This document shows, one piece after another, positions 1-64,000 of a stretch of 64,000 bases of DNA. A program made the translations under genes and the position numbers. How positions within the stretch are numbered: position 1 is the first letter of the stretch; every line of letters starts with the position of its first letter. A model generated the notes under the pieces. The model searched no databases. It was not told the origin of the DNA and saw only the letters and a list, made by a program, of their open reading frames with translations. The stretch lies in contig SVTJ01000011.1 of NCBI GenBank assembly GCA_015063845.1, forward strand, positions 3,359-67,358, written 5' to 3'. Source of the DNA: Oscillospiraceae bacterium (GTDB lineage Bacteria; Bacillota; Clostridia; Oscillospirales; CAG-272).

Positions 1-297
1 CAAATTTTGACCGCAGCCACTCCTTATTCCTCGCTTTATCCGCCACTGGCGGCGCTCGGAAGCGTCCCCAACTGCGCTACATCCCGATTATTTAATTATT
101 TGTTTTTCGCAGTTGTCCGCTGCGCTTCCTGTTGCGGTGCCCAAAATTTGTTGCTTGCTCTCGCCACGCCAAATTTTGACCGCAGCCACTCCTTATTCCT
201 CGCTTTATCCGCCACTGGCGGCGCTCGGAAGCGTCCCCAACTGCGCTACATCCCGATTATTTAATTATTTGTTTTTCGCAGTTGTCCGCTGCGCTTT
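1..297. repeat. Direct repeat, two copies of about 127 bp with 169-bp period (1-127 and 170-296)
   Basis: caaattttgaccgcagccactccttattcctcgc...gttgtccgctgcgctt appears twice almost identically. Confidence 0.95.
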
Positions 298-419
298 TAT
301 TTAGCACCCAAACATTATACCACACTTTCTTCTTTTTTGCAATAGCGAAAAAGGTATTTTTTAATCTTTTGTTTAATCAAAGTGACCGACTTGCGTTTTG
401 CAAGTCGGTCATAAATCTT

Positions 420-1703
420 TTATACTTGTTCTTCAATCGTTCCCGTGCCTGCGTAGACATCGTCTCCGACCGCACGAAGATTTCTTGCGTACAGCTTTTT
501 TATAACTCCGTCATTTTTGAGAAGCGGCATGGGCGTGCCCGTATGATTTTCGGTGGAGATATTATCAAGTATCATATTATCAACTACTGTATTCGCTCCC
601 ACAAACACTGTCTCGACGGGGTTCGTGAACTCTCTGCGGTGCATATTGCTTATCTTTATATTCTTGACAATTGCGTCCTTTTGTATCCAAACCGGAGCGC
701 AGTGCGAGCCCGTACCCCACTTGGGAAGTATTCTGTTGACTATCTTTTGTATAGGCGTACGGTCTGCCTTGGCAATATAAAGATTATCAAGTGTTATTCC
801 GTCGAAATATCCCTCAAATTCACCCTTATAGAAGCGAGTGACACCAATGCCATACTGATAATACGTACCGTAAACGTCGCTTATATGAATATTCTCAACG
901 ACGTTCTTGACTGTCAGCAGTCTTACTCCGCTATGGCAGTTTTCGGCATATATATTGCTGACGTTGATATGTGTGATAGGACCGAACGATCCCTCATCCG
1001 CATTGAGCGCGACAAGGTCGTCATAGCAAGCGCCCTTGAGATTATCTATCGTACCGTAGTGGCAATTTCCATTTACGTGAACACCATCCATATTGAGCGG
1101 AACGGGATTTCCAAGATTAAAGTCGAATATAATATCCTTAACGGTGAAATAACTCACTCTGTCGAGGAATATCGCAAAATTTGTGGGATCCTTCATAGTA
1201 AGCTCACGGACGGTAAGGTTCTTTACGTTATAAAAGAGCATACCGTAGCCTGTATAGCCGTAGGGCTCGTATATATTATTGCGCTGAGGATTGGGGCTTT
1301 GTCCCATATTGTTGCAGTCCCAGATACCTCCACACACCTCAATATTTATTGCGGTATCCTCAGGCTCGGGGGAGTAGTCGTTTACAAAGAAGTTGTAGCT
1401 GTCAACTACCTTTATGCCTTCTTCTCCAAGGTGCGCCTCGTGCTTATATACCTCGGGGTGAGTTCTCTTTGCGGGCTTATATACCGTCTTATTCTGCAGC
1501 ATAAAGCAGTTAGAGCCGTCGGCAAGCTTTATATGAGCAAAACGTGGAAGTACAAGTCTGCAATTTGAGGGAATAACGAGAGTTTTTGTTATAAGATAAT
1601 TCTTTTTAGGGGCGGGAAGTACTACCTCACACGCTCCGCTGTCGAGCATCTCCTGTATCGCGGGATGATCGTCGTGAACACCGTCACCGTAAAGTGTATA
1701 CAT
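420..1703 (-). CDS. Right-handed beta-helix / glycoside hydrolase family 28-like protein
   Basis: 427-aa ORF; N-terminus YGDGVHDDHPAIQEMLDSGACEVVLPAPKKNYLI and repeated beta-helix-like NVKNLTVRELTMKDPTNFAIF segments. Confidence 0.7.
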   Translation of the reverse strand: MYTLYGDGVHDDHPAIQEMLDSGACEVVLPAPKKNYLITKTLVIPSNCRLVLPRFAHIKLADGSNCFMLQNKTVYKPAKRTHPEVYKHEAHLGEEGIKVVDSYNFFVNDYSPEPEDTAINIEVCGGIWDCNNMGQSPNPQRNNIYEPYGYTGYGMLFYNVKNLTVRELTMKDPTNFAIFLDRVSYFTVKDIIFDFNLGNPVPLNMDGVHVNGNCHYGTIDNLKGACYDDLVALNADEGSFGPITHINVSNIYAENCHSGVRLLTVKNVVENIHISDVYGTYYQYGIGVTRFYKGEFEGYFDGITLDNLYIAKADRTPIQKIVNRILPKWGTGSHCAPVWIQKDAIVKNIKISNMHRREFTNPVETVFVGANTVVDNMILDNISTENHTGTPMPLLKNDGVIKKLYARNLRAVGDDVYAGTGTIEEQV

Positions 1704-1786
1704 AGCATTCTCCTTTGTTTATGTTTTATTGATACCATTATACCACACATCCACTCAAAAATCAATATGATAAACGTCCAAAAGTA

Positions 1787-2128
1787 TTATTTTTGTGGCA
1801 GAATGGTTATTATATCTACATGTTTACCAAGTGATTTGAATGCATTTATCGTGTACAAAGTGCCTTTTGAACTTCCATCCCAAAAAGCTAATGCTTGGTC
1901 TGAGTATTCAGCTATAAGTAGATTTCTCTTCAAAGGAGCGGATATTCCGAATTTTTTGTATTCCGGTAAAAATACAGTTAGCTTTATTCCAAGCTCAGTT
2001 GCGTATTCTGCTGCACAAGTGTCCACGCCTTTTGCGCCGCCCGATACTATTTCTGTGGTGTTTTTTGGAATGTATTTGCCAATATCATCTACGTGTATAC
2101 TTCTTGAGCCTATTATTGCAAGTTTCAT
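1787..2128 (-). CDS. SLOG-domain (DprA/YspA-like) small protein
   Basis: MKLAIIGSRSI...TEIVSGGAKGVDTCAAEYATELGIKLTVFLPEY; SLOG Rossmann signature. Start moved to the internal Met. Confidence 0.7.
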   Translation of the reverse strand: MKLAIIGSRSIHVDDIGKYIPKNTTEIVSGGAKGVDTCAAEYATELGIKLTVFLPEYKKFGISAPLKRNLLIAEYSDQALAFWDGSSKGTLYTINAFKSLGKHVDIITILPQK

Positions 2129-2226
2129 GTTTAACCTCATTTTGAACATATTTTGCGCCTATTATCAACATCATATCACAAAATAGGTGTAAAGTAAATA
2201 CATAATATGTTAAAAGTGAGGTTATT

Positions 2227-2394
2227 ATGGCTATAAAAAGTTTATCTATAAGAATTGATGATAAGGTCCTTGACAAGCTACATGTCGTTGCTGATTATGA
2301 GGGCAGGAGTGCAAACAGTCAAATATTGATACTCATACGCGATTGTATCGAGAAATACGAAAAAGAGCACGGCGAGATAAAAATAGGAAAATAA
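2227..2394 (+). CDS. Ribbon-helix-helix (Arc/CopG-type) DNA-binding protein, 55 aa, absent from ORF track
   Basis: Translated by hand: MAIKSLSIRIDDKVLDKLHVVADYEGRSANSQILILIRDCIEKYEKEHGEIKIGK*. Confidence 0.75.
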   Translation: MAIKSLSIRIDDKVLDKLHVVADYEGRSANSQILILIRDCIEKYEKEHGEIKIGK

Positions 2395-2395
2395 A

Positions 2396-2436
2396 GAAAG
2401 CACTTATGACGGCTTTGTCATAAGTGCTTTCTTTGT
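2396..2436 (+). terminator. Intrinsic terminator after the RHH gene
   Basis: gaaagcacttatgac-ggctttg-tcataagtgctttctttg. Confidence 0.8.
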
Positions 2437-2446
2437 AATGAAATCT

Positions 2447-3526
2447 TTATTCTCTAACTATTCTGTTTTCTTCTACACCGAGTATAACGGTCGTATCTTT
2501 AGCTTTTCCTTTGAGCACAAGACGAGCGTTGGGCTTTGTAAACACAAGACCGTTTACAACGTTGCCTTCGCCCTCGATGACGACGTCAGCATCGACTATG
2601 TTAGTCATAAGGATATTCTCGTTTCCTTCGATGACTATTGCTTCGCGAGTGGAGTGCATAAAGGTGTTACCGAGAATTCTATTCTTATCACCGATTATCT
2701 TAAGTCCGATAGCCTTATTTTTCTGGATCTGACGCTGCTCGTTGGATGTAGCATCATCGACGTAATACCAGAAAACGCCGGGGAAGTCAACGAGATTATC
2801 GCGGAAGATACAGCTTGATATGTTCTTGAAGTAAACAGCACACGGCTCTTCGTTTTCTATGGGACTTGATCCGCAGTTGCGGACGAAATGGATATCCGTG
2901 ATATCTACGTTGTGTATCTTCGAATTAGTTCCGTCAAAGAAGAAACCGTAAGAGGGGGTGTCGGCAACGACGCACTGACGGAAATGAGCATAGTAGGATG
3001 CTCTCGGTGCAAAATAAACACCTATGCAACAGCCGTCCATATTTATCTTTTCAAAGGAACAAGCATCAAGCTCGGAGTTGTCAGCCGCACAAACGGCAGT
3101 TGCGAGACCGCAGCAGGATATCTTTGAGAACTGTCCCTGGTCTACTCTTTGTGAACCGAAATAAAGTCCTGCGGAGTGTGAAGGGTTTTCAATATCGAGC
3201 AGACCGCGCGTGTCCATACCCTTTATATCTCCCTGAATGCCGATGTCACACACCATAGCTCCTGCGGGAACGTTATCTACACCTACCGAGACGGCGGGAA
3301 AATCGCGGCCTATAAGACGAAGCTTTGTACCGTAAGGTGTCTCAAATACTCCGTTGGGGTCGAGATTATATGCCCAAACATCACCCTCAAGTTTTGAAGA
3401 GGGGGTGTCGACGACTATGCTGCTTTCAAGCTCATAAGAGCCGGCGCCGAGGTGCACCTTGCCGCCTGATGCCTTTATAGCGTTAAGCGCTACCTGTATA
3501 TCCTTACCGTTCTTTATCATTGTCAT
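2447..3526 (-). CDS. Right-handed parallel beta-helix protein
   Basis: 359-aa ORF, GKDIQVALNAIKASGGKVHLGAGSYELESSIVVDTPSSKLEGD and C-terminal short beta-rungs. Confidence 0.65.
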   Translation of the reverse strand: MTMIKNGKDIQVALNAIKASGGKVHLGAGSYELESSIVVDTPSSKLEGDVWAYNLDPNGVFETPYGTKLRLIGRDFPAVSVGVDNVPAGAMVCDIGIQGDIKGMDTRGLLDIENPSHSAGLYFGSQRVDQGQFSKISCCGLATAVCAADNSELDACSFEKINMDGCCIGVYFAPRASYYAHFRQCVVADTPSYGFFFDGTNSKIHNVDITDIHFVRNCGSSPIENEEPCAVYFKNISSCIFRDNLVDFPGVFWYYVDDATSNEQRQIQKNKAIGLKIIGDKNRILGNTFMHSTREAIVIEGNENILMTNIVDADVVIEGEGNVVNGLVFTKPNARLVLKGKAKDTTVILGVEENRIVRE

Positions 3527-3586
3527 TCTCCTGTCGTTTTTTAATTGGGGAACAACGCAATCGCGTTGTTCCCCATAGATTTTATA

Positions 3587-4594
3587 TCAGAGCAACGGAA
3601 TTCCGTTTTCTTCGCAGATGCGCACTGTTTCGCTGTCCCAAATGCTCGACTGCACCTCGCCTATGTGAGCGCAGCCCATCATAAGCATACAAAGTCTTGA
3701 CTGACCAACGCCGCCGCCTATCGTAAGAGGAAGCTCGTCGTTGAGAAGCATTTTGTGGAAAGGAAGCTCTCTGCGGTCGTCACAGCCTGCGAGCGTGAGC
3801 TGTCTGTCGAGACTTTCAGCGTCAACGCGGATACCCATAGAGGATATCTCAACACCTCTGCCGAGAACGTCATTCCAGAAGAATATGTCTCCGTTAAGCT
3901 GCCAATCGTCGTAGTCGGGTGCTCTACCGTCGTGCGGCTTGCCGGAGCGGAGGTTACCGCCTATTTGCATAATAAATGCGGTCTTATGCTCCTTAACGTA
4001 TGCACTCTCACGCTGAGAGCCTGTCATATCGGGATACATATCCTCAAGCTCCTGCGTGGTTACAAAGGATACTTCACGGCAGAGCTTTGTTGTGAGCTGA
4101 GGGTAATGCACCTGAAGACGGTCATTTGTGTTACAGATAGCATTTACAATAGCTGTAACGATGAGCTTGAGAAACTCGATGTTTCTATTCTCGCGTGTAA
4201 TTATTTTTTCCCAGTCCCACTGGTCAACGTATATGGAGTGTAGGTTGTCAAGCTCCTCATCACGGCGAATTGCGTTCATATCTGTGTAAAGACCGTTACC
4301 GACTGAAAAATTATATCTCTTAAGAGCAAGTCTTTTCCATTTAGCGAGCGAGTGAACGACCTGAGCCTCAGTTCCTATTGCGGGAACGTCGAAGGAGACG
4401 GGACGCTCATATCCGTTGAGGTTGTCGTTAAGACCCGATTGTTCTGTAACGAAAAGCGGTGCGGAAACACGCTTAAGACCGAGAGCCTCGGAGAATTCTT
4501 CCTGAAACGTGCGCTTGATATAAGCGATCGCCTTTTGAGTGTTGTACTCATCAAGTGGGGGACGGTATCCCTCGGGTACAAATATCTTGTTCAT
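3587..4594 (-). CDS. asnA: Aspartate--ammonia ligase (AsnA)
   Basis: MNKIFVPEGYRPPLDEYNTQKAIAYIKRTFQEEFSEALGLKRVSAPLFV...; GGGVGQSRLCMLMM class II motif. Confidence 0.95.
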   Translation of the reverse strand: MNKIFVPEGYRPPLDEYNTQKAIAYIKRTFQEEFSEALGLKRVSAPLFVTEQSGLNDNLNGYERPVSFDVPAIGTEAQVVHSLAKWKRLALKRYNFSVGNGLYTDMNAIRRDEELDNLHSIYVDQWDWEKIITRENRNIEFLKLIVTAIVNAICNTNDRLQVHYPQLTTKLCREVSFVTTQELEDMYPDMTGSQRESAYVKEHKTAFIMQIGGNLRSGKPHDGRAPDYDDWQLNGDIFFWNDVLGRGVEISSMGIRVDAESLDRQLTLAGCDDRRELPFHKMLLNDELPLTIGGGVGQSRLCMLMMGCAHIGEVQSSIWDSETVRICEENGIPLL

Positions 4595-4721
4595 AGTATA
4601 TTTTCCTTCCTTATGTGAAGTGTTAAAAGCTATCATCTATTAATTATATAATAAAACGTGTCTAAAATCAATAGATTTTATAAAATTGGTGTTAAAACCT
4701 ACTTTTCTTAAAAAAATAAAA

Positions 4722-4755
4722 TTGAGGGAAGCTTCGTACGGGAAGCTTCCCTCAA
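4722..4755 (-). terminator. Intrinsic terminator after asnS
   Basis: Minus strand TTGAGGGAAGCTTC-N-GAAGCTTCCCTCAA followed by a T-rich run. Confidence 0.8.
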
Positions 4756-4768
4756 AAAATATACAAGA

Positions 4769-6163
4769 TCAATATTCTGCGTTGCCTACTGTTCTGGGGT
4801 AGGGGAGAACGTCACGGATGTTGGAGATGCCTGTGAGGTACATAATTATACGCTCAAAGCCAAGTCCGTAGCCCGCGTGCTTTGTACCGCCGAAGCGACG
4901 GAGGTTGAGATACCACCAATAGTCCTCTTCATTGAGACCGCACTCTGCCATACGGGAAGTGAGAACGTCGATTCTCTCCTCACGCTGAGAGCCGCCGATT
5001 ATCTCGCCGACACCGGGAACGAGCAAGTCCATAGCTGCAACGGTCTTGCCGTCGTCGTTCAGTCTCATATAGAATGCCTTTATCTCCTTCGGGTAGTCGA
5101 TAACGAATACGGGGCACTTGAATACCTGCTCAGTGAGGTATCTCTCGTGCTCGGTCTGAAGGTCTATGCCCCATTCAACGGGATACTTGAAATCAGCCCC
5201 GCTCTTCTTGAGGATATCGACAGCCTCGGTGTACGTTACCTTCTTATATTCACTTGCCGCAAGTGTCTCAAGACGAGCCTTAAGTCCCTTTTCAACAAAG
5301 CTATTGAAGAAATCAATTTCCTGAGGACAGTTTTTGAGGACGTGGCGAATGATGTATTGTATCATATCCCACGCAAGCTGCATATTGTCGTCAAGGTCCG
5401 CAAATGCTATCTCGGGCTCTATCATCCAGAACTCGGCTGCGTGTCTTGCTGTGTTGGAGTTCTCAGCGCGGAATGTAGGGCCAAACGTATATATCTTGCC
5501 GTATGCGAGAGCATATGTCTCGCCCTCAAGCTGACCTGAAACGGTGAGGTTTGCCGACTTGCCGAAGAAGTCCTGAGAAAAGTCTATCTCTCCGTTTTCG
5601 GTGCGGGGGGGATTGTCCATATCAAGCGTTGTCACACGGAACATCTCGCCTGCTCCTTCGCAGTCGGATGCTGTGATGATAGGCGTATGAACGTATACAA
5701 ATCCTCTGTCGTGGAAGAACTGGTGAATAGCAAATGCCGCCTCACTTCTTACTCTGAATGCCGCGGAGAAGAGGTTCGTTCTCGGACGCAGATAAGCCTG
5801 CTCACGCAAGAACTCCACCGTGTGACGCTTAGGCTGGAGAGGGTATTCGGGAGTGGACGTGCCCTCGACCTCAATATTCTCTGCCTTTATCTCAAAGGGC
5901 TGCTTCATATTGGGAGTGAGCTCTACCTTACCCGTGATAACGAGAGCCGCGCCGATATTCTGGTGAGCTATCTCGTCGTAGTTGTTTATCTTTTCGCGCT
6001 CAAGTACTACCTGTACGTTTTTGTGGCAGCTACCGTCGTTAAGATCGATAAATCCAAACGCCTTACTGTCACGCAGATTTCTGACCCAACCGCCAACGGT
6101 TACTGTTTTGCCGCCGAACGCTTCGGGATTTTCATAAATAGAGCGAACAAAATCTCTTTTCAT
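4769..6163 (-). CDS. asnS: Asparaginyl-tRNA synthetase
   Basis: 464 aa; [78 protein letters not shown]. Confidence 0.97.
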
Positions 6164-6207
6164 CTTTTTTCTCCGTTCATTAAATGTAATAAAAACTATA
6201 TCAATTA

Positions 6208-6236
6208 ATTATATCACCCAACAGCTCTTTTGTCAA
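6208..6236 (-). promoter_or_regulatory. Consensus sigma-A promoter for asnS
   Basis: TTGACA-N17-TATAAT on minus strand. Confidence 0.8.
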
Positions 6237-6275
6237 TCACATTTTCCGAAAATTACCGATTGTTGGCTACAAATA

Positions 6276-6304
6276 TTGACAATACTTTCGATGTGTGATA
6301 AAAT
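6276..6304 (+). promoter_or_regulatory. Sigma-A promoter for the ABC transporter operon
   Basis: TTGACA-N17-TAAAAT. Confidence 0.75.
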
Positions 6305-6339
6305 TATAGATGTGTTTTTTGAAAGAGAGAAGGGATATT

Positions 6340-8061
6340 ATGTTAAAACGTTTTATTAGCTATTATAAGCCTCACAAGCTTATATTTACACTTGATATGC
6401 TTGCGGCGCTAGTTGTGTCCTTGGTGGGAATAGTTTATCCCGTGGTTACAAGAAGTATGCTCAACGATCTTATTCCAAACCGAAACTACCGAATGGTCGT
6501 TATATGCGGTCTTGCGCTGCTTGGACTGTATCTTATCCGTATGCTGCTTAACTACTTTATCCAGTATTACGGTCACGTAATGGGCGTGCGTATGCAGGCG
6601 CAGATGCGTTCGGATATGTTCAGACATCTTGAAAAGCTGCCGTATAGCTTTTACGACAGCCACGAAACGGGCAAGATAATGTCAAGAATGACGACGGACC
6701 TTTGGGAGATAAGCGAGCTTGCTCATCACGGCCCCGAAAATCTGCTCATATCAGGCATCACGATAATAATCTCCTTCGTATATCTCATTAACATAAACGT
6801 GCCGCTTACACTTATAATCTTCGCTTGTATTCCTTTTCTGATACTTGTTGCGGTTCTTCTTCGCAAGAAAATGAGGAACGCGTTTATGGAGAGCAGAAAG
6901 TCCACCGCTGTGATAAATGCCTCTTTGGAGAGCAGTATCTCGGGAATAAGGGTAACTAAGGCATTTGATAACGCAAAAAAGGAAGAGGAAAAGTTTGAGG
7001 AAGGCAACAAGCAGTTTGTCTTTGCAAGACGTGATGCCTATAAGGCGATGGGACGCTTTCACTCAATGACCTCGTTTATTACCGATATTTTTAATGTAGT
7101 TGTTCTCATAGCGGGTGGATTTTTCCTCTATAACGGAAAGATACAGCTTGGAGACTACTCGGCATTCATCGTTTCGGTCAATCTCTTCATCGCCCCCGTT
7201 ATGACACTTATCAACTTTATGGAGCAGTACCAGAACGGCGTTACGGGATTTGAGAGATTTATCGAGATAATGGACGAAGAGCCCGAGAAGGACGCAGAGG
7301 GAGCGGTGGATGTTGATAACGTCGAGGGTCATATCGAGCTTAAGAAGGTCGTATATGGATATGACACATCAAAGGACGTGCTCAAAGGCATCGACCTTGA
7401 TATCGAAAAGGGCAAGAAGTTTGCGCTTGTCGGTCCGTCGGGCGGCGGAAAGACCACGATATGCCACCTCATTCCTCATTTTTACGATATAGAGAGCGGA
7501 GATATACTTATTGACGGCAAGAGTATTTCTGGAATGACCCGAAGCTCGCTTCGCCGCAATATCGGTATAGTTCAGCAGGATATATATCTCTTTAACGCGA
7601 GTATCAAGGACAATATTCTTTACGGCAGACTTGACGCTACCGATGAAGAGGTCATAGAAGCGGCAAAGAGAGCGAATATCCACGACTATATAATGACGCT
7701 TGAGGACGGTTATGATACGCAGATAGGAGAGAGGGGCGTAAGACTTTCGGGCGGACAAAAGCAGAGACTGTCCATAGCTCGAGTGTTCCTTAAAAATCCG
7801 CCTATCCTTATACTTGACGAGGCGACAAGTGCGCTTGATAACACCACCGAGATACTCATTCAGCAGGCTCTTGACGAGCTTTGCGTCGGCAGAACTACGC
7901 TCGTTGTCGCGCACAGACTGTCTACGATAAAGAATGCAGACGAAATAGCCGTCGTTGCGGACGGAACGATAATTGAGCAGGGAACACATGACGAGCTTCT
8001 CAAGCTTGACGGTGAGTACTCAAAGCTTTATAATTTGCAATTTAAAGAGAACTTGAAATGA
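6340..8061 (+). CDS. ABC transporter, fused permease/ATP-binding (MsbA/MdlB type)
   Basis: Walker A GPSGGGKT, signature LSGGQKQR, Walker B ILILDEATSALD; start at internal Met after RBS agagaaggg. Confidence 0.95.
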   Translation: MLKRFISYYKPHKLIFTLDMLAALVVSLVGIVYPVVTRSMLNDLIPNRNYRMVVICGLALLGLYLIRMLLNYFIQYYGHVMGVRMQAQMRSDMFRHLEKLPYSFYDSHETGKIMSRMTTDLWEISELAHHGPENLLISGITIIISFVYLININVPLTLIIFACIPFLILVAVLLRKKMRNAFMESRKSTAVINASLESSISGIRVTKAFDNAKKEEEKFEEGNKQFVFARRDAYKAMGRFHSMTSFITDIFNVVVLIAGGFFLYNGKIQLGDYSAFIVSVNLFIAPVMTLINFMEQYQNGVTGFERFIEIMDEEPEKDAEGAVDVDNVEGHIELKKVVYGYDTSKDVLKGIDLDIEKGKKFALVGPSGGGKTTICHLIPHFYDIESGDILIDGKSISGMTRSSLRRNIGIVQQDIYLFNASIKDNILYGRLDATDEEVIEAAKRANIHDYIMTLEDGYDTQIGERGVRLSGGQKQRLSIARVFLKNPPILILDEATSALDNTTEILIQQALDELCVGRTTLVVAHRLSTIKNADEIAVVADGTIIEQGTHDELLKLDGEYSKLYNLQFKENLK

Positions 8062-8972
8062 AAAATAAGCTTTCGGTAATATTTATACTTTTGGCGGGCG
8101 CATTATGGGGAAGCTCTTGTATATTCGTGAACAAGCTGTCCTCAATGGGCTTTTCGCCTATGCAGTGTACGGCAATAAGAACGCTTTTCGGCGCGCTTAT
8201 CCTCAATGCGGCTCTTCTCATAAAGGGCAGACACCACTATAAAATGAGCCTTGCGTCATACGGACTTTGCGCGGCATCGGGCATCTGCTCTGTGCTTTCA
8301 ATGTGCATTTTTTACTATTATTCCATGACGTATACGTCGGCAGCAGTAAGTGCGATATTGCTTTATACAGCCCCGCTTTTCGTTATGATAATGTCGGTGC
8401 TGTTCCTTGGCGAACGCTTTACAGCAAAAAAGATAGTGGCGTTTGTTATAGCTATCATTGGCTGCGCCCTCGTGTCGGGAATAGTCACGGGCGCGGCGGC
8501 AAGTGGACTTGGAATACTTTTCGGAGTGCTTTCGGGCTTTTCCTACTCGCTCTACGGTATCTTTGCAGACCTGTTTATGAAAAAGAATAAAGAGCCGCTT
8601 ACGTTTTCTGCGCTCTCTTTCGCTTTTGCGGCGCTCGGCGCATTGATAATATCTAAGCCGTGGCAGATAGTGGGCGTTTGTGCAGAAGCTGAAAAGCCGT
8701 ATTTTTTGCCGTTGCTCTTTGTGGTGTTCAGCCTTTGCACAGCTGTGCTTCCGTATTTGTTCTACACCAAAGGCCTTACGGGAGTACGTCCCGACGTTGC
8801 CTCTATCCTTGCGTTCAGCGAGCCTCTTATGGCGGCTGTGTTTGGTATAGCTGTGCTTGGTCAGCCTCTTGACGCTTGGCAGGTCGTAGGTATTTTGCTT
8901 GTAACGCTTGCGATCGTGGTGCTTAACGTCAATTTCAGACGGCGCGGCGGTGAAGAGATACAAAAGCTGTAA
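8058..8972 (+). CDS. EamA/DMT-family transporter
   Basis: About 10 hydrophobic helices, LAGALWGSSCIFVNKL, ATGA overlap with upstream gene. Confidence 0.9.
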   Translation: MKNKLSVIFILLAGALWGSSCIFVNKLSSMGFSPMQCTAIRTLFGALILNAALLIKGRHHYKMSLASYGLCAASGICSVLSMCIFYYYSMTYTSAAVSAILLYTAPLFVMIMSVLFLGERFTAKKIVAFVIAIIGCALVSGIVTGAAASGLGILFGVLSGFSYSLYGIFADLFMKKNKEPLTFSALSFAFAALGALIISKPWQIVGVCAEAEKPYFLPLLFVVFSLCTAVLPYLFYTKGLTGVRPDVASILAFSEPLMAAVFGIAVLGQPLDAWQVVGILLVTLAIVVLNVNFRRRGGEEIQKL

Positions 8973-9083
8973 TTTTTCAAAATATTTACAAATAAGACAT
9001 TGTATTTTTCTGTGATATGATATAATATTAAATGAAGTGTTGTGCGCTGCGCATAAAGTACGCATTTGAAAGGATAAGTATTC

Positions 9084-9989
9084 GTGTTTGGATATGTAAG
9101 AGTCAAAAGCTCAGAGCTTAAAGTAAGAGAATACGAAGCATATCGCGGTGCGTATTGCGGATTGTGCCGTTCTATGGGGAAGTGTACGGGTCAGTGCTCA
9201 AGAATGACGCTCAGTTACGATTTTGCCTTTCTCGTGCTCGTAAGAGTATGTCTTGAAAATACCGAGATAGAGTTTTCACAGCGCAGATGTCTTGCGCATC
9301 CGCTCAAAAAACGCAACGTTATGGAGCGTAATTCCACGCTCGACTACTGTGCGAGAGCGGCGGCAATACTTAATTACCATAAGATAAAGGACGACCTTGC
9401 AGACGAGAAGGGTGTTAAAAAACTCAGAGCGTTGCTTGTGTATCCTTTGGTTGCTAAAGCAAGAAAGAAGGCTTTAAAGGCGGGACTTTTGGAGCTTGAC
9501 GAGAGTGTCAGTCGCCGTCTTGGCGAGCTTGCGGACACAGAAAAGCAAGCATTGGCAAGCGTTGATATACCTGCTACGATATTCGGAGAGATACTTGCCG
9601 ATATAGTGGCGTTCGGTCTTGAGGACGATGGAGCGCGAATAGCCCGTGAGCTTGGCAGAAGCGTGGGAAAATGGATATATACGATCGATGCGCTTGACGA
9701 TATGAAAGAGGACAAGGCAAAGGGAAGATACAATCCTTTTCTGCTTCTTTACGGCGGAAGATTGCCCACCGCCGAAGAGCTTGTGCTTGTGTCAGATGCA
9801 CTTAAGGCGGGGCTGTGCTCAGCCGAGGCAGCGCTTGACCTCGTGCACACCGATAGGGCAGTTATGATGAGTATAATTGAAAACATAATGTATCTTGGCT
9901 TGCCGCAGACCGCAGAGCAGATAATTAGTGATGACGGGAATAAAAAATGCAAGTGCCAAGAGCGCAATAAAGAAAGGAATTTGACCTGA
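9084..9989 (+). CDS. DUF5685-family protein
   Basis: [50 protein letters not shown] start with upstream gaaagga. Confidence 0.8.
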
Positions 9990-10624
9990 TGAACGATCCG
10001 TACAAGGTTCTTGGAGTGTCGCCCGACGCTTCCGACGACGAAATAAAAAAAGCATACAGACAACTTGCGCGTAAGTATCACCCAGATAAGTACCGCGACA
10101 GCGACCTTGCCGATCTCGCGAGCGAGAAAATGAAAGAGGTCAACGCAGCTTACGAAGAAATAAAGAAGATGCGTGAGAACGGCGGCTCGTCCTCAAATAG
10201 AGGCGGTCAGTACAATTACGGCGGCGGAACGTCTGCGAGCGGAGACCCTACGTATAATGAGATACGCAGACTTATAAACATAGGAAATATAGGTCAGGCA
10301 GAGCAAAAGCTTTATTCTGTTGCCGAGCCCGACAGAGGTGCTGAGTGGAACTTCCTTATGGGATGCGTTATGCTCAGACGCGGAAACTATATGGACGCGC
10401 AGAGATACTTTGATATCGCTTGCTCGCTTGATCCGTACAATAACGAATACCGTACAGCTCAGAACAATCTTCGCAACCGCGCTCAGGGCTATGGCGGAGG
10501 ATACCGCACAAACAATAATCAGGGTAGTGGCTGCGCTTGCTCCACGTGTGACATTTGTTCGGGACTTATGTGTGCGGACTGTTGCTGTGAATGTATGGGC
10601 GGAGACCTTATCTCCTGCTGCTGA
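9989..10624 (+). CDS. J-domain (DnaJ-like) protein with Cys-rich C-terminal tail
   Basis: [36 protein letters not shown]-term [30 protein letters not shown]. Confidence 0.9.
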
Positions 10625-10681
10625 TGAAAGAAGGTATGCGCTATAAAAAACAGTAGTACAAAGCAGCTTGCCGTTTGCGCA

Positions 10682-11161
10682 ATGCTTGCGGCTCTTGGAG
10701 TGGTGTTGCTATATCTCGGTTCGCTCGTTGAGGTGCTTGACGCAACTGTTGCCGTATTGGCATCGCTGTTGTGCGTGTTTGCCGTTATTGAATACGGAAA
10801 GGCAGCTCCTTGGCTGGTGTTTGCGGTAACCTCGGTGTTAGCCATCTTGCTTCTTCCCAACAAGACGCCCGCGATAGAATACGCATTGTTTTTCGGATTT
10901 TATCCTATACTTAAAGAAAAATACGAGAAGAGAAGAGCGCCGATAGCGTGGGTACTTAAGGAGCTTACGTTCAATATAGCTCTTGTGGCGGTATTCTTTG
11001 CGTTGAAATTTGTGGTGCTTGGAAATGCCGTGATACCGATGTATTTTTACGTGATCGGACTTGTTTTGCTCGAGCTTGTGTTCGTGCTTTACGACCTCGC
11101 GCTCACAAAGCTGATAACCTATTATTTGTGTTCACTGAGAAAGAGATTTAAAATCAAATAA
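10682..11161 (+). CDS. Multi-pass membrane protein; true start probably further upstream at a non-ATG codon
   Basis: 159 aa with hydrophobic helices; the frame stays open upstream (SSTKQLAVCAMLAALGV). Confidence 0.6.
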   Translation: MLAALGVVLLYLGSLVEVLDATVAVLASLLCVFAVIEYGKAAPWLVFAVTSVLAILLLPNKTPAIEYALFFGFYPILKEKYEKRRAPIAWVLKELTFNIALVAVFFALKFVVLGNAVIPMYFYVIGLVLLELVFVLYDLALTKLITYYLCSLRKRFKIK

Positions 11162-11164
11162 AAA

Positions 11165-11203
11165 CAGCACAGGCAGGGAATTTACCTTGACCTGTGCTTT
11201 TTT
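11165..11203 (+). terminator. Intrinsic terminator
   Basis: gcacaggcaggg-aattta-ccttgacctgtgc + tttttt. Confidence 0.75.
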
Positions 11204-11215
11204 GTGATTATCTGC

Positions 11216-11670
11216 TTCAAATTAGGATTTATCGGAGAGTTTATGATTGAAATAGGAGATCCCTCGGCGACGCTCGCAAAGCGAGCTGCTCGGGATGACG
11301 ATAAGGTGAGGTGCGTCGAGGACAATATTAGAAAGCAATAACGCTCATTAAGCGTGTCATTCTGAGCGGAGCGAAGCGCAGCCGAAGAATCCCACTCGGG
11401 GGAGATTCAAATTAGGATTTAGCGAAATGTTTGTTTGTGTACCGAACGGGAGCACCAAGGCGCTCCCCTACCAATGTACCAATGTTGAAGGCGGTAGGGG
11501 AGGGGCTTGCTCCTCCCGTTTTTAAATTAGGATTTGTCGAATAGTTAGATCCATCAGATCGTAGGGGCGATTCACGAATCGCCCGTTTATAGCATTATGT
11601 TCTCGTGGCGGGCGAAGAGTGAATCGCCCCTACGGAATTGTAATTCAACACACCGACAAATCCTAATTTA
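11216..11670. repeat. Mosaic of intergenic repeat modules separated by AAATTAGGATTT tags
   Basis: aaattaggattt at 11219, 11409, 11524 and inverted aaatcctaattt at 11658; different palindromic modules between the tags. Confidence 0.85.
11522..11670. mobile_element. MITE-like element with about 17-bp terminal inverted repeats
   Basis: taaattaggatttgtcg ... cgacaaatcctaattta enclosing gtaggggcgattcacgaatcgcccg / cgggcgaagagtgaatcgcccctac. Confidence 0.55.
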
Positions 11671-11696
11671 CCGTGCAAGTGTGATAAACTGAATAC

Positions 11697-11727
11697 AAAA
11701 ACGGCTACCGAAAAACGGTAGCCGTTG
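11697..11727 (-). terminator. Intrinsic terminator after lipoprotein gene
   Basis: acggctaccg-aaaaa-cggtagccgt hairpin, T-rich on minus strand. Confidence 0.8.
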
Positions 11728-11740
11728 ATTTTATTATTTA

Positions 11741-12484
11741 TTAGCCGTTTCCGCCAGTGGAACCTGTGGGTAATCCAAAATATTTACGTATTTCAGATGT
11801 CATCTTGATATAATATTTTTCTGCTTTTCCATTATTATCCAAGTCATATTCAACCTCGAACCAAAGCCCTGTCTTACTTTCGCCAACTTTTTTGAGCTTT
11901 CCATCGGTCATATCTGCTCTCTTTAATGATGTCTTTTGCGTTGATTCAGCAACAGCGGGTAAAGAACGGAGATATATTGTCGAGTCCTTGTAAGTTTCTA
12001 ATGTAATGAGATCTACGGGATCACACGAATTGAACTGTGTGTCTTCTATATTGCTTGATACCCAAGCACCGGAAACATAAAGCTCTTTGGAATCATAGGA
12101 AATCTTATACCACAAAGGCTTTTCAATAGAATCTTTGTCTGAGGACATCGCCAATACTGTGAGTTCTGTGCTAACAGGAACTGTTGTGTGAATTGTAGTA
12201 TCTTTTACGACGGTTTCTGTTCTAAGATTGACACTAGCCATAGTATATACTTTTGCGGGCATATTTTCGGTGACCCATGCGCTTGCAGGAGGAACATCTC
12301 CTTCGTCCGCACCTTTGTTCTCATCGTCATCATCTTTGTTGTTCTTGTTTGCAACAAGTCCGCCGTCATCATCGTCACCTGTGGTGCCTGCTGTGCCTGC
12401 TGTGTCGTTCTTACAAGAAACGAGTGCTACGGACAGGATCATAATAAGTACAAGAAATATGGCGAGTATCTTTTTCATTTTCAT
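11741..12484 (-). CDS. Secreted lipoprotein, SH3b-like domain after an Asp/Asn-rich linker
   Basis: Lipobox-like VALVSC; TMASVNLRTETVVKDTTIHTTVPVSTELTVL resembles bacterial SH3. Confidence 0.6.
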   Translation of the reverse strand: MKMKKILAIFLVLIMILSVALVSCKNDTAGTAGTTGDDDDGGLVANKNNKDDDDENKGADEGDVPPASAWVTENMPAKVYTMASVNLRTETVVKDTTIHTTVPVSTELTVLAMSSDKDSIEKPLWYKISYDSKELYVSGAWVSSNIEDTQFNSCDPVDLITLETYKDSTIYLRSLPAVAESTQKTSLKRADMTDGKLKKVGESKTGLWFEVEYDLDNNGKAEKYYIKMTSEIRKYFGLPTGSTGGNG

Positions 12485-12627
12485 TCTCCTTAATTTTCAA
12501 AAATATGTCAAAAACCCCAAAAAAGGGATTTTATTTAAGCCTAATCATATAGTATATTTATTATACCATAATAGTTATGCTAATGTCAAGCATAAAAATA
12601 AAGTTTTTGAAAAATGTTTTTAACCTT

Positions 12628-13404
12628 TTATTGGTTTTTTTCTGCCTTTATAATGTCTCTTATCGCTTCTATCGCCGTGACGATCGCTCGCTCGGTGTCG
12701 TGCTCCTCATCGTCGCCCGTATCAAGCCCTGCGTCATATCTCTCTTGATTCCAAACCGAGAGGAAAACAGCGCCCGTGCTCAGCCCCAAAGAAGCTCCAA
12801 CGGTAAACAAAGTCGACGCTTCCATCTCACTCGCAAGAACACCGAGACGCTTCCATGCCGTCCATTTTGCGTCAAGCTCGCTTGCTGTGGGCATACGCTT
12901 CGGAGAGTGCTGTCCGTAAAACGAATCCTTGCTCTGAACGATACCCGTATGATGCTTAAATCCAAGTGCTTTTGCCGATCTCACAAGAGAAAAGAGCACG
13001 TCAGCCGTAGCGACGGCGGGAAACTCAATAGGGGCATATTCACGTGAAGTTCCGTCCTGTCTGACAGCTCCCGTTGCAATGACTATATCTCCCGAGCAGA
13101 CCTCAAGAGATATTCCTCCGCATGTGCCAACTCGTATCATTGTCTCAGCTCCGCAAGCAGCCAGCTCCTCAACAGCAATCGCCGTTGAAGGACCGCCGAT
13201 GCCCGTTGAGCAGACAGTTACCGTCTCGCCCTCGAGAGTGCCGTTCCATATCTCGTATTCTCGATTAGTGCTTACGTGATGCGCGCCTTCAAGATGTGCC
13301 GCGATCTTTGCGCATCTTGCGGGGTCTCCGGGGAGAATGCAGTATTTTCCTATTTCTCCCGCACCAACGCCGATATGATATTGCTTTTGCTTAGTATCAA
13401 GCAT
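12628..13404 (-). CDS. udp: Uridine phosphorylase / nucleoside phosphorylase
   Basis: YHIGVGAGEIGKYCILPGDPARCAKIAAHLEGAHHVSTNREYEIWNG; GIGGPSTAIAVEEL. Confidence 0.93.
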   Translation of the reverse strand: MLDTKQKQYHIGVGAGEIGKYCILPGDPARCAKIAAHLEGAHHVSTNREYEIWNGTLEGETVTVCSTGIGGPSTAIAVEELAACGAETMIRVGTCGGISLEVCSGDIVIATGAVRQDGTSREYAPIEFPAVATADVLFSLVRSAKALGFKHHTGIVQSKDSFYGQHSPKRMPTASELDAKWTAWKRLGVLASEMEASTLFTVGASLGLSTGAVFLSVWNQERYDAGLDTGDDEEHDTERAIVTAIEAIRDIIKAEKNQ

Positions 13405-13427
13405 AAAAAACCTCCGAAAAACTCGAA

Positions 13428-14297
13428 TTATCCGAAAATAAGCTCGTAGTCAAAGTCCTGCGTTCTTCCCGCAAGTATGTGATACATATCGTTTCTGTCC
13501 ATTATGTCGTCAACAATTCCGTCATAAGAGGGAAGACCGCACCAAGGCTCGATGCATACGTAGGGCGCATCACTCTGAGGCTTGTGCCAGATGCCCATAT
13601 AGGGGAAGCCTGCAAATTTATACGTTACGTATCTTTCGGACTTGTCGCTCTTCAGCGTTACCGTGTCGCAAATCCTGTCCCAGAATATTGCGTCTATCTC
13701 GAAAAGGCTGTGGTGCAGGGGGACTTTTTTGCCGTCAACAAGGGGATATACTTTCTTTTTGCCCGTGTTGAAGCAGGTGTCCGTAAACATAAGCTGGTTG
13801 GGAGTGCAGTCCTTTGCAAATTCAATATAATAGTCGTCAAAATTGCCGCCGTCAAGAGGTACGTTGAATCCGGGATGACAGCCAAAGGTTGCGGGGAGGG
13901 TCTTGTCTCCGGTGTTCTTTATCTCAACGTGTGAGCTTACCTTATCTCCCTCGAGCTTATAGCTTACTGTAAACGCAAACTCAAAAGGATAGCAAGCGCG
14001 TGTATCGTCGTTTGATTCGAGCAAAAACGTTATGCTGTCGTCTGTCTTGCTTACGACCTTATAATCCATAAGTCTCGCAAAGCCGTGGTTACCGAGATCG
14101 TAGGTCTTGCCCTCGTAGGTATACTTAAAGCCGAAAAGTCTTCCGCAAACGGGGAAAAGCAGGGGAGCTTTTCCTGCCCAATAGGTGGGGTCACCCTGCC
14201 AGATGTATTCGCAATCGCCTTTTTTGACGGAGACAAGCTCCGCGCCATGGTCGCAAAGAGTTACGGTAAGGATATCATTCTTAAGAGTATAGTTCAT
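13428..14297 (-). CDS. Aldose 1-epimerase (galactose mutarotase-like) family protein
   Basis: CDHGAELVSVKKGDCEYIWQGDPTYWAGKAPLLFPVCGRL; GCHPGFNVP. Confidence 0.9.
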   Translation of the reverse strand: MNYTLKNDILTVTLCDHGAELVSVKKGDCEYIWQGDPTYWAGKAPLLFPVCGRLFGFKYTYEGKTYDLGNHGFARLMDYKVVSKTDDSITFLLESNDDTRACYPFEFAFTVSYKLEGDKVSSHVEIKNTGDKTLPATFGCHPGFNVPLDGGNFDDYYIEFAKDCTPNQLMFTDTCFNTGKKKVYPLVDGKKVPLHHSLFEIDAIFWDRICDTVTLKSDKSERYVTYKFAGFPYMGIWHKPQSDAPYVCIEPWCGLPSYDGIVDDIMDRNDMYHILAGRTQDFDYELIFG

Positions 14298-14422
14298 AAT
14301 ATTTTTCTCCGTAAAATATTTTATTTATACAATAATTATATCAACAATAAAAGGTTTTTTCAAGACATATTTCAAACATTTTTTGTAAACAATAAGGGCA
14401 GTAGCAAACTTTGGAGGAAAAA

Positions 14423-15421
14423 ATGCAAAAAAGGATAATAAAGATAAAAAACGCGTCGATAAGCGAGGCTGCGAGTGTGGTGGGAAAGCACGAGGCACTT
14501 GGACCTTTAGGCGCTTGCTTTGACGTGTGCGACACGACCGATACTTTTGGCGCGGACACGTGGGAAAAAGCCGAGAGTGCGATGCAGAAAAAAGCGTTTA
14601 ACAAGCTTGTCGACAAGCTCGACACAATTCCGCAGAGCTTCGGCGCGATGTTTGCGGGCGACTTGCAAAATCAATGCGTGGGCTCGTCTTACGGGCTTAT
14701 GGAATTTGACGTACCTTACTTCGGTCTTTACGGCGCTTGCTCGACCTGCGCAGAGGGGCTAATGCTTGCCGCGCTTGGCGTATCGGCAGGGTATTTCGAG
14801 CGTGCCGCCGCTGTGACGTCTTCGCACTATCTTGCAGCTGAGCGACAGTATAGAAGTCCGATAGAATACGGCGCGCAACGCTCTCCGACGGCGCAGTGGA
14901 CAGTGACGGGCGCGGCGGCTTTTTCGGTGGAACGAAAGGGAGCAGTCGCGATAACTGAGGCGATACCGGGGATAGTAGTCGAAAAGGGAATAAACGACGC
15001 ATCAAATATGGGAGCGGCAATGGCACCAGCAGCGGCGGATACTATAATTGCATATTTTAAGGAGAGCGGTCTTTCACCGCGTGACTTCGATCTGATACTC
15101 ACAGGAGATCTTGGATATGAGGGCGGAAGCATACTTTGCGAGCTGCTCTTATGCGAGAATTTGGATATACGGGAAAGATACAACGATTGCGGTGTTCTTA
15201 TATACGATAGAATACGGCAGGACAAGCATGCGGGAGGCTCGGGTTGTGGCTGTTCGGCTGTGGTGCTCGCCTCTCATATACTTCAAAAGCTAAGAGTAGG
15301 CAAGCTTAAAAATGTTTTATTTATGGGTACAGGCGCGATGATGAGCCCGTCAAGCATACAGCAGGGACTTGCCATTCCCGCTGTCGGACACATGATAAGG
15401 CTGGAGCACGTGGGGGTGTAG
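14423..15421 (+). CDS. spoVAD: Stage V sporulation protein AD
   Basis: EALGPLGACFDVCDTTDTFGADTWEKAESAMQKKA; FGLYGACSTCAEGL; RBS ggagg before ATG 14423. Confidence 0.95.
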   Translation: MQKRIIKIKNASISEAASVVGKHEALGPLGACFDVCDTTDTFGADTWEKAESAMQKKAFNKLVDKLDTIPQSFGAMFAGDLQNQCVGSSYGLMEFDVPYFGLYGACSTCAEGLMLAALGVSAGYFERAAAVTSSHYLAAERQYRSPIEYGAQRSPTAQWTVTGAAAFSVERKGAVAITEAIPGIVVEKGINDASNMGAAMAPAAADTIIAYFKESGLSPRDFDLILTGDLGYEGGSILCELLLCENLDIRERYNDCGVLIYDRIRQDKHAGGSGCGCSAVVLASHILQKLRVGKLKNVLFMGTGAMMSPSSIQQGLAIPAVGHMIRLEHVGV

Positions 15422-15422
15422 A

Positions 15423-15788
15423 ATGGATATGATACTTGATTACGTTTGGGCATTCGTTATAGGCGGAGTGTTTTGTGTGATAGCTCAGATATTGCTTGAT
15501 AAAACGGCGCTTACTCCCGCAAGGATTCTTGTTGGATACGTTGTGGCGGGAGTTATACTCGGGGCGATAGGGCTTTACAAACCGATTATGGAATTTGCGG
15601 GCGCGGGTGCTTCCACTCCGCTTACGGGCTTTGGCTACGTAATAGCCGACGGTACAAAAAAGGCAGTAGAGGAAAAGGGAATACTAGGTGCTCTCAGTGG
15701 CGGTCTCACAGCGTCAGCGAAGGTCATAGCCGCAGTCCTTACGATGTCGTTTATTGCAGCTATTATAAGCAAAAGTAAGCCAAAATAA
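15423..15788 (+). CDS. spoVAE: Stage V sporulation protein AE (AEb type)
   Basis: 121 aa membrane protein directly after spoVAD; FVIGGVFCVIAQILLDKTALTPARILVGYVVAGVILGAIGLY. Confidence 0.92.
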   Translation: MDMILDYVWAFVIGGVFCVIAQILLDKTALTPARILVGYVVAGVILGAIGLYKPIMEFAGAGASTPLTGFGYVIADGTKKAVEEKGILGALSGGLTASAKVIAAVLTMSFIAAIISKSKPK

Positions 15789-15794
15789 AAAGAT

Positions 15795-15822
15795 AGGTGC
15801 TGTCACTTTTGTGACAGCACCT
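15795..15822. terminator. Bidirectional intrinsic terminator
   Basis: aggtgctgtcac-tttt-gtgacagcacct between converging genes. Confidence 0.85.
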
Positions 15823-15828
15823 TTATAC

Positions 15829-16482
15829 TTAAAACTTATCAAACTCGTCCTTGAGCTCTTTCTTGAAAAATTCTTCGAATACCTTATATCCGTCTGCATT
15901 GAGGTGGACCTTGTCGTCAAGGAAGAGAGCATCGTTGAGCAAGGGCTCGTAATCGAGGGGAGAGATATAGAAGCAGTTGGGAGTATTCTCCGCAAACTCA
16001 CGCGCAAGCTTGTTGTAAGCTTTTTTTCTCTCCAGCGTTTTTTCGTCCATCGCTTTCCCTGGGACAGAGCCGCAAACGTAGATACGTATATCGGGGAAAT
16101 CGGTCAAAGCGTACGTTATTACACGCTCTGCAAGCTCCCACGTTTCCTCGACCGTATATCCGAATGCAGATGAGTTTGCGTCACCGATATAAACGAGGAC
16201 CTTAGGATCAAGCGGACGTACCATACGGGGATAATAATAAAGCTGATGCTCGGAGTTGCTCGAGCCAAAGCCTCTGTTTACTGCACAGGGCTTGCCGCTT
16301 TTTCCAAGCAACACCTCACGCATTACAGGGTTGCCGAATTTTTCGCGCCATCTTGTAAAGTGAGAAGGACCGTAAAAAACGATCTGTCCTTTTTCGGTTG
16401 GCTCTGCTTCATACGCAAGCACCTCTTTTTCAAGGTCTGTCTTCCATTTGTCAATATATCTAAGTCCTACTTTAACAGGCAT
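15829..16482 (-). CDS. SGNH/GDSL-like hydrolase
   Basis: QIVFYGPSHFTRW...KVLVYIGDANSSAFGYTVEETW...DKVHLNADGYKVFEEF. Confidence 0.75.
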   Translation of the reverse strand: MPVKVGLRYIDKWKTDLEKEVLAYEAEPTEKGQIVFYGPSHFTRWREKFGNPVMREVLLGKSGKPCAVNRGFGSSNSEHQLYYYPRMVRPLDPKVLVYIGDANSSAFGYTVEETWELAERVITYALTDFPDIRIYVCGSVPGKAMDEKTLERKKAYNKLAREFAENTPNCFYISPLDYEPLLNDALFLDDKVHLNADGYKVFEEFFKKELKDEFDKF

Positions 16483-16597
16483 TACCGTATCTCCTTTTTC
16501 GTTGAAAATCTTTTTATGAATTATAGCACAATGAATGCAATAAGTCAAGGGAAACGGAAAAAACAAGGGAGCTTTTTTAGCCCCCTTGTTTTTTTGT

Positions 16598-17248
16598 TTA
16601 GTCCTCGTTTGTGCTTTCGAGGAATATAACTATCTTTCTGTTGTTCTCAGAACCGATGGAGTTTGTGGAAACACCGTCGATGTTCTGTATCTCAGAGTGG
16701 ATGATCCTTCTCTCGTAAGGATTCATAGGCTCGAGCATAACGCTCTTCTTGTACTTCTGTACCTTAGCAGCCATTCTTCTTGCGAGTGCACGGAGGGTAT
16801 CCTCACGCTTTGCGCGGTAGCCCTCAACGTCGACTGTGATCTTGACGTAAGCTTCTTTCTTTCCGTCAACTCTCTTGTTAGCCGCGAGATTTGCAAGATA
16901 CTGAAGCGAATCAAGCGTATCGCCGTGGTGGCCGATAAGAATAGCAGCCGCCTCGCCGTTTATGCAGATCCTCTTTTCTCCGTTTTCACCGTCTATCATA
17001 GTGACGTCAGCGGTGATGTTCATATCCTCGAGGAGCTTTTCGATGAAGGCAAGAGCTCTTGCCTCACCGCCAACCTCGTAGGTTGCGCTGATCTTAGCGT
17101 CTTGAGCACCGATACCGAAAAGTCCCTTTTTGGGCTCGTCGATCACGGTGTACTCTATCTTATCGGCATCGGGAGCGCCGAGCTCCTTTACTGCGAGCGC
17201 GAGTGCTTCCTCGATGGTCTTAGCAGTTGTGATAACTTCTTTTTTCAC
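16598..17248 (-). CDS. jag: Jag/KhpB RNA-binding protein (SpoIIIJ-associated)
   Basis: TAKTIEEALALAVKELGAPDADKIEYTVIDEPKKGLFGIGAQDAKISATY; KH GHHGDTLDSLQYL; R3H ARRMA. Confidence 0.95.
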   Translation of the reverse strand: MKKEVITTAKTIEEALALAVKELGAPDADKIEYTVIDEPKKGLFGIGAQDAKISATYEVGGEARALAFIEKLLEDMNITADVTMIDGENGEKRICINGEAAAILIGHHGDTLDSLQYLANLAANKRVDGKKEAYVKITVDVEGYRAKREDTLRALARRMAAKVQKYKKSVMLEPMNPYERRIIHSEIQNIDGVSTNSIGSENNRKIVIFLESTNED

Positions 17249-17250
17249 TT

Positions 17251-18447
17251 TTATTCTCCGTCGTTAGTTTTATTGTCTTTTTCCTCCGAGGGAGCATCCT
17301 CGGTGTTGTCTTTTTTGGACTTCTTGTCATTCTTGTCGTCCTTCTTAAGCTTCGCACCGCCCAAGAACTTAGGCATGCTTGCTTCTCTGAGCGCGGCTTC
17401 TTCTGCCTCCTGTGCCTCAAGTGCCTCGCGGCGACGCTTACCTGCTTCTGCGGTGTCGGCAAAGTCCTCGTCATCGATGTGGTGGAGCGAACGGACAACT
17501 CTGCCCGACTTGCCCTTCCTCTCGGGTTTTACGTTCATCTCAGCCTCAGCGGCCTTGTAATCCTCCTCCGTGAAGGTGGGAATAGGCATAGCGAGCTTGA
17601 GGAAATATTGCTTGAGTACGCCAAGAAGGCTCTTGAATATCCAGTAAACACCCATTGCTGCGGGAAGAGTGAAAGAAATAAATACGCTGAACAGCGGCAT
17701 TGTTATATCCATCATCTTGTTGGAGCAGCCCATAGCCTGGTCTGTTGTTGCAGGCTGATAGGAGAGCTTTCTGGTCATCTTCATACTGAAGAAGTAGGAA
17801 AGGAACGTGAGTATCGGAACGAGCAACAGCCAGCTCCAGATATCGTCGACAGGACGAGCTCCGAGATCGAGAAATCCTCCGAATATTCTGAGGTTAGGAA
17901 GGTTTTCGAACATTTCTGCGGTGAAGCCCTCAACGTTTGCAAAGTCGGAATAGGACATGCTCTTCATATCGCTGAGAAGCTCGATGTTTCTTGAAATGTC
18001 GTAGTTGGTCTTTCCCGTTGCGGAAGAAACGATGTTCTTTATCTGCTCGATAGTAGCGTCCTCAAGACGGCAGATATAGCGCAAGGGGTTCATAACGATG
18101 TTATAAAGCGCAAAAATAATGGGGAGCTGAATGAGAAGCGGCAAGCATCCGCCCATGGGGTTGTAGCCCTCTTTCTGATAAAGCTCCTGAACCTCAAGGT
18201 TCATCTTCTGCTTTGTAACGTTATCGTCACGTCCCGCGTACTTTTTGCGTATAGCCATTTCCTTGGGACGAAGCTTTGCTTGCTTGATCGAATTCTTTTG
18301 TTGCTTGATACCAAAGGGCAAAAGGAGTATCTCAATTATCAGAGCAAACAGCAAAAGCGCAAAAATATAGTTATTTCCGACTATCTGATTGCAAAATCTG
18401 ATAACAAAGCCCATCGGCACGTTGATAATATCCCAGATATTGTTCAT
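17251..18447 (-). CDS. yidC: YidC/Oxa1 membrane protein insertase
   Basis: QKMNLEVQELYQKEGYNPMGGCLPLLIQLPIIFALYNIV. Confidence 0.96.
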   Translation of the reverse strand: MNNIWDIINVPMGFVIRFCNQIVGNNYIFALLLFALIIEILLLPFGIKQQKNSIKQAKLRPKEMAIRKKYAGRDDNVTKQKMNLEVQELYQKEGYNPMGGCLPLLIQLPIIFALYNIVMNPLRYICRLEDATIEQIKNIVSSATGKTNYDISRNIELLSDMKSMSYSDFANVEGFTAEMFENLPNLRIFGGFLDLGARPVDDIWSWLLLVPILTFLSYFFSMKMTRKLSYQPATTDQAMGCSNKMMDITMPLFSVFISFTLPAAMGVYWIFKSLLGVLKQYFLKLAMPIPTFTEEDYKAAEAEMNVKPERKGKSGRVVRSLHHIDDEDFADTAEAGKRRREALEAQEAEEAALREASMPKFLGGAKLKKDDKNDKKSKKDNTEDAPSEEKDNKTNDGE

Positions 18448-18488
18448 TTGATAAATAGTTTCCGTGTGGGAGCACGAAAAATCCTCTC

Positions 18489-18824
18489 TTATTTATTTGC
18501 GGTAGTGTCATTGTCATGAGCCGCAAGCTCATTTTCCACAACGTCATTGTGCGGTGTGGCATTTCTTGTCGCCTTGTCCGTATCGTACTTCGGTATTCTC
18601 TTATGCTTTCGCTCGGGGACGGGATCGTGCCCACCCGCGCAAAACGGATTGCAGCGCAATATGCGCCAAACGCTTAGACCGAAGCCAACGAAAAAGCCAC
18701 GTTTCATAAATGCATCAACTGCATAGGCAGAGCATGTGGGCGTAAACCTACATGACGGATTTCCTTTCAGTGGCGATAAAAATTTTTGATAAAAGCGGAT
18801 AAGCCAAACGCAAACATACTTCAT
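18489..18824 (-). CDS. yidD: Membrane protein insertion efficiency factor YidD
   Basis: IRFYQKFLSPLKGNPSCRFTPTCSAYAVDAFMKRGFFVGFGLSVWRILRCNPFCAGGHDPVP. Confidence 0.96.
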   Translation of the reverse strand: MKYVCVWLIRFYQKFLSPLKGNPSCRFTPTCSAYAVDAFMKRGFFVGFGLSVWRILRCNPFCAGGHDPVPERKHKRIPKYDTDKATRNATPHNDVVENELAAHDNDTTANK

Positions 18825-19228
18825 ATTTTTTTACTATTATCCGCACATTCTTCATCGGTCTGCTTCAGCAGCCCGAGCTGAGAAAAGGCGGCTCTCATTT
18901 CTTCCGCGACCTGTGTGCTTTTGGCATCGAGCACTGCATTTCGCGGACTTATGACAATAAGGTTGCCCGTATAAAGCTCGTCCTTGAGCGTGTCATACGC
19001 CGCTCTGACCACTCTCTTAGCGCGATTTCTTTGAACTGCTCCTCCAAGCTTTTTGGAAACCGAAAGACCAAGACGGTTTACATATTTCTTTTCGGGGTGT
19101 GCGTTCATTATCCTTTTCGCGGCAAGATCGCGGAGAACGTATACGGCAACGTATTTTCCGACCTGTCGCTTACCCTTTTGGAAAGCCTTGTTATACAGAT
19201 GGTGTTCTCTTATTGCAATGTTTTTCAT
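18821..19228 (-). CDS. rnpA: Ribonuclease P protein component
   Basis: NRLGLSVSKKLGGAVQRNRAKRVVRAAYD (RNR motif). Confidence 0.95.
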   Translation of the reverse strand: MKNIAIREHHLYNKAFQKGKRQVGKYVAVYVLRDLAAKRIMNAHPEKKYVNRLGLSVSKKLGGAVQRNRAKRVVRAAYDTLKDELYTGNLIVISPRNAVLDAKSTQVAEEMRAAFSQLGLLKQTDEECADNSKKI

Positions 19229-19310
19229 AATAAATACCTATATACCAAAAACCCCGATGAACATAGCAATGTCATCGGCGGTTTTATGTTTTTTCTCGGT
19301 TTTCCGAAAA

Positions 19311-19445
19311 TTAATAGGTCAGTCTTTTTCTGCCTTTAGCGCGTCTTCTCTTGAGTACGTTTCTTCCGTCAGCAGTAGCCATTCTCTTTCTGAAGCCGTG
19401 CTCTTTCTTTCTCTGACGCTTTTTGGGTTGATAAGTTCTAAGCAT
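19311..19445 (-). CDS. rpmH: 50S ribosomal protein L34, absent from ORF track
   Basis: [56 protein letters not shown] upstream. Confidence 0.98.
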
Positions 19446-19634
19446 TCTCTGCACCTCCTTAGTTTTGTTTGCATCCCGGATTTCGAGACATCCGGAATTG
19501 CTCCGGAAGCGTGTTGCTTTTCAGCCAAATTTACGCTTTTATACAATGACATCTTATATTAAACCATATTTTGTTTCATTTGTCAAGAGATTTTTTCATT
19601 TTTTCGATAAAAAACAAAAAATGCGGTGCCCGAC

Positions 19635-19663
19635 TTGAAATAATATGGCAACTGTGCTATAAT
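19635..19663 (+). promoter_or_regulatory. Sigma-A promoter for holA
   Basis: TTGAAA-N17-TATAAT. Confidence 0.75.
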
Positions 19664-19693
19664 ATTATATATTATGAAAGGAGGGACGCTGAT

Positions 19694-20725
19694 TTGGAGA
19701 TCATCAGGGACGATTCCTTTAGAAAACAACTCAAAAAGGGAATAAGCGGTGCTTTTTTGTTCTTCGGTGACGAGGACTATATGAAGGTGCATACTCTGAA
19801 TGCTGTTAGAGAAAGTATTTGCCCCGAGTCGTCGTTTGCCCTCTTTAACGATATGAAGATAGACGTTATAGACTATTCCGCTTCTGCTTTGCTGGACGCT
19901 CTTATGCCGATGCCTATGATGAGCGATAAAAAGCTTATCACGGTGAACGGCTTGAATATCGACGGTATGCGTCCTAAGGAGATAGACGAGCTTTGCGACG
20001 TGCTCGCGGCACTTGAGGAGTACGACTATAACGTGGTGATAATCTCAGTACCCGCGGGACAGTTCGATCCTGGCTCAAATCCCAAGAAACTGTCGTCAAC
20101 GTGCAGAAAGCTGAGCGAGTATCTTACCCCCGTTCGCTTTGATACGGTTACGGGTGCAAAGCTCACAGGCTGGGTTGGTAAGCATTTTGCTTCTCACGGT
20201 GTGAACGCTACTCCTGAGGTGTGCGCTTTTCTTACAGAATATGCGGGAAAATCTATGTATACCTTATCGAATGAGACCGAGAAGCTCAGCTTCTACGTTC
20301 TCGAGAACGGTAGAAATACGGTCACGCGTGACGATATCCTAAAGGTGTCTATTCCCGAGCTTAGCGCGGATGTCTTTGCTCTTGCAAACGCCATACTTGA
20401 CGGAAAGAGCGACTATGCTATGAAGGCGCTTGAGGTCATGCGCTTCAGACGTGTCGATCCGCTGATACTCAACGGAGAGATATCAAAAACTATTTGTGAT
20501 CTTATCATCATAAAGGCACTTTTGAACGAGGGAAAGTCTGCGTTTGAAATATCCTCAATGCTGAAAATGAACGAATTTAGGACAAAGATTTACGCACAGA
20601 GCGCGTCGGGTAAGTCAATGGAACGCCTCAAAGCGGCTCTTGCTCTTTGCGTTGAGACCGATGCACAGCTGAAGCTGTCTCAGCAGGGATATATTCCGCT
20701 TGAAAGACTTGTTTGCGGTCTGTGA
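19694..20725 (+). CDS. holA: DNA polymerase III delta subunit; TTG start
   Basis: SGAFLFFGDEDYMKVHTLNAVRESI; C-term LNEGKSAFEISSMLKMNEFRTKIYAQSASGKS; RBS aggaggg ahead of TTG 19694. Confidence 0.9.
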   Translation: MEIIRDDSFRKQLKKGISGAFLFFGDEDYMKVHTLNAVRESICPESSFALFNDMKIDVIDYSASALLDALMPMPMMSDKKLITVNGLNIDGMRPKEIDELCDVLAALEEYDYNVVIISVPAGQFDPGSNPKKLSSTCRKLSEYLTPVRFDTVTGAKLTGWVGKHFASHGVNATPEVCAFLTEYAGKSMYTLSNETEKLSFYVLENGRNTVTRDDILKVSIPELSADVFALANAILDGKSDYAMKALEVMRFRRVDPLILNGEISKTICDLIIIKALLNEGKSAFEISSMLKMNEFRTKIYAQSASGKSMERLKAALALCVETDAQLKLSQQGYIPLERLVCGL

Positions 20726-20824
20726 GGAAAAGTATGTAATAAACGACATAAAACTCTTGATTTTGTCAAGAGTTTGTGATAGAATAATATGGCGCGAAAA
20801 ATCCGATGGGAAGGAGGGAGCACC

Positions 20825-21301
20825 GTGGCTGAAAAAAAGGGCGGAACAAAAATAATTGCCCAAAATAAAAAGGCTTACCACGAGTATTTCGTGGAAGAAA
20901 AATACGAAGCGGGAATTGCTCTCTTTGGAACTGAGGTCAAGAGCATTCGCGCAGGAGCGGTAAACCTCAAGGACGCATATTGCTCCTTTAAAAACGGCGA
21001 GCTTTACGTGCTGGGTATGCACGTAAGTCCGTATGAAAAGGGAAACATATTCAACCGTGAGCCGCTTCGAGAAAGAAAGCTTCTTATGCACCGCAGAGAG
21101 CTGAATAAGCTCTTTGGAGTGGTGGCACAGAAAGGACTTACGCTCGTGCCGCTGTCTCTTTACTTTTCGGGAAAGAATGTCAAGGTCGAGGTCGGTCTTT
21201 GCCGTGGAAAGAAGCTGTATGATAAGAGAGATACGGCAGCTAAGGCTGAGGCATCGAGAGAGATGGACAGAAGAATGAGAGAGCAGTCTAAATACGACTG
21301 A
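20825..21301 (+). CDS. smpB: SsrA-binding protein; GTG start
   Basis: [49 protein letters not shown] aaggaggg before GTG. Confidence 0.97.
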
Positions 21302-21341
21302 TACCTCTTACCTCTTCACTATTACTTCTTACTTCAAATAT

Positions 21342-21710
21342 GGGCCCGTAAAGGTTTCGACGGGGATTTTGAGGTATGATAAGCGGGTAGAGCCGGGCAA
21401 TCTCTATAAAGGCCCAAATTAAAAATAAACGCTAACAATAGAACTGTAGCAATGGCTGCCTAAGGGCAGTGCCGTGGCATAATGCCACCCGTTCCTCCGA
21501 GGAGTATCGCGGCCTCGGACTGAGCGTCAAGTAAGCGGTGAACGTGCATCGGTGTTTCGCCATTGAACCGATCACGCAAAAAATGGCTACCCAACGGAGC
21601 GGCTTGTCCGCTGACTGCTCCCGCGGGGAATTCTAATCAACGGAATGCACCCGGAGAAGGTCATATCAAGAGGTTTTCGGACAGGGGTTCGACTCCCCTC
21701 GGGTCCACCA
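21342..21710 (+). ncRNA. ssrA: tmRNA; proteolysis tag ANNRTVAMAA* encoded at 21431-21463
   Basis: gggcccgtaaaggtttcgacgggg ... ggacaggggttcgactcccctcgggtccacca; 7-bp acceptor stem; GCT AAC AAT AGA ACT GTA GCA ATG GCT GCC TAA. Confidence 0.96.
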
Positions 21711-21764
21711 AAACAAAAAAGCCCGTTGGGGCTTTTTTGTTTTGGCAGACTCTTTGAAAAGGGG

Positions 21765-22045
21765 AGTCGAACGCAGTGCCAAAAACAATTCGGTGAATTG
21801 TTTTTGGCACGGTGACCGAAGATTTTTGCGAAACATAACCTCAGCTCAAAATGAATGTTTCGCAAAAATCAAGAACGACTCCCCTCGTGCCACTTTGTGG
21901 CACGAATAGGGGGTCGCATTTTGCGAGCAAAGGCGACCTGAGCTCGCTCAAGGTCGCTGCGAGCAAAAATATTCGCCAAAGGCGAAACTCCTTTCACAAG
22001 GTAAGTCGAACGCAGTGCCAAAAACAATCCGGTGAATTATTTTTT
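21765..22045. repeat. Post-tmRNA palindromic element with T-arm-like fragments and a 40-bp direct repeat
   Basis: agtcgaacgcagtgccaaaaacaa(t/c)(t)cggtgaattgtttttgg at 21765 and 22004; inverted gatttttgcgaaac/gtttcgcaaaaatc. Confidence 0.8.
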
Positions 22046-22057
22046 GCGTTATATAGT

Positions 22058-22202
22058 TTAATAACCGATCTTTTTAAGAAATTCTTGTATTTCCTCTTTA
22101 TCCTCGACCCTCGCATTTATTCCTTTATGAGTGTCAATACGGAAAAGTATTGAATGCAGCAACTGTCTCGTTCTGTATATTATTTGATAATGGTATTTGC
22201 AT
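22058..22202 (-). pseudogene. Possible frameshifted remnant of a small antitoxin-like gene
   Basis: Minus strand MQIPLSNNIQNETVAAFNTFPY* and, in another frame, RIDTHKGINARVEDKEEIQEFLKKIGY*. Confidence 0.25.
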
Positions 22203-22228
22203 TATATCATATTTTATGAATAGCAGCC

Positions 22229-22257
22229 TTGACATTTTTCCGCATTTGTGTTATCAT
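22229..22257 (+). promoter_or_regulatory. Sigma-A promoter for the FAD oxidoreductase
   Basis: TTGACA-N17-TATCAT. Confidence 0.75.
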
Positions 22258-22318
22258 AATATAGGAGAAAAAAGCGGTCGATAAGATCGTCAAACACTTC
22301 CCATTGGAGGTAGAATTT

Positions 22319-23686
22319 ATGAAATATGACGTTATAATAATCGGAGCAGGTCCGGGCGGTATATTTTCTGCTTACGAGCTGACGCAGAAAAGACCTGACT
22401 TGAATATAGCTGTTTTTGAGGCAGGACACGCACTCTCTAAGCGCAAATGCCCTATTGACGGTGAAAAGGTCAAGTCCTGTATCGGTTGTAGCAGCTGCTC
22501 AATTATGAGTGGCTTTGGCGGTGCGGGAGCGTTTTCGGACGGTAAGTACAATATAACAAACGATTTTGGCGGCACGCTTTACGAATACATAGGCAAAAAG
22601 AAGGCTCTTGAGCTTATGCAGTACGTTGACGATATAAATATGCGTTATGGCGGAAAGGGAACTAAGCTTTATTCCACAACGGGAACGTACCTCAAGAAGG
22701 AGTGTATTCAGCACGACCTGCATCTGCTTGACGCGTCCGTCCGTCATCTCGGAACGGATATAAACTATATTGTTCTTGAAAATATTTACGCATATCTTAA
22801 GGATAGAGTAAGCTTTTTCTTTGATACTCCCGTGGAGAGCGTTTCTGTCATCGACGGCGGCTATGAGATAAGCTGTAGGAGCGGTAAGTTTACCTGCGAT
22901 AAGTGCATCATATCCGTTGGAAGAAGCGGAAGTAAGTGGATGGAAAAGATATGCTCTGAGCTCAATATTCCCACAAAGTCTAACCGTGTGGATATAGGCG
23001 TGCGCGTTGAGCTTCCCGCAGAGGTGTTCTCACATCTTACGGACGAGCTTTACGAGAGTAAGATAGTATACCGTACAAAGGAATACGGCGATAGAGTTCG
23101 TACGTTCTGTATGAACCCCAAGGGCGCTGTCGTTAACGAGAATACAAACGGGATCATCACAGTTAACGGACACAGCTATGAGGATCCCTCAAAGCAGACC
23201 GAGAACACAAACTTCGCGCTTCTCGTCGCGAAGCATTTCTCCGAGCCCTTTAAGGACTCCAACGGCTACGGTGAATCCATAGCAAGGCTTAGCAATATGC
23301 TTGGCGGTGGAGTAATCGTGCAGAGATTCGGTGACCTTATCCGAGGTCGTCGCTCTACCGAGAGCCGCATACAAGAAGCGTTTATCAATCCCACCCTTAA
23401 GGCGACTGCGGGTGACCTCAGCCTTGTGCTTCCCAAGAGAATTCTTGACGGCATTATTGAGATGATATACGCGCTTGATAAGGTCGCACCAGGCACGGCA
23501 AACGACGATACGCTGCTTTACGGCGTTGAGGTCAAGTTCTACAATATGGAGGTCGAGGTCAATGAAAACCTTGAAAGTTGCCTTGAAGGACTTTACGTCA
23601 TCGGTGACGGAAGCGGAATCACACATTCGCTCTCGCACGCATCTGCCAGCGGTGTCCACGTTGCCAGAAAGATATCGGAGAGATAA
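22319..23686 (+). CDS. NAD(P)/FAD-dependent oxidoreductase
   Basis: MKYDVIIIGAGPGGIFSAYELTQK (GxGxxG); CIGCSSC; C-term GLYVIGDGSGITHSLSHASASGVHVARKI. Confidence 0.92.
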   Translation: MKYDVIIIGAGPGGIFSAYELTQKRPDLNIAVFEAGHALSKRKCPIDGEKVKSCIGCSSCSIMSGFGGAGAFSDGKYNITNDFGGTLYEYIGKKKALELMQYVDDINMRYGGKGTKLYSTTGTYLKKECIQHDLHLLDASVRHLGTDINYIVLENIYAYLKDRVSFFFDTPVESVSVIDGGYEISCRSGKFTCDKCIISVGRSGSKWMEKICSELNIPTKSNRVDIGVRVELPAEVFSHLTDELYESKIVYRTKEYGDRVRTFCMNPKGAVVNENTNGIITVNGHSYEDPSKQTENTNFALLVAKHFSEPFKDSNGYGESIARLSNMLGGGVIVQRFGDLIRGRRSTESRIQEAFINPTLKATAGDLSLVLPKRILDGIIEMIYALDKVAPGTANDDTLLYGVEVKFYNMEVEVNENLESCLEGLYVIGDGSGITHSLSHASASGVHVARKISER

Positions 23687-23693
23687 TAACAAA

Positions 23694-23722
23694 ACAAAAA
23701 AGACACGCCGCGGCGTGTCTTT
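23694..23722 (+). terminator. Intrinsic terminator
   Basis: aaaagacacgccgcggcgtgtctttt. Confidence 0.85.
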
Positions 23723-23730
23723 TCTTTGTT

Positions 23731-24753
23731 TTATTCCCAAAGCTTTGCTTCAAAGCTTTGGCGTATTCTGCTGATGCTTTCGACTTTCTTTCCGTACTTT
23801 TCAGCGATATCTTTATCTTTGGGTATCTGTTGTTCTTCTATATATGTATTCATTATTTCTTTATTTATAACAGAATACTCCTCGTAGTAAATATCGCTCT
23901 CTGCAAGGATTTTGCATATCGTACAAGTAAAGAGATCGGAAATTATCGGTTTGGTCCTTGCTTGCAAAGCGTCGTATATAGCCTGCGCTTTTGCAAGAAG
24001 CGGAGAGCCGTTCGAATATGAGTCCGAATTGATAGATACGGTTTGTATAGCGTCGATCTCGTTATCATCATTGCTGTCGTCGTATTCGAACTCTCCGTCA
24101 TCATTGAGCTTGGGCATTCCCCAAGTTCTGTTCTCTTTGTAGACGTTATGACGGTATTTTTGAGCTTGATCGCTGTCAAGTATATAATCGTCTCGGTCAT
24201 TATCGTCGTTGTCATGATTGCTCGAGGAGATAACGTAAGATGCTTTGAAATCCAAGTACGCTTGTTTGAATTTCAAGACATCTTTGTCAGTACCCGAGCC
24301 AAATTCCTCACTTATCGTTAGGAAATCACCGTCGGTTAGCTCTTGCTTTTTGTTAGCGTCACAATATTCGTTTATGATCCGCCATCTTTTAAAGAGGCTT
24401 GAAGAGAAACCTGTCATACCGTTATGTATTGCGTCTCCTTTTTCAATGGCTCTCGCTTTTTTAATAACAAAACTGATGATGCGGTTAAAATAGTGAAAGA
24501 AATTGCCTTTTTCAGGTGCATAGGTGCTAAGGCAATATTTTACGGTCAGGATTATTTCTTCACCGTAAGGCTCATACATCCTCTCGTTTATCGATAAAAG
24601 ATAGCAGTAGGCATTCGATATTATTTCTGATTCTTTTACGATGCAAAGAGGGTCGTCCTCACCGAATTCTTTTACACGGTCACAATAGCTGTCAAGATCT
24701 TTTCGAACTTTTTCTTCGTATTGTGCCGTGCATACGTCCAAATATACTCCCAT
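23731..24753 (-). CDS. Putative divergent sigma-70-like protein
   Basis: 340 aa; region-2-like LTVKYCLSTYAPEKGNFFHYFNRIISFVIKKARA and C-terminal HTH-like IPKDKDIAEKYGKKVESISRIRQSFEAKLW. Confidence 0.4.
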   Translation of the reverse strand: MGVYLDVCTAQYEEKVRKDLDSYCDRVKEFGEDDPLCIVKESEIISNAYCYLLSINERMYEPYGEEIILTVKYCLSTYAPEKGNFFHYFNRIISFVIKKARAIEKGDAIHNGMTGFSSSLFKRWRIINEYCDANKKQELTDGDFLTISEEFGSGTDKDVLKFKQAYLDFKASYVISSSNHDNDDNDRDDYILDSDQAQKYRHNVYKENRTWGMPKLNDDGEFEYDDSNDDNEIDAIQTVSINSDSYSNGSPLLAKAQAIYDALQARTKPIISDLFTCTICKILAESDIYYEEYSVINKEIMNTYIEEQQIPKDKDIAEKYGKKVESISRIRQSFEAKLWE

Positions 24754-24764
24754 TTTTGCCTCCT

Positions 24765-25385
24765 TTATAAAGAAAGCAAGGAGTTAAGCATTTGTTTCGC
24801 TTTTTCGGGATCGTTCGAGTGAATGCCGTTTGCAACGTTCATTATATACAAAAGGGGCACCATATCGCAAAGTCTGGTATTAACGGCTTTTCCGTTTTCA
24901 TCAAAATTCGCTTGACCGTATATAACGTGCTCTACGTTACAGTCAAGGTGCTTCTCGGCGAACGAAAGAGCCGCAAAAACGGTGATGGGGAGATCCTTTG
25001 GACCGTAGGTTATATCAGCAACAACGGTGGAATTCGCAGGGATTTCAGCAACTAATTTGCCCATAAGCTCCTGATAAACTGACTTTTTCTCCAAAAAGTC
25101 GGTTTCTATCTCTTTATATTCAACGACGACATTCATGTTCTTGCATGCGTCTGCAAGCTCCGCCTTGAATACTTCGACTTTTTCTTTGCAGTGACTGTAT
25201 TCATCGTTCTTTGTGAGAAGAATTACCTTGAGCTCATCACCGTTTTTTAAGGTGCTTTTGAGATAAGCGTTGATAGGGTAGACCACCTCGGTCTCGGGCG
25301 TGTGTAACGAGCGTATCTCGGACACGTATTTACACTTGGGAGTGTCTTTTTTCATTGGAATATTGCAAATGATTGTTCTTTTCAT
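24765..25385 (-). CDS. CARF-like (TM1812/Csx1-type Rossmann) stand-alone protein
   Basis: VVADITYGPKDLPITVFAALSFAEKHLDCNVEHVIYGQANF...LCDMVPLLYIMNVANGI resembles CARF D-x-T-x-G core. Confidence 0.5.
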   Translation of the reverse strand: MKRTIICNIPMKKDTPKCKYVSEIRSLHTPETEVVYPINAYLKSTLKNGDELKVILLTKNDEYSHCKEKVEVFKAELADACKNMNVVVEYKEIETDFLEKKSVYQELMGKLVAEIPANSTVVADITYGPKDLPITVFAALSFAEKHLDCNVEHVIYGQANFDENGKAVNTRLCDMVPLLYIMNVANGIHSNDPEKAKQMLNSLLSL

Positions 25386-25438
25386 AATTTGATCTCCTTA
25401 ACAATAGTTCAATTATATTCTACCTCAAAACATGTAAA

Positions 25439-26002
25439 TTACAAGTCGTAATTGTCAGTAGTTTCGATTTTTGTCTGCTCATCTTCTTTATCTTTCCCGA
25501 ATATGAGTTTTCTTACCGAGATAATCTCGCCGTTCATATAAATCGAAAAATCACCCACGGGATTGTCAAACTCGGGATATACCTCATATGCCATATTAAA
25601 ATCTCTTGGAACATGCTTGCCCAAAATATAGGCATAGGCAAGCAGCTCTTTTCCTTTATCAGACGTCTTTAAATATGCCGTTGCCTTATTAATATCCTTT
25701 TTGGTACCATAACCTGTCAAATAGCAATATCCAAGATACAGCGGTTCGCTTGACTTTTGAATATTTGCAAATACGATCTTCTTTTTATTTAGAGAGATAC
25801 GCGGTGCGTTTGCCTCGCACAACATGTTTGACTCAATTACTTTTAAGGCAAGTTTCGCATCGGTAATCGTGTAATTGTAATCGTGTGTTGCAACATTTCT
25901 AAAAACGATATCTTTATCAAGATTGCCACTGCTAAGCATTTTACTTCTATCCGAATCGGATACGTCTTCGAACTTTATCAATTGGTTAAGATCATATTTC
26001 AT
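25439..26002 (-). CDS. Small Sel1-like repeat protein
   Basis: PLYLGYCYLTGYGTKKDINKATAYLKTSDKGKELLAYAYILG. Confidence 0.5.
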   Translation of the reverse strand: MKYDLNQLIKFEDVSDSDRSKMLSSGNLDKDIVFRNVATHDYNYTITDAKLALKVIESNMLCEANAPRISLNKKKIVFANIQKSSEPLYLGYCYLTGYGTKKDINKATAYLKTSDKGKELLAYAYILGKHVPRDFNMAYEVYPEFDNPVGDFSIYMNGEIISVRKLIFGKDKEDEQTKIETTDNYDL

Positions 26003-26036
26003 TTTCAATCTCCGTTATTGTATGTTATTTTCTTAA

Positions 26037-26065
26037 ATTGTATCATTAATTTTTATATTTGTCAA
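26037..26065 (-). promoter_or_regulatory. Consensus sigma-A promoter for 26002->23731 operon
   Basis: Minus strand TTGACA-N17-TACAAT. Confidence 0.75.
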
Positions 26066-26086
26066 TCATATAACACCCATTCAACA

Positions 26087-26926
26087 TCAAATTTTCACCC
26101 ACCTCTGTCCATCGTGTTTTATATATCCCTTTTCAGCGAGGGTGTCGATTATTTTTGCGGCGAGGGCGTAGCCAACGTTAAATTTGTGCTGTATCATGGA
26201 AGTGAATAGATATCCATTTTCATCTAGAAGCTTCAGTACATCTTCTTCGGAAAGTGTTGTATTTTTCTTTTGTGACTGAATAATTTTCATAGTTTTCTCC
26301 ATTTTCTTTCCCAGCCAAGTCTTGAAGAGTTCAAAGCTTGTTGGGGTGTGATTTGTTTTTAGGTGAATGTCGATATAAGCATGATCAAAAAGCCAAGCAG
26401 CGAGTTTATAAAAGATGTTTGTTGCTTTCTTGGGTGTATAGCTACCGCAACGGCGGCAGATTCGAGGCTTATGGATTTTTGATAGTCTTGCAACGCTTCC
26501 GCGGTGATGAGTTATATAAGCCGAGGAGCGTTTTGAAAGATATGTTTTCTTGAAATCCAAAGTCCGCGCGTGGTCATAGGTCGAGCGATAAACTCTCGGA
26601 TCATCTTTCAGGCAAGGACACTCGCCAGAAAGATGCAATATTGAGGTATCCTTTCCAAAATAGACGTATGCGTTATCGTGTGGCTGTGTGATCGGTTTGA
26701 TCTTGTAATAAAGTTTTTTGCGTTTTTTGTACTGTGCAGGTACGGAAGCAAGAAGTGTTTTCGATATTTCATATTTCGCGTCAAGACGGTAGAATTCTTC
26801 TGCCGCTTTTTTTGCTTCGTAATCGTTTCCGACGAGGTCGCTCACGCGGGAGTGGAGGAGAAACGGATCGGTGTGAGTATGCTTATCTGTTTTTAATGAA
26901 TGCTGCATTGCTTCTTTAAAATCCAT
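26087..26926 (-). CDS. Cys-motif protein with C-terminal FtsK-gamma-like winged helix
   Basis: VYFGKDTSILHLSGECPCL...PRICRRCGSYTP; C-term SMIQHKFNVGYALAAKIIDTLAEKGYIKHDG. Confidence 0.6.
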   Translation of the reverse strand: MDFKEAMQHSLKTDKHTHTDPFLLHSRVSDLVGNDYEAKKAAEEFYRLDAKYEISKTLLASVPAQYKKRKKLYYKIKPITQPHDNAYVYFGKDTSILHLSGECPCLKDDPRVYRSTYDHARTLDFKKTYLSKRSSAYITHHRGSVARLSKIHKPRICRRCGSYTPKKATNIFYKLAAWLFDHAYIDIHLKTNHTPTSFELFKTWLGKKMEKTMKIIQSQKKNTTLSEEDVLKLLDENGYLFTSMIQHKFNVGYALAAKIIDTLAEKGYIKHDGQRWVKI

Positions 26927-26940
26927 ATTCTCCTCCTTTT

Positions 26941-27762
26941 CTATAATTGCTTATACACTCTTTTGGGATTTCTGTATGACAGGATCGGCGTGAAGTCGCC
27001 GCACTTGGCACAGACGGGCGGCATATGATTTTGAGAAAGTGCGTAATTGTTTGTCGTATGTATTTGAAGATTGTTCACTCTCACGTAGTCCTTGTATCTC
27101 GCACGCTGGTAGGTTGCTTTATATATCGTTTGATTGAGTGATGGGCGAAGGCACGGACATTCGCTTGACACGTGAATAATGGGTGAGCCTTCGGCAAGAT
27201 AGACGTTAGCATTATCGGGAAGTGAGCGATAGACTGCGCCCGGTGGCAGTGGAGGGAGTGTGGGCTTAGGCGCGGGAGGCGGTGTGGGAATATAGCGAGG
27301 ATGCTTTACTCCCACGAATACCGCCTTCTTTTGCGGTCGCTGGGCTCTCATCTTTCTTCGCTTAGGTTTTGGCTTTGGCAGATCAAGTCCTTCAAGCTCG
27401 GGCTCGAACAAGTCCGCTTCGAGGGAGGTTAAAATTTGCTCGGTATCTTTCCGTTCCTTGTGCTTTTGACGGTAGTAGAACTCAAAGAGGGTATGTATCC
27501 ACTTTAGACATAGCTTTTCGGGAGCATCGGGTTGCTTCTTACATTTTTCAAGAAGTGTTCCTATCATTCTCGGCTCGGGATCTCGCTTCAATTCCGACAC
27601 AAGATGAAGCGTTTTATTGAAGTGCAGAAAGCAATCCTTTTGGGATTGCAAAAGCGGGTTGCAGCCTACCATATCGCACAGCGCGTTTTCAAAAAGTATC
27701 GGATCGTTCGCTTGTTCTCCGCAAATCTTCAACGCTTCCGTGAGCGCCTCTCTGAAATCCAT
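26941..27762 (-). CDS. Paralogous Cys-motif protein with Pro-rich linker
   Basis: MDFREAL N-term; VYLAEGSPIIHVSSECPCL...YKATYQRAR...PPVCAKCGDFTP shared with 26087 gene. Confidence 0.6.
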   Translation of the reverse strand: MDFREALTEALKICGEQANDPILFENALCDMVGCNPLLQSQKDCFLHFNKTLHLVSELKRDPEPRMIGTLLEKCKKQPDAPEKLCLKWIHTLFEFYYRQKHKERKDTEQILTSLEADLFEPELEGLDLPKPKPKRRKMRAQRPQKKAVFVGVKHPRYIPTPPPAPKPTLPPLPPGAVYRSLPDNANVYLAEGSPIIHVSSECPCLRPSLNQTIYKATYQRARYKDYVRVNNLQIHTTNNYALSQNHMPPVCAKCGDFTPILSYRNPKRVYKQL

Positions 27763-27774
27763 TTTATCGCCTCG

Positions 27775-28596
27775 CTATCTGTAAAATCTTGATCTTGTAC
27801 TACCTTTCAATATCATCGCCAATGACACATCGTCGCCGATGCCGCTACGCAAACCGAGGTCACATACAAAATTTTTGACCTCATTTGTTTTTCCGTCAAG
27901 CACGCGTCGGACGACGGGGCGTACAAAGGAACGCTTGAAATTCTCTGTGCTCTGGTACGGACCGAGTATGCCATCGGTGCATATGAGAACGCCGTCGAGC
28001 GTTCGCATATCGAAGATACGTGCGTTCATATGCTCAAAGGCTTTCTCACCGCAGAGCGAATAGGTCACGTTCGCCACGGGTTCGTCCTCGTCCTCGGGGA
28101 AGGCGGGGTAGAGCTCTCCGTTTTTGACGAGAAAGCAACCGCCGTCGCCAAGTCCAACGCAAATAAGACGATTGCCGAAAAGCATCGCACCGCTCAGCGT
28201 CGTTCCGTACGCCTTGGCGGGATTTTGCTTGATGGACTTGATCTGTGTATAGGTTAGGTGAGCCACCTCGCTTTTGCGGATAGGGTGCTCGGCTAGATCC
28301 TCGCGCACAAGCCGATTCCACTCGCAGAGGATGTTGAGCTTGAGATTATGCTCTATATCCTCTGCGGTGTATTTGCGAAATGAAAGCGACTCGGTAGCAA
28401 GCATAGCGCGGAGAATGGCGAGAGAGGCGAACTTGCTCCCCTTATGAGAGCGGATATATACCTCGCCACCGTGTCCGTCGCAGGCGGTGACGATGTTGCG
28501 CTCTCCGTCGGAGTAGGATGCGCTGAAGTCCTGACACGGCTTGCCCGACTTTATATGCGAGTAGCCTATGGATGTAACGTTAAATTGTTCTATCAT
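27775..28596 (-). CDS. PP2C-family Ser/Thr phosphatase
   Basis: IGYSHIKSGKPCQDFSASYSDGERNIVTACDGHGGEVYIRSHKGSKFAS; LICVGLGDGGCFLVKNGEL; GVLICTDGILG. Confidence 0.9.
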   Translation of the reverse strand: MIEQFNVTSIGYSHIKSGKPCQDFSASYSDGERNIVTACDGHGGEVYIRSHKGSKFASLAILRAMLATESLSFRKYTAEDIEHNLKLNILCEWNRLVREDLAEHPIRKSEVAHLTYTQIKSIKQNPAKAYGTTLSGAMLFGNRLICVGLGDGGCFLVKNGELYPAFPEDEDEPVANVTYSLCGEKAFEHMNARIFDMRTLDGVLICTDGILGPYQSTENFKRSFVRPVVRRVLDGKTNEVKNFVCDLGLRSGIGDDVSLAMILKGSTRSRFYR

Positions 28597-28597
28597 A

Positions 28598-29380
28598 TCA
28601 CCACTCCCAATCGTCGATCTCGTCAAGGGTAACTTTTACCTGTTGCTTGACTATTATGTGTGCGCGCTGCTTGGATGCTTGCTTTCCGCCCCTCATCATC
28701 TGTGCCTTTGACGTGTTATTAGTCCTCACCGCCGAGCTTTGAGACTTGACCTTCGAGGCGGTCAGCACGATGACTTGGATTATCTTTGCGAGCGTAGACG
28801 CATCAAGGCATTTGATGACGCAATCCTTGTCGTCGGTAAACTCAGTCAGTACCTGCATAGTCCTTTCATCATCCAAAGCAATGGCAATGCCGTATCTGAG
28901 AGAAGCGCGAAACCACGGCAGCTTTTTGAGTTCCTTTAGTTGACTTTCAGTCGGTTTTGTGGGATGCCCGTCTGTAAGCAGAAGAACGATGGGCGCGATA
29001 CCGCCGAAATCGGGCATCATACCGCCGTTTGACTCTTTATGCAGAACGGGTGCAAGTTCTTCATAGGCACAGTGGAGATTTGAGTATCCGATGGCTTTGA
29101 GCTTGGGTGGCATCATATCGTTTACATTTACGCCCTTGTATCCGTCGAGAAATTCAGCACGGTTAGCAAAGGTCATAATGGAGAGGTAAAAATCCACGTT
29201 TGTGTTCTCGCTTTGCAGGTCAATAAGGTATTTGTGGATGTCGGCGATCGCCGTGTTGACCTGTCCGATCCTTTCGCCCTGCATAGAGCGAGAGGTATCG
29301 ACGATGAGTATGACGTGGAGCTTTTGCTTGGCGATGCCGTCTGCGGTCATAGCCGCAAGCACCTTGCTATCACCACTCAA
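28598..29380 (-). CDS. TerY-like von Willebrand factor A protein (copy 1)
   Basis: MIDAS VILIVDTSRSMQGERIGQVNTAI; ends DDWEW*; TTG start with SD inside the upstream gene. Confidence 0.85.
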   Translation of the reverse strand: MSGDSKVLAAMTADGIAKQKLHVILIVDTSRSMQGERIGQVNTAIADIHKYLIDLQSENTNVDFYLSIMTFANRAEFLDGYKGVNVNDMMPPKLKAIGYSNLHCAYEELAPVLHKESNGGMMPDFGGIAPIVLLLTDGHPTKPTESQLKELKKLPWFRASLRYGIAIALDDERTMQVLTEFTDDKDCVIKCLDASTLAKIIQVIVLTASKVKSQSSAVRTNNTSKAQMMRGGKQASKQRAHIIVKQQVKVTLDEIDDWEW

Positions 29381-30107
29381 CGTCAGCCACCTCCTCAAGA
29401 TTCTTCGCTATCTCTTCCTGTGCTATTTGATTGTTGTTGCCTACACCACTGCCGATAGATGCAGAACTTGACTTGACCTTCGATGCCGTGATTGCGATGA
29501 CCTTGATGACACGGCGCAGTGCCTCGGCGGAATAGACGGTAAGTACAGTTTCGGGATTGCCCGTGAACTTTGTCAACACGTCTCTCGCTTCATCTGTGTT
29601 GACCTGAATGGCGATGGCGTATTTCAGCGCTACCTTGAACCAACCCTTTTTCTTTAGGTCGGAGAGGTGGTTTTCCCAATCATAGCTTGTGGGCATACCG
29701 TCGGTCATAAATATGATGATGGGCGCGACGCCGCCAAGATCGGGCATCTTGCCGCCGTTCTCTCGCTTGCAGAGGAAACGCGAAAGCTCGTCGCAGGCGG
29801 CGGAGAGGTTGGTTGCTCCTTCTGTGCCGATGTCGTGCCACTTGAATTCCTCAATGGTCTTGGGTTCGGGATAGATCCACTTGGCGTCGTCCGAAAAGGT
29901 CATTGCCGAGATCTTGATGGTAGCGTCGCCCGTGTCATCCTGAATGTCGGGCATAATGCTCATGATGTCGCGGATAGCATTGTTGACCGCTCCGATCTTC
30001 TCGCCCTGCATACTGCCTGAATTGTCGATGACAAATATGACGTTGAGTTCCTGTCTGGCGATCCCCTCGCCAAGGTCAAATCTTTCGTTCATTCTTTCAG
30101 TGCTCAT
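29370..30107 (-). CDS. TerY-like von Willebrand factor A protein (copy 2)
   Basis: MIDAS VIFVIDNSGSMQGEKIGAVNNAI; IIIFMTDGMPTS; ends ADVEW*; TAATG overlap with kinase gene. Confidence 0.9.
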   Translation of the reverse strand: MSTERMNERFDLGEGIARQELNVIFVIDNSGSMQGEKIGAVNNAIRDIMSIMPDIQDDTGDATIKISAMTFSDDAKWIYPEPKTIEEFKWHDIGTEGATNLSAACDELSRFLCKRENGGKMPDLGGVAPIIIFMTDGMPTSYDWENHLSDLKKKGWFKVALKYAIAIQVNTDEARDVLTKFTGNPETVLTVYSAEALRRVIKVIAITASKVKSSSASIGSGVGNNNQIAQEEIAKNLEEVADVEW

Positions 30108-31417
30108 TATTTTATTTCTCCTATCGTATTTTCATTAAATTTGATTTTGAGTCCTTTGACGATCGGTATCACTCCGCCTGCGGCGACCGTCTTTTCGTTA
30201 CCGTTTGCGTCCTTGATGAGAATATCTCCGCCGACTCTGACGCGAAGTCCCCACAGAGCGGGATTTTTCTTGTTGGCGATGACCTCGCCCACCACTTCGT
30301 TGTAAGAAGAGGAATATTTGTCGAGATGATGACTATAAAGCTTTTTGCCGGGTTCAAGTACGATGCGGTTCTTGCCAACCTGCAACACGCAGTATTCACC
30401 TTGGTTCTTTGTCTTGCAGAGCGGACAGGTATCCAGCGTGCTTCGCTCGGAAAGTCCATAAGCGTATTGATATCCGCAAGAGCAAGATATTAGCTCGTCG
30501 CGGTAGCGAGTGAGCAAGCGCAGCCATTCAAGCTCGGTGGTGCGCTCGTTCTCTCTGTCAGAAAGTCCGTCCACAAAGGTGCGATGAAAAGCTTCCTTGA
30601 TGTAGATCGGCATCAGAGGCCAACGGCGAAGCACACCCGCGTGATAGCCGCGAATGGGGCGGTTGGATTTGTCGGTCTTGTGGTAGATGAATACGGGCTT
30701 CTCTCCGTACATCTCGTACTCTGCTTGTTCGTCCATAATGGGGTAATCCTTAAGTCGCTCACCCTCATAAGGATTGCCGAGGCAGAGTGCCATAAAGAGA
30801 ATGACGGCAAGAGAGAAGCGGTCGGAGTGGACGTCGGGCATCTGTCGCTCTTTCGTACGAGGATCGACGTCTCCGCGGACGATCTCGGGCGCCATATAGC
30901 GCATCTTGCCTAAGATTCCGAGATTCTTTTTGTCGGCGGTTACGTTGTCATTGTCACAAATGAGCAAGTCGCCCGTCTCTGTGTCAAGGAAGAAGCTACC
31001 GTCGTTAAGGTCTTGGTAGGAATATCCTTTCTCGTGGAGCTTCTTGAAGGATAGGCAAAGCTCGATACACCACCGCAAAAGCGTTGCTTGGTCGCGACAC
31101 TTGTTCTTGCCCGTGAGGTAGGACACAAAGGACACATAGTTCTTCGGTCGCAGATCCATCACGTAGCCGAAGCTGTCCTCTGTCTGCACGAGAGTGCGAG
31201 GCCATAGAAAAGTTTGCGATGGACTTCCTTTCTCAATGTTGTTTCGCAGGTTGTAGCAAAAGTCGGGATCGGGTATATCTTTGTACACTTTAAGCGCATA
31301 TGTATGATCCTCGCACTCGGCAAGATAGACCTCACCCTGTCCGCCCTCGCCGAGAAGGTCAAGAATGCGGTATTCCTTGCCTCCCGACGACACGATCTGA
31401 TTTTTCTTGAATTTCAT
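30107..31417 (-). CDS. Atypical Ser/Thr protein kinase with zinc-ribbon-like and FHA-like C-terminus
   Basis: DLLGEGGQGEVYLAECEDHTYALKVY; catalytic loop GYSYQDLNDGSFFLD; CDNDNV in place of DFG; MRYMAPEIV; CSCGYQYAYGLSERSTLDTCPLCK. Confidence 0.85.
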   Translation of the reverse strand: MKFKKNQIVSSGGKEYRILDLLGEGGQGEVYLAECEDHTYALKVYKDIPDPDFCYNLRNNIEKGSPSQTFLWPRTLVQTEDSFGYVMDLRPKNYVSFVSYLTGKNKCRDQATLLRWCIELCLSFKKLHEKGYSYQDLNDGSFFLDTETGDLLICDNDNVTADKKNLGILGKMRYMAPEIVRGDVDPRTKERQMPDVHSDRFSLAVILFMALCLGNPYEGERLKDYPIMDEQAEYEMYGEKPVFIYHKTDKSNRPIRGYHAGVLRRWPLMPIYIKEAFHRTFVDGLSDRENERTTELEWLRLLTRYRDELISCSCGYQYAYGLSERSTLDTCPLCKTKNQGEYCVLQVGKNRIVLEPGKKLYSHHLDKYSSSYNEVVGEVIANKKNPALWGLRVRVGGDILIKDANGNEKTVAAGGVIPIVKGLKIKFNENTIGEIK

Positions 31418-31426
31418 AACGCCTCC

Positions 31427-31990
31427 TTATTCATAAATTACGATGCGATCCTTCGTCATCGTGTTCATTATAACAACGGGGAAGTGCTTGGTGCGGCGCA
31501 TTTTCTCAAGTGTGCGGAAGGTCTGGGCAATGCGCTCTACGGGCGGCAGATCCTTATAATACATCATCGCACCGTAAGCGGTATCATCACCGTTTCCGCA
31601 AACATCAAAATCCTCTATCTCACAGCAAGTAAACGAGGGACGGATCACGAATGCCTTTTTTTCCTTTGCTATCACAAGTGTCTGCCAGCTTTCTTTTCCG
31701 TCCATCATATCGCATTCTTCAAATATCTGCTTGAGCTTGGGAACTGTATTTAAGATCAGATTTTGTTGTGTCAGCGGATCAGAGAGCCCCAGCTGCTTAT
31801 GATAGCGGATACGGTCAACATCTATTCCACGGGGGTGTACGGATGACATAAGACAGTTCTGTACGTTTGTAACGTGCCAGAGATTTAGGTTATCCTCGTG
31901 GATCAGATCATCGTTGTGTGCATTGATCATAACCCCGGCAGCTCCAACTGCCAACCATACTGATTTTTTGTCCTTTATTGTTATTATCAT
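31427..31990 (-). CDS. Proteasome/HslV-like Ntn-hydrolase paralog, probably inactive
   Basis: MIITIKDKKSVWLAVGAAGVMINAHNDD aligns with the next gene but lacks Ser1 and Asp17. Confidence 0.5.
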   Translation of the reverse strand: MIITIKDKKSVWLAVGAAGVMINAHNDDLIHEDNLNLWHVTNVQNCLMSSVHPRGIDVDRIRYHKQLGLSDPLTQQNLILNTVPKLKQIFEECDMMDGKESWQTLVIAKEKKAFVIRPSFTCCEIEDFDVCGNGDDTAYGAMMYYKDLPPVERIAQTFRTLEKMRRTKHFPVVIMNTMTKDRIVIYE

Positions 31991-32001
31991 AGTTTTTCTC
32001 C

Positions 32002-32598
32002 TTACTCTGCAATTTTGTATTTAAGGTCAACAGAATCGATAAGATAATACGGTCCGCTGACAGACATCGCACGCGAGGCAGAGATACGAAGCATATCTGT
32101 CAGGCGTTCTTCGATGTCCTGCTTGTCCCGAATATCCGCCGCATCCAACTCACAAAGTCCGGCGTGTGTCATGGATCCGCCCGAACCGATTTCGGCAAAG
32201 TGATCGTGAACTGTTACGTCGAAAACACTGTCGATCTGAAACAGCTTATCTTTGTATGCGAGCAGATAACTCTCCTCCATCTTTGCAGGCACATCGTCTT
32301 CCTTCACTCGCATATCATTCTCACGATAGAGCTGAAAGAGCTTGGGGATGATATTCTGAACGATGTACTTCTTGGTCATTTCATCGTCCTTGGGAACAGT
32401 AAAAATTTCTGGATGCGCGCAAACGATCTGGCTGTTATGTAATGTGCCTACGTGTCCCAAAAGGATTCCGTTTTCAAATCGCGTGATCTTGCGACTTTTT
32501 TCCCCTAAATAGGTCTTCTTTATATCTCCGCAGGAGGTCTGCGTGTCCGCCGCCATATAGATACGGTCATTTTTCTTGATTGCGATTACTACACTCAT
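32002..32598 (-). CDS. Proteasome beta/HslV-like Ntn hydrolase
   Basis: MSVVIAIKKNDRIYMAADTQTSCGDIKKTYLGEKSRKITRFENGILLGHVG; ungapped alignment to HslV [24 protein letters not shown] puts Ser1/Asp17/Lys33 in register. Confidence 0.7.
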   Translation of the reverse strand: MSVVIAIKKNDRIYMAADTQTSCGDIKKTYLGEKSRKITRFENGILLGHVGTLHNSQIVCAHPEIFTVPKDDEMTKKYIVQNIIPKLFQLYRENDMRVKEDDVPAKMEESYLLAYKDKLFQIDSVFDVTVHDHFAEIGSGGSMTHAGLCELDAADIRDKQDIEERLTDMLRISASRAMSVSGPYYLIDSVDLKYKIAE

Positions 32599-32639
32599 AG
32601 TAAGTTCTCCTTTGTCTTATTGTTTGTGATGCGATAACC

Positions 32640-32738
32640 TTATCTTCTGTAGTAGGATCTTTGTCTTGCAGCATCGCTGCTGGTTCCCCAACTCGATCTA
32701 CCGCCGAAGCAAGAAATTAATTTAGACAACAAATACAT
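32640..32738 (-). CDS. 32-aa micro-ORF, absent from ORF track
   Basis: GAAAGGAG RBS then MYLLSKLISCFGGRSSWGTSSDAARQRSYYRR*. Confidence 0.5.
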   Translation of the reverse strand: MYLLSKLISCFGGRSSWGTSSDAARQRSYYRR

Positions 32739-32755
32739 ATTATAACTCCTTTCAA

Positions 32756-33028
32756 TTATCTGTAATATCTGTTTTTTCGGTTTCTTCTGTATGCGAAAAA
32801 GTTGCTGTGGCTGTTTTTGAAGGATATTATTCCGCTTATGACAGCGCCAAGCAGTATCAATGCTGCTATCAGTATCATGAGCCAGGTGCGTTCGAAATCG
32901 AACATGTACCAGATCCAAAGGTAGCTGAATGCCAGAGAGAAGAAAAAGCAAAAGATACTAAAGAATATATTTCTTATGGGGTGTTCGGGGTGCTGTTGTT
33001 CTTTGCTTATGTTGATGTTGTGTGTCAT
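32756..33028 (-). CDS. Small two-helix membrane protein with basic C-terminus
   Basis: 90 aa; IFFSIFCFFFSLAFSYLWIW, LMILIAALILLGAVISGI; ends RRNRKNRYYR. Confidence 0.7.
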   Translation of the reverse strand: MTHNINISKEQQHPEHPIRNIFFSIFCFFFSLAFSYLWIWYMFDFERTWLMILIAALILLGAVISGIISFKNSHSNFFAYRRNRKNRYYR

Positions 33029-33029
33029 G

Positions 33030-33332
33030 TTAGCCTCCTATAAGCTCGTTTGCGAGCAGCATTATGAATGTGATGAGATTTAGTATAAGGGAAGAGTAGA
33101 TAACAAAGCGGAAATGCTTTTTTTTGTTTCCTGCCTTGTGACGCTGTACCTTCATCGTTATCCAAGCTCCAAGCCCACCTCCGAGTGCGGCAAGTGTCAG
33201 TAATATGTATTCGGGAAGCCGCGGACGGTGGAACTTTTCCCATTGTCCGACAGCTACTGCAAAATCGTAGCTGTAGACGATGGACGTTATGAAGGTCATG
33301 GAAAGAATGGTAATAATGAACGCTGTTAACAT
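33030..33332 (-). CDS. DUF1294-family membrane protein
   Basis: RLPEYILLTLAALGGGLGAWITMKVQRHKAGNKKKHFRFVI. Confidence 0.8.
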   Translation of the reverse strand: MLTAFIITILSMTFITSIVYSYDFAVAVGQWEKFHRPRLPEYILLTLAALGGGLGAWITMKVQRHKAGNKKKHFRFVIYSSLILNLITFIMLLANELIGG

Positions 33333-33375
33333 AGGTTTGTATTCCTTTCTTTTAGTGTGGGATCATCTCCCTATC

Positions 33376-33407
33376 TATATATTGATTCGAAAATCTCAAA
33401 ACTTAAC
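33376..33407 (-). promoter_or_regulatory. Island promoter-like site P1
   Basis: Minus strand GTTAAGTTTT-N13-CAATATATA upstream of DUF1294 gene. Confidence 0.65.
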
Positions 33408-33436
33408 ATTTTTAATGAAACTTTTTTGAAATATTT

Positions 33437-34288
33437 TTAATTTGGCAACATAAGTGGTACTGTGTGGCTCTTTGAATTACCGAGATTGCCTGTGATAGGA
33501 CGAAAATAATCATAGCTTGTAAGCAGTTCGATCTTATCTACGTCGACATTATATTTTTTCGCTATCTTTGCGTTTGTCAATAAGTACTGTGCCGCCTCGG
33601 ATGAACCGTATATCATAGCGGCGTTATATATCATTTGGTATCCGCTCAGAGGATCATAGTGATTTCCCAGCCCCTCGATGTACGCTCTGCCAAGCATAAG
33701 CTTTGCTTCACCGCACTGCGTAGAGGCATAAGGATCATCACTGTGCTCAACTGTAAGGCGGTGATACATTGCCACAGCGTCGTCTCCGTCAGCCTCAATA
33801 GCTTCGTAACGTCGGTCCTCTATATCGGGGTCGTATGAGGCACCGTCAAGAAGCGGAGCATTGATATCCTTATATATAACTCTATAGCTCGGGATAAGAG
33901 ACAGGCATTCTATCTCCACAGGATCGTAGGCATATCCGAGAATGTATGCAAGTCCAAGGTATAGCATTGCGTTGGCGCAACCAAGGTTTGCGGAACGGTT
34001 CATAAGCTCGATAGCCTTCTTGAAATCAACACAAACGCCTTGTCCTCTCAGATACATAAGAGCCATATTGAAGCAGGCAACACCTCCGTCCTCAAGAGAA
34101 GCTACCATATAGTATTCGAGCGCCTTTTGATAGTCCTGTACCACCGCAATACCGCGGTGGTACATATACCCGATGTTGGATGCCGCTATGGCATCGGGTG
34201 TACTTTTTACTATGTTTACGTATGTATCGAACGCATCCTTATGTTTGCCTCTTAAAAACAAACAGTTTGCACGCAACAGCTGATTCAT
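33437..34288 (-). CDS. Sel1-repeat protein
   Basis: AASNIGYMYHRGIAVVQDYQKALEYYMVASLEDGGVACFNMALMYLRGQGVCVDFKKAIELMNRSANLG. Confidence 0.85.
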   Translation of the reverse strand: MNQLLRANCLFLRGKHKDAFDTYVNIVKSTPDAIAASNIGYMYHRGIAVVQDYQKALEYYMVASLEDGGVACFNMALMYLRGQGVCVDFKKAIELMNRSANLGCANAMLYLGLAYILGYAYDPVEIECLSLIPSYRVIYKDINAPLLDGASYDPDIEDRRYEAIEADGDDAVAMYHRLTVEHSDDPYASTQCGEAKLMLGRAYIEGLGNHYDPLSGYQMIYNAAMIYGSSEAAQYLLTNAKIAKKYNVDVDKIELLTSYDYFRPITGNLGNSKSHTVPLMLPN

Positions 34289-34299
34289 AAAAACTCTCC

Positions 34300-35382
34300 T
34301 TATTTTTGTGCTTCCGCTTGACGAAGCATGTGATATGCTTTGGGAATGTTGCTCAGAGCAGCATCCGTTCCCGTCGCAATGATTTCATCGTACACATTAT
34401 CGACCTTGGCACAGTCACCGTAGAGCAGAGCGATAAGTATCAGTCTCCAGTAGTTTGCGACTTTGTTATCTTTTATCTGCATACGGCATATGCGTTCTGC
34501 TTCATAAAGGTCCTCGCTTGTCTTGTCGTGGGGGACACCAGCTATTGTGAGGAGCTTTGCTCGGTCATAAGGGTAGTGGAACATAAGATATAGGTATATC
34601 TGCTTTGCGCGAGTAACGTCTATATCACAACCTATTCCGCGAATAAGTCTTAATCCGATAATGTCTCCGAGATGGATGGCGCCTCTTTCGTAGAAATAGC
34701 TTTCCACTATAAACGATACCGTTTTCCAAAATAGCGTTTCGTCGTCAAAGAGTTTCCCTTGTTCGAGCATCTTTGAGTCGATACGGTTTTTGACACAGAG
34801 ATGGCAAAGGTGGTAGTAACTACCATCAAGAACAAGCTTTAACGCAAGATCGTCGGCTCGTTTCTTGGCTTTTTGCTTTATTTGCTCGTCGCCTTCATAG
34901 GTTGCGAGCATATTATAACAAAGGTAAAGTAAGTGTTCGTGCCATTCGACATCGAGTTCAAGTGCCACGAGCAACTCAATTTCAGCGCAAAGCGTGTGCA
35001 GTTGCTCTATGCTTTTTGAGGGGTCGCGACTTGCTTGGTGTACCCGCGCCTCCAACGAGTTCGCCTCTATCGCACGCTCAAGATACGTAAGGCGAGTATC
35101 TTTGCGAGGAACGTCGGGTGAGAAAAGTGCAGCCATACAATAAAGGGAGAATCCGTCTTGATCGGCTCTGCGGACAAGCTCCGGATATATGGACGCGGTC
35201 AGCTTAGTTACGTCAAGCTGCTGAGAAAAAGGATGAAAGGATTTATTGTGATGCAATGCAAAGCGACACTTCTCTTCAAATGTGAGAGAATCGATATCGG
35301 TCAAAAGGTACGCCTCCTCGCGTTCGATGATTTTGTTGGCGATGTCGTGTGCGTTAAGTCCGTTGTAGCTGTAATTAGTCAT
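34300..35382 (-). CDS. Degenerate Sel1/TPR-like protein
   Basis: MTNYSYNGLNAHDIANKIIEREEAY...; start at ATG 35382 after aaaggag. Confidence 0.55.
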   Translation of the reverse strand: MTNYSYNGLNAHDIANKIIEREEAYLLTDIDSLTFEEKCRFALHHNKSFHPFSQQLDVTKLTASIYPELVRRADQDGFSLYCMAALFSPDVPRKDTRLTYLERAIEANSLEARVHQASRDPSKSIEQLHTLCAEIELLVALELDVEWHEHLLYLCYNMLATYEGDEQIKQKAKKRADDLALKLVLDGSYYHLCHLCVKNRIDSKMLEQGKLFDDETLFWKTVSFIVESYFYERGAIHLGDIIGLRLIRGIGCDIDVTRAKQIYLYLMFHYPYDRAKLLTIAGVPHDKTSEDLYEAERICRMQIKDNKVANYWRLILIALLYGDCAKVDNVYDEIIATGTDAALSNIPKAYHMLRQAEAQK

Positions 35383-35404
35383 AAGTGAAACTCCTTTTTT
35401 ATAA

Positions 35405-35911
35405 TTAGTCTTCAAAATAGTGGATGAATGAGCGAAGCTTGCTTGAAATGAAAGGCCCGCAAAGCTCCGAGAAGCAAGAGATAAGTTTATCCGAAAGATC
35501 CGAGGGATCCTTAGGGTCAAACTCAAACTCTCTCATAAGATGCAATCCTGAGTCCTCGTCAAAGTATTCTTCGACGAACCAACCGTCCTCGGAGCCTCTG
35601 TCAAGAAAATCATTGGCTACTTCTTCTGCAGAGTCTACGTCATAGCAAGAGCTTCCGAAAAATGCTTGTACGTTTCCCATGCCAAGGTCATCGGTAGAAA
35701 CGTAGAACACTACCTCAGATGAGAAGTAATTGAAAGGGGAGACGGAAGGATCAAAGGAAAGCTCGACACATGTGCCGAAATCGTATCCTTCGATCTCAAT
35801 GCCGTCGTTGGGGTCACAGGTGACCAGCCATTTGTCAAAATCCTTCGACGCCGCACCCAGTGTGTGGCAGACTGCTTGTTTGGTGATACTTTTGAGATCA
35901 TTGTAAGTCAT
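35405..35911 (-). CDS. Acidic protein of unknown function
   Basis: 168-aa ORF in operon; very Asp/Glu/Phe rich. Confidence 0.65.
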   Translation of the reverse strand: MTYNDLKSITKQAVCHTLGAASKDFDKWLVTCDPNDGIEIEGYDFGTCVELSFDPSVSPFNYFSSEVVFYVSTDDLGMGNVQAFFGSSCYDVDSAEEVANDFLDRGSEDGWFVEEYFDEDSGLHLMREFEFDPKDPSDLSDKLISCFSELCGPFISSKLRSFIHYFED

Positions 35912-35929
35912 GGTTAATACCTCCGTTTT

Positions 35930-36115
35930 TTAAGATATGAAATACAGTGCGACAAGAGCTATGCCGCCGATAAATCCCGAGAGGGATATTATGGAGTAGA
36001 ATAAACCGTAGAATCCTCTGAGGTTATCGGGGGTCCTGCTTAGTGAGCTGATAACTGAAATGATGGTGCCGATGATAAGTGCGATGCCTACGAGTAAAGT
36101 AATGATAGAAGTCAT
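35930..36115 (-). CDS. Small two-helix membrane protein
   Basis: MTSIITLLVGIALIIGTIISVISSLSRTPDNLRGFYGLFYSIISLSGFIGGIALVALYFIS*; RBS aaaggaa. Confidence 0.65.
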   Translation of the reverse strand: MTSIITLLVGIALIIGTIISVISSLSRTPDNLRGFYGLFYSIISLSGFIGGIALVALYFIS

Positions 36116-36162
36116 AATAAGTAATTTCCTTTCTTTGTTTTTAGCGGAGAAGCTCTCCTGCT

Positions 36163-36194
36163 TATATATTGTTGTGGCAATGCCAAAACTTAAC
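36163..36194 (-). promoter_or_regulatory. Island promoter-like site P2
   Basis: Minus strand GTTAAGTTTT-N13-CAATATATA. Confidence 0.65.
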
Positions 36195-36379
36195 ATTTTT
36201 TGTTTGATTGTTCTGCGGACTTACTCCCCAAGATGATGTGTGAAAAGAAGGAGGAGGAAAAAGAAGGAGGAGGAAAAAGAAAGATAGAAACTTTTAAGGA
36301 GGTAAGGGGGATGCCGCAGAAGCTATATATTATATGGGATGTGAGAGTTGCTCTCGGGAGCCTCTCATATCCTCGTGTT

Positions 36380-36411
36380 TATATATTGCATCGATTTCTT
36401 GAAAAGTTAAC
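36380..36411 (-). promoter_or_regulatory. Island promoter-like site P3
   Basis: Minus strand GTTAACTTTT-N13-CAATATATA, just after the operon A terminator. Confidence 0.6.
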
Positions 36412-36426
36412 TATTTTTCGACAATT

Positions 36427-36469
36427 ATTTTTCAAAAAAATAAGGACCTACTCTAAAGAGTAGGTCCAT
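36427..36469 (-). terminator. Intrinsic terminator after Sel1-HEPN gene
   Basis: Minus strand GGACCTACTCT-TT-AGAGTAGGTCC TTATTTTTTT. Confidence 0.85.
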
Positions 36470-36478
36470 TTTCAATTA

Positions 36479-39364
36479 TTATTGTTGCAGAGTAGCATCT
36501 TTCATCTGTGGTACAGGTGCCTCCAAGCTCATTTGCATATATTCGGGGGATATCTTGTCCAAGAAGTTTCCGATTATGCGGTAAACCTTTATAAGAGCAT
36601 CGCCGCACACCTCTGCGTGTGTGTGGTTAACGACAGTTCCGTGGTCGGCGGAATTCCTGAAGCCCTTTATGTAGTTTACGTCCTCATCAAGGTCGATAAG
36701 ATAATTGATAACGCCCTCATCAAAGTCCATATTTTCAAAGGCGTCTTCACGGAATAACAGTCTTGCGTATTCCAGCATAACGGGATCTATCGTTTTGACT
36801 TGCGTGCCGTTTATTACCTTTCTGTGAGCTTTTTTGCTGAGAGCTTTTTTGTCATCAGAGCTATCAATACTCTTGTCGGAACCGCTTTGCAGCGGTATTT
36901 TCTCAACTCCTATCAAATGATAAAGTGAGCCGAGTGAGAAGCCAAAACCGTTTCTTTCGTCACAGTATACTATATTTCCGTGCTTTGGTTTAGAAAACTT
37001 TTCCTTGTTTCCAATCTTATAGGTTGTTGTTTTAGTTATCATGTTTGCCTGTCCCGTTCTGGAATAGCTTTCGATAAACTTAACGAACCTATGCTTTTCT
37101 GGGTCATACTCTGTGGGAGGGATCTTTTTGACGTCTTTCAAAAAGTGGACGTATCCTCTGCCGAAGAACTCACCAAGCTCTATCTCCAGCGCTTTTGAGA
37201 GTGTTGCTACAACGTTGGTGAAGTCCAGCATAGTGTATACTTCCTCACCGTGGCTGAGCGTATTTACGTAATAGAACATACCGCTGATAAGGCCTTGCTT
37301 TGCGTTTTGCTTGAGAAGCTTCCATTTATCCCCAAAGTCTTCTTCGAGGTCTTTCTCTATCTGAACGTAAAGATCCTTTCCGCGAATGCCCGATTGAATA
37401 AGCTTTTCAGCGTATTCGCGCATAGCGCCGCCGCTTCCTCTTTCACCAAGATCTCGCAATACCATATCATAGGCAAGTCGGCAGTTGAATCCGACATCAA
37501 GAGCCTTTTGATAGAGTTCCTTTGCTTTGGTCAAGCGTTGTGCCTTTGTACTTTCGTCGGTGATGACAAAATCAACGCCGCGGCAGTTATGGTAGCACTG
37601 AGCAAGATAGAAATAATGCTCTCCGTCATTATCGTCATCTACGCTCGACCAATATTCGAACGCTTTGCGATAGTCTTGCTCTATACTCTCGCCGTCGTAA
37701 TAAAGCTTGGCAAGGATGTTTTTTGCGTCGGTATTTCCAAGCGAACTTGCTTTTTCAAAAAGCTCAAGAGCCTTTTTGGTATCCTTCTCAACTCCTATGC
37801 CGTCAAGATACATAAATGCAAGCTTGATCATTCCAAACTCGGAGCCGTTGACGTTTGAGTTTGCTGCCTTTTCTAACCACTGGAAAGCAAGGGTTAGATC
37901 GACCTCTGTTCCGTATCCGTTTTTATAGCAGTTTCCGAGATTGCTGGCTCCAACGCAGTCACCAAGCTCCGCAGACTTTTTATATAAGTCGAATGCGCGG
38001 GACAGGTCTTTTTCAACGCCTTTTCCGTTCTCGTACATATATCCGAGATTGCACATGGAGGAGGGGTTGCCAAGCTCTACGGATTTTTCATACCATTCGA
38101 GAGCCTTTTCGGGTTCGTTCTTGGTAATAAGATATAGATTTGCCAAAGCGTGTATGTAGTCGGCATCTTGGGGATCTGTTTTTATTGCGTCAAGGTATAG
38201 CTTTTCGGCAAGCTCCAAGTCTTTTTCAATACCTGTTCCGTAGTGGTACATCTGAGCCAAAAAGTACATACCTGTTTCATTATTGCTTTGAGCGGATTTT
38301 TCATACCATTTTATTGCTTCGGTATAACTCTGCTCAACGCCTTCGCCAAGCTCATACATACAGCCAAGTTGCCACATACCGGTGGAGTCCTCTTGCTCGG
38401 CGGACGCTTTATATAATTCAACCGCTTTTTTGAGATCTGCTTCAACGCCTTTGCCATACTGATACATAAATCCGAGTCGCCACATACCGGTGGAGTCCTC
38501 TTGCTCGGCGGACGCTTTATATAATTCAACCGCTTTTTTGAGATCTACATCAACGCCTTCGCCATACTGATACATATATCCGAGTCGCCACATACCGGTG
38601 GAGTCCTCTTGCTGGGCGGACGCTTTATATAATTCAACCGCTTTTTTGGGATCTGCTTCAACGCCTTCGCCAAATTCATACATATAGCCAAGATGCCACA
38701 TACCGGTAGAGTTGCCTTGCTCGGCGGACGCTTTATATAATTCGACCGCTTTTTTGGGATCTACATCAACGCCTTCGCCGTCCTGATACATAGTACCAAG
38801 TCGCCATTGCCCTTCGGAGTTGCCTTGCTCGGCGGATTTTATAAAGCAGTCTATTGCTTTTTCGAGATTCATTTCAACGCCTTCGCCGGCAAAATACATA
38901 GCACCAAGTCGCCATTGCCCTTCGGAGTTGCCTTGCTCGGCAGCTGCCGTATACCATTTTACAGCTTCTTTAAAATTTTGCTCAACGTCGTTGCCGAAGT
39001 AATACCGCCAACCGAGTCGCCACTGTGCGTTGTGATACCCAAGTTCAGCGGATCTTTTCAGCCATTCAAAGTATATTTTGTCATCTTTTTCTACGAAAAA
39101 ACCGTTGGAATAGTAACAGGCAATTATATACGCCGCTTCGGCATCATCTGATTCTGCGAGAGAATAAATTGCATAAAAATGCTCTGCAAATATTTTTTCA
39201 GCCTTCTTGGTATCTTTTTCTACAAAATATCCATCTTGCAAAAATAGGGCTATACCGTAAAAACACTTTTCATCGCCCGATGCCGCGCCCTGCTCGTATA
39301 ATTTATATGCCTCGTCATATTTTTTGTTTTCGTGTAATTCTCTTGCTCTACTGTAATATGACAT
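36479..39364 (-). CDS. Large Sel1-repeat protein with C-terminal HEPN-like domain
   Basis: 961 aa; many SAEQGNSTGMWHLGYMYEFGEGVEADPKKAVELYKA repeats; C-term LSKALEIELGEFF...GFRNSADHGTVVNHTHAEVCGDALIKVYRII with RNxxxH. Confidence 0.75.
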   Translation of the reverse strand: MSYYSRARELHENKKYDEAYKLYEQGAASGDEKCFYGIALFLQDGYFVEKDTKKAEKIFAEHFYAIYSLAESDDAEAAYIIACYYSNGFFVEKDDKIYFEWLKRSAELGYHNAQWRLGWRYYFGNDVEQNFKEAVKWYTAAAEQGNSEGQWRLGAMYFAGEGVEMNLEKAIDCFIKSAEQGNSEGQWRLGTMYQDGEGVDVDPKKAVELYKASAEQGNSTGMWHLGYMYEFGEGVEADPKKAVELYKASAQQEDSTGMWRLGYMYQYGEGVDVDLKKAVELYKASAEQEDSTGMWRLGFMYQYGKGVEADLKKAVELYKASAEQEDSTGMWQLGCMYELGEGVEQSYTEAIKWYEKSAQSNNETGMYFLAQMYHYGTGIEKDLELAEKLYLDAIKTDPQDADYIHALANLYLITKNEPEKALEWYEKSVELGNPSSMCNLGYMYENGKGVEKDLSRAFDLYKKSAELGDCVGASNLGNCYKNGYGTEVDLTLAFQWLEKAANSNVNGSEFGMIKLAFMYLDGIGVEKDTKKALELFEKASSLGNTDAKNILAKLYYDGESIEQDYRKAFEYWSSVDDDNDGEHYFYLAQCYHNCRGVDFVITDESTKAQRLTKAKELYQKALDVGFNCRLAYDMVLRDLGERGSGGAMREYAEKLIQSGIRGKDLYVQIEKDLEEDFGDKWKLLKQNAKQGLISGMFYYVNTLSHGEEVYTMLDFTNVVATLSKALEIELGEFFGRGYVHFLKDVKKIPPTEYDPEKHRFVKFIESYSRTGQANMITKTTTYKIGNKEKFSKPKHGNIVYCDERNGFGFSLGSLYHLIGVEKIPLQSGSDKSIDSSDDKKALSKKAHRKVINGTQVKTIDPVMLEYARLLFREDAFENMDFDEGVINYLIDLDEDVNYIKGFRNSADHGTVVNHTHAEVCGDALIKVYRIIGNFLDKISPEYMQMSLEAPVPQMKDATLQQ
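38375..38806. repeat. 108-bp near-identical tandem repeats inside the Sel1 coding region
   Basis: cataccggtggagtcctcttgctcggcggacgctttatataattcaaccgctttttt starts at 38375, 38483, 38591, 38699. Confidence 0.95.
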
Positions 39365-39382
39365 AAAATATCTCCTTGAGTT

Positions 39383-40336
39383 TTATAATCCAACTATCTT
39401 TTGCGCTATCCACACGACGCAGGGCATTGTTGCGATAGCAAGCAGAGAGGCGGTGCCGACGCCTTGCGCGGAAAATCCGGGGGATATGTCGTACATTTCG
39501 GCAAGCATTGAAACCGATGTTGCCGACGGCATTGCCGTGATAGTCGCTCCGAATAGTATCCAAAGCTCCGAAAAGCCAAGCAGCTTCATGATCACACAAA
39601 CGAGCAGGGGCATCACGAGCAGCTTGAAAAAGCACATATAATATACCTTCCACGAGCCGAATATCTGCTTGAAGGTCCTTCCCGCAAGCAATGCGCCGAT
39701 TATAAGCATTGAAACGGGGGTGCAGAGCGAGGAGATATACGAGAACGACGACGTCACAAACGTGGGCAGCTCAAACGCAGGCCACACGGCAGGTATAAGG
39801 AAGATAGCAAATCCTATGAGACTTGGTATAGTTCCTTTATTCACAAGCGCCTTCTTAAGCGTGAGCTTTATATCGTCGCGTTTACGTCCAAGTATCGCGA
39901 TGCCGAGCGTCCACAACAGGATATTGAAGCTTGCCACGATAAACGATGCCATAAACGCGCCAACGTCTCCAAGCAGCGATTGAAGTATCGGAATACCAAT
40001 AAAGCCCGTGTTGCCGAATATCATTGAAAATTCGAGTATCTTTCTTTCATCGAGGTTTTTTATGCGTATGCAGGCAAGATATGCAACAGCTCCCATCAAA
40101 AGGTGAGCAGTGATACCGAAAGCAAACGCTTTAAGACCCAAAGAGAGATTTTCCGCTGAATACCTCATCTTTATAAGAGAGGAGATTATCAGCGCTGGCT
40201 GCGCGATCTTGATGATTATTTCCGACATCTTTTTTGATGCCGTGCTGTCCATAATGCCCATCTTTCCGGCGATATATCCGACTATAAGCATCACGAAAAG
40301 AGTGGCTATGGTATTAAGAAAAGACGTAAAATCCAT
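39383..40336 (-). CDS. Auxin efflux carrier (AEC) family transporter
   Basis: LFVMLIVGYIAGKMGIMDSTASKKMSEIIIKIAQPALI...IFGNTGFIGIPIL. Confidence 0.92.
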   Translation of the reverse strand: MDFTSFLNTIATLFVMLIVGYIAGKMGIMDSTASKKMSEIIIKIAQPALIISSLIKMRYSAENLSLGLKAFAFGITAHLLMGAVAYLACIRIKNLDERKILEFSMIFGNTGFIGIPILQSLLGDVGAFMASFIVASFNILLWTLGIAILGRKRDDIKLTLKKALVNKGTIPSLIGFAIFLIPAVWPAFELPTFVTSSFSYISSLCTPVSMLIIGALLAGRTFKQIFGSWKVYYMCFFKLLVMPLLVCVIMKLLGFSELWILFGATITAMPSATSVSMLAEMYDISPGFSAQGVGTASLLAIATMPCVVWIAQKIVGL

Positions 40337-40351
40337 TTTATTATCCTTATA

Positions 40352-40912
40352 TTACTTTAGCTCATCGAGCTTTTGTTTTATTTTTTTCATATCCGCGAGC
40401 ATCTCCTCTTTTCTTCGAGGGTCGCGAAGAAGCAGGGCGGGATGGTAAACAGCGGTTATGAGAAAATTACCTTTTTCAAACCACTCGCCGTGTTGCTTTG
40501 TTATTTTGAAGTCGGGGCTTATCAGCCTCATCGCCGATATTCTTCCAAGACACACTATCATCTTAGGCTTTATCAGTCGTACCTGACGGCGCAAAAACTC
40601 TATGCAAGCATCTTCCTCAGCAGGGAGTGGGTCACGGTTTTTAGGCGGACGGCATTTGAGTATGTTAGCGATATAAACGCTCTCACGCGGAATGTCCACC
40701 GCAAAAAGATATTGGTCAAGCAGCTTTCCAGCTCTGCCAACGAACGGTATGCCCGTCTTGTCCTCGTTGTCTCCGGGGGCTTCGCCGACAAAGAGTATAT
40801 CTGCATTCTCGTCTCCCGTGCCAAAAACGCAGTTTGTGCGGGTCTTGCACAGCTCGCAGGCAGTACAGCCCTCGCAATCGGCACGAAGTTTTTCCCATGT
40901 ATCGTTACTCAT
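40352..40912 (-). CDS. Uracil-DNA glycosylase, Fe-S type (family 4/5)
   Basis: CTACELCKTRTNCVFGTGDENADILFVGEAPGDNEDKTGIPFVGRAGKLLD; YHPALLLRDP. Confidence 0.95.
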   Translation of the reverse strand: MSNDTWEKLRADCEGCTACELCKTRTNCVFGTGDENADILFVGEAPGDNEDKTGIPFVGRAGKLLDQYLFAVDIPRESVYIANILKCRPPKNRDPLPAEEDACIEFLRRQVRLIKPKMIVCLGRISAMRLISPDFKITKQHGEWFEKGNFLITAVYHPALLLRDPRRKEEMLADMKKIKQKLDELK

Positions 40913-40924
40913 TTTTAAGCTCCT

Positions 40925-42187
40925 TTAAAGTGTGATCTTTCTGCATTCAAGATAGTATCTCTTGTCCTCAGCATGCCCCATAGAAAAGGTCTTGCGGGGA
41001 AGAGCACCGTCAAAAATGACCGTCTTGAAAAGATCATCCTTACCCATTCCCGAGAAGATAAAGCCTATGGAATTTGGCTTTGAGGCGAGTGCCTTTGTTG
41101 AAGCTTCTCCGTGGATATAGTCGACCTCAACACCCTTGTGTGTCTTTATGTAGTCATCGATAAAGTCCTGAAGTGTGCCAACGGTCAGCTGACGAACGGG
41201 GCGAGAAATGTGGATATATCCCGTCTTTTCGCCAACGAAATAGTCTACTCTTTGCGCGTCCGCTTTTCCGTCAAGGCACTCGGCGTATCTGCGCAGAGCG
41301 ACTATGACGTCTTGAGTGTCGACCCCGAACATAACTCTGTATATAGGCTCAAATTTCAGTGCATCGTCGTGAATATTCACTATCTCGCAAAGCGCGTATC
41401 TTGCGGGGTGTGTTTTTGCTTGCTCTGCGCCGAGCTTTGCCTTTACCTCCTCGTATGCCGCCTTTGCAGATGCCAAAGAGTGATTTCCGTCACCTACTGC
41501 GAAGAGCAGGGGAGAGAGTGATGCGTCGCCGTAGCGAGCGTTCATCTGCTCGGGTGTTATGAGAGCATCAAGCGCTTTTGCAAATGCTTCTTGATTTTTG
41601 TCGGTCAAAAATCTGCCCTTTATATGACCGCCGCCGAGCATAAGCGGAGTGTCATATGCTATATCTCCGTCGCAGCTGTCGATAAGAGGCTCGATAACTG
41701 TCCTTTCGGGATCGTCGATAAGCAGCATGACGTGTGGCAGCTCAACATCCGCGCCTCTGCGGATAGCAACTCGGGGAGGTATGCGCTCAACGACAGTTGC
41801 TTCGGTGGCGCGTATAAGCGAGCGCGCTCCCTTTGTGTAGTCGTAGCACTCAAGGTCTATTGCAAGTACCACACCGCGGCGCACACTTCCGTCCGACTGA
41901 GTTCTTTCGACGAATATCTGCGAATTGCTGTGTGCAACGAGAACCTCGTCGATATATTTTTTCATAACGGAATTTATCTTTGGTATGCGCTCCTCCGCCT
42001 CGCAAAGATATACCTCGGGGAGTATCATATCAAGCGTTGACGGAGAGCCTGCAACCTCTTTCTTTACGTTTTCCCAGTATTCGGGCTCACTTGTGAACTG
42101 GTCGCAAGCAACTACGCTCCACGCGCGAGCGTTTGTTTTTTTAGGGTCGGGCAGAAGGATATCTGCCGCGCAAAAGCATCTTTTCAT
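40925..42187 (-). CDS. DUF1015-family protein
   Basis: SVVACDQFTSEPEYWENVKKEV; FAVGDGNHSLASAKAAYEEVK. Confidence 0.9.
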   Translation of the reverse strand: MKRCFCAADILLPDPKKTNARAWSVVACDQFTSEPEYWENVKKEVAGSPSTLDMILPEVYLCEAEERIPKINSVMKKYIDEVLVAHSNSQIFVERTQSDGSVRRGVVLAIDLECYDYTKGARSLIRATEATVVERIPPRVAIRRGADVELPHVMLLIDDPERTVIEPLIDSCDGDIAYDTPLMLGGGHIKGRFLTDKNQEAFAKALDALITPEQMNARYGDASLSPLLFAVGDGNHSLASAKAAYEEVKAKLGAEQAKTHPARYALCEIVNIHDDALKFEPIYRVMFGVDTQDVIVALRRYAECLDGKADAQRVDYFVGEKTGYIHISRPVRQLTVGTLQDFIDDYIKTHKGVEVDYIHGEASTKALASKPNSIGFIFSGMGKDDLFKTVIFDGALPRKTFSMGHAEDKRYYLECRKITL

Positions 42188-42201
42188 TGTAAAAATTCCT
42201 T

Positions 42202-43020
42202 TCAGGGGCGTATCTTTTCAAAAATAGCAAAAAGTCCTAAGCGGTGAGAAAGCTTGTAGCTCTCCGACGAGCGGACCGTCCATACGAAGCAACGGCGACG
42301 AAAAACGGTAGCACATAAGCGGAAAGACAAGCTTTTTATATGCCCAAGGCTTACCGAAATAAAATCGGGTCGGCTTATTACGTTTGTCAAAAGAGAGCTG
42401 AGTATAAAGCAGATAAAGGGGCTCTTTTTCGATTTTCTACTCATTTTATAGCTTGTGACCAACTGTCCGCGCGCAAATCTTGGGCGGTAATTTTTAAACC
42501 AGGAGAGGTGCAGGGGATTGAATGACTGAATAGCAAAGGCTCCGTCGTATACGTCAAGAAGCTCCGCAAGACGGCGGCAAAGCTTTTCGTCCCTACCGTC
42601 TCCCTTTACCTCGATAAGCAGAGGTACTTTTCCGTCTACCGCTGTGAGCAGCTCGGAAAGTGTTGGAATAGTATGTTGAGTGTTCAAAAGGCGCAGCCTT
42701 TTGAGCTCTGCAAGCGTGCAATCTCCAACTCTTTTGTCAACACCGCACATTCTCTTGAGACTTTCGTCGTGGAATACCACTACGTGTCCGTCAGCACTTA
42801 GCTGAACGTCGAGCTCAATGCCGTAACCGTATTTTACGGCAAGCAGAGCGGCAACGAGAGAGTTCTCGGGATTTAATGTATCCCAAAGACCTCTGTGCGC
42901 GTAATCGGTACTCACAAGGTCCATATCCGCGCCGTCGGTGACACGCGGCATTATCAAAAATACGTATATTACCGCAACGATAATGAGGATAAGCAACACA
43001 ACTGTAAAAATGAGCATCAT
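42202..43020 (-). CDS. Glycerophosphodiester phosphodiesterase
   Basis: DYAHRGLWDTLNPENSLVAALLAVKYGYGIELDVQLSADGHVVVFHDESLKRMCG. Confidence 0.93.
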   Translation of the reverse strand: MMLIFTVVLLILIIVAVIYVFLIMPRVTDGADMDLVSTDYAHRGLWDTLNPENSLVAALLAVKYGYGIELDVQLSADGHVVVFHDESLKRMCGVDKRVGDCTLAELKRLRLLNTQHTIPTLSELLTAVDGKVPLLIEVKGDGRDEKLCRRLAELLDVYDGAFAIQSFNPLHLSWFKNYRPRFARGQLVTSYKMSRKSKKSPFICFILSSLLTNVISRPDFISVSLGHIKSLSFRLCATVFRRRCFVWTVRSSESYKLSHRLGLFAIFEKIRP

Positions 43021-43571
43021 TTACCTCTGTTGGCTATCATATAAGCGGCTCTCATAACGGCTGCCTGAGTCTTTCCGTCGTATATCTCTCCGCGCATTAT
43101 CATTTCGACGAGCTCGTCGATCGGTATCTTAACTATTTCTATAAACTCGTCATCGTCAAAATCGGTCTCTCCAAATTCGAGTCCCTCTGCGAGGAACATA
43201 TGGATACACTCGTCAAGGATAGCGGGTGATGAGAAGTATTTACCCATATATGTCAAGCTCTTACATGTAGCTCCCGTTTCTTCTCTGAGCTCTCGCAGAG
43301 TTGCTTCTCTGGGGTCTTCGTCCTTTGCATCAAGTTTACCTGCGGGTATTTCGAGCATGGTTTTTGCAACGGCATATCTGTACTGACGAACGCAGATTAT
43401 CTCTCCCTCGTCAGTGACGGGGACTACGCAAACAGCGCCTATATGTCTGCAAAACTCTCGGAATGCCTCTCTTCCATCGGGGAGATATATCTCGTCACGG
43501 TAAAGGTGGAGCACCTTTCCGTCAAAAATAAGTTCGGACGATTTTTGTTTTTCCTCAAATCTATCGTTCAT
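43017..43571 (-). CDS. NUDIX hydrolase (ADP-ribose pyrophosphatase-like)
   Basis: EIPAGKLDAKDEDPREATLRELREETGATC Nudix box. Confidence 0.95.
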   Translation of the reverse strand: MNDRFEEKQKSSELIFDGKVLHLYRDEIYLPDGREAFREFCRHIGAVCVVPVTDEGEIICVRQYRYAVAKTMLEIPAGKLDAKDEDPREATLRELREETGATCKSLTYMGKYFSSPAILDECIHMFLAEGLEFGETDFDDDEFIEIVKIPIDELVEMIMRGEIYDGKTQAAVMRAAYMIANRGK

Positions 43572-43722
43572 AACGTTCTCCTAAAAATAAAAATATATTA
43601 TAATTATACAACATTATACGACTAAAATCAATAGTAAGGTTTCAAAAATTGACTTGATTATTCTTTGGTAATGTGTTAGAATATAGTATACGCATCACAA
43701 ATACTGTTGAAAGGCGGTCTAT

Positions 43723-44157
43723 ATGAAGCACGTTGATATATATACGGACGGCGCGTGCCGCGGAAACCCTGGCAAGGGCGGCTGGGGCGCGATACTCGTT
43801 TACGGAAACATAGAGAAAGAAATGTCAGGCGGTGAGCCTATGACGACCAATAACAGAATGGAGCTACTCGCGGCAATACGGGCGATGGAAGCGCTTAAAG
43901 AGCCCTGCGACATAACGCTCACTTCCGATTCAAAATACCTTACCGATGCGATAAATCAAGGTTGGCTTGATTCTTGGAAGGCAAGAGGCTGGAAAAAAGC
44001 GGATAAGTCAGCGGTGCTAAACGTTGAGCTTTGGCAGAGAATAGACGAGCTGCTTAAAATACACACGGTAAGATTTGTGTGGGTACACGGACATCAGGGT
44101 CACGAATACAACGAACGCTGTGACGTTCTGGCGACGACCTTCGCGGATACTTTATAA
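43723..44157 (+). CDS. rnhA: Ribonuclease HI
   Basis: [64 protein letters not shown]. Confidence 0.97.
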
Positions 44158-44184
44158 AAAGGGGCTTTGAGCCCCCTTTTTTTA
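44154..44184. terminator. Bidirectional intrinsic terminator
   Basis: aaaaaggggcttt-gagccccctttttt between converging genes. Confidence 0.8.
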
Positions 44185-45162
44185 TAAAAACAGACTGTCC
44201 GCAAGCAAGGCGAGAACAAAGCATATGAGTGTCCTCGCTGCGTGTGAGAGCATATATCCTTTGAAGTTTGCCGATTCGGTCGATCCGCATATCGACATTG
44301 TCTGGAAGTGAACAGAAAGTCCCGACCAACCAACGGCGAGCGCGCATAGAGGGAACACTCTTACCGAGCGAAGCGTGCATATCTTTGATAGCCCCGAGGT
44401 CAATTCAAAAAAGCTGAACAGCAGAGAATGGGCGGTATCGGAAAGCGGTAAAAATGACAGCGTCGCATCAAGCGCGCCGAGAAATGCTGAAAAGAACACC
44501 ACGAATGCGCACACCGACAGCATACCGACCCCAGCGTCCGACACCGCACGAGTGAGTGAGCGCGCAAAGCCCACACGCTCTTCCTGTGTCGAAGAGATGC
44601 TGCACGAGCGGTGAGAGATAGGACGTCTTATTCTCAAAAATATACCCACGCAAAGAGCAGACAGCAGGGATAAGGCGTAAAGCCATATCCCGTATTTTTT
44701 ACTTCCAAGCATCGACGCTCCCACCGCGCTTATCAGAAATGCGGGACTTGGCGTGCTGCAGATACAAAGGATACGGTTGTATTCATCGGTATTTATCCTG
44801 CCTTTTGCGTAAAGCTCCGACGCGCACTTTGCGCCGAGCGGAAAACCGCACAGCCAGCCGAGGAGCAGTGCAGACGCGCATTCCTCTCCAAGTCCCAAAA
44901 GAGCGCGCACGGGAGCTTTGAATATATGGGATATTATTCGTCCGAGACCGCTTGACACCACAAGTGAGGATATTACCATAAACGGGAAAAGAGAGGGAAT
45001 GAGCTTTTTTGCGCAAAGCGCCAGACCGTCCGACACCCAAACGGAGGCAACGTCTGAATTTTTAAAGAAAAGCAGTATAATAAAAAGGCTCATATATACG
45101 TAGGACAGTCGCCTTAGTTTTACACTGTTTTTGGCTTTTTTATATGTATATCCGCCAGTCAT
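44182..45162 (-). CDS. Sporulation integral membrane protein YlbJ-like
   Basis: GLALCAKKLIPSLFPFMVISSLVVSSGLGRIISHIF...LLGWLCGFPLGAKCASELYAKGRI. Confidence 0.85.
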   Translation of the reverse strand: MTGGYTYKKAKNSVKLRRLSYVYMSLFIILLFFKNSDVASVWVSDGLALCAKKLIPSLFPFMVISSLVVSSGLGRIISHIFKAPVRALLGLGEECASALLLGWLCGFPLGAKCASELYAKGRINTDEYNRILCICSTPSPAFLISAVGASMLGSKKYGIWLYALSLLSALCVGIFLRIRRPISHRSCSISSTQEERVGFARSLTRAVSDAGVGMLSVCAFVVFFSAFLGALDATLSFLPLSDTAHSLLFSFFELTSGLSKICTLRSVRVFPLCALAVGWSGLSVHFQTMSICGSTESANFKGYMLSHAARTLICFVLALLADSLFL

Positions 45163-45246
45163 TTATAACTCTCCAAATACATAAAATACTATAAACGTTA
45201 CTGATAAAGTTTACGGCGAATGGTGGAGGAATATACGGAGGGGCTT

Positions 45247-45552
45247 ATGAAAAACAAGGGCAAAGAGGTCAACGAAAAACAAACCGTCAAGGAAAGGCTG
45301 TGTCGCAGTCTTGACATACAGCCCGACATTTTTCCGTACGGAACGCTTATAGAGCTTCGCGGAAAGGAGAGCGTTTGTGTGAGAGGTGCGGGAAGCGTGA
45401 GCTTTTATACGGATACCGAGATACGCTTTGTTATTAGAGACGGTGAGATATGCGTGCGCGGGGAGAGACTGTTTTGCTCGGCGTATCGCAGAGGTGTGGC
45501 AACTGTTGACGGGAAAATACTGTCGGTAAGCTTTGAGGAGGTCCAAAAATGA
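45247..45552 (+). CDS. yqfC: Sporulation protein YqfC (YabP/YqfC family)
   Basis: RLCRSLDIQPDIFPYGTLIELRGKESVCVRGAGSVSFYTDTEIRFVIRDGEICVRGERL. Confidence 0.9.
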   Translation: MKNKGKEVNEKQTVKERLCRSLDIQPDIFPYGTLIELRGKESVCVRGAGSVSFYTDTEIRFVIRDGEICVRGERLFCSAYRRGVATVDGKILSVSFEEVQK

Positions 45553-46733
45553 TGCATCCTCTTTTGTTTTTGTCGGGATATGCGGTGATATCCTTTCCCG
45601 AGACGGAGAGCGTAAGAGTGGTGAATGCTTGCGCTGTCGGACAGCTGTCATATTTTGATCTCGGTGTTAGCGACGGTAGAAGAAAGCTTCGTATGTCGCT
45701 CCGTGCGGCTGCACGTATGGAGCGGGCGTGCGCGAGAGAAAACATTGACGTGAGGGTGGAATGCAAGCGTGGTCTGCCGATAAAGCTTATCCGCGTTTTT
45801 TGTCGCCCGGGGATACTGATAGGCTTTGCTCTGGCAATATTGGCAACGGTGTTTTCACAATCGGTCATATGGGAGATCAGAATAGTTGGGAACGAAAAAG
45901 TGCCGAGCGAGACTATACTCACGCTCCTTGAGGAGTGCGGAGTAAGAGTGGGTGTGAAAAAGCGCGCGCTTGATATAGATAGCATTGAAAACAGAGCACT
46001 TATAGTGTCTGACGAGCTCTCCTGGATAAGTGTTAACGTGATCGGAAATATTGCCGAGGTCGAGGTGAGAGAGGTATTGAGTGTTCCAAAAACGGAGGAT
46101 TATGTTTGCTCAAATCTTGTGGCAAAGAGAAACGGAACGGTAGTCGAGCTTATCGAGGTGAGAGGAAACTTGCAGGTGGAGCTCGGAGAGGCGGTCTCGG
46201 AAGGGCAGCTTTTGGTTGGCGGAATATACGGCTCGGATACTGAGGGTTTCCGCTTTGTTCGCACGGGCGGAAAGGTGATGGCTCTTTGTCCTCACGAATA
46301 TAACGTAGAGATACCTCTCAAATATGAGAAAAAAGACTATACAGGGCGAAAGAAAGTAAAAAAATCGCTCATTTTCTTTGAAAAAGAAGTAAAATTTTTT
46401 GGAAACAGTAGAAATTTATACGCAAGTTGTGATACAATAGAGAGGGTAGAGTTTTTGAACTTTTTTGGGCTCGGAGACTTACCTATCGGAATACGCACCG
46501 TAGAGTATGTTGAATACAATATCGCAGAGGGAATGCGAAGCGAGGAGCAGGCGGCAGAGCAAGCGAATTTTGAACTTTGGCAAAAGCTTTATGCTGAAGC
46601 GCCCGACGCGCAGCTTGTATCAAAGAATACAGAAGGGCGTATCGATGGCAATACTTATATACTTACCGCGCGCATCGAATGTATTGAGAATATCGCGCTC
46701 GAACGCGAAATAGAGGTACAGATAGAGGAGTAG
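45549..46733 (+). CDS. yqfD: Sporulation protein YqfD
   Basis: Directly after yqfC; VIWEIRIVGNEKVPSETILTLLEECGVRVGVKK. Confidence 0.92.
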   Translation: MMHPLLFLSGYAVISFPETESVRVVNACAVGQLSYFDLGVSDGRRKLRMSLRAAARMERACARENIDVRVECKRGLPIKLIRVFCRPGILIGFALAILATVFSQSVIWEIRIVGNEKVPSETILTLLEECGVRVGVKKRALDIDSIENRALIVSDELSWISVNVIGNIAEVEVREVLSVPKTEDYVCSNLVAKRNGTVVELIEVRGNLQVELGEAVSEGQLLVGGIYGSDTEGFRFVRTGGKVMALCPHEYNVEIPLKYEKKDYTGRKKVKKSLIFFEKEVKFFGNSRNLYASCDTIERVEFLNFFGLGDLPIGIRTVEYVEYNIAEGMRSEEQAAEQANFELWQKLYAEAPDAQLVSKNTEGRIDGNTYILTARIECIENIALEREIEVQIEE

Positions 46734-46736
46734 CAG

Positions 46737-47765
46737 ATGGAAAAAATAACGAGGAGCGTAAAAATAGAAAGCTCGGAAATAACGGCAAGGCTTTTCGGCA
46801 GCTTCGATATAAACGTGAGAATGCTTGAAAAGAGCTTTGACGTTAAGATACACAACCGCGAGAGTGAGGACGGAGATGCAGTTCTTATAAGCGGAGACGA
46901 TACCGAACGCGTTAATATGGCGGCGGATGCCGTCAGATACCTCAAGGATATGGCGAGATATAACGAAACGCTTACCGAGCAGCAGGTGGCTTACGTTATG
47001 GATATGCTCAGAGAGGGAAGACGGGATGAGCTTTCCGATTTTGAGGGTGGCTGCATATGTATCACCACACGCGGCAAGCCCATCAAGGCAAAAACTGTTG
47101 GTCAAAAGAGATACGTAGAGGCTATTGAGAAAAACACGGTCGTGTTCGGTATCGGTCCTGCGGGAACGGGAAAGACCTTTCTCGCTGTCGCTATGGCGGT
47201 AAAAGCTCTGCGTGAGAAGCAGGTCTCGAGAATAATTCTTACGCGCCCTGCTATTGAGGCGGGCGAGAAGCTGGGATTTTTGCCGGGTGACTTGCAGAGT
47301 AAGATAGATCCTTATCTGCGTCCTCTTTATGACGCGATGTATGAGATGATGGGAGCGGAGAATTACCAACGGCATCTGGAAAAGGGAACTATTGAGATAG
47401 CGCCTCTCGCTTATATGAGAGGAAGAACTCTTGACGATAGCTTTATAATTCTTGATGAGGCTCAGAACGCAACACCCGAGCAGATGAAGATGTTCCTCAC
47501 ACGTCTTGGCTTTAATTCCAAGGCAGTGATAACGGGAGACCTTACGCAGACTGACCTGCCGACGGGGCAGAAGAGCGGACTTGCGGTGGCTGTCAAGATA
47601 CTCTCCGAGGTGGACGATATTTATATTCACGCATTCTCGGATAAGGACGTCGTAAGACACAAGCTTGTACAAGCGATAATCAGGGCATATGAAAAGTACG
47701 AAAAAGCGGCGGCTGAGCGTGTTGCCCATAAAAAGAACGGAAATCAAAAGCAAGGAGACAAATGA
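46737..47765 (+). CDS. PhoH-family ATPase
   Basis: KRYVEAIEKNTVVFGIGPAGTGKTFLAVAMAVKAL; FIILDEAQNATPEQMKMFLTRLGF. Confidence 0.97.
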   Translation: MEKITRSVKIESSEITARLFGSFDINVRMLEKSFDVKIHNRESEDGDAVLISGDDTERVNMAADAVRYLKDMARYNETLTEQQVAYVMDMLREGRRDELSDFEGGCICITTRGKPIKAKTVGQKRYVEAIEKNTVVFGIGPAGTGKTFLAVAMAVKALREKQVSRIILTRPAIEAGEKLGFLPGDLQSKIDPYLRPLYDAMYEMMGAENYQRHLEKGTIEIAPLAYMRGRTLDDSFIILDEAQNATPEQMKMFLTRLGFNSKAVITGDLTQTDLPTGQKSGLAVAVKILSEVDDIYIHAFSDKDVVRHKLVQAIIRAYEKYEKAAAERVAHKKNGNQKQGDK

Positions 47766-48250
47766 TGATGAAAACAAGAACTATGATATATTTTACCAAC
47801 GAGACCGACGTACCCGTGACATATAAGCTAAAAAAGCTTATCAGAGAGGCAGTTGTGGCTACGCTTGATTACGAGAGCTTTTACAATGACTGTCAGGTCT
47901 CCGTTACATTTACGGATAACGAGGGAATAAGAGAGCTGAATCGCGAGTATAGAGGAATAGACAAGGAGACCGACGTGCTTTCTTTCCCGCTCACCGCATT
48001 TGAGGGTACAGAAGAGCCCCCCACGGATGAGCCTGAGGTATCTCTCGGCGATATCGTTATATCGGTTGAAAAGGCATATGCGCAGGCAGAGGAATATGGT
48101 CATTCCTTTGAGCGCGAAGCGGCATTTCTCTGCGTTCACTCAATGCTCCATCTGCTTGGATACGATCACGTAAACAGCGACGAAGAGGAGACTGAGATGA
48201 GACGCAGACAAAGCGAGATACTCGAAAAAATGGGACAGGGAGTCAAGTAA
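47762..48250 (+). CDS. ybeY: Endoribonuclease YbeY
   Basis: YRGIDKETDVLSFPL; FLCVHSMLHLLGYDHVNSDEEETEM (HxxxHxxxxxH). Confidence 0.97.
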   Translation: MMMKTRTMIYFTNETDVPVTYKLKKLIREAVVATLDYESFYNDCQVSVTFTDNEGIRELNREYRGIDKETDVLSFPLTAFEGTEEPPTDEPEVSLGDIVISVEKAYAQAEEYGHSFEREAAFLCVHSMLHLLGYDHVNSDEEETEMRRRQSEILEKMGQGVK

Positions 48251-48253
48251 GGT

Positions 48254-49141
48254 ATGAAAAAGACAGGATTTATTGCAATAGTAGGCAGACCGAACGTGGG
48301 TAAGTCCACACTTATGAACTCTATCCTCGGAGAAAAGGTTGCAATAGTTTCAAGTAAGCCTCAAACAACGAGAAATAGAATAACGGGAATCTACACAAGA
48401 GGAGAGGAACAATTTGTATTTTTAGATACTCCCGGAATGCACAGTCCCAAGAACAGCCTTGGAGAATTTATGGTAAAGGCGGCTGACAGCACGATGAAGG
48501 ATGCTGATGCAGTCGTGCTTGTTGTCGATACGGGTAAGGACATTACCGCCGTGGAAGAGAACGTTATAGCTTATCTTAAGAAAAGCGGTATCCCCTCGGT
48601 ACTTGCACTTAACAAGATAGATATGTACAATCGCGAGCAGATAGCAGAGACGATACAAAAGTATGCGGACAAGCACAGCTTTGATGCTTTTGTTCCGATA
48701 AGCGCGAGAAGCGGTAAAAACGTAAAAGAGCTTCTTGACGAATGCGCGAAATTTCTTGAGGAATCCGAGTGGTTCTTCCCCGAGGATATGGTCACCGACC
48801 AGCCCGAGAGACAGATCGCCGCTGAGATAATAAGAGAAAAAATACTTCGCACGCTCAACAAAGAGATACCGCACGGAACCGCGGTGGTTATAGAGGAGTT
48901 TAAGGACGAGAATACGCTTATACGCATAAGAGCAGAGATATTCTGCGAGAAGACATCTCATAAGGGTATAATCGTCGGTAAGAACGGAGCTGCTCTTAAG
49001 CTCATAGGTACTTATGCGCGTGAGGAGCTTGAGAAGCTGTTTGGTACAAAGGTATACCTCAATCTTTGGGTTAAGGTAAAGGAGAACTGGAGAGAGAGTG
49101 CAAGAACTGTCGGCAACTTCGGTTACAGAGACGAAGATTAA
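48254..49141 (+). CDS. era: GTPase Era
   Basis: GFIAIVGRPNVGKSTLMNSILGEKVAIVSSKPQTTRNRITGI; KH GKNGAALKLIG. Confidence 0.98.
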   Translation: MKKTGFIAIVGRPNVGKSTLMNSILGEKVAIVSSKPQTTRNRITGIYTRGEEQFVFLDTPGMHSPKNSLGEFMVKAADSTMKDADAVVLVVDTGKDITAVEENVIAYLKKSGIPSVLALNKIDMYNREQIAETIQKYADKHSFDAFVPISARSGKNVKELLDECAKFLEESEWFFPEDMVTDQPERQIAAEIIREKILRTLNKEIPHGTAVVIEEFKDENTLIRIRAEIFCEKTSHKGIIVGKNGAALKLIGTYAREELEKLFGTKVYLNLWVKVKENWRESARTVGNFGYRDED

Positions 49142-49188
49142 ACGGCACTCAAGGGACATATCTGAGATAAAAGAAAAGAGGTGAGACG

Positions 49189-49980
49189 ATGAAAGGCACT
49201 TGCGACGGTCTGGTGATACGGGTAAGCGACTACGGAGAAAACGACAAATTGCTTACGATATTGACGGCAGATAAAGGCAAAATGCTCGTCACGGCAAAAG
49301 GGGCGAGATCTGTTCGCAGCAAGATGCTTTCCATGTCGCACCTTTTTGTATATGCAAATTTCGAATACTATGAAAAGAACGGCAGAAAGTGGTTATCGGG
49401 CGGCTCGGTAAGCGACAGCTTTTACCGCATCAATTCCGATATCGTGAGTTTTACGCTTGCTTCGTATATCCTTCAGCTTGCCGCTGAGATAACGGGAGAG
49501 GGAGTACCCTGCGAGGACGTGCTTCGTATGACTCTTAACACACTTTATGCCATAGAACACAAGCTCAAACCGACCGATATTATAAAGAGTGCATATGAGA
49601 TATTTGCTGCCGAAGTGTCGGGCTTTTCTCCAAACGTGCTTACTTGCGATGAGTGCGGATGCGAGGAAAGCACGAGTGATTGGTGGCTGGACGTTATGAA
49701 CGGCCGTATTTTGTGCGGTGCGTGTCTTACAGAAAAAAGCAGAGGCGCGCAGATACAGCCGACCGACGAGCTTATGACGAGGAATATACTTCTTCCTCTC
49801 GATGCTTCAGCACTTGCCGCGTGGCGATACGTTATGAGCGCGTCTCCAAAGCGGATATTTTCGTTCAGTCTTACGGGAGACAGCCTTGATATGTTTTCAC
49901 GAAGCACCGAAGAATACATAATAAATCATCTCGAAAGAAGCTTCGAAGCACTTGAATTTTATCACGCTGTAAAGGAGTGA
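49189..49980 (+). CDS. recO: DNA repair protein RecO
   Basis: DGLVIRVSDYGENDKLLTILTADKGKMLVTAKGARSVRSKM; CDECG...CGACL. Confidence 0.96.
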   Translation: MKGTCDGLVIRVSDYGENDKLLTILTADKGKMLVTAKGARSVRSKMLSMSHLFVYANFEYYEKNGRKWLSGGSVSDSFYRINSDIVSFTLASYILQLAAEITGEGVPCEDVLRMTLNTLYAIEHKLKPTDIIKSAYEIFAAEVSGFSPNVLTCDECGCEESTSDWWLDVMNGRILCGACLTEKSRGAQIQPTDELMTRNILLPLDASALAAWRYVMSASPKRIFSFSLTGDSLDMFSRSTEEYIINHLERSFEALEFYHAVKE

Positions 49981-49990
49981 TACGACATAA

Positions 49991-52375
49991 ATGAACATTA
50001 CAGAAAAAACATTATCCACACTTGAATTTGATAAGATAAGACAAATGCTTGCCGAGGTCTGCCCAACAGCGGGCTCGGCAAATATGGCGCTTATGCTGTG
50101 TCCTACGGACAGAATTGACGTAGCTCGCGAAAGGCTTGTCCGCACAACTGATGCAAAAAGACTTTGCGACGCAAAGGGAATGCCGTCTTTTGGCGGAGTA
50201 GTCGACGTATCCGATATATGTGAAAGAGCGCTGAAGGGAGCTGTGCTTACTCCGCGCGAGATACTCGATGCCGCGGTAGTTCTTCGCAGCTCACGCCAGC
50301 TGCTTGATTATATAAGGTCAAACCGTCTTTTTGCCACGGTGCTTGACGAGACGTTTGAGAGGCTGCTTCCCAACCGACAGCTAGAAGATAGAATATCTCG
50401 CTCAATAATCTCGGAAGAGATGATAGCTGACGAAGCGAGCTCCGCTCTTTCGGACGTACGCAGAAAGATAAGAGTTGCAAATATCAAGGTCAGGGAAACT
50501 CTCGCAAGATATACGGGCGGAAGCTATTCGAAGTTTTTGCAGGACAATATCGTAACGCAAAGAAACGGAAGATACGTTATCCCCGTAAAGGCGGAGCATA
50601 GAAACGATATCAAGGGACTTATACACGATACGTCGTCCTCGGGCGCGACCGTATTTATCGAGCCTATGGCTGTCGTCGAGGCAAACAACGAGCTGACTAT
50701 TCTTGAGGCAAAGGAGCAGCACGAGATAGAGAGAATACTCTCAGAGCTTTCGGGTGAGATAGCGAGCATAGCTCCGTCTCTTATGCTTAATTACAGAAAT
50801 ATTACCGAGCTTGGATTTATATTCGGCTGCGCGGAGCTTTCCCGTCGTATGGATGCTTGCGAGCCCGTACTTGTCGAGCAAAGACACTGTGCACTGAAAA
50901 GAGCAAGACATCCGCTTATTGACAAAAAAACGGTCGTTCCCATTACGCTGTCTATCGGCGGTGAATACGACACTCTTATAATAACAGGACCTAACACGGG
51001 AGGCAAGACGGTAACGCTTAAAACACTTGGATTGTTTGCCGCTATGGCACAGTCGGGACTTCACTTGCCTTGCGACGAGGGAAGCGAGCTTTGCGTGTTC
51101 GAAAAGATACTCGTTGACCTTGGCGATGAGCAGAGCATAGAGCAATCACTCTCTACGTTCTCATCGCATATGGTGACGATAGTTTCGATAGTTAACGAGC
51201 GCAATGACCGCTCACTCGTGCTTTTTGACGAGCTTGGAGCGGGAACTGACCCCGTCGAGGGAGCTGCGCTTGCTATTGCCGTTATAGAAGATATGAGAAG
51301 CGCAGGGGCTATTTGTCTTGCCACTACTCACTATACCGAGCTTAAGACTTATGCGCTCGATACTGAGGGGGTTTGCAACGCGTCGTGTGAGTTCGACGTT
51401 GAGACCTTGCGACCTACCTATAAGCTCATAATCGGTACACCGGGTAAATCAAACGCTTTTGCGATATCCGAAAAGCTGGGACTTCCCAAGACTATCGTCA
51501 GCCGTGCGGGAGAGCTCGTGGGAACAGAGAACAAGAAGCTCGAGAATATACTCGGAGAGCTTGAGGCAACGAGAATACAGACTGAGAAGCAGCTTGAAGA
51601 AGCACAGAAAATGAAGCTTGAATATGAGCACTTCAAAGCGCAGGCAGAGGCAGATATCGCAAAAAGGCTTGCGGATGCGGAAAAGGCTCTGGAAAGCGCG
51701 AGAAGCCGCGCACAAAATATGGTCGATAGCGCGAAGATATCCAGCGACTTTATTATGGAACAGATGGACAAGCTCAAAAAGCAGAAGGACTCCGAGCGAC
51801 TTGGCGACGAGCTTGATAAGGCAAGGCGCGAGATAAGAGAGCATCTGAGAGCGAATAGCGACAAATACGATCCCGTTCAGAAAAAGACCTTGGGAGATTA
51901 TAAGCTGCCTAGAGCACTTCGCAAGGGCGATGAGGTATATGTTGTCAGCCTTGATAAGCAGGGTTATCTCACGGAAGATCCCGACCGTTCGGGTAAGGTG
52001 GGTGTGCAGATAGGGCTGATAAAAACAAAGGTCAAGCTCGATGACCTTCGTCTTGTTGAGCGCGAGGCAGAGGTGAGTGTCGGCGGAAAAACGCAAAAGC
52101 TCTCACAAGTCAGAGTTAGCGTCAGCCGAGATTTTCGAGGAGAGATAGACCTGCGAGGAAAGACGGGAGATGAGGCGTGGAGCATGGTGGATAAATATTT
52201 CGACGATGCTTCTATCGCGGGCTTCCATACCGTAAGACTGATACACGGAAAGGGAACTGGGGCGCTCAAGACCGCACTTTGGGGTTACCTCAAAAAAGAC
52301 AGACGCGTAGCCTCCTTCCGTATAGGACAGTTTGGCGAGGGAGACGGCGGAGTAACCGTAGTTGAACTGAAATGA
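49991..52375 (+). CDS. mutS2: Endonuclease MutS2
   Basis: TLEFDKIRQMLAEVCPTAGS; ITGPNTGGKTVTLKTLGLFAAMAQSGLHLPC; C-terminal Smr IDLRGKTGDEAW...IHGKGTGALK. Confidence 0.97.
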   Translation: MNITEKTLSTLEFDKIRQMLAEVCPTAGSANMALMLCPTDRIDVARERLVRTTDAKRLCDAKGMPSFGGVVDVSDICERALKGAVLTPREILDAAVVLRSSRQLLDYIRSNRLFATVLDETFERLLPNRQLEDRISRSIISEEMIADEASSALSDVRRKIRVANIKVRETLARYTGGSYSKFLQDNIVTQRNGRYVIPVKAEHRNDIKGLIHDTSSSGATVFIEPMAVVEANNELTILEAKEQHEIERILSELSGEIASIAPSLMLNYRNITELGFIFGCAELSRRMDACEPVLVEQRHCALKRARHPLIDKKTVVPITLSIGGEYDTLIITGPNTGGKTVTLKTLGLFAAMAQSGLHLPCDEGSELCVFEKILVDLGDEQSIEQSLSTFSSHMVTIVSIVNERNDRSLVLFDELGAGTDPVEGAALAIAVIEDMRSAGAICLATTHYTELKTYALDTEGVCNASCEFDVETLRPTYKLIIGTPGKSNAFAISEKLGLPKTIVSRAGELVGTENKKLENILGELEATRIQTEKQLEEAQKMKLEYEHFKAQAEADIAKRLADAEKALESARSRAQNMVDSAKISSDFIMEQMDKLKKQKDSERLGDELDKARREIREHLRANSDKYDPVQKKTLGDYKLPRALRKGDEVYVVSLDKQGYLTEDPDRSGKVGVQIGLIKTKVKLDDLRLVEREAEVSVGGKTQKLSQVRVSVSRDFRGEIDLRGKTGDEAWSMVDKYFDDASIAGFHTVRLIHGKGTGALKTALWGYLKKDRRVASFRIGQFGEGDGGVTVVELK

Positions 52376-52483
52376 TCGTGTGGTTTTGATATCATATTTG
52401 CCAAGTTGTGCTCAAAAAAGTCGAAATGATTTATGCAAAGTCATATTTTGCAGATAATCATTTAAAAAAATTGTGAACACACT

Positions 52484-52516
52484 TGTTTTGGCGAAAAAAA
52501 TATGTTATAATAATAC
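52484..52516 (+). promoter_or_regulatory. Sigma-A promoter for PRPP synthetase gene
   Basis: TTGTTT-N17-TATAAT. Confidence 0.65.
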
Positions 52517-52550
52517 TAACAGATGAATAAAGCTCGGGAGGTATATCAAT

Positions 52551-53696
52551 ATGAAAGAATCACAGTACGCTGAACTTAGCGTGATAGGTATGAAGGGTTG
52601 TGAGCAGTTTGCCGCGCAGGTAGACTATTATCTCAAGGATTGGCGACGTCACGGAGGCGACGAGTCCTTCCTCGTACACGCGGATTGTCCGCGCTTTGGA
52701 ACGGGTGAGGCGAAGGCTCTCATTCACGAATCACTCAGAGGTCACGACCTGTATATCATTTGCGATATGTTTAACTACGGTGTTACTTACAAGATGTATG
52801 GCAAAGAGGTTCCTATGAGCCCCGACGAGCACTATGCCGACCTCAAGCGTATTATTTCCGCTAATATGGGTAAGGCAAGACGAGTATCTGTTATTATGCC
52901 TATGCTCTACGAGGGCAGACAGCACAAGAGAAGCGGACGCGAGTCGCTTGACTGCGCGCTTATGCTTCAGGAGCTTGTCAATATGGGCGTTTCAAACATA
53001 ATCACCTTTGACGCACACGACCCCAGAGTTCAGAATGCGATCCCGCTTTCGGGCTTTGATAACGTTATGCCTACTTATCAGATGATAAAGGCTCTCGTTC
53101 GTAATGTGCCCGATGTTATTATCGACAAGGACGAGCTTGTTATCATCTCTCCCGATGAAGGCGCAATGAGCCGTTGTATGTACTTCTCCTCGGTCCTCGG
53201 TCTTGATATCGGTATGTTCTACAAGCGCCGTAACTATGCGGTGGTCATAAACGGACGTAACCCGATTGAGGCTCACGAGTATCTCGGAAAGGACCTTACT
53301 GGTAAGGACGTTATTATAGTTGATGATATGATCTCCTCGGGTGAGTCGCTTATAGACGTGGCTCTCCAACTCAAGGAAAAGGGTGCAAAGAGAATTTTCG
53401 CATTTGCAACGTTCGGTCTGTTTACAGACGGTCTTGAAAAATTCGACAAGGCATATGCAGACGGAATATTCACCAGAGTGTTTACCACAAACCTTATCTA
53501 CCGCCGCCCCGAGCTTTCCGGCCGCGAGTGGTACGTTGAGGTAAATATGTGTAAGTACGTTTCCTACATTATCGATACTCTCAATCACGACTATACTCTC
53601 AGCGAGCTTCTCAATCCCGTGAAGCGTATTCATAATCTCATGGATAAGCATAAAGCGGAGCAAACGTCTCAGATAAAGATGTCTTTCGAGGATTGA
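52551..53696 (+). CDS. Ribose-phosphate pyrophosphokinase, elongated type
   Basis: RRVSVIMPMLYEGRQHKRSGRESLDCALMLQELVNMG; DVIIVDDMISSGESLIDVALQLKEKGAKRIFAFATFGLFTDG (PRPP loop). Confidence 0.92.
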   Translation: MKESQYAELSVIGMKGCEQFAAQVDYYLKDWRRHGGDESFLVHADCPRFGTGEAKALIHESLRGHDLYIICDMFNYGVTYKMYGKEVPMSPDEHYADLKRIISANMGKARRVSVIMPMLYEGRQHKRSGRESLDCALMLQELVNMGVSNIITFDAHDPRVQNAIPLSGFDNVMPTYQMIKALVRNVPDVIIDKDELVIISPDEGAMSRCMYFSSVLGLDIGMFYKRRNYAVVINGRNPIEAHEYLGKDLTGKDVIIVDDMISSGESLIDVALQLKEKGAKRIFAFATFGLFTDGLEKFDKAYADGIFTRVFTTNLIYRRPELSGREWYVEVNMCKYVSYIIDTLNHDYTLSELLNPVKRIHNLMDKHKAEQTSQIKMSFED

Positions 53697-53709
53697 TGCA
53701 AAACATAAA

Positions 53710-53740
53710 AGAGCAAACACACAGTGTTTGCTCTTTTTTT
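53710..53740 (+). terminator. Intrinsic terminator
   Basis: aagagcaaacac-aca-gtgtttgctcttttttt. Confidence 0.85.
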
Positions 53741-53789
53741 GTTTGATCTGGTCTGATCAGTGACCAAATATTATCGGATAGGTATCCAG

Positions 53790-54470
53790 TTAATGTTTTG
53801 TTTTTTTGAATGGGAATTCTTCGCCAATACATATCATATCCGCAATGACCTTTTCGGGGTCTTTTGCTCGGAAAATAGCCGATCCCGCTACTATTACGTT
53901 TGCTCCTGCACTTGTGAGAAGTCCGAGATTGTCGGAATTGATGCCGCCGTCAACCTCAATATCTACGTTTATACCGTTATTCTCGGCATACTCGCGCAGT
54001 ACTCTTACCTTATCGATCGTTTCGGGAATAAGGCTCTGCCCGCCAAATCCGGGCTCAACTGTCATAACAAGTACCATATCTACTTTGTCAAGCAGATGGA
54101 ATATCTGCTCGGGCGGTGTAGCGGGCTTTATTGAAACGGACGGGCGAACACCGTAAGAGCGGATCTGTTCGATAACAGCCTCGGGATCGTCACAGCTCTC
54201 ATAATGTATGGTTATGATATCTGCTCCCGCGTCAACGTAGTCTTTTATGTATCTTTCGGGCTTGGTTATCATAAGATGAACGTCAAACGTAATATTCGTA
54301 ACCTTTTTAAGTGACGTTATTACGGGCGGTCCAAAGCTTATGTTTGGAACAAAAATGCCGTCCATAACGTCAAGATGGATATATTGCGCTCCTGCCGTAT
54401 GTACCTTGTTTACCTCTTCGCCGAGCTTAGAAAAATCCGCAGCAAGAACTGATGGTGAAATAATAAGCAT
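53790..54470 (-). CDS. rpe: Ribulose-phosphate 3-epimerase
   Basis: ISPSVLAADFSKLGEEVNKVHTAGAQYIHLDVMDGIFVPNISFGPPVI; MTVEPGFGGQ. Confidence 0.97.
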   Translation of the reverse strand: MLIISPSVLAADFSKLGEEVNKVHTAGAQYIHLDVMDGIFVPNISFGPPVITSLKKVTNITFDVHLMITKPERYIKDYVDAGADIITIHYESCDDPEAVIEQIRSYGVRPSVSIKPATPPEQIFHLLDKVDMVLVMTVEPGFGGQSLIPETIDKVRVLREYAENNGINVDIEVDGGINSDNLGLLTSAGANVIVAGSAIFRAKDPEKVIADMICIGEEFPFKKTKH

Positions 54471-54620
54471 ATTTTTACCTTACCTTTAAAATCAGCCGTA
54501 GCCGATAGCAACTGCCTTCGACACAGCATATTCTATAATGAAAATTACGTGCGTTTTCCGTGAAAAGGAAATTTAATATATGAGGAAGTGGGGACTGTTT
54601 ATTCACGGAACAGCGCACTT

Positions 54621-55106
54621 TTATGCCTCAAGCTTCTCTATAAGACAAACTGCGTGAGCTGAAATGCCTTGTCCCTCTCCCGTAAAGCCGAGCTTTTCTT
54701 CTGTCGTAGCCTTCACGCTGACACAAGAGATATCCAAATTGAGCGCGCGCGCGATATTAGAGCGCATCTTTTGGATATGAGGAGCAAGCTTTGGCGCTTG
54801 GGCTATAACCGTCGCATCGATGTTGCTTATGCTATATCCCTCGCAGTATATTCTTGTCGCTACTTTTTGAAGAAGGACAAGACTGTCCGCACCCTCATAT
54901 TTTTTATCGGTATCGGGGAAGAGCTTTCCAATATCGCCAAGAGCCGCCGCACCGAGAAGCGCATCTGCGATAGCGTGCAGCAGCACGTCTGCATCGGAGT
55001 GACCGAGCAGTCCTTTCTCATAGGGAATATCAACTCCGCCGAGTATCAAACGTCTGCCTTCAGTCAGGCGGTGAACGTCATATCCGTGTCCAATTCTCAT
55101 CATCAT
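54621..55106 (-). CDS. ispF: 2-C-methyl-D-erythritol 2,4-cyclodiphosphate synthase
   Basis: [62 protein letters not shown]. Confidence 0.98.
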
Positions 55107-55870
55107 TGATCCTCTTTGCGCGCTCTTGCTCTTTCTGCTAAGATTCCCTCTGCAACCGCAAGATCCTCGCGAGTCGTTATCTTAATATTTTGTGCTCCGC
55201 ATTCTACAAGACGAATGGGATGTCCGACACTTTCAACAAGAGAGTTGTCGTCCGTGACTTCAATGTCCTTTTTGAGTGCTGTGTATGCCGCCGCGCGATA
55301 GAGGCGTACCTTGAATGCTTGCGGAGTTTGCGCCATCCAGACTGTATCTCTGTCGGCGGTCGTGTCGATAAAGCCCTTTTTGTCAGCTATCTTTACCGTA
55401 TCGGTAGAACGGTGTGCCGCGGTTGCTGCCTTGTATTTATAGGCAGAACGGCAAACCGAGTTTATTATGTCGGGAGTTGTCAAACATCTTGCACCGTCGG
55501 CAATAGCTACGTACTTAGCTCTCGTATCTATCGCCTCAAATCCGTTGAGCACGGATATCTGACGTGTGTGTCCGCCCTTGACTATTGCTCGTACTTTTTT
55601 GAAGTCATACTTTTTTACAAGCTCTTGCCAAACCGGTATTTCAACGGACTTTGCAACGATGATTATCTCGTGTATACAATCTGCCTCTTCGTAAGCGCGA
55701 ACGGTATGCATAAGCAGAGGTTCACCGCAGACGTTTGTCATTTGCTTTGTGACCTTGCCGCCAAAGCGTTCGGAAAGGCCTGCCGCAACTATCACGGCAG
55801 ATGTGAAATTTTTAGGGTGAGGTGAGCCTGATATAGCGCGAAGTACCGCAGCTATCTTTTTGGTACACAT
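55103..55870 (-). CDS. ispD: 2-C-methyl-D-erythritol 4-phosphate cytidylyltransferase
   Basis: [40 protein letters not shown]; overlaps ispF start. Confidence 0.95.
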
Positions 55871-55888
55871 AATCTGCCTCCCAAGGTT

Positions 55889-56335
55889 TTAGTTGTTTTT
55901 CTCTATTTCGCTAAGCATGGCAACTCTTGTTACGTGGTTGCCGTTGTTGAGATATTCTGCATCGAGAAAAGCGTCTACAAGGTCAAGAGCAAGTCCTGCT
56001 CCTACCACACGCTCTCCAAAGCAGAGCATATTTGCGTCGTTGTGCTCTCTTGTAAGTCTTGCGGAAAAGGTATCGGAGCAGCAAGCCGCACGAATACCCT
56101 TATGCTTGTTTGCGGCAATGGACATGCCAATGCCCGTTCCGCATATGAGTATGCCGAGCTCGCACTCGCCGTTGAGTATCTTCTCGCAAGCAGCAGTAGC
56201 TATTACGGGATAGTGACAGCTGGCATTTGAATTTGTTCCAACGTCAACGACCTCGTATCCCTTTTCAAGAACGTGCGATATTACCGCACTCTTTATGCCA
56301 AATCCTGCGTGGTCACATCCTATTACTATCTTCAT
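55889..56335 (-). CDS. rpiB: Ribose-5-phosphate isomerase B
   Basis: MKIVIGCDHAGFGIKSAVISHVLEKGYEVVDVGT; GILICGTGIGMSIAANKHKGIRAA. Confidence 0.97.
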   Translation of the reverse strand: MKIVIGCDHAGFGIKSAVISHVLEKGYEVVDVGTNSNASCHYPVIATAACEKILNGECELGILICGTGIGMSIAANKHKGIRAACCSDTFSARLTREHNDANMLCFGERVVGAGLALDLVDAFLDAEYLNNGNHVTRVAMLSEIEKNN

Positions 56336-56339
56336 TTTT

Positions 56340-57047
56340 TCAGTCCTCATTTGTCTCTTTGTTTTTGTTCATAAGCTCGCGCTCCGCTTGTGACGGGCGG
56401 AGATAGTTTACCTTGAATGCCGTATCGCTTTTGTGCTCTCCCTTGCCGTACAGCTCAAGAGCCACACAAGCGACCGAGAACGCCGATTGATGTCTGAGCC
56501 TTTCGGGAGTGTACTTTATCTCGGTCTTGTTGAAGGCTTGGACGGTGATATCATATCCGTCTCCGCAAAGCATCACGCGCTCTTCGTATTTGGAGAGAAG
56601 CTCATCAAGCTCGCTTATCGCCATAGCGCTGTCATCCATAAGACGTGTAAGCGTCTTTCCGTCCGAGCGAAATAGGGCAGTGTATACCTGCGAGCGACGC
56701 GCGTTCATAACTGGGCAAATAAGACCCTCAAAGCCGAGCAGATTGCAAGCAAGAGCTTCGAGCGTCGATACCTCAACACAAGGCTTCTCCGAGCCAAATG
56801 CAAGTCCCTTAAGCGTTGCCGCGCCTATTCTGACTCCCGTGAAAGACCCGGGGCCTGCCGAGGCAGCGAACAGATCAATGTCCGAGAGGGTCATCGAAAA
56901 GTGAGAAAGCATGCTCTCTATCATCGGGAGCAGCGTTTCACTGTGCGTGTTTTTGTTGTTAAGTGTGTATTCCGACAGCAGCTTGCCGTCCTCGCAGAGT
57001 GCGACAGACGCAATAAGCGCCGAGCTGTCAAGTGCCAATATCTTCAT
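56340..57047 (-). CDS. tsaB: tRNA t6A synthesis protein TsaB
   Basis: MKILALDSSALIASVALCEDGKLLSEYTLNNKNTHSETLLPMI; AASAGPGSFTGVRIGAATLKGLA. Confidence 0.95.
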   Translation of the reverse strand: MKILALDSSALIASVALCEDGKLLSEYTLNNKNTHSETLLPMIESMLSHFSMTLSDIDLFAASAGPGSFTGVRIGAATLKGLAFGSEKPCVEVSTLEALACNLLGFEGLICPVMNARRSQVYTALFRSDGKTLTRLMDDSAMAISELDELLSKYEERVMLCGDGYDITVQAFNKTEIKYTPERLRHQSAFSVACVALELYGKGEHKSDTAFKVNYLRPSQAERELMNKNKETNED

Positions 57048-57060
57048 ATTTTTCTCCGTA

Positions 57061-57513
57061 TTACGCGCCGATCATGTCAAAAAGCACGGCTCTGCTGTCC
57101 GTATCGCTCTCGTTATCCTTGATCAATTCAACGCGAATATAGCTCTCGGGAAGCGCATACTCGATGTTTTCGCTCCATTCGGTGATACATATACCGCCTC
57201 TGTCGGCGTAGTCGTAAAATCCGATGGAATAAAGCTCGTCCTCGTCCTCGATCCTATACATATCAAAGTGGAATACCGAGCAGGTCTTTCCTTTGTATTC
57301 GTTCACCAGCGCGAAGGTGGGGGATTTTACGCGAGCATCGGGTGCGATGGCGCGGGTAAATCCACGCACAAAAGCGGTCTTGCCCACTCCAAGGTCACCA
57401 AAAAGCGCCACGAAGCGGGGAAGTCCGTTGTCAATTATTTCACGCGCAAGCGCCTCTCCCAGGCTTTCGGTTTCTGCCGGAGAGAGAGACGCGCGTCTTT
57501 CGGGAAATGTCAT
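57061..57513 (-). CDS. tsaE: tRNA t6A synthesis ATPase TsaE
   Basis: VALFGDLGVGKTAFVRGFTRAI; VNEYKGKTCSVFHFDMYRIEDEDELYSIGF. Confidence 0.95.
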   Translation of the reverse strand: MTFPERRASLSPAETESLGEALAREIIDNGLPRFVALFGDLGVGKTAFVRGFTRAIAPDARVKSPTFALVNEYKGKTCSVFHFDMYRIEDEDELYSIGFYDYADRGGICITEWSENIEYALPESYIRVELIKDNESDTDSRAVLFDMIGA

Positions 57514-57514
57514 A

Positions 57515-59188
57515 TCAGAACAGTCCCGTGATGTTGCCGTCGTTATCAACGTCGATAGATACAGCCGCAGGCTTCTTAGGAAGACCGGGCATAGTCATAA
57601 TAGCGCCTGTGAGCACTACGATGAACTCAGCTCCCGCAGAGAGCTTGATCTCGCGAACGGTGAGTGTGAATCCCTCGGGTCTGCCGAGCTTGGAAGCATC
57701 GTCAGAGAGGGAGTACTGCGTTTTAGCTACGCAGATAGGGAAGGTGGAGTACTTGGGGTCTATTGCCTCGATATCAGCGAGAGCCTTAAGAGCCGCGGCA
57801 TCGTACTTGACGTCGGCAGCACCGTATATCTTTGTAGCTACCGCCGCTATCTTCTCCTTGATGGACATATCGTCCTCATACATAAAGTGGAAGTCCTTTT
57901 CCTTCTCGCAAGCCGCAATGACCTTTTCTGCAAGCTCTATTCCGCCTTCTCCGCCTTTGGCGAATACCTCGGAAAGCGCAAATTCAGCACCCTTTGCAAT
58001 GCATATCTGTCTGATGTAGTCAAGCTCAGCGTCGGTGTCCGTGCCAAAGCGGTTGATAGCGACTACAACGGGCAGACCGTACTTGCGGAGATTGTCTATA
58101 TGAGCCTCGAGGTTTACAGCACCTGCCTTGAGCGCATCGAGGTTTTCACCCGAAAGCTCAGCTTTGGGAACTCCACCGTTATACTTGAGCGCGCGAACTG
58201 TTGCGACAAGTACTACCGCGTCGGGAATGAGCCCCGCCTTGCGGCACTTGATATCAAGGAACTTCTCAGCTCCAAGGTCAGCGCCAAAGCCAGCCTCTGT
58301 GATTGTATAGTCAGCAAGCTTAAGAGCAAGCTTTGTAGCTCTTACCGAGTTACAGCCGTGAGCGATGTTAGCGAAAGGTCCGCCGTGAATGAGTGCGGGG
58401 GTGTTTTCGAGCGTCTGTACGAGGTTAGGCTTGATAGCGTCCTTAAGAAGCGCTGCCATAGAGCCCTGAGCACACAGATCGCGGCAATAAACGGGCTTAC
58501 CGTCGTATGTGTATGCAACGAGAATGTTGCCAAGTCTTGTCTTGAGGTCGTCGAGCGACTCGGCAAGACAAAGGATAGCCATTATCTCACTTGCAACTGT
58601 TATCATAAAGTGGTCCTGACGGGGAATACCGTCAACACGGCTTCCAAGACCTACGGTTATGTTACGCAGAGCGCGGTCGTTAGTGTCGGTAACACGGCTG
58701 AAAACTATTCTTCTCTGGTCGATACCGAGCTCATTTCCTTGCTGGAGATGGTTGTCTATCATCGCGCAGAGCAGATTGTTTGCTGCTGTTATCGCGTGGA
58801 AGTCACCAGTGAAGTGGAGATTGATATCTTCCATAGGAACGACCTGAGCGTATCCGCCGCCTGCGGCACCGCCCTTGACACCGAATACAGGTCCGAGAGA
58901 GGGCTCACGAAGCGCTATTATCGCATTTTTGCCTATTTTGTTCATAGCCATACCGAGACCGACAGTGGTAGTGGTCTTGCCCTCTCCTGCGGGAGTGGGG
59001 TTGATGGCGGTAACGAGAATGAGCTTGCCTGCGGGGCGGCTCTCCATTCTCTTGAGAAAGGCATCGTTAATCTTAGCCTTGTACTTACCGTACAGCTCGA
59101 GCTCGTCGTCTTTGATACCGAGCTTTTCTGCGATCTTGGTGATAGGAAGCATAACGGCTTCCTTGGCTATTTGAATATCCGTTTTCAT
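57515..59188 (-). CDS. fhs: Formate--tetrahydrofolate ligase
   Basis: [71 protein letters not shown]. Confidence 0.98.
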
Positions 59189-59281
59189 AAATCTATTCTC
59201 CTTATAATGTTATCAAGAATATACAAATTATATTATATCACAATTTTTCTCGTATGTAAATAGATTTTGTACTAAATACCC

Positions 59282-59779
59282 TCATTTTTTGCTTTTTTTG
59301 AGCCTTATCAAGTACGTTGAAAGGCAAATGAGAGTGAATAGCGTTGCCGCGCATATACCGCCGAGAGTGTCAACGCACACGTCGGAGAATTGCATCGCCC
59401 TGCCTGCGGAAAAGTTTTGTATCAGTTCATCAATACACGCGACCAAAAAGCATACGGGCACGGAAATAAAAGGGGATAAAAACGATAGCGTTTGAGGGAT
59501 CTTTTTGGATAGAGGGCAGAGTAGCACGTCTGCCGATAGCAGTGCGGTCAACACGAAAAACTCGGAGAAATGAGCGAAAGTACGCACGTCGCGCTCGGAT
59601 ATAGGCTTTTTGATACCCACTGAGGTGAGTGCCGAATTGAGAGCGCTTGTGACAGCAGAGCTTTTTTCTCCCGACTCAACCCCATTATCAAGTGAGTTTG
59701 AGAAAACAAAGACGATCCAGACCGCCGTCAGCACGAGAAAACATATAAAAACGATTTTTCTTGCGTTGATCTTTGTCAT
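59282..59779 (-). CDS. VanZ-family membrane protein
   Basis: AHFSEFFVLTALLSADVLL...CIDELIQNFSAGRAMQFSDVCVDTLGGICAATLF. Confidence 0.88.
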   Translation of the reverse strand: MTKINARKIVFICFLVLTAVWIVFVFSNSLDNGVESGEKSSAVTSALNSALTSVGIKKPISERDVRTFAHFSEFFVLTALLSADVLLCPLSKKIPQTLSFLSPFISVPVCFLVACIDELIQNFSAGRAMQFSDVCVDTLGGICAATLFTLICLSTYLIRLKKSKK

Positions 59780-59811
59780 ATAAATAATCCTTTCGACTTT
59801 TAAAAAAAGAC

Positions 59812-59840
59812 TTGAATTTTACTTTGTGATATGATATACT
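59812..59840 (+). promoter_or_regulatory. Sigma-A promoter for tRNA-Arg
   Basis: TTGAAT-N17-TATACT. Confidence 0.7.
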
Positions 59841-59862
59841 ATACGGGTGAAAAACAGAATAT

Positions 59863-59937
59863 GCCTGCATAGTTAAATGGATATAATAACCCCCTCCTAA
59901 GGGGTAGTTATGGGTTCGATTCCCGTTGCGGGTGCCA
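59863..59937 (+). tRNA. tRNA-Arg (anticodon CCT)
   Basis: Hand-folded cloverleaf: GCCTGCA/TGCGGGT acceptor, ACCCC-CTCCTAA-GGGGT anticodon arm, ATGGG-TTCGATT-CCCGT T-arm, encoded CCA. Confidence 0.95.
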
Positions 59938-59976
59938 CAACGAGAGGGCTACCGAGAGGTAGCCCTCTCGTTGTGC
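59937..59976 (+). terminator. Terminator-like hairpin after tRNA-Arg
   Basis: acaacgagagggctacc-gaga-ggtagccctctcgttgt. Confidence 0.75.
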
Positions 59977-60104
59977 TACCCGCAAGCGAACCCATCTCCG
60001 TGCTCTGCACGGAATGGGTTCGCATACCCCGCCCGAAGATCGATAAGCTCGCTTATCAGGCGTAGGGCGAGGGTATCTTCGCCGTAGGCGAAATTCTCGC
60101 TCGT
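59977..60104. repeat. Post-tRNA palindromic element with tRNA-3'-like fragments
   Basis: acccgcaagcgaacccat (antisense of atgggttcg..ttgcgggt) and gcgaacccat...atgggttcgc hairpin; ataccccgcccgaagat...agggcgagggtatcttcg. Confidence 0.75.
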
Positions 60105-60107
60105 TTT

Positions 60108-60938
60108 TTATTTGCCATTGCTCTCCCTGTACTGCGAAGGGGAGAGACCGACGTGCTTTTTGAATTTTTTGCTGAAATACAGCGCATCGTGAATACCGAG
60201 ATTTGCGGCTATCTCACCGACAAGCAGTGAGGTGTTTTCAAGCAGAGTGCACGCGTGCCTTATGAGTATAGTGTCGCGGTAGCTTATGGGAGAAGTACCC
60301 GTTAGTGTCTTGAATTCGTGTAGAAAGTGAAACTCACTCATGTGGCACAGTGCTGCGTAATCCGATACCCGCATATCAAGCTCGGGGAAGCTCTCTATTT
60401 GATCGAGTGCGGGGCGAAGTCGCTCTATTGCCGCGCTTTGCGCATTGTCAGATAGGGCTCTTGACAGTCCGCTGACGAGAGTAGAAAACAGCCCCTGAAG
60501 ACGTATCTGATAAGACGTAGGGCGTCTGCGTATCTCGTCCATCATTTGTCCGACAATACGCTCACCGCTATGATATGACGGCGCAAAATAGCAGTTTTTG
60601 TCATACAGTCCGCATTCGCGAAGTATTGTCTCTGCTTGCTCTCCGTCAAAGTGCACCCATATATATGACGACCTTTTTTCGGCGTTGCATCCGTATATCT
60701 GCGGCTCGTGGGGCTTGAAGAGCAAAAGAGTTCCCTTGGGAGCGACCTCTGTTTTGCCACTCGTCTGATATTCCATCTCGCCCTCAAGCATATAAATTAT
60801 CTGGTAATCATTGCGCCCATTTGGACGGTCGCAATGCGTATCGCAATCAAGCTCTGAAAAATATCCGCAGCTGTTTATATGTAGCGGCGGATAAGGTGTG
60901 TCGCAATCGTAAAAGTTTCTTGCCTGTGTCAGTTTCAT
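60108..60938 (-). CDS. AraC-family transcriptional regulator
   Basis: C-term MRVSDYAALCHMSEFHFLHEFKTLTGTSPISYRDTILIRHACTLLENTSLLVGEIAANLGIHDALYFSKKFKKHVGLSPSQYR. Confidence 0.95.
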   Translation of the reverse strand: MKLTQARNFYDCDTPYPPLHINSCGYFSELDCDTHCDRPNGRNDYQIIYMLEGEMEYQTSGKTEVAPKGTLLLFKPHEPQIYGCNAEKRSSYIWVHFDGEQAETILRECGLYDKNCYFAPSYHSGERIVGQMMDEIRRRPTSYQIRLQGLFSTLVSGLSRALSDNAQSAAIERLRPALDQIESFPELDMRVSDYAALCHMSEFHFLHEFKTLTGTSPISYRDTILIRHACTLLENTSLLVGEIAANLGIHDALYFSKKFKKHVGLSPSQYRESNGK

Positions 60939-61038
60939 ATTAGTCCTCCAACGTGTGTTCGTTGTATTAACAGTATATAATATTACTTGCTTCTTGTCAA
61001 GTGGAAAATAACAGTATATTCCATATATAAATCAAAAA

Positions 61039-61069
61039 AGACGGTATAGTTTACGACCCTATACCGTCT
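61039..61069. terminator. Intrinsic terminator between AraC genes
   Basis: agacggtata-N-tataccgtcttttttat. Confidence 0.75.
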
Positions 61070-61072
61070 TTT

Positions 61073-61858
61073 TTATTGGTTTGATTGCGCTCTTACGTAT
61101 TCTGTTGGGGTTCTGCCCGTTACCGACTTGAATGCGTGGTTGAAATTGCGGATACTTGAAAAGCCGCTTTGCATAGCAACCTCTGCCATAGTGAGCTCTC
61201 CGTTCTCAATAAGTCTTGCCGCGTGATTTACCCTGTGCTCGTTGACAAGAGCTGAAAAGCTTATCTGATACTTTTCGTTGAGCATTCTGGACAGATAGTG
61301 AGGCTCGTAGCCGAAGTGCGCACCAACCGTGGCGAGCGTTAGCCGCTCAGTATAGTGTGCCGCTATGTAGTCGAGCATTTCGCATATCAGCTCTCGTTTG
61401 CCGCTTACTCGCTTTTTAAGAACAGTTTGTTTTGAATAGCAGTCACATACGGCGTAGAAGCAGGCTTTTTTTATCATCAGAGCAGAACTTTCCGAAAAAA
61501 TTAGCTTGCTTTTTATAAATGCGTCGGTGTCCGCGTCGCAAGAAAATACCGAGGTCTCTCCCTCGAATCCGCTCATCTCCTTTGCGAAGTGCGGAACGTA
61601 TTGCTCGGAGAACACAGCTATCCAGTATTGCGCGAAACCGTCGGGAAGGATAGCGTGTATTTGATTTGACAAAACGAGAGCGTATTCTCCCGATGAAACG
61701 GTGTTTGTATCTCCGTTTACCGTCAAATATATCTTTCCGTCAATGACGTATATCAGCTCAAAATTGCTGTGAAAATGTGCTTTCCAATTTACACCGAAAT
61801 AGGTATATGCGTTGTAATTGTAGTTGCCTCGTGAATTTTTAAATTGATGTTTTATCAT
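61073..61858 (-). CDS. AraC-family transcriptional regulator
   Basis: RLTLATVGAHFGYEPHYLSRMLNEKYQISFSALVNEHRVNHAARLIENGELTMAEVAMQSGFSSIRNFNHAFKSVTGRTPTEYVR. Confidence 0.95.
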   Translation of the reverse strand: MIKHQFKNSRGNYNYNAYTYFGVNWKAHFHSNFELIYVIDGKIYLTVNGDTNTVSSGEYALVLSNQIHAILPDGFAQYWIAVFSEQYVPHFAKEMSGFEGETSVFSCDADTDAFIKSKLIFSESSALMIKKACFYAVCDCYSKQTVLKKRVSGKRELICEMLDYIAAHYTERLTLATVGAHFGYEPHYLSRMLNEKYQISFSALVNEHRVNHAARLIENGELTMAEVAMQSGFSSIRNFNHAFKSVTGRTPTEYVRAQSNQ

Positions 61859-61958
61859 ATTTACCTCTAAAAAGATAATATCTTGCTATAATTATATAAT
61901 ATTTTTCTTTAAAAATCAATAGTAAACTGATATAATTGTAAAAAACGGGGGTGATTTT

Positions 61959-62789
61959 TTGCTTAACGGTACTGTTTTTTCCATAGAAGAGTTTTCCGTA
62001 TTTGACGGTGACGGCATAAGAATGACGGTGTTTTTAAAGGGATGTCCTCTTCGTTGCGAGTGGTGTCACAATCCCGAGGGGCAGAGACGGGAGCGAGAGG
62101 TATGCCGCAGTATGAATGGCTGTATTGAGTGCGGAGCGTGTCTTACGTACGGAGAGCTTGGCGAGAGCAGCATTACTGCATGCCCAAGGGGGCTTGTACG
62201 TTATGTGGGCGACGTATACACGGTAGAGGACATCGTGCGTATCGTGAGCGCGAACGCGGATATTTTGAATGTTTCGGGTGGTGGTGTTACCTTTTCGGGC
62301 GGAGAGCCGCTTATGCAGAGCGCGTTTTTGCGCGGCTGTCTTTGCGAGCTTCGCGGAGTGACCGATAGGGCTATACAAACCGCAGGTTATTGTGAAAAAG
62401 ATACTTTTTTGCAAGTGCTTTCGGATTGTGATAGAGTGCTTTATGACCTTAAGCTTATTGATGACGCAGATCATATACGGTACACCGGTGTGTCCAACCG
62501 TATGATATTGGAAAATTATCGCGCTCTCTCGAAAAGCGGCAAGCCGTTTGTAACGAGAATACCGCTTATTCCCACGGTTACGGACACCGAAAAGAATATC
62601 GAGGGAATAGCAGATCTTATGAAAGAGTGCGGTGTGAGCTACGTTGAGCTTATGCCGTACAACAAAATGGCAGGCAGTAAATACGCGTCGCTGGCAAGAA
62701 AATATGAGGTATCGTTTGAAGAGCATATTGAGCCTTGCGCGCACGTTGAAATATTTAAAGAATACGGTATTGAGGTGAAGATATTATGA
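61959..62789 (+). CDS. Glycyl-radical enzyme activating protein (radical SAM)
   Basis: KGCPLRCEWCHNPEGQ (CxxxCxxC); NGCIECGAC auxiliary cluster; GGGVTFSGGEPLMQ. Confidence 0.95.
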   Translation: MLNGTVFSIEEFSVFDGDGIRMTVFLKGCPLRCEWCHNPEGQRREREVCRSMNGCIECGACLTYGELGESSITACPRGLVRYVGDVYTVEDIVRIVSANADILNVSGGGVTFSGGEPLMQSAFLRGCLCELRGVTDRAIQTAGYCEKDTFLQVLSDCDRVLYDLKLIDDADHIRYTGVSNRMILENYRALSKSGKPFVTRIPLIPTVTDTEKNIEGIADLMKECGVSYVELMPYNKMAGSKYASLARKYEVSFEEHIEPCAHVEIFKEYGIEVKIL

Positions 62790-64000
62790 CACGTAAGGTT
62801 GAGAGAATGCTGTCTCTTTTGCGTAGCGGAGAATACAAGAGATCAAGATATGATAATACTCCGACAGACGTAAGCGAACTCATCGTGAAAGAGCCCGAAG
62901 AACTTGCCGAAACGGTGGTGCTTGAAACTATGCTTTCTGAGGAAAGACCGTTTTTTGTTGACGGGGATATTTTTGGGTTTAACCGATATAATAAAAAGCT
63001 CCCCACAGGTAGCGGACTTGACGTTGCGTACGGAAATATCACGCCAAATTATGCGCGTATTATTGAAACGGGTTTTGATAGTGTTCTTGAGGAAATAGAG
63101 CGAAATGCAAGAGAAAATTCCAATAAAACGCTTTTTTATGAGGCTATACGTCGCGATGTCGTAGCGGTGATCGATATTTGCGATAGATATCGAGAAGCGG
63201 CAGAGCGAGAGGGTAAGGAGCGCATAGCGGAGGCTCTCGGACATATACCGAAAAAGGGTGCGCGGAGCTTTTACGAGGCTTGCCTTTTTATGAAGCTTCT
63301 TATCTATTCGCAGAGATGTGTAAACACCTCGCATATAACGCTCGGTCGTTTTGATAAGTATATGTTCCAGTGGTATGAGCTTGACAAAAATCGAGGAGTG
63401 AGCGAAGAGGAGCTTTTTGAAACACTTGAGATGTTCTTTATAGGTCTTAATACTGACACCGACCTGTATTTCGGTATGCAGCAGGGAGATAACGGGCAGA
63501 GCATGGTGCTTGGAGGTATAGATAAGGACGGAAATGACAGTTATAATGAGCTGTCCGAGCTTTGTATGAGGGCTTCGCTCGAGCTTTCTCTTATAGACCC
63601 AAAGATAAATCTCAGGGTAAACAAGAAAACGCCGGCGGAGCGTTATGAGTTAGGCACGCGTCTTACAAAGCAGGGGCTTGGCTTTCCGCAGTATTGCAAC
63701 GATGACGTTATAATCCCATATATGATAAATATGGGATATAGTGAGAACGACGCGTATGACTACACAGTAGCGGCTTGCTGGGAGTGTATATCTCCGTATA
63801 ACGGTATCGACGTGCCTAATATAGACCTGCTTATATTTCCGACGGTCGTGAACGATGCTGTGCGCAAGCATCTTATGTGTTGCGAGAGCTTTGATGCTCT
63901 TTTGGTAAAAGTGCGCGAGGCTATATCGGAGGAATGTGCTGCCATAAGAGAACGCTCATGTGAGAAATATATGCGCAATTATGGCAGACACAGGGCGGTG
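62786..64000 (+). CDS. Glycyl radical enzyme (PFL-like), N-terminal part, runs off window
   Basis: Hand-translated MTRKVERMLSLLRSGEYKRSRYDNTPTD...VNTSHITLGRFDKYM...YDYTVAACWECISPYNGIDVPN; ATGA overlap with activase. Confidence 0.85.
   Translation, partial: MTRKVERMLSLLRSGEYKRSRYDNTPTDVSELIVKEPEELAETVVLETMLSEERPFFVDGDIFGFNRYNKKLPTGSGLDVAYGNITPNYARIIETGFDSVLEEIERNARENSNKTLFYEAIRRDVVAVIDICDRYREAAEREGKERIAEALGHIPKKGARSFYEACLFMKLLIYSQRCVNTSHITLGRFDKYMFQWYELDKNRGVSEEELFETLEMFFIGLNTDTDLYFGMQQGDNGQSMVLGGIDKDGNDSYNELSELCMRASLELSLIDPKINLRVNKKTPAERYELGTRLTKQGLGFPQYCNDDVIIPYMINMGYSENDAYDYTVAACWECISPYNGIDVPNIDLLIFPTVVNDAVRKHLMCCESFDALLVKVREAISEECAAIRERSCEKYMRNYGRHRAV

Follow-up and report, generated by a model that had tools for sequence, protein, structure and literature searches.

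In the type III CRISPR-associated CalpL-CalpT-CalpS system, a SAVED-Lon protease sensor cuts a separate anti-sigma factor, and the sigma factor then starts a transcriptional response (PMC11229360). RtcR-like CARF regulators head CoCoNuT superoperons and are proposed to control the transcription of both CoCoNuT and TerY-P superoperons (Bell et al. 2024, PMC11090510). Csa3, a CARF-HTH protein, exerts a CARF-dependent transcriptional control of defence genes (PMC9704534), and in the RsiG-c-di-GMP-sigma WhiG system, a cyclic nucleotide gates a sigma factor via a partner protein (PMC8325347, PMC13232838). The nearest working analogues of the locus described here are CalpL-T-S, the RtcR-type regulators and Csa3, and none of them pairs a bare CARF protein with a sigma-70 factor.

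In the window (the whole 64,000-nucleotide stretch of Oscillospiraceae DNA analysed here), a stand-alone CARF gene is followed by the gene of a divergent sigma-70-family factor, SIG (Table 1). We consider it probable that the two proteins form a sigma switch gated by a nucleotide messenger, with a dedicated promoter for defence islands. We infer that the CARF protein binds a ligand and contacts SIG, that SIG reads the promoter element, in which direction control runs, and that the island has an anti-phage role. As in CalpL-CalpT-CalpS, a cyclic-nucleotide sensor would control a sigma factor for transcriptional defence. Here, however, a bare CARF protein lies beside the sigma factor, no protease or anti-sigma factor was recognised next to the pair, and no Cas10 was found. 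RtcR heads superoperons, and likewise relatives of the pair head UPF1-helicase/TerY-P operons (loci L019, L022, L080). RtcR is one CARF-AAA-HTH protein activating sigma-54, whereas here the functions are split between CARF and a separate sigma-70-type factor, and the two have a promoter element of their own; a CARF-sigma pair is not mentioned in the passages of PMC11090510 that a search retrieved. Csa3 differs in that one CARF-HTH protein itself binds DNA, in association with type I-A CRISPR and without a sigma factor, while the RsiG-WhiG proteins are unrelated to CARF-SIG and developmental, not defensive. A sigma-70-family factor within a defence system is also known from the MZA system, and SIG is likewise such a factor beside defence-like genes, but no MZA genes were recognised here. 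To our knowledge, its sigma factor MzaA has no CARF partner. The novelty of the CARF-sigma-70 pair is provisional: searches of open papers gave no description of it.

Table 1. Features of the CARF-SIG island in the window
Feature	Position	Strand	Remarks
Terminator-like hairpin after SIG	23696..23725	-	
Divergent sigma-70-family factor, SIG, 340 aa	23731..24753	-	Assigned by family homology and the sigma identity of relatives
Stand-alone CARF protein, 206 aa (PADLOC CARF2--CARF / TM1812-like)	24765..25385	-	Proposed nucleotide sensor
Small Sel1-repeat protein	25439..26002	-	Upstream of CARF-SIG
Housekeeping-type promoter-like site TTGACA-N17-TACAAT	26037..26065	-	11/12 positions, TG extension; before Sel1-CARF-SIG
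Two Cys-containing paralogues, of which the second carries an FtsK-gamma-like winged helix	26087..27762	-	Cassette end
PP2C-type phosphatase	27775..28626	-	Pfam; completes the TerY-P triad
Second VWA domain protein	28598..29398	-	37% identical paralogue of the first VWA protein
VWA domain protein (TerY-like)	29370..30107	-	Pfam
TerY-P-type protein kinase with C-terminal Cys4 zinc-ribbon-like stretch	30107..31417	-	Pfam; Cys pattern from sequence
Protein without library match, read as proteasome-like	31427..31990	-	Read from sequence only; in the putatively driven cassette
HslV/proteasome-beta-like Ntn-hydrolase	32002..32598	-	Sub-threshold HslV match, 5.9e-5; in the putatively driven cassette
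Island-specific promoter-like site AAATGTTAAG-N17-CAATATATA	33376..33411	-	Before the Ntn-hydrolase, kinase, VWA x2 and PP2C cassette
Second copy of the island-specific promoter-like site	36163..36198	-	Before the 36.2-33.4 kb gene run
Third copy of the promoter-like site (GTTAACTTTTC-N13-AATATATA)	36380..36411	-	No clear ORF directly after

The initial annotation had pointed to a CARF-like frame at 24765-25385, resembling the TM1812/Csx1 type. An intact ORF lies exactly there on the minus strand, with an ATG start, an AAGGAG ribosome-binding site and both quoted peptides in its translation. The resemblance is borne out by profile searches, with matches to PADLOC CARF2--CARF (PDLC01820, E=9.7e-64), PADLOC Csx1 (E=2.1e-25) and, below its curated cut-off, NCBIfam TIGR02221 cas_TM1812 (E=9.7e-8); the sole Pfam match was Csa3_N (0.053). 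By profile score, the protein belongs to the CARF2--CARF family, whose PADLOC entry names only the CARF domain, without a partner or function. In an alignment of 19 relatives, the conserved loop reads DxTxGPK, followed by a Y-G pair, with D124, T126, G128, P129, K130, Y156 and G157 invariant. The AF2 model (pLDDT 90.8, pTM 0.87) has a Rossmann-like CARF fold that takes up the whole 206 aa, with no fused effector domain. The Foldseek comparison that the initial annotation had proposed gave CARF proteins as best matches, led by the CARF of Marinitoga Csx1-Crn2 (E=2e-6) and followed by Csm6, CARF ring nucleases including those of Sulfolobus, Can2, Cad1, Cami1 and Cam1. As judged by the profiles and the predicted fold, the product of this gene, which is single-copy in the genome, is a true, stand-alone CARF protein.

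No CRISPR core genes were found to accompany it. The genome (1.88 Mb, 96.7% complete) gave no match to Cas1, to the Cas10 palm or to a SMODS CD-NTase, so that neither Cas10 nor a SMODS CD-NTase, the known makers of cyclic oligonucleotides searched for, was found. The locus therefore classifies neither as CBASS nor as a type III CRISPR ancillary effector, which would have Cas10/RAMP genes alongside. Nothing over the cut-off was found for the Cas10 palm in 11 of the 17 pair-bearing genomes; because the model gives a match even in the control genome, E. coli, positive results in other genomes may be too many, while negatives are safe within genome completeness. Repeats with a CRISPR-like spacing do occur in the window. 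They were rejected as a CRISPR array, as they lie inside a Sel1-repeat gene and are coding repeats, which agrees with the earlier reading of the window as free of CRISPR. The putative CARF-SIG switch is apparently CRISPR-independent. Because the protein is a true CARF, stands alone and lies in a locus without CRISPR, it is plausible, and a sensible inference, that it senses a nucleotide ligand.

The conserved partner of the CARF protein is the adjoining sigma-70-like factor, which the initial finding had not reported. The SIG gene lies only 11 nt downstream of the CARF gene. The SIG protein of the window on its own has no match in Pfam or NCBIfam. Among its relatives, 11 of 18 are matched by NCBIfam sigma models (best E-values 5.5e-6 for sigma70-ECF and 1.2e-7 for RpoS), and two by the model of MzaA, which is the sigma factor encoded by the anti-phage system MZA (best E 8.2e-5). 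The best PDB match of the family profile is a sigma factor as well (E=0.0019). Furthermore, the first 25 Foldseek matches of the AF2 model, which reached only pLDDT 76 and pTM 0.43, were all sigma factors with a co-linear domain order, at individual E-values of 0.02-0.8. These scores are weak singly, and it is their consistency that carries the claim: SIG belongs to a divergent sigma-70 family, the window's member being identified through its family and predicted fold order. It was previously unannotated as a sigma factor.

Relatives were found in 20 loci by an alignment query, while a single-protein query of the genome contigs returned no CARF relative, and none was found in viral contigs. 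They include Fusicatenibacter saccharivorans (L017) and Hornefia butyriciproducens (L018). SIG directly follows CARF in 17 of the 18 assessable loci of this set; L026 and L032 end at a contig edge and hence were not assessable, and L034 is without SIG. The same arrangement was found on a Treponema plasmid and on a human-gut contig, each an independent record (SIG E=5e-31 and 1.5e-104), so that with the window the count reaches 20 of 21 assessable loci. When about 390 genomes of the order were compared, the only ones with SIG were the four that have a close CARF, and all four had it (4/4). Neither the CARF frame nor its motif is disrupted in Clostridia or in a spirochaete plasmid. A record filed as "Bacteriophage sp." (MT835511.1, L080) carries the whole CARF-SIG-TerY-P-helicase superoperon, and could be a bacterial or mobile-element contig under a wrong label.

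A family of about 100 aa (MKTTIYCKPTEKGVHSFYL...) is encoded upstream of CARF in nine of the 20 loci (L015, L016, L018, L019, L022, L026, L027, L032, L033) and in L080, often 60-75 bp past the promoter element described below. L021 has only a weak, shorter match, and the family is absent from the window. Distant CARF relatives (about 20-25% identity) occur in L011, L012 and L013, and the one in L012 sits among type III RAMP and Cas6 genes. In L011 and L012 the partner is a protein of about 325 aa that may be sigma-like. As the SIG profile showed no homology to these partners, the idea that the pair also occurs in type III CRISPR loci was dropped.

The genes next to the pair differ from locus to locus. 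A complete TerY-P triad follows it in L019, L021, L022 and L080, and in L016 a VWA and a PP2C gene are followed by the contig end. UPF1-like helicases are found in L015 and L019. In L019, L022 and L080, UPF1-type helicases and further proteins stand in an order resembling CoCoNuT superoperons, the helicases of L022 and L080 being called by size, place and similarity to L019 and not by Pfam. Behind the pair, other loci have a three-gene cassette for proteins of 97 aa, 961-962 aa (AAA+/M41, FtsH-like) and about 390 aa (L029-L031), or a run of VWA plus FtsK-type ATPase genes (L027), and L020, L023 and L024 have no cassette after it. Because ParA-like and replication-type ORFs, as read from sequence, lie upstream in L022 and L027, and a VirD4-like gene lies in L017, these three loci may be mobile elements. 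The pair thus stays constant from locus to locus, while the cassettes vary.

In the window, the promoter-like copies stand before two runs of genes, which together span 36.2 to 26.1 kb and have small membrane-type ORFs among them. They include a TerY-P triad, as VWA, PP2C phosphatase and zinc-ribbon-like kinase are encoded in one operon. No CoCoNuT genes (CnuB/McrB GTPase, CnuH UPF1-like helicase) were found among the scanned island proteins. The Ntn-hydrolase and its similar-looking neighbour (31427-32598, minus strand) are unusual company upstream of a TerY-P triad. The small Sel1-repeat gene is probably co-transcribed with CARF-SIG, and is not conserved with the pair in relatives. The unit that it forms with CARF-SIG has the housekeeping-like promoter in front and the terminator-like hairpin at its end. 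Together with the promoter-like copies before the cassette genes, this layout is the one expected of a constitutive sensor-regulator with an inducible cassette. A tmRNA gene, a common integration site, is located about 2 kb from the island (21342-21710, plus strand), with no integrase seen.

The three promoter-like copies share the form GTTAA[CG]TTTT[CG]-N13-AATATATA (33376-33407, 36163-36194 and 36380-36411, operon strand). At two mismatches or fewer, they are the only sites in the 1.88-Mb genome, all within the window, and the reversed control gave 0. About 180 bp without a clear ORF separate the third copy from the next one (36380-36200, minus strand), and this copy could drive a small RNA. 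A reduced element, TGTTAAG-N18-WATATA, was found at nine sites in the relatives' loci with at most one mismatch (shuffle mean 1.6, maximum 5). Each of the nine shares the strand of the operon and closely precedes a gene, and six lie 284-406 bp upstream of CARF. When the consensus was tightened to AANTGTTAAG-N17-CWATATA, the 20 genomes that carry this CARF gave 19 sites. Of these, 12 are at the islands, among them, in two genomes, second sites about 14 kb further downstream, inside CoCoNuT-like operons. In comparison, 146 other genomes from the family to which the window belongs, of which a single one is known to have the pair and essentially all others lack it, have about 0.15 sites per genome, none of them perfect.

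The window copies gave the first form of the element and the relatives served to refine it, which makes part of this evidence circular; held-out loci and whole-genome counts are the cleaner tests. A held-out PWM finds sites in L026, L027, L028, L032 and L033 (each p below 1/300), and in L080 the sole site above the threshold in 24.6 kb lies 71 bp before the first gene. No PWM site was found near the pair in L020, L023, L024, L025 and the Treponema plasmid. In L029-L031 a variant between SIG and the cassette was seen by eye only, the held-out p of these loci being about 0.2 (L029, L030) and 0.6 (L031). In two Ruminococcus genomes with the CARF-SIG pair alone, an orthologous promoter-like site is present elsewhere (L066 at about 1195, minus strand; L067 at 2888, plus strand). 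In most relatives, held-out ones included, the element thus stands ahead of the pair or of a cassette that goes with it. Judged from its distribution and layout, it is specific to CARF-SIG islands and promoter-like.

In the proposed switch, the pair is likely made constantly, from the housekeeping-type promoter. The CARF protein, probably a dimer like other CARFs, would bind a nucleotide signal that the cell produces when infected or stressed. This would alter its contact with SIG, in the simplest case by releasing a held sigma factor or by helping it to bind core RNA polymerase. Active SIG would then bring RNA polymerase to the dedicated promoter AAANTGTTAAG-N17-C-WATATA and turn on the effector cassettes, which in the window would be the 36.2-26.1 kb run including the TerY-P kinase, VWA and phosphatase proteins and the proteasome-like hydrolase.

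Ring nucleases are known among small CARF proteins, and the Sulfolobus enzymes among the structural matches, together with the invariance of T126 and K130, would fit a CARF protein that clears the nucleotide signal as a ring nuclease or ligand sink, while the sigma factor controls the island separately and without contact. The usual substrate, however, seems to be missing, because no Cas10 or SMODS was found in this genome and 11 of the 17 pair-bearing genomes have no Cas10 palm match over the cut-off. Moreover, 20 of 21 loci keep the fixed order of CARF then SIG, as would be expected if the two act together, and we regard a separate clearing role as unlikely. The same constancy bears on the question whether the gene is left over from CRISPR, as a type III ancillary CARF without a current role whose cas genes have been lost. 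RefSeq does name a relative "TM1812 family CRISPR-associated protein", and the distant relatives (about 20-25% identity) beside the type III RAMP/Cas6 genes of L012 would fit such an origin. A mere leftover is nevertheless very improbable, given a frame and motif intact from Clostridia to a spirochaete plasmid, and a pair kept together while its neighbours vary.

The promoter-like element could also be read by another sigma factor or be an operator for another regulator, with SIG acting elsewhere. The clustering of sites at CARF-SIG islands in several families argues against this, as do their rarity and the lack of any perfect site in the 146 same-family genomes (one known pair carrier), and a -35/-10 layout with a near-constant spacer, which is of the sigma promoter type. 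Given that SIG is a putative reader of the element, and that several pair-bearing loci have no site nearby, this alternative keeps some weight, yet appears improbable. A further suggestion of the initial annotation, that the CARF protein is coupled to a HEPN-like protein, did not hold up. The coupling of CARF to HEPN is the commonest CARF architecture, and the candidate, a 961-aa protein with 13 Sel1 repeats (36479-39364, minus strand), has an RNSADH motif (RxxxxH, HEPN-like) near its C-terminus. Nevertheless, its gene lies 11 kb from the CARF gene and upstream of the promoter-like sites, where they would not drive it, and relatives showed no recognisable counterpart close to the pair. Activation of this protein by a nucleotide-sensing CARF therefore has only a very slim chance of being correct.

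Returning to the CARF-SIG switch, a broader reading, to which we give an even chance, is that of a portable, CRISPR-independent immune switch. The stand-alone CARF protein would sense a signal not made by Cas10, for example a messenger that some unknown synthase makes, or RNA ends with a cyclic phosphate. It would directly gate the sigma-70 factor, and the private promoter of that factor would control interchangeable defence cassettes (TerY-P, CoCoNuT-like operons, the FtsH-like protease) on mobile islands, in gut Clostridia and beyond. If true, this would be a direct switch from a nucleotide messenger to a sigma factor in bacterial immunity outside CRISPR, and would explain the role of at least some orphan CARF proteins. 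The promoters, with their defined sequence, would offer a ready reporter for the signal, the trigger and the regulon. Furthermore, the promoter element would mark the effector cassettes, and so provide a rule for finding them.
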